DNA from: Burkholderiaceae bacterium
Lineage (GTDB): Bacteria > Pseudomonadota > Gammaproteobacteria > Burkholderiales > Burkholderiaceae_C
Direction: 5' to 3'
Length of the DNA: 33,441 nucleotides
NCBI GenBank assembly: GCA_028685665.1
Contig: JAQUDN010000013.1
Coordinates: 1-33,441, forward strand
Shown here piece after piece: positions 1 through 33,441 of the stretch (the first letter of the stretch is position 1; each line of letters begins with the position of its first letter). Both the position numbers and the translations under genes were made by a program. The notes under the pieces are model-generated. The model was not told the origin of the DNA and ran no database searches. It saw only the letters and a program-made list of their open reading frames with translations.

Positions 1-137
1 GGCGTGTGCGGCCAGCCGAATGCGCCCCAGGCGCCGGCCGCCAGGACCAGGCCGCCGGCGGCCAGGGCCGTCCCGTGGGCGGTGGAGGGGGTGCGGGGGG
101 GCCGCGGGGGGCGGGAAGCGCGGGCACGGTGCGACAT
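1..137 (-). CDS. N-terminus of a gene running off the left edge; putative membrane-anchored or exported protein (MSHRARASRPPRPPRTPSTAHGTALAAGGLVLAAGAWGAFGWPHT...)
   Basis: Minus-strand ATG at 137 stays open to the window edge and encodes a basic N-terminus followed by a hydrophobic stretch. No clear RBS; GC-rich. Confidence 0.35.
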   Translation of the reverse strand, partial: MSHRARASRPPRPPRTPSTAHGTALAAGGLVLAAGAWGAFGWPHT

Positions 138-317
138 GGTCAGGCCAGAAGATCGGGGGGCGGGCCGCCGGGATGGCCCCGGCCCCGTGAGGTCGGCATC
201 CTAACGCCGGCGGGCCGCGGCGGCGCGCGGCTACACTCGCCCGGCGGCGAAACGGCGCTTTCCTGCCTTGGCCTGGCATCGCTGACACCCCGACTGGCTC
301 TGCACCTTCCACCCACC

Positions 318-2048
318 ATGACCCTCTCTCTTTTGGCCTCCCCGATGGACCCCGTCCCTGTAGCACGTCCGCCTGCGCAGCGCCTGGGCGAGCTGCTGGT
401 GCAGGCCGGCAAGCTCGGTGCCCGGGATCTGGAGCGGGCGCTGAACGCCCAGCAGGAGCTGGGCGGCATGCTGGGCCGGGTGCTGGTGCAGTTGGGGCTG
501 GTGTCGGAAATCGATGTCGTCCAGGCCCTGTCGCGCCAGCTGGGCGTGCCCCATGTGGCAGCCGATGCGTTTCCCGACCTCCTGCCCGAGGTGCCGGGCT
601 TGCTGGCCGACTTCCTGCACACCCATGCGGTGTGCCCGCTGGCGGTGCAGGACGGGCAGCTGCAGGTGGCCATGGCCGTGCCCCAGGATGCGTTCGTGCT
701 CAAGGCCCTGCGCCTGGCGACGGGCTTGTCGATCCAGCCGCACATCGCCACCGATGCCGACATCGAGCGCGCCCTGACGCCCCCGGTGGACGAAGAGGCC
801 GCAGAGGAGGGCGAGGGCGGCCTGGGCGATGGGGATTCCGGCGATTTCGTCGAGCACCTCAAGGACCTGGCCAGCGAGGCCCCGGTGATCCGGCTGGTCA
901 ACGCCATCATCGGCCGGGTCACGGACTTGCGTGCCTCCGACATCCACCTGGAACCCTTCGACGATGGCCTGCATGTGCGCTACCGCGTGGACGGTGTGAT
1001 CCACGCCGGCGAGCTGGTGCCGCCGCGCCACAGCGCCGCCGTCAATTCGCGCGTCAAGCTGCTGGCCCATCTGGACATTGCCGAACGCCGCCTGCCGCAG
1101 GACGGCCGCATCAAGACCCGCGTCAAAGGGCGCGAACTGGACCTGCGTGTCTCCACCGTGCCCACCGTGCATGGCGAAAGCGTGGTCATGCGCGTGCTCG
1201 ACCGGGCCAGCGTGCGCTTCAGCCTCGAAGACATGGGCTTTGCGCCCGACACGCTCCAGCGTTTCAATGCCTTGCTGGCCCGCCCGCACGGCATCCTGCT
1301 GGTCACTGGGCCCACGGGTTCGGGCAAGACCACCACGCTGTACGCCGCGCTGTCCAAGCTCGATGCCGACACGCAAAAGATCATCACCGTTGAGGACCCG
1401 GTCGAATACCAGCTCGAAGGCATCAACCAGATCCAGGTGCATGCGCAGATCAACCTGAGCTTTGCGAATGCGCTGCGCTCCATCCTGCGCCAGGACCCCG
1501 ACATCATCATGATCGGCGAAATGCGCGATGGCGAAACAGCCCAAATTGCCGTGCAGTCCGCGCTGACCGGGCACTTGGTGCTATCTACTTTGCACACCAA
1601 TACGGCAGCCGGTGCGGTGATCCGCATGCAGGACATGGGGGTCGAGCCCTACCTGATCACCTCGGCCGTGAACGGTGTGCTGGCCCAGCGCCTTGTGCGC
1701 ACGCTGTGCGGGCATTGCAAAGAGGCCTATGTGCCTCTGCCCGAAGAAGCCGCCAGCACGGGCCTCGACCGTTTTGCGGCGCCTGACCAGCCGATTTACC
1801 GCGCCGTGGGGTGCGAGCATTGCCGGGGCTCCGGTTACCGGGGCCGCACCGGCATCCATGAACTGCTGACGCTCGATGAGCCGATGCGCAGGGCCATCAT
1901 CGACGGGCGCGATGCCAACACGCTGCACACGCTGGCGTCCCAGAGCGGCATGCTGAGCCTGCACGAAGACGGCTTGCGCAAGGTGGCGGCCGGCCACACC
2001 AGCCTGGACGAGTTGTCCCGCGTCACCCAGGACCAGACCGATGCCTGA
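318..2048 (+). CDS. gspE: Type II secretion ATPase GspE
   Basis: Walker A GPTGSGKTTT, Walker B-like DPDIIMIGEMRDGETA, LVLSTLHTN, and a CxxC...CxxC zinc motif (CGHC / CEHC). Start set to ATG 318 rather than the ORF-track start at 6. Confidence 0.96.
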   Translation: MTLSLLASPMDPVPVARPPAQRLGELLVQAGKLGARDLERALNAQQELGGMLGRVLVQLGLVSEIDVVQALSRQLGVPHVAADAFPDLLPEVPGLLADFLHTHAVCPLAVQDGQLQVAMAVPQDAFVLKALRLATGLSIQPHIATDADIERALTPPVDEEAAEEGEGGLGDGDSGDFVEHLKDLASEAPVIRLVNAIIGRVTDLRASDIHLEPFDDGLHVRYRVDGVIHAGELVPPRHSAAVNSRVKLLAHLDIAERRLPQDGRIKTRVKGRELDLRVSTVPTVHGESVVMRVLDRASVRFSLEDMGFAPDTLQRFNALLARPHGILLVTGPTGSGKTTTLYAALSKLDADTQKIITVEDPVEYQLEGINQIQVHAQINLSFANALRSILRQDPDIIMIGEMRDGETAQIAVQSALTGHLVLSTLHTNTAAGAVIRMQDMGVEPYLITSAVNGVLAQRLVRTLCGHCKEAYVPLPEEAASTGLDRFAAPDQPIYRAVGCEHCRGSGYRGRTGIHELLTLDEPMRRAIIDGRDANTLHTLASQSGMLSLHEDGLRKVAAGHTSLDELSRVTQDQTDA

Positions 2049-3300
2049 TTTCCTCTGGAAAGCCGCCTCGGCCCGGGGGCAGGTGCAAGAAGGCCGCCTG
2101 ACCGCCGCCAGCGTGGCCCAGGCCATGCAGCAGTTGCGGGCCCAGGGCCTCACGCCCCTGCGCGTCGAAGACGCGGCCTCGGCGGCCAGCCTGTCGGCGG
2201 CGGCAGACGGTCCCAATCCCTTTGCTGGGGCCGTGCAGGCCGCCAACCACCGCAAGGCCAAAGGCCCGGTCACCCCGGTCGATGTGCAGGCCCTCACTTC
2301 CGAGCTGGCCATCATGCTGCGTGCCGGGCTGGCGCTCGACAACGCCCTGCGCGTGCTGATCGAAATGAGCCACAAGCCCTCGGTGGCCCAGCTGCTGCAG
2401 GGCATTCTCGACTCCGTCAAGGGCGGAACGCCCCTGAGCCGCGCGCTGGCCGAGCACCGGGCGCTGTTCGGGGATTTCTACATCAATATGGTGCGTTCGG
2501 GCGAAGCCAGCGGGCAGATGGCCGGCGTGCTGGCCCGCCTGGTCGAGCACATGGAGCGCCAGCGCGCGCTGCGCGACAACATCATCTCGGCCACCATGTA
2601 CCCCGCCATCCTCCTGGGGGTGGCGGTGCTCTCGCTGGTGGTGATGCTGGGCTTTGTGGTGCCGCAGTTTGAAAAGCTGTTCACCGACATGGGCGATGCG
2701 CTGCCCCTGCCGACCCGCATCGTCATGGCCCTGGGCCAGGGGTTCAGCCAATACGGCCTGCTGATCGGCCTGGGGGCGTTTGTGATGTTTCTGGGGGCGC
2801 GCCGCTGGCTGCGCTCGCCGGGGGGGCGCCGCTGGTGGCAGGTGCGCCTGCTGCGCCTGCCCATCCTGGGCCGCTTGGGGCTGCAGTACGAGCTGACCCT
2901 GTTTGCCCGTTCGCTGGGCACCTTGCTCGGCAACGGGGTGCCTTTGCTCACGGCCTTGAACATCGCCACCGAAACCGTGGGCAATGCCGTGCTGCGCGAA
3001 CCGCTGGTGAAGGTGGCCCCCCGCGTCAAGGAAGGGGCCCGGGTGGTCGACGCCGTGGCCGCGACCGGTGTCTTCGAGCCCCTGGCGATCAACCTGATCC
3101 GCGTGGGCGAGGAAACCGGGCGCATCGGTCCGATGATGCTGGAGCTCGCAAATATATTGAACCGCGAGGTCGAAATCGGCATCAAACGCGCCCTCACCTT
3201 GATCGAACCCGTGCTCATCCTTGTGCTCGGCGTGCTGATCGCCTCGATCATTGTCTCGATCTTGCTGGGCATCATGTCCATCAACGACCTCGCGATATAA
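2041..3300 (+). CDS. gspF: Type II secretion inner-membrane platform protein GspF
   Basis: GspF/PilC family: two homologous halves with TM segments, C-terminal EPVLILVLGVLIASIIVSILLGI; overlaps gspE by 8 nt. Confidence 0.95.
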   Translation: MPDFLWKAASARGQVQEGRLTAASVAQAMQQLRAQGLTPLRVEDAASAASLSAAADGPNPFAGAVQAANHRKAKGPVTPVDVQALTSELAIMLRAGLALDNALRVLIEMSHKPSVAQLLQGILDSVKGGTPLSRALAEHRALFGDFYINMVRSGEASGQMAGVLARLVEHMERQRALRDNIISATMYPAILLGVAVLSLVVMLGFVVPQFEKLFTDMGDALPLPTRIVMALGQGFSQYGLLIGLGAFVMFLGARRWLRSPGGRRWWQVRLLRLPILGRLGLQYELTLFARSLGTLLGNGVPLLTALNIATETVGNAVLREPLVKVAPRVKEGARVVDAVAATGVFEPLAINLIRVGEETGRIGPMMLELANILNREVEIGIKRALTLIEPVLILVLGVLIASIIVSILLGIMSINDLAI

Positions 3301-3324
3301 TTTTTTTTTGTTCAGGAAGCTCTC

Positions 3325-3765
3325 ATGGTCAATCGTTTCAAGCGCATGCGCAAAGCCCCCGCAAAGGGTTTCACGCTGATTGAACTGCTGGTGGTACTGG
3401 CCATCCTGACCCTGCTGGCGGGCTTGGTGGGCCCCCGTGTCTTGAGCCAGTTCGGTGGTGCCAAGACCAAGACAGCCGCCCTGCAGATCGCCGACATCGA
3501 CAAGGCCCTGGAGCTGTTCAAGCTCGATGTGGGTCGCTACCCCTCCAATGAAGAAGGCCTGGATGCGCTGCTCAAGCGCCCCGGCGGCGCTGCCACCTGG
3601 ACCGGCCCTTACCTCAAGAGCGCCTCGGTGCCCACCGACCCCTGGAGCCGTCCTTACCGCTTCGCCAACCCTGGCCCCAACGGCGGCATCGAGATCCTGT
3701 CCCTGGGCGCGGACGGCGCTCCCGGCGGCGAGGGTGAAAACGCCGACGTGCGCAACAACCCCTGA
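3325..3765 (+). CDS. gspG: Major pseudopilin GspG
   Basis: Prepilin motif KGFTLIELLVVLAIL, GspG-typical GRYPSNEEGLDAL, DPWSRPYRF and a C-terminal ADGAPGGEGENADV region. Confidence 0.96.
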   Translation: MVNRFKRMRKAPAKGFTLIELLVVLAILTLLAGLVGPRVLSQFGGAKTKTAALQIADIDKALELFKLDVGRYPSNEEGLDALLKRPGGAATWTGPYLKSASVPTDPWSRPYRFANPGPNGGIEILSLGADGAPGGEGENADVRNNP

Positions 3766-3791
3766 TTTTTTCTCGCTCGAAAGGCCTTTCG

Positions 3792-4241
3792 GTGCGGCGT
3801 GCGCGCGGCTTCACCCTGGTGGAGCTGCTGGTGGTCCTGGCCATCATGTCCTTGCTGATCGGCCTGGCGCCCCTGGCTTACCAGCGCTTGCGCGAATCCT
3901 CCCAATACCGTGACGTCCTGCGCACCATGATGTCGGACATGCGATCGGCCCGGCAGCAGGCCTTGTCCTCGCGCACCGAGGTCCGCTTTGTGCTGGACCT
4001 GGGTCGGCGCAGCTACGGGGTCGAGGGCCGTCCCGTGCGCCAGGTGCCGGAGGCTTTCCGGGTGCAGGCTGCGGTGGCGGGCATCGAATTGGCGCCCCAG
4101 GGCGTCGCGGCCATCCGTTTCTTGCCCGACGGTGGGGCCACGGGCGGCAGCATCGACATTGCCCGGGCGTCCGGCGGCGGTGTTCGCCTGCGGGTCGATT
4201 GGCTTTCGGGGCGTGTCACCCAGGAGGCCTTGCTGCCATGA
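3792..4241 (+). CDS. gspH: Minor pseudopilin GspH
   Basis: Prepilin motif RGFTLVELLVVLAIMSLLIG directly after gspG; GTG start at 3792. Confidence 0.88.
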   Translation: MRRARGFTLVELLVVLAIMSLLIGLAPLAYQRLRESSQYRDVLRTMMSDMRSARQQALSSRTEVRFVLDLGRRSYGVEGRPVRQVPEAFRVQAAVAGIELAPQGVAAIRFLPDGGATGGSIDIARASGGGVRLRVDWLSGRVTQEALLP

Positions 4242-4660
4242 GGCCGTCCCGGCGCAGGCTCCAGAGGGGCTTGTCCTTGCTGGAGGTGCTGGTGGCGTTT
4301 GCCATCATGGCCATCGCCTTGGGCATGCTCTACAAAACCATGGGCAGCAGCGCGCGCAGCATCGGGGACGCCGGGCAGTACCAGCGTGCGGTGCTGGTCG
4401 CCGAGTCGTTGCTGGCGGCGCGCGATGCGGTGGCGCCCGAGGGCTGGAACGAGAGCGGGGAGTCGGCCGGCATGGGCTGGCAGGTGCGCACCGAACCCTA
4501 TCCCACAGCGGCCAGCCGGGCCAACCCCGACATGGTGCCGCTGCATGCCCTCTATATGACCGTGCAGTGGACCGAGCGGGGCTTGCAGCGCCAAGTGCAG
4601 TTGCAGACCCTGCGCCCGCAGCGCACCCGGCCGGCAGGCCCCCCGGGGGGGGCGCGATGA
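4238..4660 (+). CDS. gspI: Minor pseudopilin GspI
   Basis: RGLSLLEVLVAFAIMAIALGML prepilin motif; ATG 4238 overlaps the gspH stop. Confidence 0.9.
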   Translation: MRPSRRRLQRGLSLLEVLVAFAIMAIALGMLYKTMGSSARSIGDAGQYQRAVLVAESLLAARDAVAPEGWNESGESAGMGWQVRTEPYPTAASRANPDMVPLHALYMTVQWTERGLQRQVQLQTLRPQRTRPAGPPGGAR

Positions 4661-5337
4661 CCGCGCGTTTCTCGAGGGCATCGGGGCGGGCGCTGCGGGG
4701 TGGCGGCTTTACGCTGCTGGAAATCCTTGTCACCCTGGCCTTGCTGTCCTTGCTCTTGCTGGGCATGGCGTCGTCGCTGCGCACCATGGCCCAGACCGAA
4801 GAGCGTGTGGACCAGCGCCTGGGCCAGGCCGACGAAATGCGCGTGGCCGTGGGCTTTGTGCGCACCACCCTGGGCCGCGTTTCCATGCGCCCGACGGGGG
4901 CGCCACCCCAGGAAGGGGTGAGCCCCTATGGGTTTGTCGGCCAGCCAGACCATGTGGCCTGGATCGGCATCATGCCGGCGCGGCACGGGGCCGGTGGGCG
5001 CTACTTCTTTCGCCTGGGCCTGGAGGCCGTTCAGGGCCGTTCTGCCTTGGTGATCCGCTTTGTCCCTTGGTCGGATGCCCCCGCGTTTCCCGATTGGGCG
5101 CAAGCCGAGTCCCGGGTGCTGGTGCAGGACGTGCTGGGTTTGGCGCTGACTTACGAAGATGGGCGCCAGTTCGAGCCGGCATGGCAGCCCCTGTGGCAAC
5201 GCACCGACAGCCTGCCCGAGCGGGTGCGCATCGATCTGCAGACCCGCACCGGGGTGTGGCCGCTGTGGGTCGTGCCCCTGCGCACCCTGCCGGCCAGTGC
5301 GCGTGGCACGGGCCGTTTTGCGATGGGACCGGAATGA
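4657..5337 (+). CDS. gspJ: Minor pseudopilin GspJ
   Basis: GGFTLLEILVTLALLSLLLLGM prepilin motif; ATGA overlap with gspI. Confidence 0.9.
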   Translation: MTARFSRASGRALRGGGFTLLEILVTLALLSLLLLGMASSLRTMAQTEERVDQRLGQADEMRVAVGFVRTTLGRVSMRPTGAPPQEGVSPYGFVGQPDHVAWIGIMPARHGAGGRYFFRLGLEAVQGRSALVIRFVPWSDAPAFPDWAQAESRVLVQDVLGLALTYEDGRQFEPAWQPLWQRTDSLPERVRIDLQTRTGVWPLWVVPLRTLPASARGTGRFAMGPE

Positions 5338-6197
5338 GCGCGCGCAGGCCCAAAGCCCCTTCAGCGCGCCGTGGCGTGGCCTTGATTGCCGTGCTCTGGA
5401 TCGTCGCTGCGCTCAGCATCATCGTCACCGGCGTGGTGTACGCCGTGCGGGGCGAGCTGCGTCAGGTGTCGGTGGCCCGGCAGGCGGTGGAGGCCGTGGC
5501 GCTGGGCGAGGCCGCCATCACCCTGGTCTTGCAAGACATGCGTGCCGCCCCCCAGCGGTCGGCGGCCCTGGCGCGCGTGGACACGGTGTTTGCGAACCGG
5601 AGCATTCCGGTCGAGGTGATGCCGCTCACGGGCCTGATCGACGTCAGCAGTGCGTCCGAGGCCTTGCTGGCCCAGCTGTACCGGGTGGCGGGCGGTTTGC
5701 CGCAGGCCCAGGCCCAAGCCCTGGCCGCGGCGACCCTGGAAACCCGCAACCAGCGCGATGGCCGGGGGCGTCCCCTGGGCTTCGAGGCGGTTCAAGACCT
5801 GGTGCGCGTACCGGGCATGGCGTACGACCTCTATGCTAGACTTTTGCCGCTTATCACCGCCGAGTCACAAGGCGCCGGCCAGGTCAATGCCCTGGCGGCC
5901 CCGGCCGATGTGCTGACGGTGCTGGCCAACGGCAATGCGGAGCGTGCGGGGAGCCTTGCCACAGCACGTGCCACGAACCCGCAAGGCACGGTGGACACCA
6001 CGGCCCTGCAGGCCGAGTTTGTGGCCAACACTTCTTCCTCGCGTTACCGCTTGATGGCCTATGTGCCGACCGCAGACGGTGCCACGGTGGCCGTCTCGCG
6101 GAGCGTGGACCTGCGGCCCGACAGCCGCGCGGGCCTGCCCTGGCGCTTTTTTCATGCAGAACACTGGACCATCGTCCCGCCTCGCCGGGGTTTTTGA
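5334..6197 (+). CDS. gspK: Minor pseudopilin GspK
   Basis: RRGVALIAVLWIVAALSIIVTGVVYAVRGELR N-terminus typical of GspK; ATGA overlap with gspJ. Confidence 0.92.
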   Translation: MSARRPKAPSARRGVALIAVLWIVAALSIIVTGVVYAVRGELRQVSVARQAVEAVALGEAAITLVLQDMRAAPQRSAALARVDTVFANRSIPVEVMPLTGLIDVSSASEALLAQLYRVAGGLPQAQAQALAAATLETRNQRDGRGRPLGFEAVQDLVRVPGMAYDLYARLLPLITAESQGAGQVNALAAPADVLTVLANGNAERAGSLATARATNPQGTVDTTALQAEFVANTSSSRYRLMAYVPTADGATVAVSRSVDLRPDSRAGLPWRFFHAEHWTIVPPRRGF

Positions 6198-6206
6198 ATA
6201 CTGACC

Positions 6207-7304
6207 ATGTCCTCCACTTCCCCATCCCCGCGGGCTTACCAGGTGGACCTGCGCGTCCTTTGGCAGGGCCTGCGCCAGTCTTTGAAGGGCTTGCCGGATT
6301 CGGCCTGCCTGTCCTGGCTCACGCCCGACCTTCCGGTGCGCGTGCACCACGCCCACGGAACCGAGGCCGTCTGGCGCGGCGGGCGGGCTCTTGGCGCCTT
6401 TCCCAAGCCGGTGGCTTTCGAGGCCTTGGAGATTCCGGACGATCTGCTGCTGCGGCGCACGCTGGCCATGCCCGATCTGGCCCCTGCGCAAATCGCCGAG
6501 GCCGTGGCCCTCGAAATCCACAGCGCCAGCCCCTTCGCGCCCGAAGACACCGTGGGCGGCTTTGCCTCCCGTGCGGCACCCGCTGGCGGGCTGCACATCG
6601 ACATCGTGCTGGCCTCGCGCAAGCAACTGAGCGCCTATGTCGAGGCCCAGCAGGCGCGCCTCAAGGTCCCGGCCACCGCCGAGGTCTGGGCTTTCAGCCC
6701 TGCGGGCGCCCCGGTGACCCTGCCGGGCTGGGGCGAAGCCCGCCGCACGGGGCAGGCCGTTCTGCGCCGCCGCCTGGGGTATGGCTTGCTGGCCAGCGCC
6801 CTGGCCCTGGCCTGCGCCATCGCCATCACCCCCACAGCCCAGTTGCGCCTGCGCGCCATCGAGGCGGTGTATGCCTATGACGATGTCTTTGCGCGCACCA
6901 AACCCCTGGTGGGCCAGCGCGAGGTGTTTGTCCGCACCGTCGAAGAGCTCGACACCGTGCGCGGCCTGCTGACCGAGCGCGCCGACCCCCTCAAGGTCCT
7001 GGAGCTCCTGACCAGGGTGCTGCCCGACGACACCTCGCTGCAAACCCTCCAGCTCCAGGGCCTGAAGGTCACCCTGCTGGGCTTGACGGCCAACGCCGCG
7101 GCGTTGATGCAGTTGCTGGGCTCCCAGGAAGGCATCAAGGACGTCAAAGCCCCTTCGGCCGCCACACGCAACCCGGGCGCGACCGCCGAAGTCTTCAATA
7201 TCGAGTTCCAGCTCGACCCTGCGGTGTACGGACTGGCCGTCGTGCCGGCGCCGGCCCCCGATCCGGCCGCTCCTGCCGAGCCTGCCCCGGCCCGTCCGCA
7301 ATAG
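6207..7304 (+). CDS. gspL: Type II secretion assembly platform protein GspL
   Basis: Position in operon; PilN/GspL-like organisation with cytoplasmic domain, one TM near RRLGYGLLASALALACAIAI, then a periplasmic domain. Confidence 0.85.
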   Translation: MSSTSPSPRAYQVDLRVLWQGLRQSLKGLPDSACLSWLTPDLPVRVHHAHGTEAVWRGGRALGAFPKPVAFEALEIPDDLLLRRTLAMPDLAPAQIAEAVALEIHSASPFAPEDTVGGFASRAAPAGGLHIDIVLASRKQLSAYVEAQQARLKVPATAEVWAFSPAGAPVTLPGWGEARRTGQAVLRRRLGYGLLASALALACAIAITPTAQLRLRAIEAVYAYDDVFARTKPLVGQREVFVRTVEELDTVRGLLTERADPLKVLELLTRVLPDDTSLQTLQLQGLKVTLLGLTANAAALMQLLGSQEGIKDVKAPSAATRNPGATAEVFNIEFQLDPAVYGLAVVPAPAPDPAAPAEPAPARPQ

Positions 7305-7347
7305 GCCCCCACGGCATGCGCTCCGACTGCACCACCAAGCCCCCGCT

Positions 7348-7896
7348 ATGAGACTGACTTTTCCCAAAGAAACCGCTGCCGTGCTCCTGCTGGCCTGCGC
7401 CGTGGCGCTGCCGCTGGCCATCGGGGGCGTCTATGTCTACCAAAAACACCAGTGGGCCGAGGCCCGCATGGCCGAGCTGGCGCCCCGCCACGCCCGGCTG
7501 TTGGGCATCGAGGCCCAGCGCGACAACCTGGCCCAGGCCCAGGCCGCAGCCCAAGAGCGTCTGGCGCTGTATATCTACCCCGCCGACCAGGATGCCAATA
7601 CCACCGGCAACGAGGTCCAGCAGCGCGTGCGCAGCCTGCTGACCGCCGCAGGCCTGCAAATTGCCAGCAGCCAGGTGCTGCCGCTCAAGGAAGAAAAAAG
7701 TTTTGAACGCATTCCGCTCTCGGTGCGTGCCGAAGGCGAAATGCTCGCCGTGCAAGGCGCCCTGGCGGGTCTGGCAGAACAAAAACCGGCCATTCTGGTG
7801 GATGCCATGGTGGTCCAGGGCTACGGTGCCCCGGTCAACGGCGTGCAGCGCTTGTCCGTGCAGTTGAGCCTGTCGGTGTTGCGGAGCCGTTCATGA
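7348..7896 (+). CDS. gspM: Type II secretion protein GspM
   Basis: Short protein with an N-terminal TM (AVLLLACAVALPLAIGGVYVY) and coiled segment, between gspL and gspN/C. Confidence 0.85.
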   Translation: MRLTFPKETAAVLLLACAVALPLAIGGVYVYQKHQWAEARMAELAPRHARLLGIEAQRDNLAQAQAAAQERLALYIYPADQDANTTGNEVQQRVRSLLTAAGLQIASSQVLPLKEEKSFERIPLSVRAEGEMLAVQGALAGLAEQKPAILVDAMVVQGYGAPVNGVQRLSVQLSLSVLRSRS

Positions 7897-8540
7897 AGCG
7901 CCACGCCATCGCCTTGTTGCTCGGACTGAACGGTGCCCTCGCGCTGGGCCTGGCGGCCCTGTGGATCGGGCCCGATGGGCAGGTGCAACACATCCACTGG
8001 ACCGCTCCCGAGCCGGTCAAGACCGACTACACCCAGATGCTGGTGCCCCTGCCCGAGCGCAGCCGGGTCGATACCAGCCGCTTCTTGGTGCTGCTCGAAC
8101 GCCCCTTGTTTGCCCAAACCCGCCGCCCACCCCCTCCGCCACCGCCGCCCGCGCCCCCTCCGCCGGTCGACACCCTGCGCACCGCCCGCCTGTTGGGGGT
8201 GCTGGAGTCGGGCCCCACGGGCACGGTGATCTTGAACCTGGACGGCAGAAACCGCCGCGTCCGCCTCAAAGAGGCCATCGAGGGCTGGACGCTGCAATCC
8301 ATCCAGGGGCGCAGCGCCACCTTCACCAACCGGGGCGAAACCCGCATGCTGCAATTGATGCGCGGCAACGTCTCGACTTACACCGGCCAGCCTTTGGCAC
8401 CCCCTCCGGCCCCTCCGCCTCCCGCGCCTGCGGCCAATGCCCCCCAGGCGGCTGCCCCCGCGGCCTCTGCCCCACCGCCTGCGCCGGCCCCTGCACCCGC
8501 TGCGGGCCGCAGAAGCCGCTTTTCCATGGGGCCAGGGTAG
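7893..8540 (+). CDS. GspN/GspC-like bitopic protein with an HR-like periplasmic domain and Pro-rich linkers
   Basis: N-terminal TM, linker RRPPPPPPPPAPPPP, then LLGVLESGPTGTVILNLDGRNRRVRLKEAIEGWTLQSIQGRSATF resembling the GspC/PilP homology region; located just before gspD. Confidence 0.8.
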   Translation: MKRHAIALLLGLNGALALGLAALWIGPDGQVQHIHWTAPEPVKTDYTQMLVPLPERSRVDTSRFLVLLERPLFAQTRRPPPPPPPPAPPPPVDTLRTARLLGVLESGPTGTVILNLDGRNRRVRLKEAIEGWTLQSIQGRSATFTNRGETRMLQLMRGNVSTYTGQPLAPPPAPPPPAPAANAPQAAAPAASAPPPAPAPAPAAGRRSRFSMGPG

Positions 8541-8587
8541 CGAGAAGCCTGCCTGGAGCCATCCTTTACCGCTTTCCTTTTGCTGCC

Positions 8588-10900
8588 ATGACACCCTATC
8601 GCCTGTCCCTGATCTTCGCGGCCCTCGCTGCAAGCCAGACCGTCCTTGCCCAGAACCCGCCGCCCCCGCCGACGCAAGCGCCCCCAACGGCCCCCGCAGC
8701 GGCTCCGGCGGCCGTAGCGGTGCCAGACGCCCCGTTCAAGACCGACTACGCCAAGCCCGAATCGGGCAAATTCGACCCCAGCGAGCCCCGCATCATCCGG
8801 GGCACCGACAAGGTCCTGGCCCCCGGCAAGACCGTGGCCCCGTTGGAAGGCCCGCCGATCGCCTTCAACTTCGAGGAAGCCCCCATTGCCGAGGTGGTTC
8901 GCACCATCCTGGGCGACATCCTGCGCGCCGACTTCGTGCTGCACCCCCCGCTGACCGGGGCCGTCACCCTGTCCACCCGCCAGCCCGTGCCGCCCGACCA
9001 GGCGGTCTTCCTGCTGGAAAGCGCCCTGTTTGCCAACGGCCTGGCCCTGGTCCGCGATGCGCGTGGCACCTACCACGTTGGCCGCCCCGACGCCCTCAAG
9101 CACCTGGGCGCCGCCCTGCGCCAGGCCAGCGCCGGCCCCTTGCCCCCGGGCTCGGGCGCCATCGTTGTGCCCCTGCAATACATTGGCGCCGCAGAAATGG
9201 CCACCATCCTGCGCCCCATGCTCCCGGGCGATGCCCTGGTCCGTGTGGACAACGTGCGCAACCTGCTGGTGCTGGCCGGCAACCGCACCCAGGCCGAAGC
9301 CTGGCTCGACCTGGTCGCCACCTTTGACGTGGACCTGCTCAAGGGCATGTCGGTGGGCGTGTTCCCGCTCAAGCACGCTTCGCTGAAAGAAGTCGAGGCC
9401 GCCCTGCGCCTGATGGGTCCGGGCGGGGCCACCACCGCACCGACCCCCGCCGCCGGAACTGCGCCGCAAACTCCCGGCGCCGCCCAGCCTGCCGCCCAGT
9501 TTTCCCTGTCAGAGTCCAATCCGCTGTTCGGTGCCTTGCGCATCCTGCCGATCGAGCGGCTCAACAGCATCCTGGTCGTCACCCCCCGGGCGGCCTACCT
9601 GGACGAGGCCCGCCGCTGGATCGAACGCCTGGACCGCCCCAGCGACAACAGCGCCGAACCCCAGCTGTTCGTGTATTCCGTGCAGAACGGCAACGCCCGC
9701 CATCTGGCCACCGTGCTCAGCGGCATTTTTGGCGATAGCCGCCAGCAGGCCACCGCCAGCTCCACCGGCGTGGCGCCCGGCCTGACCCAGGGCATCGCCT
9801 CCGCCGGGGGGCTCGGCGCCACCTCGTTCGCGGGCGCCACCGGCTCGACGGGGCTGGGCATCCGCTCGACCACCGCCCCCGCGTTCGGCGCGGCCACACG
9901 CCAGACCACGCCCGGCTCGCAAGCCCCGGTGGTGGCCACTTTGGGCAATCTGCGCGTCATGGCCGATGAAATCAACAACGCCGTGCTGGTCTGGGGCAGC
10001 CGCGTGGAATACAACAAGATCGAGGCCGCCCTCAAGCGCCTGGACCTGCCGCCCACCCAGGTGCTGATCGAGGCCAGCATCATCGAAGTCACCCTGAGCG
10101 ACGACCTCAAGTACGGCCTGGAATGGTCCTTCAGCGACAGCCGCAACACCACCGGCTATACCGGCACCGGGGTGCTCAGCGGGATTGCCGGCGGCGCCTT
10201 GAACACGCCAGCGGCCGGTTTCTCCTACAGCCTGCGCAATCCGCTCGGACAGGTGCGGGCCGTCTTGAACGCCCTGGCGCAAAAATCGCTGGTCAAGGTG
10301 ATCTCCAGCCCGTCCCTGATGGTGCTGGACAACCACACCGCCACCATCTCGGTCGGCAACCAGCAGCCTGTCAAGGCCGGCGAAACCACCAGCGCCGAAG
10401 GCACGGTGCGCTCCACGTCCATCCAGTACAAGGACACCGGGGTCAACTTGATGGTGACCCCCTCGGTCAACGCCGGCAACATCGTCACGATGCAGGTGGA
10501 CCAGACCGTGACCGACGTGGGCGCCATTGACGACGCCACCGGGCAGCGCGCGTTCCTGCAGCGCCAGATTGGCAGCAAAGTCGCGGTGCGCTCGGGCGAA
10601 ACCCTGGTGCTGGGGGGCTTGATTCGCGACAACGCCACCTCCGGTAAGTCGGGCGTGCCCTACCTGCAGGACGTGCCCGTGGTGGGGGGGCTGTTTGGCA
10701 CCAACACCGTGGTGGGGGCCCGCACCGAACTGCTGGTGGTGATCACGCCCCGCGTGGTGCGCTCCGACCAGGAAATGCGCGACGTCAGCGCCGAGCTGCG
10801 CGAACGCATGCGCGGCCTGTCGGTCGACCGCAAGCCCTTGCCGGTGACCGTGCCGGACACCGCCCCCTCGGCCGAGAAGCAACCATTTCAGTCCCAGTAA
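8588..10900 (+). CDS. gspD: Type II secretion outer-membrane secretin GspD
   Basis: Signal peptide, repeated N-domains, secretin core (VLIEASIIEVTLSD, VPYLQDVPVVGGLFG, ELLVVITPRVV). Start set to ATG 8588. Confidence 0.96.
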   Translation: MTPYRLSLIFAALAASQTVLAQNPPPPPTQAPPTAPAAAPAAVAVPDAPFKTDYAKPESGKFDPSEPRIIRGTDKVLAPGKTVAPLEGPPIAFNFEEAPIAEVVRTILGDILRADFVLHPPLTGAVTLSTRQPVPPDQAVFLLESALFANGLALVRDARGTYHVGRPDALKHLGAALRQASAGPLPPGSGAIVVPLQYIGAAEMATILRPMLPGDALVRVDNVRNLLVLAGNRTQAEAWLDLVATFDVDLLKGMSVGVFPLKHASLKEVEAALRLMGPGGATTAPTPAAGTAPQTPGAAQPAAQFSLSESNPLFGALRILPIERLNSILVVTPRAAYLDEARRWIERLDRPSDNSAEPQLFVYSVQNGNARHLATVLSGIFGDSRQQATASSTGVAPGLTQGIASAGGLGATSFAGATGSTGLGIRSTTAPAFGAATRQTTPGSQAPVVATLGNLRVMADEINNAVLVWGSRVEYNKIEAALKRLDLPPTQVLIEASIIEVTLSDDLKYGLEWSFSDSRNTTGYTGTGVLSGIAGGALNTPAAGFSYSLRNPLGQVRAVLNALAQKSLVKVISSPSLMVLDNHTATISVGNQQPVKAGETTSAEGTVRSTSIQYKDTGVNLMVTPSVNAGNIVTMQVDQTVTDVGAIDDATGQRAFLQRQIGSKVAVRSGETLVLGGLIRDNATSGKSGVPYLQDVPVVGGLFGTNTVVGARTELLVVITPRVVRSDQEMRDVSAELRERMRGLSVDRKPLPVTVPDTAPSAEKQPFQSQ

Positions 10901-10917
10901 ACCTCGAAGGAGTTCTT

Positions 10918-11376
10918 GTGAGCCAGCCCCATTCCCTTGTTTCCTCTCCCTTGCGCGCGGGCCTGCTGACGGCGGCCGTGCTGGTGGCCTCCCTGCTGGG
11001 CGGCTGTGCCGTCAACGGCGCGGGTTCTGCGCCCGCAGCCCAGGCCCCCGCCAAGGCCGAAGACGCCGTGCGTGACCGCGCCCAGGCCCGCTGGAAACTG
11101 CTGTTGACGGAAGACTTTGACAAAGCCTATGCCTACCTCACACCGGCCTACCGCAACGTGAACACGGCCAGCGCCTACCGTGGCCGCTTTGGCAACGGAG
11201 CCAAGTGGATGGGCGCCGACGTGAAAAGCGTCGAATGCCCCACCGAAGACCGCTGCCTGGCCGTGATCAGTCTGCAATCCCTGGTGGTCGCACGCGGCTT
11301 CAGCGGCCCCATCACCACCACGCCCACCGAAACCTGGCTCAAGGAAGACGGCCAGTGGTACTACTACCAGAACTGA
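10918..11376 (+). CDS. Small lipoprotein of unknown function
   Basis: GTG start 17 nt after gspD; signal peptide with lipobox LLGGC; C-terminal domain AQARWKLLLTEDFDKAYAYLTPAYR... suggests an NTF2/SnoaL-like fold (inference). Confidence 0.85.
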   Translation: MSQPHSLVSSPLRAGLLTAAVLVASLLGGCAVNGAGSAPAAQAPAKAEDAVRDRAQARWKLLLTEDFDKAYAYLTPAYRNVNTASAYRGRFGNGAKWMGADVKSVECPTEDRCLAVISLQSLVVARGFSGPITTTPTETWLKEDGQWYYYQN

Positions 11377-11380
11377 TCTG

Positions 11381-11434
11381 CAAAAAGAGGAGCTGCCAGC
11401 GCTTGCTGGTAGGGCGCTGGAGCCCTTTTTGATG
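11381..11434. repeat. Intergenic repeat family, copy A (hairpin; may also terminate the gsp operon)
   Basis: Inverted repeat CCAGCGC (11396-11402)/GCGCTGG (11414-11420) enclosed by AAAAAG (11382-11387)/CTTTTT (11425-11430); aligns without gaps to copy B at about 14155-14207. Confidence 0.7.
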
Positions 11435-11589
11435 CCTGTGCGTGCATCGCGTTCATGGCCATGGGATATGGCCAGAAATTGCCTATCGGCACTCTGACAC
11501 ACATCGATGGCAGGCTTGGATTTAGCTACGCTGCCGCCTGGTTAGCCCACAACGGCCCTGTGCCGTTGTCGAATGCGCAGGCGCCGTGA
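11431..11589 (+). pseudogene. HipA N-terminal remnant
   Basis: In-frame translation DACACIAFMAMGYGQKLPIGTLTHIDGRLGFSYAAAWLAHNGPVPLSNAQAP*; pattern xIGTL...GRLxFSY...WLA....PLS resembles the HipA N-terminal domain. Below the ORF-track size cutoff. Confidence 0.65.
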
Positions 11590-11595
11590 CGTTAC

Positions 11596-11661
11596 TCAAA
11601 GCTGGCTAAACGCCCCAATCCGCATATTCCCCGCATAGAGATGCAGCTTGTAGTCATCCAT
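11596..11661 (-). pseudogene. Second hipA 5' remnant (MDDYKLHLYAGNMRIGAFSQL*) coupled to the orphan hipB
   Basis: ATG at 11661 overlaps the hipB-like stop codon (11654-11656) by 8 nt as in a coupled operon; the encoded peptide resembles the first residues of HipA-family proteins, then stops. Confidence 0.5.
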
Positions 11662-11965
11662 GCGAGGGTTCTGCGCCGTCTGATGAGGCCGCCAGCGCGA
11701 ACTCCAGCCGTGGAAGCTCGCGCGTCGGCACGACCACCATGCGCAAGCCCAGACCCTCCAGCACGCGCATGAGCTTGTCCACCGTGATGGGTTTTCCGTT
11801 TTCGAGGCGCGAAAGCACGTCCGCAGAAACCTGGCTGAGTGCTGCCGCATCGTCAATCCGCATCCGGCTGCGGGCACGCTGGTTTCGCACCAGTTGGCCC
11901 AGGTCGTGCAACGACCGAACCAACGGAGACGTGGTGTCATTGGGAATGGGGAGGGTTCTGGCCAT
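11654..11965 (-). CDS. HipB-like XRE-family antitoxin/transcriptional regulator
   Basis: HTH IDDAAALSQVSADVLSRLENGKPITVDKLMRVLEGLGLRMVVV, typical of HipB-type antitoxins. Confidence 0.85.
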   Translation of the reverse strand: MARTLPIPNDTTSPLVRSLHDLGQLVRNQRARSRMRIDDAAALSQVSADVLSRLENGKPITVDKLMRVLEGLGLRMVVVPTRELPRLEFALAASSDGAEPSHG

Positions 11966-11984
11966 TTTTATTCCGCCTTTCCGG

Positions 11985-12068
11985 AACTATGCCTGAATTT
12001 TGACTTTCATGGCAATAGTTCTGTTATGACGTAACTATTGCCGGAGACAGGTAGATTCGCCAATAGTT
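11985..12068. promoter_or_regulatory. Multi-half-site operator upstream of the hipB-like gene
   Basis: Half-sites AACTATGCC (11985-11993), GGCAATAGTT (12011-12020), AACTATTGCC (12033-12042), GCCAATAGTT (12059-12068) in alternating orientation; minus-strand -35 TTGCCA (12010-12015) and -10 CATAGT (11986-11991) lie within or across half-sites. Confidence 0.65.
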
Positions 12069-12167
12069 ACGGAAAAACGAAATTAAATCAGCCTTGCACT
12101 CCACCGCAAGAGCCAAAACACGAAACTGCTGACCGCTTGAGTGGACGGTTCACCCTAAAACACCCAC

Positions 12168-12192
12168 AAGCCCGCCATGTGCGGGCTTTTTT
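12168..12192 (+). terminator. Intrinsic terminator (orphan on + strand)
   Basis: AAGCCCGC-CATGT-GCGGGCTT followed by a T tract; perfect 8-bp stem. Confidence 0.8.
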
Positions 12193-12386
12193 ATCCTCAA
12201 TTCGCTATTGAATTAATAGCTATTTCGGCTGGATTTCATTGGATCAGAGCCGTTTTTGACCATGAAAGTTGGCATGAGGCACTGGGTCTTGTCCGCCGAT
12301 TCGGCGCCGCCTCAGCCAACTGGGAAAAGCGCGCCGAGTCTTCTTGCAGACCACTCGTTGGTAGGAAGCCTTGCGTTGCGAGACGG

Positions 12387-12788
12387 TCAGGCGGTTCGGA
12401 CTTCGCTCAACAGTTCAGGGTGGCTATCCAGCAGTTTGAGCAGCTTGACCAATGACAGCGGCGGCTTGGTCTTGCCGTTCTCGTAGCGCGAGAACGCATT
12501 GACGCCACCACCGAAGAGTTCGGCCGCCTGTCGCTGGTCGAGATCGAGTTTTCTGCGCACTTTGGCGATGTACTCGGGATCGACGTAAGCCGCATTCACT
12601 TGGCGCTGGAACAAGCCCATCCATTCGCTGTAGCGGTTGCCATGCTCACGGTTCAGGACGACTTCACCGCACGCAGGGCAAAAGTCGCCCGTTACTGCGG
12701 GGATGGTGGTGACTTCGCCCTTGTAGGTGTAGGGCATGTCGCGCGTGTCATGGATCAGTTCCGCTGCGCCGCAGCAGGGGCATTTCAT
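12387..12788 (-). CDS. mqsA: MqsA antitoxin (Zn-binding N-terminus, HTH C-terminus)
   Basis: MKCPCCGAAELIHDTRDMPYTYKG...FCPACGE...QAAELFGGGVNAFSRYENGKTKPPLSLVKLLKLLDSHPELL; CxxC...CxxC plus MqsA-type HTH. Confidence 0.95.
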   Translation of the reverse strand: MKCPCCGAAELIHDTRDMPYTYKGEVTTIPAVTGDFCPACGEVVLNREHGNRYSEWMGLFQRQVNAAYVDPEYIAKVRRKLDLDQRQAAELFGGGVNAFSRYENGKTKPPLSLVKLLKLLDSHPELLSEVRTA

Positions 12789-12790
12789 GG

Positions 12791-13093
12791 TCATAGCTCC
12801 TTGAAAGAAACGATCAACACGTCATCAATGACGGTTAGTTTGAGATACACCTCATCGCCGCTTCCTGCCTTGGTGCGGTACACATCTTGCCAAATACGAT
12901 GGTCCGCATGGGTCGTCATGCTCTTGTAAAAGTTGGCAGTCGTGAGCGACAAGACTACAGCGCACATTCCAGCCAAGTCGCTGATGCCCACTTCACGCGC
13001 CCCATTGAAGGCACTGGCGGTAGCTCTCACTTGACCTGCCTCGATCAAGGCTTTGACGACTGGCAGCTTGCAGTGAGGGATGCCTTTTTCCAT
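12791..13093 (-). CDS. mqsR: MqsR mRNA interferase toxin
   Basis: MEKGIPHCKLPVVKALIEAGQVRAT...GMCAVVLSLTTANFYKSMTTHADHRIWQDVYR...VYLKLTVIDDVLIVSFKEL, strongly MqsR-like; toxin-first order with mqsA immediately downstream. Confidence 0.95.
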   Translation of the reverse strand: MEKGIPHCKLPVVKALIEAGQVRATASAFNGAREVGISDLAGMCAVVLSLTTANFYKSMTTHADHRIWQDVYRTKAGSGDEVYLKLTVIDDVLIVSFKEL

Positions 13094-13104
13094 GCGCTTA
13101 TTAC

Positions 13105-13134
13105 AACCTAATAGGTGAATTTATCAAATAGGTT
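13105..13134. promoter_or_regulatory. Putative MqsA operator in the mqsRA promoter
   Basis: AACCT-AAT-AGGT (13105-13116) followed by a further half-site AGGTT (13130-13134), just upstream of the mqsR ATG; matches the ACCT-N(2-4)-AGGT MqsA motif. Confidence 0.75.
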
Positions 13135-13215
13135 GGTGACGGAGTTCGGGTCGGTTCGAGCCTGGCCTGCTTTATTTTCCCCATGGCTTCCAGCGACACA
13201 GGCCCACCCCGCCCG

Positions 13216-14127
13216 TCAGTGCGCAGTGGGTGGGGGCCCAAAGAAGCGTGGGGCTTCGCCCCAGAAATGCCAGGCGGCGCTGTCTTGTGCCAGAAGTGTT
13301 TCCAGGTGCTGGAAAACGGCCGGGACCAGCGTGTCCAGGCTGTCGTGCAGGCCCAGGGGGCGCACGTGCAAAAAGCGTTGGCCCGTGTGGGTGTCCAGGC
13401 CCGTCCAGTACACCGTGACCGGAATCTTTTGTTCCACGGCCAGGCGCAGCAGGGCTTTGGGCACCTGGGTTGCCATGCCTGCGATCACCACGGGCACGCT
13501 GGCCGCTACCTGGTCTGAGGGCACATCCACGGCCGCCATGACCTGTTGCCCCTGGCGCAGCGCACGCAGGGCCGGGCGCAGGCTGGCGGACACGTCCAGG
13601 GGGGCGTGGGCCAGGGCCTGCTCCACCTGCCGCGTCCGGGCTTTGACATAGCGGTGCAAGACCGGGCGGCCGGCAAAATGCGCGCCCTCCATCGCCGCCA
13701 CCAGGGCGTGTGCCTGCAGGCCACTGCGGCGCGCATGGCGCAAGCCCCACATGCCGGCACCCCAGTGGAAGGTGCAAAAAATACCGGCTTGGTCGCCCGC
13801 AGGCCAGGTGCCCTGTACCGCCAGGTGGCGGCGCATCCAGGCATCCGAGCGGGTCAGGGCCAAATACAGATCGGCGTGGTCCACCAGGGTCACCAGGCGG
13901 CGCCGGGCCAGCCAGGCGGGCGCTTCGGCCTCGGTGCATTGACCGCGCAAACGGGCCTCGCGCAACGCGGCATGGCAGGGCGCGCGGTACAGCCAGTCCC
14001 AGCGTGCCAGGCGCTTGAACACGGCAAAGCACACGCGCCAGGGCAGCACCGCGGCCAGGCCGGGCAGCAGCACCAGTTCCAGGGCATCGCGGACATGGGT
14101 TTTCCAGTGGCGCAAGAGGTTCAGCAT
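13216..14127 (-). CDS. LpxL/LpxM-like lysophospholipid/lipid A acyltransferase family protein
   Basis: Length and motifs such as GIFCTFHWGAGMWGLR (HxxxxG/N-like region), GQQVMAAVDVPSD, VPKALLRLAVEQKIPVTVYW. Start set to ATG 14127 (MLNLLRHWK). Confidence 0.65.
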   Translation of the reverse strand: MLNLLRHWKTHVRDALELVLLPGLAAVLPWRVCFAVFKRLARWDWLYRAPCHAALREARLRGQCTEAEAPAWLARRRLVTLVDHADLYLALTRSDAWMRRHLAVQGTWPAGDQAGIFCTFHWGAGMWGLRHARRSGLQAHALVAAMEGAHFAGRPVLHRYVKARTRQVEQALAHAPLDVSASLRPALRALRQGQQVMAAVDVPSDQVAASVPVVIAGMATQVPKALLRLAVEQKIPVTVYWTGLDTHTGQRFLHVRPLGLHDSLDTLVPAVFQHLETLLAQDSAAWHFWGEAPRFFGPPPTAH

Positions 14128-14154
14128 CCGGGGTCCAAGGGGATTTGATGACTC

Positions 14155-14207
14155 ATATTTTGATAGCTGGTAGCGCTTTATTCTATTGGGCTGGAGGCCA
14201 ATTTGAG
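14155..14207. repeat. Intergenic repeat family, copy B
   Basis: TATTTTGATAGCTGGTAGCGCTTTATTCTATTGGGCTGGAGGCCAATTTGAGG aligns without gaps with copy A over about 53 nt. Confidence 0.7.
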
Positions 14208-14209
14208 GC

Positions 14210-14521
14210 TTAAACCCCTTGGCCATCTTCCGGCGGTGCAGGGTGCTTGGGGCCCACGGTCAGTTTCAGGCCCAGGATGCCCAGTACCCGGTTCATTGTC
14301 TGCACCGTGCCCTCGCTGCGCTCCTGCTCAATGTCTTGCAGGGTGCGAGTTCCCACCCCCGCAAAGTGCGCCATCTCCGCCGTGGTCAGGCGCATGGTTT
14401 TCTTCAGGTGGCGGATGGCCTGGGGCAGCGTCCATTCGGGGTGGGCCAGCACCTCCTCGATGGCCTGTTTGCGCAGGCGCACCTGCTCGACCACTGACAG
14501 GGTTTTGTAGCGTTTGTCCAC
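14210..14521 (-). CDS. XRE-family HTH protein, probable antitoxin partner of the upstream HipA-like gene
   Basis: LTTAEMAHFAGVGTRTLQDIEQERSEGTVQTMNRVLGILGLKLTV HTH; starts 6 nt after the hipA stop. Confidence 0.8.
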   Translation of the reverse strand: MDKRYKTLSVVEQVRLRKQAIEEVLAHPEWTLPQAIRHLKKTMRLTTAEMAHFAGVGTRTLQDIEQERSEGTVQTMNRVLGILGLKLTVGPKHPAPPEDGQGV

Positions 14522-14527
14522 AGGGGG

Positions 14528-15871
14528 TCACTCCGCGTGCCGCAGGGCGCGCAGCTCCTGGATCCGTGCCCGCAACGGCGCCAGCAAGTAGGCATGCACC
14601 TCCGGGAGCAGCCCCAGCGCTGGCCCTTCGGAAACGATGCGCTCCAGTCCGGGCAGCATCGCCTGCAGGCCTGCGACGATGGCATCCCTTCGCAGCAACG
14701 GGGGGGCGCCCTTGCGGCGCTTGCGGGGTGGGTCCATGCCCTCTGCCAAGGCACAGAGTTGGTCTATCACCCCATTCCAGTCCGGTTGGCCCCCAGACTC
14801 GCCCTCCCAGCGAATGCGTCGGGCAATGCCGTCCGGGTGCAGGTACATCGGCGCAAAGTCGAACAGCGGCGTCAGCGCAATCCTGCCATTCAAGTCCCGT
14901 TGGACCGCGGTGTTGCGCGCATGGTTGTCCTTGTTGCCCAGCGCCAGGTTGGCCACATCGCGGCGCAGGTATTCGATGATTTCGGCCTCCGGGTGCGTGC
15001 AGTGCCGCAGCAGTGCCGCGCACACCTGGTTGTGGCTGGGCACTTTGTCAAACCCTGGCATGCCCGTCAGGCTGGCGATGCTCTCCTGGGCCAGGCGCAC
15101 CGTGCGCCCTTGCTGCACACGCCGGTCAAAACGGGGAATGAACAGCGCCCGCTCGCGCAGCGTCAGCGGTGCGTGAACCCGCAGGCCCAGCAACGATGCC
15201 AGCGCCATATACGGTGCTTCGAGTGCCAGGATCTGCGCCAGCTGGGGGTTCGGTCCCCGACCAAACTTGATGAGGTAGTGCGCCAGGGCCTCGGTATCGG
15301 GGAGCGTGTGGTCCAGGTAGAGCAGGCCGTCCTTGGCGCGGGTCAGCAGGATCTTGGGCCATTCCCCCTGCACCCCGGACGATCCCGCCACAAACAGGCC
15401 ATGCGATGCCAGGTGCTCTGCAAAGTTCTCGCTGCGGGCTGCGACCTCGGCATCGCTGAAGCCCTTGCGAGGCCCGGTTTCCAAAGCCAGGAATTCAGCC
15501 GCCTCCTTCACCCGCAGGTGGCCGATCGGGTTGCCTGCGCCGGACAGCAGTAGGCGCCAATCGGCACTTGCTTCTGCCCCGGCGGGCAGGCCCAACCGCC
15601 GCAGCATCTCCTGGCGCCCAAAGCCCTGCGGCAGCAGGTCGATCAGGAACACGGGCCAATGGGGGCGCGACAGGGTTTCCAGCCCCACGGGCCACTGCGC
15701 CGTCAGGGCATGGGCATCCCTGGCCCCAGGATGGGCAAAAGCCCATTCCACGGCATAGCCTGCATAGGATGGGGTGCGCCAACCTGCGCGGGAATCTCCC
15801 AAAAGCTGGACCGTGGCCGCGTCGTGCCACTGGCCATGCGCATGGAGCTGGATGGTGCACGCAGAAGTCAT
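14528..15871 (-). CDS. HipA-family serine/threonine kinase toxin
   Basis: Gly-rich AGSSGVQGEWPKILL, LFIPRFDR, catalytic GNKDNHARN, metal-binding LFDFAPM. Confidence 0.92.
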   Translation of the reverse strand: MTSACTIQLHAHGQWHDAATVQLLGDSRAGWRTPSYAGYAVEWAFAHPGARDAHALTAQWPVGLETLSRPHWPVFLIDLLPQGFGRQEMLRRLGLPAGAEASADWRLLLSGAGNPIGHLRVKEAAEFLALETGPRKGFSDAEVAARSENFAEHLASHGLFVAGSSGVQGEWPKILLTRAKDGLLYLDHTLPDTEALAHYLIKFGRGPNPQLAQILALEAPYMALASLLGLRVHAPLTLRERALFIPRFDRRVQQGRTVRLAQESIASLTGMPGFDKVPSHNQVCAALLRHCTHPEAEIIEYLRRDVANLALGNKDNHARNTAVQRDLNGRIALTPLFDFAPMYLHPDGIARRIRWEGESGGQPDWNGVIDQLCALAEGMDPPRKRRKGAPPLLRRDAIVAGLQAMLPGLERIVSEGPALGLLPEVHAYLLAPLRARIQELRALRHAE

Positions 15872-15978
15872 TTGCGCAGAATTCTATCGATACTGAATCG
15901 AATCTGGCATCGACTTTGTTGGTTTTTCGTGTAAACGCTCTGGATTAAATGGTGGCGAGGGTGAGCGGTCAAGGTCCA

Positions 15979-16299
15979 TCAGGCAAACACGACATGGGTC
16001 TGCCCTTGTGGCTGGCTGCGAGGTGCTTTGCGCACCACGATCTCCACGTCTCGGCCTAAGCGGTTGAGGCATTCGATCATCTTGGCCTCGCTGATGCCAC
16101 GAAACTGTCCCCGTAGCAATCCTGACAGCTTCGGTTGCGGCACACCCAAAATTTCAGCGGCCTGCTGCTGGGTCAAATGCCTGTGGCGAATGATGTCCCC
16201 GATTTTGCTCGCCAGTCGTGCTTTGACGAACATCGCTTCAGCCTCTGGCATCTCCAGATCGGCATAAACGTTTGCGCTGCTTTCTTCGATGTCGATCAT
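15979..16299 (-). CDS. XRE-family antitoxin (HigA-like)
   Basis: LTQQQAAEILGVPQPKLSGLLRGQFRGISEAKMIECLNRLGRDVEIVV HTH; overlaps the toxin gene by 4 nt. Confidence 0.88.
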   Translation of the reverse strand: MIDIEESSANVYADLEMPEAEAMFVKARLASKIGDIIRHRHLTQQQAAEILGVPQPKLSGLLRGQFRGISEAKMIECLNRLGRDVEIVVRKAPRSQPQGQTHVVFA

Positions 16300-16655
16300 T
16301 TCTGTGCTCCTAAACTGGATTCAATGGCTTTCAGGCGTGACTTGACCAACTCCATGTCAGGTTTGGGTGTGGCAATGCCCTGCGTGGATTTTTTCTGGAA
16401 GCAATGAACGACGTACACCGCCTCGGCATAGCGGACGGTGTAAACCGCACGGTAGGCATCCCCTTGGCAGTCTTCCACGATCTCTAGAACCCCTGCGCCC
16501 CCAAAGCCTTTGAGGGGTTTGGCATCGGGATGTTTTTGTCCCGCTTGGGCCAGATGCAGGGCATAGCCGAAAACATCTTGCACCTCCTCTGGCATGGCCA
16601 TGAGGTCCTTGCGGCTGGAAGCGACCCAGCGCAGTGGTTTGAGAGGCGTTGACAT
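16296..16655 (-). CDS. RelE/HigB-like toxin (phage Gp49-like family)
   Basis: LRWVASSRKDLMAMPEEVQDVFGYALHLAQAGQKHPDAKPLKGFGGAGVLEIVEDCQGDAYRAVYTVRYAEAVYVVHCFQKKS; start set to ATG 16655. Confidence 0.88.
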   Translation of the reverse strand: MSTPLKPLRWVASSRKDLMAMPEEVQDVFGYALHLAQAGQKHPDAKPLKGFGGAGVLEIVEDCQGDAYRAVYTVRYAEAVYVVHCFQKKSTQGIATPKPDMELVKSRLKAIESSLGAQK

Positions 16656-16733
16656 GTGTGAATTATGCCCAAGTGGATATAAAACTGCCCCGATTCGTGG
16701 GGGCGTCAAGCCGCTGGCAGCGCTTTGCCCCAA

Positions 16734-18026
16734 TCACTCCCACCGGTGGGGCAAGCGGAGCAGGCCCGGGGTGCTGCGCGGGTCCACATGCCTAAAGTTG
16801 GCGCAGTGCAGCCACTGGTCATACACCACCAGCCCTTGCCGATCAAACAGGTAGGCGCTGACGACGTACTCGCCCGAATGCAGCGGCAGATCGGTGAAGC
16901 GCAGGCGGGCTCGCCACAGGCCGGCGCCCAGGGGGGTGGGGGCAACGCCATCCTGCAAGGTGCCTGCGGTGGTGATGCCCGGGCCATGGGCCTGTTCCAG
17001 CATGATCCCCACATGGGGGCATTCCTCGCCCAGGCCTTGGGCGGTGACGGTGATCACCAGGTCTTTGGCACCCAGCAGAGGAGCTTGTTCCGGCGCGCCC
17101 GCCTCCAGGTCGGCCAGTTCCACGGACACAATGCCTGCGAGGGTGCTGGCCGGCAAGGGCGGTGCAGCGGGGGGCTCTGCGGCCTCTGCCAAAGTGCCTG
17201 CGCCTGTCTCGTCGGTGCGGGGCTCGGCGTTCGCAGGGGAGGGGGCCGCGGCCAGGGCGGTGTGTTTGTCTGCCAGGTCTTGTGCGCGCACATGGGCTTC
17301 GTAAGACGCCAGCACGCTCTCGGTCTCGCCAAAGGCCCGTTGCTGGCCTTGGTCGAGCCACAGCACCACATCGCACAGCTGGCGCACATGGTAGAGGCTG
17401 TGGGAGCAAAACAGGATCGTGCAGCCGTTGCGCCGAAAGGCGTCAATGCGTTCGACGCATTTCTTCTGAAAATGCTGGTCGCCCACCGCCAGGGCTTCAT
17501 CAATGATCAGCAGATCGGGCTCAATGGCCGTGACCAGCGCGAAGGCCAGGCGCACCGCCATCCCGGAAGAATAGGTCTTGACCGGCCGGTCCAGCGCATC
17601 GCCCAGTTCGGAGAACGCAATGATCTCCGGTTCGAGTTGCGCCATCTGCTCGGCCGAAATCCCGATCAGGCTCCCGCCGAAGTAGAGGTTCTGCCGCCCC
17701 GTGAAATCCGGATGGAATCCCGCACCCAATTCCAGAATGGCCGTCACCCGGCCCGAGCGTTGCACGCTGCCCGTCGAGGGCTGCATGGTGCCGGCCAGCA
17801 ACTTGAGCAGCGAGCTTTTTCCGGCGCCGTTGTTGCCCACCACGCCCAGGCAGGCGCCGCGCGGCAGGCTGAATGACACATCGCGCAAGGCCCAGTGGCT
17901 GCGGTGGGTGGGGCGGCCCGTCAGCAGCGCTTTCAGGCGCTGGCGTGGCGAGGCGTAGAGCTTGTATTCCTTGCCCAGGTGCGACACGGTCACCGTGGGG
18001 CTTGGGGTAGGGGCCAGAGCGGTCAT
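16734..18026 (-). CDS. Polysaccharide ABC exporter ATP-binding protein (Wzt-like, with C-terminal carbohydrate-binding-type domain)
   Basis: Walker A GNNGAGKSS, signature YSSGMAVRLAFAL, Walker B DLLIIDEALAVGD; C-terminal extension typical of Wzt. Start set to ATG 18026. Confidence 0.92.
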   Translation of the reverse strand: MTALAPTPSPTVTVSHLGKEYKLYASPRQRLKALLTGRPTHRSHWALRDVSFSLPRGACLGVVGNNGAGKSSLLKLLAGTMQPSTGSVQRSGRVTAILELGAGFHPDFTGRQNLYFGGSLIGISAEQMAQLEPEIIAFSELGDALDRPVKTYSSGMAVRLAFALVTAIEPDLLIIDEALAVGDQHFQKKCVERIDAFRRNGCTILFCSHSLYHVRQLCDVVLWLDQGQQRAFGETESVLASYEAHVRAQDLADKHTALAAAPSPANAEPRTDETGAGTLAEAAEPPAAPPLPASTLAGIVSVELADLEAGAPEQAPLLGAKDLVITVTAQGLGEECPHVGIMLEQAHGPGITTAGTLQDGVAPTPLGAGLWRARLRFTDLPLHSGEYVVSAYLFDRQGLVVYDQWLHCANFRHVDPRSTPGLLRLPHRWE

Positions 18027-18817
18027 AGCCAATCTACCAGTTGATCGCGGCTGCGGCGCAGCAAGACATCCAGTAGCACCGCGCCCGTTGCCAGCCAGGC
18101 CAGCGCACCCACCCAGACGGGCCAGGCCGGCCAGGCGCCCTGCAGCAGCAGGGCCTGGTAGCCGCTGACCCAGGCCGTCATGGGGTTGAGCCACAGCACC
18201 CAGCGCCAGGCGGCGGGGAACATCTCCATGGGAAACAGCACGGGCGAGGCAAAAATGCCCAAAGCCAGGGCAAAGCTGACCAGTTGAACCGTGTCGCGCA
18301 GTGCCGCCGCCAGCACCGCCAGGGCGGTGCCCCACAGCATGCACAGCAGCCACTGCAGCAGCAGCAGGACGGGCAAGGCGACCAGGGCCCCGGAAAAGTG
18401 GTGCTGAGGCGCATAGGCCAGAATCAGCAGCAGCATCAGGGGCGCAAACACCAGGCCGCTGGCCAGCACCGCCCGCACGGGAAACAGCAGGGGCGGCAAC
18501 GCGTTCTTTTGCAGCACCCCACCGGCCTCCACCAGGCTGCCCATGCCCCGGGTGAGGGCGTCGGCAAAGGCCATCCAGGGGAGCATGCCCACGATCAAAT
18601 AGGCGCCCACGGCCTTGGTGGGCGCGCCTTCACCCAGGCGCATGGCAAACACCACATCGAACACCAGGTAGTAGGCGGCCATGGTGAGCAGGGGCTGCAC
18701 ATAGGCCCAGGCCACGCCCATGGCGGTGCCCGCATAGCGGGCCGAAATATCGCGGCGGGTGAGCACCCAACACAGGGCGCGAGAACGCCAGAGGGTTTGG
18801 ACTTCGTGCCAGAGCAT
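18023..18817 (-). CDS. Polysaccharide ABC exporter permease (Wzm-like)
   Basis: TRRDISARYAGTAMGVAWAYVQPLLTM N-terminal signature, multiple TM segments; 4-nt overlap with the ATPase gene. Confidence 0.92.
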   Translation of the reverse strand: MLWHEVQTLWRSRALCWVLTRRDISARYAGTAMGVAWAYVQPLLTMAAYYLVFDVVFAMRLGEGAPTKAVGAYLIVGMLPWMAFADALTRGMGSLVEAGGVLQKNALPPLLFPVRAVLASGLVFAPLMLLLILAYAPQHHFSGALVALPVLLLLQWLLCMLWGTALAVLAAALRDTVQLVSFALALGIFASPVLFPMEMFPAAWRWVLWLNPMTAWVSGYQALLLQGAWPAWPVWVGALAWLATGAVLLDVLLRRSRDQLVDWL

Positions 18818-18930
18818 GGGGCGGGCGGGGCGTGAACCACAAAGAAAAAAACCCGCCATCCCCACAAGACAGGGCGACGGGGCGGCGGTGGGGTGCCCAA
18901 GGCAATCCCCGCCCGCCATGGCGCGCGGGT

Positions 18931-19878
18931 TTACTGCGCGGGCTTGTTGCCAGCCGCTTTGGACTGTTCTGCGATGAAGGCTTGGAGGGCTGTGTCATTG
19001 CCCTTGGCCAGGCCTTGCAGGCGGTCGATTTCCTTCATGCGCACATTCTGCTGGGCCTTGCCACTGGCTTCGGCACGCAGCTGGTCTCGCACTTCTTCAA
19101 ACGGCTTCACGCCGGCAGGCTTGCGTTCTTCGAGGCGAATGATGTGCAAGCCAAAATCGCTTTGCACAATACCGCTGAGTTGTCCGGGCTGCTGCAGGGT
19201 GTCGATGGCCTCGTCAAAAGCCTTGACCATGCGGCCCTTGGCAAAAAAGCCCAGGTCTCCACCCTTGGCGGCGCTGCCGGGGTCGGCGGACTCTTTCTTC
19301 GCCAGTTCTTCAAAGTTGGCACCGGCTTTCAGGTCGGCCAGGATTTTTTCGGCCTTGGCGCGGGCTTCGGCATCGCTGCCGCGCACCAGAATGTGGCGAG
19401 CGCGGGTCTGGGCGGGTTGTTCAAAGCGCTGGACCTCGGCCTTGTAGATGGTTTGGGCCAGTTTGTCGGTGGCTGGGTCATCGGCCTGCAGAGCGCTTTT
19501 GGCAATGTCCACCACGCGGGCTTCGGCCAGGATGGCTTCTTGCTGGGTTTTGAGCAAGGCCACCACGTCGGCGCGCTTGTCCATGCCTTTTTGGACAGCC
19601 TCTGCGGCCAGTGCGCGGCGCAGGTAGAGGTTGCTGATCAGCTGGCGCAGCATATCGGGCTGGCCCAGCACGCGGGTGCGCACATCGGCGGGCATGCGGT
19701 CGAGCTCGGCTTGCACATCGCTGCGCAGCACCTTGACGCCGGCGCCTTCCAGCAGCGCTTCGTTCTTGGTTTGGCTCAGGGCCGGGGTACAGGCCAGTGC
19801 GGTGGCCAGGGCCAGGCTGGCGGTCAAGGGCGACAAGGCGACACGGGCGAAGCGAAAGGAGGTGTGCGTGTTCAACAT
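18931..19878 (-). CDS. Periplasmic PpiC/SurA-like peptidyl-prolyl isomerase
   Basis: Signal peptide; parvulin domain ARHILVRGSDAEARAKAEKILADLKAGANFEELAKKESADPGSAAKGGDLGFFAKGRMVKAFDEAI. Confidence 0.93.
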   Translation of the reverse strand: MLNTHTSFRFARVALSPLTASLALATALACTPALSQTKNEALLEGAGVKVLRSDVQAELDRMPADVRTRVLGQPDMLRQLISNLYLRRALAAEAVQKGMDKRADVVALLKTQQEAILAEARVVDIAKSALQADDPATDKLAQTIYKAEVQRFEQPAQTRARHILVRGSDAEARAKAEKILADLKAGANFEELAKKESADPGSAAKGGDLGFFAKGRMVKAFDEAIDTLQQPGQLSGIVQSDFGLHIIRLEERKPAGVKPFEEVRDQLRAEASGKAQQNVRMKEIDRLQGLAKGNDTALQAFIAEQSKAAGNKPAQ

Positions 19879-19943
19879 GCGGTCAAGATCAAAGAAAAAA
19901 GTCGAGAAAAAAGGGCCTGGGCCCTCAATCTAAGCAACAAATA

Positions 19944-19973
19944 AAAAAGGCGGGGATTGCTCCCCGCCTTTTT
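19944..19973 (-). terminator. Intrinsic terminator after the surface-protein gene (symmetrical, potentially bidirectional)
   Basis: AAAAAGGCGGGGA-TTGC-TCCCCGCCTTTTT, perfect 13-bp stem. Confidence 0.9.
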
Positions 19974-19996
19974 ATATTACAGAGCTAATCCGAAGA

Positions 19997-21682
19997 TTAG
20001 TTGTAACGGTGAGCCCAGGCACCGCCCAGGTTAGCACCGCGGGTCTTGGCAGCAGCGAAGCCGATGACTGGCAGACCGTTGTTCACACCAGGGCGAACTG
20101 CATTGGCCAGACCAGGCGTGGTGATACGGAACCAGCCGTCAGCGTACGATGTGTTGATCGTTTGTTGGGCCAGCGAAGCACTCAGAACAGCGGATGTTGC
20201 GTTGTTGAAGGACAGCACAGACACTTCACCGCACAGGTTCACAGCAGAGCCAGGAGAAACCACGAAGGTTGTCTTGGTGTTTTCTTCGCGGTCAAAACCA
20301 CGCAGGCTGTTTGTAGACACACAGATACGGTTGCGATCTTCCGACAGGAAGACGTTGCCGTTTGCGCCAGCGCGATAGTTCGCAGCGGAGTTAATCTCTG
20401 GAGTAGTAGCTGTAGCAGCCACGAAGAAATCGGTGGTCATTGCATCGTTCGAAATGATCGAAACGTTGGTGCGAGTGAAGCCAGCGACCAAGTTGGTAGC
20501 ACCTGCGTTGTAGTCCATTGCAACTGCATAACGACGTGTGGGCATGGAGAACACCCAGTCAGTTGCGAAGTTGACAGCACTGTTAGTCAGGAATTCGTTG
20601 GTTACAGCTTGCACGCTCAAAGTGCTTGCCAGCAGTTTGGCTTGCTCAGCTGGTGCAGAAGAACCAGCAGGAATACCAACGCGGTTCAGCGCATAAGGTG
20701 TAGACAGGTCTGGGAAGTCATAGCTTGCAGCACGGACAACACCACCAGCCAACAGCGGATCAGCAGTCAACTGGATTGCTTGTTGCTGAGCCAGATCGGC
20801 ACTAGTTTGGGGGGACCAAACCAAGTTGGCTTGTGCGTTACGGGTAACACCACCAGTAGCGTTAATGGCCAAGGCTTCAATGGCAACTGCTTCACCGGAG
20901 ACGGATGCGCTGTCAGCCAGATTGACGATGGTCCAGTTAGCGAACAAACCGCCGGTAGGCCAGCTATAACCGCGAACCAGAGGGTCGTTTGCCGAACCAG
21001 CCACGTTCGACAGAGCGTTTTCTTGACGATCCATCTGAGCAGACGAGCAAGGAGCAACACCGTTCACGTGCTTGATGGCGTTGTACAAAGAACCCGTAGT
21101 CAGGTTGACAGGAATGTCAGCCATGTTCAGGATTTCGATGTAGCCTTCACGGGTTTCGTTCTTGGCATTAGCGCCTTGACGAACGCGAAGTGTCTTGAAC
21201 TTGCCACCGTCAGCTTTGATGTCTGCAGCGCTTGGCAGTGTGCAGCTCTTGTCATCGGTCACCAGACGCGAAACGCCATCTGCATCGACGGCCACGTTAG
21301 CTGTCCACATGTCACCAGGCGACAGGTAGATGGTGATGTCGAACAAGTCGTCGGAGTTCGAAGCACCGCGATAGCGCAGCTTCACTGCCTTACCGTTGTT
21401 CAGGTCGGTGTTGACGATGTTCAGCAGGGATGCGTTGCTGGATTGGGTCGTGAAGTAAGGCACGAACAGGATGTGACCTGTGCCATCAGTGTTGATTTGC
21501 AGGTCATTTGCTTGGCGAGCAACAGCAGCGGCTGGCAGGCTACCAAATGCAGCGTTGCTGTAAGCCAGACGGCCGCCAACAGCAGTGATGTCAACAGTGT
21601 TTGCCACAACTTGTGCGTTAGCACCGCCAGCGATGCCACCAACCATGGCAGCAATGCTCAATGCAAGAAGATTTTTCTTCAT
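19997..21682 (-). CDS. Secreted/cell-surface protein of unknown function (S-layer-like or major surface protein candidate)
   Basis: Signal peptide MKKNLLALSIAAMVGGIAGGANAQ; long Thr/Ala/Asn-rich protein ending in AHRYN; visibly lower GC and distinct codon usage from neighbours. Start set to ATG 21682. Confidence 0.85.
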   Translation of the reverse strand: MKKNLLALSIAAMVGGIAGGANAQVVANTVDITAVGGRLAYSNAAFGSLPAAAVARQANDLQINTDGTGHILFVPYFTTQSSNASLLNIVNTDLNNGKAVKLRYRGASNSDDLFDITIYLSPGDMWTANVAVDADGVSRLVTDDKSCTLPSAADIKADGGKFKTLRVRQGANAKNETREGYIEILNMADIPVNLTTGSLYNAIKHVNGVAPCSSAQMDRQENALSNVAGSANDPLVRGYSWPTGGLFANWTIVNLADSASVSGEAVAIEALAINATGGVTRNAQANLVWSPQTSADLAQQQAIQLTADPLLAGGVVRAASYDFPDLSTPYALNRVGIPAGSSAPAEQAKLLASTLSVQAVTNEFLTNSAVNFATDWVFSMPTRRYAVAMDYNAGATNLVAGFTRTNVSIISNDAMTTDFFVAATATTPEINSAANYRAGANGNVFLSEDRNRICVSTNSLRGFDREENTKTTFVVSPGSAVNLCGEVSVLSFNNATSAVLSASLAQQTINTSYADGWFRITTPGLANAVRPGVNNGLPVIGFAAAKTRGANLGGAWAHRYN

Positions 21683-21970
21683 GTAGGAACTCCAGTTAAA
21701 AATTGAAAGCGCAACTACCAAGATTGATTACGCTCTTTGATGGTAGCACAGGCCTACGGGCCCACCGTGCCCGCGCCCCCCAATGGTAAAAGAGTGTTTT
21801 GAAAAAACAACAATGACCGTTGGGCGACGCAACAGGCTCATACAAATAAGCCAGTTAAAGCGGCGGTTGGCTCGGGTGGAGGGCAGTTTAGCCCAAGGCC
21901 CCAAGCTGGTAAACGGATACCCGGGCTCAAGGGGGGTTGTGGGTGAAGACTGTGGTTTTTTCACACGTCT

Positions 21971-24900
21971 TTAACGCCGGTGCCCGAGCAGCCAGTTCTT
22001 GACCTGCCGCTGCCAGTGGGCCGGAATGGACCGCGCCACGGTGCGCAGGCCGGGCGCGCTGCGCAGGCGCACCAGCAGGCTGACCAGTCCCTGGCGCCGG
22101 GAGGCCGAGGGCTGTGGAGCCGGTATCCAGGCGGCCAACTCCAGTGCGCGAGGGGCGTTGGCGGTGGGCAGCGCGTGCAGTCCGTGTGCGTAGTCTTGTG
22201 CGTAGTTCCAGGGACCGATGCGTGCATCTTCCGGCGTGCCGGGCGCTGTTTGGGGGGGCGTGGGTGCCGAGGCAAGGGGGTCTGTGACCGCAAAATGCTG
22301 CGCACGCAGGGCGGTGAACCACTCGACCCATTGGGCGGCAGGCGTGTTCCAGGCGTGCACCCAGCTCCAGGGGCGCCCGGCCAGCCGTTCGGCAAAAGCG
22401 CCCAGGTCGGGGGCCACGATGGGCAGTCCTGCCTGCAGACAGGCGCTCAGGGTGTAACTGTAGGTTTCGGGCCATTGGGCTGGAAACCACACCACATCGG
22501 GCTGCAGCCATTCGAGCAAGCTGGGCAGGTCTTCGTCTTTGTATTGGCCGTGCACGGTCAGGCGCGCGCGCGGCGGGCCTTGGAGGTGGCGGTAGCCGTA
22601 GCCGATCAGGTGAAACTCCAGCGGGACCTTGCGGCGTGCGGCTTCTTGGGCCGCGTCTTCCAGCAGGTCCGCACCCTTGATGGTGCTGAGGGCTCCGATC
22701 ACAGCGATCTTGAGGGGCGCTCCCTGCGCCAGGGGGCGGGGTGTGGGCGTGGGCAGCGCGGCGGGGTCCGGCAGGTCGGTGTGCGGCGCCAGGCGGATGT
22801 CGGCTTGGGGTGCAAAGCGGGCCATGCGGCGGGCGGCATCCCGGCTGGGGACCAGCACATGGCGGGCACCCTGGACGAAGGGTTCGTGGTTGCTGCGCCA
22901 GGTTTCGATGGTCACGCCGCCCGGGGCGGGCGATTTGCGCAGGCATTGGCGGCATTGGTCCAGGCCTTTTTCTCCGCAATAGGCCTGGGTGTGGTCGGTC
23001 AGGGAGATTTGGGGGCAGTAACTGTAGTAGTCGTGTGCGGTGAAGTCGTAGGTCACGCCCAGGCGCGCGGGCAGTTGGCGCACGGCTTCGCTGTGGCCCA
23101 GCAAGTGGTGGTAATGGATATGCTGCACGCCCAAGGTGCGCAGCAGTTGGACCAGGCGTTCTTCCTGTGCCGGCAGTTCAAAGCGCAGTTGCAGGGCTTC
23201 TTGTGCGCCGGGCAGGCCCAGGTGCACGGCCCCGTCGCCTGCGGGGGTCAGTTGCAGAAATCGGGCATGGTCTTTCAGGTGCGAGGCCAGTTCATGGGCA
23301 TGGCGCACGGTGCCGCCCGCGCGGTCATGCAGCACGGCCAGCACGACCGGCAGATGGGCTGCTTGCACGCGGGCCAGGTCCAGTGCCATGCGCCAGGGTT
23401 TGGCGGGGTCGGCTTGGACGAACTGGTGGACTGCGGTTTCGTACGACGGGTGCAGTCGGCGCAGGGTTTCCATGGCGGCGAGTTCGCGCGGGCTTTTGCT
23501 GTCGCCAAAGCTGACGCCGCCGGTGTGCAGCACGAAGGTGTCGAGCGCGTGCAGATTGCGCCACCCTGCGTTGGCGGCGCGCTGGCAGAAGTCGTTTTCT
23601 TCGCCATAGCCTTTGCCGAAGTGCTCGGTGTCAAACAGGCCGACATCGGCCAGGCAGTCGCGGCGGATGTACATGCAAAAGCCTACCCCGGTGGGCACAT
23701 CGACGACAGCCCCCGGGTTGGTGCGTGCACACAGGGCGTCGAGCTGCGCAGTGTCCATGCCCAGGGGCAGGTCGTTGTCCTGGCAAAAGCGCGGGTAGCT
23801 GCAAATGGTGGCGTTGTTCGAGAAGGGGGTGACCGAGGCCACGCGCCGGTCGCTGTAGGCGGCCCGCTGGATGCGGTCGAGCCAGTCGTTGGCGACTTCG
23901 GTGTCGCTGTTCAGGAGGAGTACGTCGTGGCGATCGCTCAGGGCCATGCCGCGGTTGACGGTGCCCACAAAGCCGAGGTTGGTCTCGTTTTCCAGCAAGG
24001 TGATGCGCGGGTCTTCATCCGCCTTCGCGCGCAGCCAGGCGGTGACTTCCGGTTCCGGGCTGGCGTCGTTGATGACGACCAGGCGCCAGGGGGTCTTGCA
24101 GGGGCTGGCCAGTACCGATTCGATGCACTGCCGGGTGTCTCCGAGGCCCCGGTACACAGGGACGATGATGTCCACGGGCTCTGGGGATGCGGGCATGGCG
24201 TGCCGCAGGGGCGTGTGGGGGGATGCAGCCCCTTGCCGCGTGCGGCCCAGCTGCCGGTCGATCCACATCTTGGTGTGCACCAGGGGGCGTGTGGCGCGGA
24301 ACACGGTCGAGTTTTCAATGCCTTGCAGGTGATCGATCAAATTCTGGCGTTCGCGCTGGGCCGTACTGAGTTGGCTGTGCAGCAGCTGTTGTTGTTGCTG
24401 CAACTGGCTGTTGTGCGTCGCTGTTTTTTCCTGGGCCTGTTGTGAACGCTCTATTAAGAGATGGGCTTGCTCCAGCTGGACCTTGGCTTGCTGCAGCTGG
24501 GCTTGTCCCCGGACCTGGATCTGGTTCCGTTCCAGGCAGCTTTGTTCTAACTCGAAGTCTTTCTGTTGGAGTGCTTGAGCCAAGTTTTGGGCCTTCTCGT
24601 ACAGTGGGCCGACCGTCTGCTCAAGAGCGAGGTAGTCGGCCGACATGGGCCAGCCCACCATGATGTCCAGCTGGGCGCCTGGGGTTTGCATGCTCTGGCG
24701 GAGCACGTCGGGGGGAATGGGCAATTCGAACCAGGGATCGTCGCCTGCCAGCAAGAGCAGGGCGCAGTCGGATGCGGTGGGCAGGGGGGGGCGCCACAGA
24801 ATCTGCTGGTGTGCCGTGTTTTCAAGGGCTTGGACGCTGTCGGTGGCGGCGTCCCATTGCCATGGCACCTGGCCTTGGGCGTCGCGCAGGAGCAGGCGGT

Positions 24901-25840
24901 GCAGGTGCAAAAAGCCGGGGCGGTCGGCGGGGTCCAGTCGCAGCCGGGGGGCTTCTGTGCCGAGCAGGCAGGGCAATTCGAAGCGCAGCACTTGGCGGTG
25001 CTGGCCTATGACACCGGCTTGGGACAGTTTGTGGTCTTCGCTGAAGCCTTCGTTCGTGCCGACGTAGAGCTGGGCGGTGAAGAGGGCCTGGGCGGGCTCC
25101 CTCGGTGTGGTGGGAGCGCCTGTTTCCACGGGGGCGTTTCCTGCCGCCTGCCGGGGCCGTGCGCTGCCAATGAACTGGTAGGTCAGGGCGTCTGGAACGG
25201 CCAGGAGGTAGCGTGACACGGCCGGGGGCAGGTGGTCAAAAGCGATCTTGAATTCGGACTCGGGCAGTTCCCGGCGGATGGTGTCGAGCGGCGCGAGGTC
25301 CCAGTCTTGCTCCGCCATGAACCGGGCGAGCGAGCGGCGCGTGAAAAAGCGCAGGTGGGTGCGGTCGAGCAGGCCTTCGTCACGGTAGCGGAATTCCCCG
25401 TGCAGCAGTTCCGCCAGCAGCCCGCAGTAGGCTGCGTTGGGTACCGAGATCAGCAGTTGCCCCCTGGGGGCGAGCAAAGTGCGGCAGGCGGCCAGGATTT
25501 TTTCGGGTTGGCGCAGGTGTTCGAGCACGTCGGCACAGACGATGGCATCGTATCGCTGCCCGGCAAACAAGGCGGGCAGGTCCACTTGTTCCAGATCGGC
25601 GATTTCGACCCTGCGGTAGTGGCACCGGGCATGTTCGGCTTCGGCGGGGCTCCAGGTGACGCCGTCTGCGATGCACTGGCGGGTGTTTTTCAGGAACGCA
25701 CCCAAGGCGCCACTGCCACAGCCCAGGTCGAGCAAGGTGGAGCCGGGATCGATCAGGTGGGCCAATACGGAGAGGGAAGTTCTTTCGTGGGCCTGGATGT
25801 TGCGCAGATACACATGCAGCGCCTCTTTGGATTGCGTCAT
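21971..25840 (-). CDS. Multidomain methyltransferase + coiled coil + GT2 + GT4 glycosyltransferase
   Basis: N-terminal SAM motif LLDLGCGSGALGAFL; coiled coil (Gln-rich); GT2 VDIIVPVYRGLGDTRQCIESVL...LLNSDTEV; C-terminal GT4-type IAVIGALSTIKGADLL...VWFPAQWPETYSYTLSACLQAGLPIVAPDLGAFAERL. Confidence 0.9.
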   Translation of the reverse strand: MTQSKEALHVYLRNIQAHERTSLSVLAHLIDPGSTLLDLGCGSGALGAFLKNTRQCIADGVTWSPAEAEHARCHYRRVEIADLEQVDLPALFAGQRYDAIVCADVLEHLRQPEKILAACRTLLAPRGQLLISVPNAAYCGLLAELLHGEFRYRDEGLLDRTHLRFFTRRSLARFMAEQDWDLAPLDTIRRELPESEFKIAFDHLPPAVSRYLLAVPDALTYQFIGSARPRQAAGNAPVETGAPTTPREPAQALFTAQLYVGTNEGFSEDHKLSQAGVIGQHRQVLRFELPCLLGTEAPRLRLDPADRPGFLHLHRLLLRDAQGQVPWQWDAATDSVQALENTAHQQILWRPPLPTASDCALLLLAGDDPWFELPIPPDVLRQSMQTPGAQLDIMVGWPMSADYLALEQTVGPLYEKAQNLAQALQQKDFELEQSCLERNQIQVRGQAQLQQAKVQLEQAHLLIERSQQAQEKTATHNSQLQQQQQLLHSQLSTAQRERQNLIDHLQGIENSTVFRATRPLVHTKMWIDRQLGRTRQGAASPHTPLRHAMPASPEPVDIIVPVYRGLGDTRQCIESVLASPCKTPWRLVVINDASPEPEVTAWLRAKADEDPRITLLENETNLGFVGTVNRGMALSDRHDVLLLNSDTEVANDWLDRIQRAAYSDRRVASVTPFSNNATICSYPRFCQDNDLPLGMDTAQLDALCARTNPGAVVDVPTGVGFCMYIRRDCLADVGLFDTEHFGKGYGEENDFCQRAANAGWRNLHALDTFVLHTGGVSFGDSKSPRELAAMETLRRLHPSYETAVHQFVQADPAKPWRMALDLARVQAAHLPVVLAVLHDRAGGTVRHAHELASHLKDHARFLQLTPAGDGAVHLGLPGAQEALQLRFELPAQEERLVQLLRTLGVQHIHYHHLLGHSEAVRQLPARLGVTYDFTAHDYYSYCPQISLTDHTQAYCGEKGLDQCRQCLRKSPAPGGVTIETWRSNHEPFVQGARHVLVPSRDAARRMARFAPQADIRLAPHTDLPDPAALPTPTPRPLAQGAPLKIAVIGALSTIKGADLLEDAAQEAARRKVPLEFHLIGYGYRHLQGPPRARLTVHGQYKDEDLPSLLEWLQPDVVWFPAQWPETYSYTLSACLQAGLPIVAPDLGAFAERLAGRPWSWVHAWNTPAAQWVEWFTALRAQHFAVTDPLASAPTPPQTAPGTPEDARIGPWNYAQDYAHGLHALPTANAPRALELAAWIPAPQPSASRRQGLVSLLVRLRSAPGLRTVARSIPAHWQRQVKNWLLGHRR

Positions 25841-25926
25841 TCCGGAATTATGACAACGCTGGCGCGGTCCTCCGTGGACCGTCTGTCAGGGGCACGGGGG
25901 CTCAGGGCTGTAACAATAGTGCTCTC

Positions 25927-26709
25927 ATGACACTCTCTTCCCTTGCTGCACCGGGCGCGGTGGTCTCTGTGGTCAGCCATGGCCATGGGCTGCTGGTTCA
26001 GGCCTTGCTGGCCGATCTGGCGCGCTGGAGTGCGGCCTCGGTGCGGCGTGTCGTGCTGACGCAGAACCTCCCCGAGCCCGAGCCTGTCCCTCCGCCGGGC
26101 GGCTGGCCTTTTGTCTTGACCCTGATCAAAAACCCACGCCCCTGTGGGTTTGGTGCCAACCACAACCGGGCGTTGGCGGGAGCGACCGAGCCGGTGGTCT
26201 GCGTGATCAACCCCGATGTGGCCCTGGTGCCGGGACGTGATCCCTTTGCCGCCTTGGTCCAGGCGGCTTTGCAGCCCGGTGTGGGTTGCGCTTACCCCGA
26301 GCAACTGGACGCGCAGGGCGTCCCCCAGGACTGCGAGCGCGAGTTGCCGACGCCCACGGCTTTGTGGCGGCGCCATGCGCGGTGCGCTGCCGAAACCCGG
26401 GTCGACTGGGTCAACGCCGCGTGCATCGCACTGCCCGTGGCGGTGTGGCAGCAACTGGGCGGGTTCGACGAAACCTATTTCATGTACTGCGAGGATGTCG
26501 ATCTCTGCCTGCGCCTGCGGCTGCAGGGCTGGGCTTTGCAGCGCGCACCTGTGCAAGTAGTGCATGCGGGCCAGCGGGCCAGCCACCAGCACTGGCGCCA
26601 TCTGCGCTGGCATGTCCGCAGCCTGTTCCATTTGTGGCGCTCCCCGGTGTATGCACAGGCCCGGCGCCTCTTGCTGCGCAGCGACGCGGGTACCATCGGC
26701 GCCTCATGA
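25927..26709 (+). CDS. GT2 family glycosyltransferase (rhamnosyltransferase-like)
   Basis: NPRPCGFGANHNRAL, VCVINPDVAL, GGFDETYFMYCEDVDLCLRLRLQGW. Confidence 0.9.
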   Translation: MTLSSLAAPGAVVSVVSHGHGLLVQALLADLARWSAASVRRVVLTQNLPEPEPVPPPGGWPFVLTLIKNPRPCGFGANHNRALAGATEPVVCVINPDVALVPGRDPFAALVQAALQPGVGCAYPEQLDAQGVPQDCERELPTPTALWRRHARCAAETRVDWVNAACIALPVAVWQQLGGFDETYFMYCEDVDLCLRLRLQGWALQRAPVQVVHAGQRASHQHWRHLRWHVRSLFHLWRSPVYAQARRLLLRSDAGTIGAS

Positions 26710-27806
26710 TCTGGTTGTCCGTGGTGGGTTTTTTGGTGGCAGCACTGGCTGCAGGGGGCATCGTGCGCTGGGTGCGAGGCCATGCTGCCGCCTATGGCAA
26801 AGGCATGCCGCAGCGCTTTCACCTGGGGGATGTGCCCCGCTTGGGTGGGGCGGCGGTGCTGCTGGGCTCGGCGGTGAGCTGGGTGTTGGGTGCGGTGCTG
26901 GCCTGGCTGGGCGATCCGGGCTCCTTGCGCCTGGGGGGCTGGGTGTGTGCCTGGTTGATTTCCGTCTTGCCTGCTGCGCTGGGCGGTATTGCCGAAGACG
27001 TGACCCAGCGGCTGTCGGTGCGTTACCGCTTGCTGCTGACGGGTTCGTCGGCCGCCCTGGCGGTGGCTTTGCTGGGGGTGGCGGTGCCGCGCCTGGGGCT
27101 GCCCTGGTTGCAACCCTTGCTCGATTCGATGCCCTGGCTCGGGGTCGGTCTGGCGGTGTTGGCCGTCACGGGCATGCCCCATGCCTTCAACATCATTGAT
27201 GGCTACAACGGCCTGGCAGGCATGGTCGCGCTCATCGTGTGCCTGGCGCTGGCCCATGTGGCGCTGCAGGTGGGAGACCGGGCGCTGGCGGCCCTGCTGG
27301 TGTCCACCGCGGCCGCCACGGCAGGGTTTCTGGTCTGGAACTACCCGCGCGGCATGCTGTTTGCCGGCGATGGCGGGGCGTATGTGTGGGGGGTGGTGAT
27401 TGCGCTGGCCAGCATTTCCCTGGTGCAGCGCAACACCGAGGTTTCGCCCTGGTTTCCGATGCTGCTGCTGATCTATCCCGTCTGGGAGACGGTGTTCTCG
27501 ATCTACCGCAAGCTGGCCCGCGGGGTGTCGCCCGGCGTGGCCGATGCGCTGCATTTTCACCAACTGATCTATCGGCGCATCGTGCGCGGGGTCTTCCACG
27601 ACGATGAGTCGCGCCGGGTGTTGATGCGCAACAACCGCACATCGCCCTATCTGTGGGGCTTTACCTTGCTGACCGTGGTGCCGGCCGTGCTGTTTTGGCG
27701 CAACACGGGGGTGTTGATGGCGTTTTGCAGCCTGTTCGTGGTGAGTTACGTGCTGGCCTACTTGGCCATCGTGCGTTTCAAAGTGCCCCACTGGCTGCGG
27801 CGCTGA
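26706..27806 (+). CDS. MraY/WecA-family undecaprenyl-phosphate glycosyl-1-phosphate transferase
   Basis: Multi-TM; HLGDVPRLGGAAVLLG, MPHAFNIIDGYNGLAGM, FAGDGGAYVWG; ATGA overlap with the GT2 gene. Start set to ATG 26706. Confidence 0.9.
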   Translation: MIWLSVVGFLVAALAAGGIVRWVRGHAAAYGKGMPQRFHLGDVPRLGGAAVLLGSAVSWVLGAVLAWLGDPGSLRLGGWVCAWLISVLPAALGGIAEDVTQRLSVRYRLLLTGSSAALAVALLGVAVPRLGLPWLQPLLDSMPWLGVGLAVLAVTGMPHAFNIIDGYNGLAGMVALIVCLALAHVALQVGDRALAALLVSTAAATAGFLVWNYPRGMLFAGDGGAYVWGVVIALASISLVQRNTEVSPWFPMLLLIYPVWETVFSIYRKLARGVSPGVADALHFHQLIYRRIVRGVFHDDESRRVLMRNNRTSPYLWGFTLLTVVPAVLFWRNTGVLMAFCSLFVVSYVLAYLAIVRFKVPHWLRR

Positions 27807-27886
27807 CCCGCCGGACGGTGTTTTCTCGTCATGGGGATGGGGCACAATTTGCGCCTCTTTGATTCACTGCCGGATGGCGCGACTCC

Positions 27887-28777
27887 ATGACCCCACTTCT
27901 TTCGATGGCCCCCCGCGACAAGGCTGAAATTCTGGCCCAGGCGCTGCCCTACATTCGCAAGTTCCATGGCAAGACCATGGTGATCAAGTACGGCGGCAAT
28001 GCCATGACCGACCCCGCCCTGCAAAAAGCCTTTGCCGAGGATGTGGTGCTGCTCAAGCTGGTAGGCATCAACCCGGTGGTGGTGCATGGTGGCGGCCCGC
28101 AGATCGAGACCGCGCTCAAGCGCCTGGGCAAGGAAGGGGCCTTTATCCAGGGCATGCGGGTGACCGATGCCGAAACCATGGAAGTGGTGGAATGGGTGCT
28201 GGCCGGCGAAGTCCAGCAGGACATCGTAGGCCTGATCAACCAGGCCGGCGGCAAGGCCGTGGGCCTCACGGGCCGCGACGGCGGCATGATCCGTGCGCAC
28301 AAGCTGCGCATGCTGGACACGCAGGACCCGACCAAGGAACACGACGTGGGCCAGGTGGGGGACATCGAGTCGATCGATCCCTCGGTGGTCAAGGCCCTGC
28401 AGGACGACCAGTTCATTCCCGTGGTCAGTCCCATCGGCTTTGGCGCGCAGAACGAGAGCTACAACATCAACGCCGACGTGGTGGCCGCCCGTCTGGCCGT
28501 GACCCTGCAGGCCGAAAAGCTGTTGATGCTGACCAACATTCCGGGCGTGCTGGACAAGCAAGGGGCTTTGCTGCCCGAGCTGACCATGGAGCGCATCGAT
28601 GCCCTGGTGGCCGACGGCACCATCAGCGGCGGCATGCTGCCCAAGATCGCCGGTGCCCTGGACGCTGCCAAGGCGGGCGTGAAGGCCGTCCACATCATCG
28701 ATGGCCGCGTGCCGCATGCGCTCTTGCTGGAAATCCTGACCGAGCAGGCGTTCGGCACCATGATCCGCGCGCAGTAA
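27887..28777 (+). CDS. argB: Acetylglutamate kinase
   Basis: [85 protein letters not shown]. Confidence 0.97.
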
Positions 28778-28842
28778 GCCCGCTGCGCAGGGGGGCACTG
28801 CGGCTTGCCGCCGTGCAATCCCCGCCCCGGCTTCAAAAAATC

Positions 28843-28894
28843 TTGCCAGGGCCGCTATCTTTGTGCAAAATAGAACGAACGTTCGTTTTATTTT
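28843..28894 (+). promoter_or_regulatory. Promoter and palindromic TetR-family operator
   Basis: -35 TTGCCA (28843-28848), 17-nt spacer, -10-like CAAAAT (28866-28871), overlapping palindrome AAAATAGAACGAAC|GTTCGTTTTATTTT (28867-28894), one mismatched pair in 14. Confidence 0.8.
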
Positions 28895-28896
28895 GT

Positions 28897-29610
28897 ATGG
28901 CCACTTCTTCCTCCCCCCCCACCCGCGCTCCGCGCGCCGCCACGAGCGCCGGTCGTGCCTTGCACAAAGGCCAGCAAACCAAGGCCGCCATTGTCGAGGT
29001 GGCGCTGGGCCTGGCCACGCACATTGGTTTGGAGGGGCTGTCGATCGGTGCGCTGGCCGAAGCCATGGGGATGAGCAAGTCCGGTGTCTTTGCGCACTTT
29101 GGTTCGCGCGAAGAGCTGCAGATTTCCGTCATCCGCGAGTACCACGCGCGCTTTGAAGAAGAGGTGTTCTTTCCGGCCCTGGCCCAGCCTCGGGGCCTGC
29201 CGCGGCTGCGGGCCATGTTCGATCTGTGGATGCAGCGCTCGTCCATTGAGGTCGATTCCGGCTGCATCTATATCAGTGGGGCTGTCGAGTTCGACGACCG
29301 CCAGGGCCCCGTGCGCGAGGCCCTGGTCCAGTCGGTGCGCACCTGGCACGCGGCCATGCGCCGGGCGATTGCCCAATGCCAGGAGATCGGCGACCTCAGC
29401 GCGAGCGTCAGTCCCGATCAGATGCTGTTTGAAATCCACGGCCTGATCCTGGCCCTGCACTACGAAGCCCGTTTCCTGCAAGTTCCCGCTGCCATGGAGC
29501 ACGCCCTGACCGGCCTGCAGAACATCCTGGCCCGTTATGGCAACCCGGCCCGCCCAGCGGCGGGCGCCCCCTCTCTTTCCCTTCCTTCCCCCACCCTTTC
29601 CCAGGAGTAA
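28897..29610 (+). CDS. TetR/AcrR-family transcriptional regulator (probable fatty-acid degradation regulator)
   Basis: HTH LEGLSIGALAEAMGMSKSGVFAHFGSREELQISVI; start ATG 28897 directly after the palindrome. Confidence 0.92.
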   Translation: MATSSSPPTRAPRAATSAGRALHKGQQTKAAIVEVALGLATHIGLEGLSIGALAEAMGMSKSGVFAHFGSREELQISVIREYHARFEEEVFFPALAQPRGLPRLRAMFDLWMQRSSIEVDSGCIYISGAVEFDDRQGPVREALVQSVRTWHAAMRRAIAQCQEIGDLSASVSPDQMLFEIHGLILALHYEARFLQVPAAMEHALTGLQNILARYGNPARPAAGAPSLSLPSPTLSQE

Positions 29611-29613
29611 GCG

Positions 29614-31410
29614 ATGCCCACCTACACCCCTCCGCTGCGTGACATGCAATTCATCCTGCACGAAATGCTCGATGTGACCACCGAACTCAAGACCCTGGCG
29701 CCCCACGCCGAGATCGATGCCGAGACCATCAATGCCGTGCTGGAAGAGGGCGGCAAGTTTGCGGCCGAGGTGGCTTTTCCGATCAATATCAGCGGCGACA
29801 CCGAGGGGTGCGTGCTCGACAAGGCCACGCACGAGGTCCAGACGCCGAAGGGCTTCAAGGAAGCCTATGCGCAGTACGTCGAGGGCGGCTGGCCGGCGCT
29901 GAGCTGCGATCCGGCCTATGGTGGCCAGGGCTTGCCCTTCGTGGTCAACCAGTGCTTCTATGAAATGCTGAACTCGGCCAACCAGGCCTGGACCATGTAC
30001 CCCGGCCTGTCGCATGGCGCCTATGAATGCCTGCACGCCCACGGCACCGAGGCCCAGAAGCAGTTGTACCTGCCCAAGCTGACCAGCGGCGAGTGGACCG
30101 GCACGATGTGCCTGACCGAGCCGCACTGCGGCACCGACCTGGGCCTGTTGCGCACCAAGGCCGAGCCCCAGGCCGACGGCACTTACAAGATCACCGGCGC
30201 CAAGATCTTCATCAGCGCCGGCGAACACGACATGGCCGCCAACATCGTGCACCTGGTGCTGGCCCGCCTGCCCGACGCGCCAGCGGGCAGCAAGGGCATC
30301 AGCCTGTTCGTGGTGCCCAAGTTCCATGTCCATGCGGACGGCAGCCTGGGCGCGCGCAACCCGATTTACTGCGGTGGCCTGGAGCACAAGATGGGCATCC
30401 ACGGCAATGCCACCGCGCAGATCGTCATCGACGGCGCCACCGGCACGCTGGTGGGCCAGCCGCACAAAGGCCTGGCCGCCATGTTTGTGATGATGAACGC
30501 CGCCCGCCTGGGGGTGGGCAACCAGTCGCTGGGCCTGACCGAAGTGGCGTTCCAGAACGCTCTGGCCTATGCCAAGGACCGCGTGCAGATGCGCAGCTTG
30601 AGCGGCACCAAGGCCAAGGACAAGCTGGCCGACCCCATCATCGTGCACCCCGACGTGCGCCGGATGCTGCTGACGGCCAAAGCCTATGCCGAAGGGGGCC
30701 GTGCCCTGCAGTGCTTCTGCGCGCTGCTGCTCGACAAGGAACTGAACCACCCTGACGAGAAAGTTCGCAAGGACTCGGGTGAACTGCTCGCGCTGCTCAC
30801 CCCCATCGTCAAGGCCTTTGTCACCGACAACGGCTACGAAGCCACCACCCTGTGCCAGCAGGTCTTTGGCGGGCACGGCTACATCAAGGAATGGGGCATG
30901 GAGCAGCATGTGCGCGATGCGCGCATCAACATGATCTATGAGGGCACCAACACCATCCAGTCGCTGGACCTGCTGGGCCGCAAGGTGCTGGGCAACAACG
31001 GCGCCACGCTGAAGAAGTTCGGCAAGCTGGTGGCCAAGCTGGTGGAAGAAGAGGGCGTGAACGAGAAAATGGCCGAGTTCATCAACCCGCTGGCCTACCT
31101 GGGCGAGCAGATGACCAAGTTCACCACCGAGATCGGCTTCAAGGGCCTGCAAAACCCCGACGAAGTGGGCGCGGCTGCCGTGGACTACCTGCGCGTGGCC
31201 GGCCACCTGGTGTTTGCCTACTTCTTTGCCCGCATGGCCCAGGTGGCGCTGCGCGAGATCGCTTCGGGCAACACCGACCCCTTCTACCCCGCCAAACTGC
31301 AGACCGCGCGCTTTTACTTCGCCAAGCTCTTCCCCGAGACGGCCACGCTCATGCGCAAGGCGCGTGCGGGCAGCAAGGTGCTGATGGACACCGATCTGGC
31401 CCTGGCCTGA
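29614..31410 (+). CDS. Acyl-CoA dehydrogenase
   Basis: GTMCLTEPHCGTDLGLLRTKAEPQADGTYKITGAKIFISAGEHD, GGHGYIKEWGMEQHVRDARINMIYEGTNTIQSLDLLGRK. Confidence 0.95.
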   Translation: MPTYTPPLRDMQFILHEMLDVTTELKTLAPHAEIDAETINAVLEEGGKFAAEVAFPINISGDTEGCVLDKATHEVQTPKGFKEAYAQYVEGGWPALSCDPAYGGQGLPFVVNQCFYEMLNSANQAWTMYPGLSHGAYECLHAHGTEAQKQLYLPKLTSGEWTGTMCLTEPHCGTDLGLLRTKAEPQADGTYKITGAKIFISAGEHDMAANIVHLVLARLPDAPAGSKGISLFVVPKFHVHADGSLGARNPIYCGGLEHKMGIHGNATAQIVIDGATGTLVGQPHKGLAAMFVMMNAARLGVGNQSLGLTEVAFQNALAYAKDRVQMRSLSGTKAKDKLADPIIVHPDVRRMLLTAKAYAEGGRALQCFCALLLDKELNHPDEKVRKDSGELLALLTPIVKAFVTDNGYEATTLCQQVFGGHGYIKEWGMEQHVRDARINMIYEGTNTIQSLDLLGRKVLGNNGATLKKFGKLVAKLVEEEGVNEKMAEFINPLAYLGEQMTKFTTEIGFKGLQNPDEVGAAAVDYLRVAGHLVFAYFFARMAQVALREIASGNTDPFYPAKLQTARFYFAKLFPETATLMRKARAGSKVLMDTDLALA

Positions 31411-31414
31411 TTAT

Positions 31415-31487
31415 TGGCCAAAAATGGCCAAAAATGGCCTGAAGGCCCTGGATTCAAGCGTTAATAGCTCTGTTTTTAATAGCTAAT
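31415..31487. repeat. Intergenic repeat family, copy C (inverted), with an internal 10-bp tandem duplication
   Basis: Reverse complement AGCTATTAACGCTTGAATCC..AGGGCCTTCAGGCCATTTTTGG resembles copy B with a 2-nt gap; GGCCAAAAAT repeated at 31416-31425 and 31426-31435. Confidence 0.6.
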
Positions 31488-31557
31488 CGCCCCAGGGCCG
31501 CTTCCTCTTTTGCACCGGCTTGCCCGCAGGGGCCCGGTGCCTTGCCTGGAGACACGC

Positions 31558-33441
31558 ATGTCCCGATTCCAAATCAAGAAAGTCGCCGTACTCGGCGCGG
31601 GCGTGATGGGTGCGCAGATTGCGGCCCACCTCGTCAATGTGAAGGTGCCCGTCATCCTCTTTGATCTTCCCGCCAAGGAAGGCCCCAAAAACGCCATCGT
31701 CACCCGGGCCATCGAAGGCCTGAAAAAGCTCAAACCCGCCCCGCTGGGCGTGGCCGAGGATGCCGTGCTGATCGGCCAGGCCAACTACGAAGAGCACCTG
31801 GAGCAGCTGCGCGGCTGCGACCTCATCATCGAGGCGATTGCCGAGCGCATGGACTGGAAGCGCGATCTCTACGCCAAGATCGCGCCCTTCGTCGCGCCGC
31901 ACGCCATCGTGGCCTCGAACACCTCGGGCCTGTCGATCACCCAGCTGGCGCAAGCGCTGCCCGACAGCCTGCAGTCGCGCTTTTGCGGCATCCACTTCTT
32001 CAACCCGCCGCGCTACATGGCGCTGGTGGAACTGATCAACACCCCCACCACCGCGCCCGAGGTGCTCGACCAGCTCGAAGCCTTTGTCACCAGCGGCCTG
32101 GGCAAGGGCGTGGTGCGCGCGCACGACACGCCCAACTTCATCGCCAACCGGGTAGGCATTGCCGGCATGCTGTCCACCATGAAAGAGGCCGAGAACTTCG
32201 GCCTGAGCGTCGATGTGGTGGACGACCTCACCGGCAAGAAGCTGGGCCGGGCATCGAGCGGCACCTTCCGCACCGCCGACGTGGTGGGCCTGGACACCCT
32301 GGCCCATGTGATGAAGACCCAGCAAAGCCAGCTCAGCCCAGAGACCGATCCCTTCCATGCCAGCTTCGCAACGCCTGCCGTGCTGCAAAAGCTGCTGGAA
32401 CGGGGCCACCTGGGCCAGAAGACGAAGGCGGGCTTCTACAAGAAGGTCGGCCGCGAGGTGCTGCGTTTTGAGCCCGAGAGCGAAGACTACGTGCCCGGGG
32501 GCCAGAAAGCCGACGAGGTCTATGGCCGCATGCTCAAGAAACCGGCGGCCCAGCGCCTCAAGCTGCTGCGCGAGGCCGAGGGCGCGCAAGGCCGCTTCCT
32601 GTGGGCCATTCTGCGCAACAGCTTTCATTACGCCGCGGTGCACCTGGGCACCATCGCCGACAACGCCCGCGATGTCGATCAGGCCTTGCGCTGGGGCTTT
32701 GGCATGCAGCAGGGCCCGTTCGAGCTGTGGCAGGAGGCGGGTTGGCTCGAGGTGGCCCGCATGGTCCAGGAGGACATCGACGCGGGCAAGGCGCTGTGCA
32801 GGGAGCCGTTGCCGGCCTGGGTGTTCCAGGGCCCCGTGGCCGACGCCGGTGGCGTGCACACCGCGGCGGGATCGTGGAGTGCTTCTGCTCAGAAATTTGT
32901 AGCGCGCCACGCTTTGCCCGTCTACGAAAAACAGCATTTCCCTGAAAAACTCCTGGGCGAATCCTTGCCCGACTACCGCACGGCGGGCAAGACGCTGCAC
33001 GAGGACGATGCCCTTCGGCTGTGGACGCTGGATGGTGCCGTGCTGATCGCCAGCCTCAAGACCAAGATGCATGCCATCAGCCCGGATGTCTGCGAGGGCC
33101 TGAACCTGGCGGTGGAGCTGGCCGAGAAGGACTACGAGGGCATCGTCATCTGGTCGGGCGACGAGCCCTTCAGCGCCGGGGCGGACCTGCAGGCCCTGAT
33201 GCCCGCCTTCATGATGTTCGGTGTCAGCGCCATTGAAAGCGCCGAAGCCGAGATGCAGAACACCCTGTTGCGCCTGCGCTACGCCAGCGTGCCGGTGGTG
33301 TCGGCGATTCGGGGGCTGGCGCTGGGCGGGGGCTGCGAGCTGGCGGTGTACTCGGCCCGCCGCGTGGTCCATATGGAAAGCTATATCGGCCTGGTGGAAG
33401 TGGGCGTGGGCCTGGTGCCCGGCGCGGGCGGCCTGACCTAC
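31558..33441 (+). CDS. 3-hydroxyacyl-CoA dehydrogenase/enoyl-CoA hydratase (FadB-like), truncated by window end
   Basis: MSRFQIKKVAVLGAGVMGAQIAAHLVNVKVPVILFDL...CGIHFFNPPRYMALVELI...; open for 628 codons to the window edge. Missing from the ORF track because it has no stop in the window; C-terminal part includes hydratase-like SGDEPFSAGADLQAL...IRGLALGGGCELA. Confidence 0.95.
   Translation, partial: MSRFQIKKVAVLGAGVMGAQIAAHLVNVKVPVILFDLPAKEGPKNAIVTRAIEGLKKLKPAPLGVAEDAVLIGQANYEEHLEQLRGCDLIIEAIAERMDWKRDLYAKIAPFVAPHAIVASNTSGLSITQLAQALPDSLQSRFCGIHFFNPPRYMALVELINTPTTAPEVLDQLEAFVTSGLGKGVVRAHDTPNFIANRVGIAGMLSTMKEAENFGLSVDVVDDLTGKKLGRASSGTFRTADVVGLDTLAHVMKTQQSQLSPETDPFHASFATPAVLQKLLERGHLGQKTKAGFYKKVGREVLRFEPESEDYVPGGQKADEVYGRMLKKPAAQRLKLLREAEGAQGRFLWAILRNSFHYAAVHLGTIADNARDVDQALRWGFGMQQGPFELWQEAGWLEVARMVQEDIDAGKALCREPLPAWVFQGPVADAGGVHTAAGSWSASAQKFVARHALPVYEKQHFPEKLLGESLPDYRTAGKTLHEDDALRLWTLDGAVLIASLKTKMHAISPDVCEGLNLAVELAEKDYEGIVIWSGDEPFSAGADLQALMPAFMMFGVSAIESAEAEMQNTLLRLRYASVPVVSAIRGLALGGGCELAVYSARRVVHMESYIGLVEVGVGLVPGAGGLTY

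What the first reader, a model, noticed from the sequence alone, without database searches (positions are those of the whole stretch)
11431..11661. Two sub-ORF-size hipA remnants on opposite strands, abutting beside an orphan hipB
Seen directly: the + strand at 11431-11589 reads ...IAFMAMGYGQKLPIGTLTHIDGRLGFSYAAAWLAHNGPVPLSNAQAP*, and the - strand at 11661-11596 reads MDDYKLHLYAGNMRIGAFSQL*, starting inside the hipB-like stop codon. Both resemble the HipA N-terminal domain (xIG-x-L/F pattern; FSY, WLA, PLS in the first). They converge with only 6 nt between them. Because both include the same xIGxx segment, they are better explained as remnants of two different hipA genes than as one simple inversion. 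The hipB-like gene would therefore be an antitoxin left without its toxin, or a regulator kept after toxin loss.
Basis: partly seen in the sequence, partly recalled or inferred. Interest (0 to 1): 0.72.

Follow-up and report, generated by a model that had tools for sequence, protein, structure and literature searches.

The report
Orphan hipB beside two hipA scars
A bacterium has kept the antidote gene of a toxin-antidote pair, with its control sites intact, while the toxin gene beside it and a second toxin gene of another branch facing it have been deleted down to stubs; this is a clear example of a known kind of genetic decay rather than a new system.

Summary
An intact hipB-like gene (11965-11654, -) is followed, at the 8-nt overlap where its relatives start hipA, by only the first ~18 codons of hipA (11661-~11608, -). 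Facing it on the + strand is a remnant of a different hipA branch, clade B. It begins at ~11482, carries codons ~13-42, a ~157-nt frameshifting deletion, then codons ~95-105, and ends at ~11604 against the first remnant. Clade-B hipA genes elsewhere have their own HTH antitoxin gene (17 of 17), absent here, so the two-gene reading is right.

HipB still looks able to regulate itself: its frame is intact, its tree branch is not lengthened, and three operator-like 24-mers stand 48 bp apart before its start, as in relatives. Genome-wide that pattern occurs only there, plus one weak site. No hipA of either clade was found in the 88%-complete assembly, so HipB is a true orphan there.

Most likely this is a toxin-loss scar with an autorepressing orphan antitoxin. 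Immunity to incoming HipA is possible but unproven. Orphan antitoxins, HipA-linked ones included, are already described; this is a finely resolved new member of a known kind.

The parts
11654..11965 (-). hipB-like antitoxin gene (Xre/HTH_31, 103 aa), intact, without a toxin gene
   Evidence: Pfam HTH_31 1.2e-7; TIGR03070 couple_hipB 1.1e-9, below its curated cut-off; 53-67% identity to hipB genes followed by hipA
11608..11661 (-). clade-A hipA remnant: start codon and first ~18 codons, overlapping hipB by 8 nt
   Evidence: score 59 to L036 HipA start against a best control of 40 of 2647; same hipB/hipA offset as L045 and L047
11482..11571 (+). clade-B hipA remnant, segment 1 (codons ~13-42)
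   Evidence: nhmmer E 6.6e-10; hmmsearch E 3.2e-8; tblastn 56% over 32 aa to L075
11570..11604 (+). clade-B hipA remnant, segment 2 (codons ~95-105, ECAGAVTLL), joined to segment 1 by a ~157-nt frameshifting deletion with 2 nt of shared sequence at the join
   Evidence: nhmmer E 2e-5 for 11570-11617, collinear with segment 1
11604..11608 (.). junction between the two convergent hipA remnants (position +/- a few nt)
   Evidence: ends of the two similarities
11967..11990 (-). operator-like site O1, overlaps the -10-like hexamer
   Evidence: ATAGTTCCGGAAAGGCGGAATAAA, pattern with 3 mismatches
12015..12038 (-). operator-like site O2, 48 bp from O1
   Evidence: ATAGTTACGTCATAACAGAACTAT, 1 mismatch
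12063..12086 (-). operator-like site O3, 48 bp from O2
   Evidence: TTAATTTCGTTTTTCCGTAACTAT, 2 mismatches
11986..12015 (-). promoter-like TTGCCA-18-CATAGT for hipB, between O2 and O1
   Evidence: consensus scan only; 1 found, 0.5 expected
11384..11426 (+). terminator-like hairpin after the lipoprotein gene, part of a widespread intergenic repeat; left border of the scar
   Evidence: fold z -3.2; terminator scan; similar copies in many related genomes

Best explanation
This is the scar of two lost hipBA toxin-antitoxin modules that once faced each other. Deletions removed most of the clade-A hipA beside hipB, most of a convergent clade-B hipA, and the clade-B antitoxin gene, leaving ~180 bp of stubs. 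The clade-A HipB survives intact as an orphan. Inferred mechanism: HipB dimers bind three 24-bp palindromes spaced 48 bp apart that cover its own promoter (the -10-like hexamer lies in O1, the -35-like hexamer at the edge of O2) and repress it, so the cell makes a low, self-limited amount of an antitoxin with no partner. Any effect on the cell would come from neutralising a related HipA brought in by a mobile element. Shown here by sequence: two hipA origins, truncations, intact hipB, operator-like array, no other such sites, no resident cognate hipA found. Inferred: dimerisation, DNA binding, repression, expression, neutralisation.
For: Nearly all hipB relatives retrieved are followed by a hipA; the window is not. 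The - stub starts at the relatives' offset and matches their HipA start. The + stub is clade-B hipA in two collinear segments; the second was found with a profile whose members were retrieved using only the first, so it is independent confirmation. Clade-B hipA is preceded by its own HTH gene in 17 of 17 loci. Operator-like 24-mers at 48-bp spacing occur before hipB in the window and in most close relatives; genome-wide at up to 3 mismatches there are only these three plus one weak site, against two for a reversed-pattern control. The HipB branch is no longer than its sisters' (0.42 against 0.50 and 0.55). The only HipA_C genes in the assembly are a different HipA at 14528-15871 and one on contig C20. 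The + peptide and the HipB each have no second match in the assembly.
Against: The assembly is 88% complete in 285 contigs, so a cognate hipA elsewhere cannot be excluded, and the join itself rests on one assembly. No close relative (same genus) was held, so the intact ancestor of this very site and the order of deletions were not seen. No binding or expression data exist. The operator pattern was partly chosen after looking at the window, though it was set by the relatives' sites as well.
Confidence: 0.85

Rival explanations
1. Anti-addiction: the orphan HipB is kept by selection because it neutralises clade-A HipA toxins arriving on plasmids or other mobile elements.
For: hipB and all three operator-like sites are intact while hipA is eroded. 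HipB relatives at 41-59% identity occur on large plasmids of Cupriavidus, Burkholderia and Comamonas. In L036, L043 and L048 hipA appears frameshifted while hipB is intact. Orphan antitoxins have been proposed as anti-addiction modules (PMC7192599) and an orphan plasmid hipB has been suggested to inhibit competing elements or host toxin-antitoxin systems (PMC11541004).
Against: Intact hipB is also what recent toxin loss alone would leave, because the toxin must be lost before the antitoxin. No close relative was available to test for purifying selection after the loss. The frameshifts are in draft or MAG sequences.
Confidence: 0.3
2. HipB was kept as a transcription regulator of other genes.
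For: E. coli HipB is reported to regulate several promoters (Lin et al. 2013, cited in PMC7192599). The HTH gene is intact.
Against: Genome-wide the operator pattern occurs only at its own promoter, plus one weak GC-rich site at the level of the control pattern.
Confidence: 0.1
3. One hipA gene partly inverted: the + piece is the inverted continuation of the - piece.
For: The two pieces abut and are convergent.
Against: Both carry the same N-terminal xIGxx region, and the + piece belongs to another subfamily (profile B E 3.2e-8, profile A E 0.33) with a different partner HTH gene.
Confidence: 0.03
4. The short frames are functional small proteins, for example a HipS-like stand-alone N-terminal domain.
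For: HipS and HipT of HipBST correspond to the two parts of a split HipA (PMC6581861, PMC9325769, abstracts).
Against: The convincing hits of the + peptide lie in long HipA-type frames. The remnant lacks the first ~12 codons, is frameshifted and has no HipT beside it.
Confidence: 0.03
5. Assembly artefact: the join of the two hipA pieces is a chimera of the metagenome assembly.
For: Draft assembly in 285 contigs.
Against: The pieces are only 35-90 bp, shorter than chimeric joins would usually leave (inference). The internal join shares only 2 nt, as illegitimate recombination would. The inexact intergenic repeat at 11384-11426 lies outside both joins.
Confidence: 0.07

Closest known systems
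hipBA type II toxin-antitoxin modules (HipA kinase with HipB, hipBA gene order; PMC8262856)
   Same: HTH antitoxin gene followed, with a short overlap, by the start of a hipA; operator-like array before hipB
   Different: the toxin gene is reduced to ~18 codons, so there is no kinase and no working module
Orphan antitoxins, including those of HipA-type toxins, in Klebsiella (PMC7192599)
   Same: intact antitoxin gene at a site where the toxin has been lost; the paper reports orphans of HipA-linked antitoxin groups and true orphans in 8% of cases
   Different: here both stubs can be read, a second convergent hipA stub from another clade is fused to the first, and the operator-like array is shown to be kept
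Orphan hipB in plasmid leading regions (PMC11541004)
   Same: a hipB without hipA beside another toxin-antitoxin pair
   Different: not shown to be on a plasmid here; it sits next to general secretion genes and three other toxin-antitoxin pairs
HipBST (HipS as stand-alone HipA N-terminal domain)
   Same: a short frame resembling the HipA N-terminus
   Different: no HipT, frameshifted, lacks its start

Membership tests
hipBA module (functional) | HTH antitoxin of the HipB type | tested here: met
   HTH_31 above cut-off; closest relatives are hipB genes paired with hipA. couple_hipB scored 38 bits, below its 71.65 cut-off
hipBA module (functional) | adjacent HipA kinase with HipA_C domain | tested here: not met
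   only 18 codons remain; no HipA_C at 11.4-12 kb
hipBA module (functional) | operators before hipB for autoregulation | tested here: met
   three 24-mers at 48-bp spacing, as in relatives; binding itself not tested
Orphan antitoxin | intact antitoxin coding sequence | tested here: met
   103-aa frame, no stop, start and length as in relatives
Orphan antitoxin | no toxin gene in the toxin position | tested here: met
   longest frame starting near the hipB stop is 25 aa, against 444-466 aa in intact close relatives
Orphan antitoxin | no cognate toxin elsewhere in the genome | tested here: inconclusive
   none found in an 88% complete assembly
HipA pseudogene (clade B) | collinear similarity to hipA with disruption | tested here: met
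   two collinear segments with a ~157-nt deletion and frameshift
Anti-addiction antitoxin | neutralises a toxin from a mobile element | not testable with these tools
   needs co-expression; plasmid-borne hipB relatives exist
HipS / HipBST | stand-alone HipA N-domain gene upstream of hipT | tested here: not met
   frameshifted, 5' truncated, no hipT beside it

The most novel reading that the evidence does not exclude
A HipB lineage in which the toxin is repeatedly lost while the antitoxin and its 48-bp-spaced operator array are kept by selection, turning hipB into a stand-alone, self-regulated immunity gene against incoming HipA kinases (window deleted; L036, L043 and L048 hipA apparently frameshifted).
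Probability: 0.2. Interest if true: 0.5.

Novelty: new member of a known kind. Interest (0 to 1): 0.3.

Why it matters
It is a well-resolved snapshot of how toxin-antitoxin modules die: the toxin goes first, and the antitoxin with its operators outlasts it. Because the operator-like array is intact and apparently unique in the genome, it offers a simple test of whether an orphan antitoxin is still active and whether it protects the cell against a related incoming toxin. The 48-bp operator spacing is a specific, checkable feature of this HipB clade.

Tried and rejected
DNA search of the region in 60 relatives matched mainly mqsRA and the repeat, not the hip scar. PDB search with the + peptide gave only chance matches. 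The clade-A profile gave no significant hit to the 21-aa - stub (E 9.5), because that end of HipA is variable; a start-anchored comparison with controls was used instead. The + peptide also had weak hits to HNH_3 and DUF6000 and a DUF6000 plasmid hit; rejected as chance because the clade-B HipA hits are stronger, more numerous and collinear at DNA level. A simple inversion was rejected (subfamilies differ). A second search of 399 order-level genomes added only two HipB relatives. Selection on hipB after the loss could not be measured without a close relative. PADLOC gave only a weak HTH match.

Full report
WHAT IS THERE. The window is G000:C140:1-33441, in an 88%-complete, 285-contig draft genome. 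Record titles of the related loci point to Burkholderiales, probably Comamonadaceae; the genome itself is not named. Between a lipoprotein gene (10918-11376, +) and an mqsRA pair (12387-13093, -) lies a hipB-like gene (11965-11654, -, 103 aa; HTH_31 1.2e-7) followed by the two short frames of the finding.

THE MINUS REMNANT. hipB relatives were collected from GTDB contigs (9 loci) and from 400 genomes of the same family (38 with a match including this one). Those examined are followed by a hipA whose start overlaps or nearly abuts the hipB stop, and the intact ones are about 444-471 aa. In the window the longest frame starting near the hipB stop is 25 aa. The ATG at 11661 overlaps hipB by 8 nt, the offset seen in L045 and L047. 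MDDYKLHLYAGNMRIGAF scores 59 against the HipA starts of relatives (best L036, MTDYTLHLYAGESLVGAL), while 2647 control starts of the window reach at most 40. L036 also carries the nearest HipB in the tree. This is the start of the cognate hipA, cut after about 18 codons.

THE PLUS REMNANT. The peptide 11455-11586 finds, in 400 genomes of the family, HipA frames as its best hits (L075 56% over 32 aa, E 5.6e-6 for one genome). They form one subfamily (clade B: MxKQLxVWLxxxxVGTLxxxDGRLSFSYAPxWL...PLSxSLPL). A protein profile of clade B picks this frame from 715 stop-to-stop pieces with E 3.2e-8, the next being 0.53; the clade-A profile gives only 0.33. A DNA profile of clade B finds two collinear segments: 11482-11571 (model 67-156, E 6.6e-10) and 11570-11617 (model 312-359, E 2e-5), overlapping by two bases. 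The remnant therefore carries codons ~13-42, loses ~157 nt with a frameshift, and resumes at ECAGAVTLL until about 11604. The relatives behind the profile were retrieved with the first segment only, so the second segment is an independent confirmation. The terminal SQL* of the minus frame is the other strand of this tail, so the two remnants abut within a few bases. Clade-B hipA is preceded by its own small HTH gene in 17 of 17 loci; here both that gene and the first ~12 codons of hipA are missing, and a terminator-like hairpin of a widespread intergenic repeat (11384-11426) comes shortly before. At least three breaks are needed: the 5' loss of B, the internal deletion of B, and the B/A join that removed both 3' parts. 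Their order is unknown.

WHAT HIPB CAN STILL DO. Upstream of hipB in the relatives are palindromes close to ATAGTTnCGn6CGnAACTAT, spaced 48 (or 48 and 49) bp. The window has three such sites at 11967, 12015 and 12063, exactly 48 bp apart. Searching the whole genome with up to 3 mismatches returns only these three and one GC-rich site on another contig, against two for a reversed control pattern. A promoter-like TTGCCA-18-CATAGT lies between O2 and O1, its -10 overlapping O1 (about 0.5 expected by chance, so weak alone). The HipB terminal branch (0.42) is not longer than those of L036 (0.55) and L035 (0.50). Self-repression is therefore the best-supported activity. A wider regulon is not supported. 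The assembly holds two other HipA_C genes, at 14528-15871 in the window and on contig C20, and no second copy of this HipB or of the + peptide.

INTERPRETATION. Toxin loss must precede antitoxin loss, so an intact hipB beside a gutted hipA is an expected stage of decay (general knowledge of toxin-antitoxin modules). It may also be kept as immunity against incoming HipA: hipB relatives at 41-59% identity sit on large Cupriavidus, Burkholderia and Comamonas plasmids, and in L036, L043 and L048 hipA seems frameshifted beside an intact hipB. Those three are draft or MAG sequences, so this is a lead only.

KNOWN OR NEW. Orphan antitoxins are abundant in Klebsiella, include antitoxins of HipA-type toxins, are truly without a toxin frame in 8% of cases, and are discussed as anti-addiction modules or regulators (PMC7192599). 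An orphan hipB is noted on a Serratia plasmid (PMC11541004). The hipBA family and its gene orders are catalogued (PMC8262856). A search for hipA, pseudogene, hipB and remnant together listed four papers, none of which looked, by title and abstract, to describe such a fused double scar; that search is narrow and the papers were not read. The finding is real and finely resolved, a new member of a known kind, with modest interest.

Noticed in passing
window 11654-16733: Cluster of toxin-antitoxin genes in ~5 kb, all on the - strand: orphan hipB, mqsRA (12387-13093), a HipA-like kinase with an HTH gene (14210-15871), and a HigB-like Gp49 toxin with an HTH_37 antitoxin (15979-16733); an acyltransferase-like gene (13216-14226, function judged by eye) sits among them.
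   Followed up: partly
window 14210-15871: HipA-like kinase gene (HipA_C 1.5e-27, weak match to YjjJ) transcribed before its HTH gene, i.e. toxin first, the reverse of hipBA and reminiscent of the hipEB order.
   Followed up: no
window 10918-11376 and 19997-21721: In several related genomes gspD and the lipoprotein gene are followed directly by an exported protein whose relative in the window lies ~8.6 kb away on the opposite strand, so this region has been rearranged around the toxin-antitoxin cluster.
   Followed up: partly
window 11378-11434: Copy of a short hairpin-forming intergenic repeat with many 77-90% identical copies in related genomes (several per genome); here it lies where the terminator of the lipoprotein gene would be.
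   Followed up: partly
L036:6284-7641, L043:6312-6822, L048:388-1766: hipA of three hipB relatives is split over two frames while hipB is intact; intact copies exist in other relatives. Could be real decay or draft-sequence error.
   Followed up: partly
L107:1432-1833: Distant hipB relative (44-45%) with no hipA frame after it; a convergent gene that looks by eye like a tyrosine recombinase follows. Possibly another orphan.
   Followed up: no
hipB upstream regions of L035, L036, L039, L045, L047-L052: Operator-like palindromes of this HipB clade keep a 48-bp (sometimes 49-bp) spacing, about 4.6 helical turns, across genera.
   Followed up: partly
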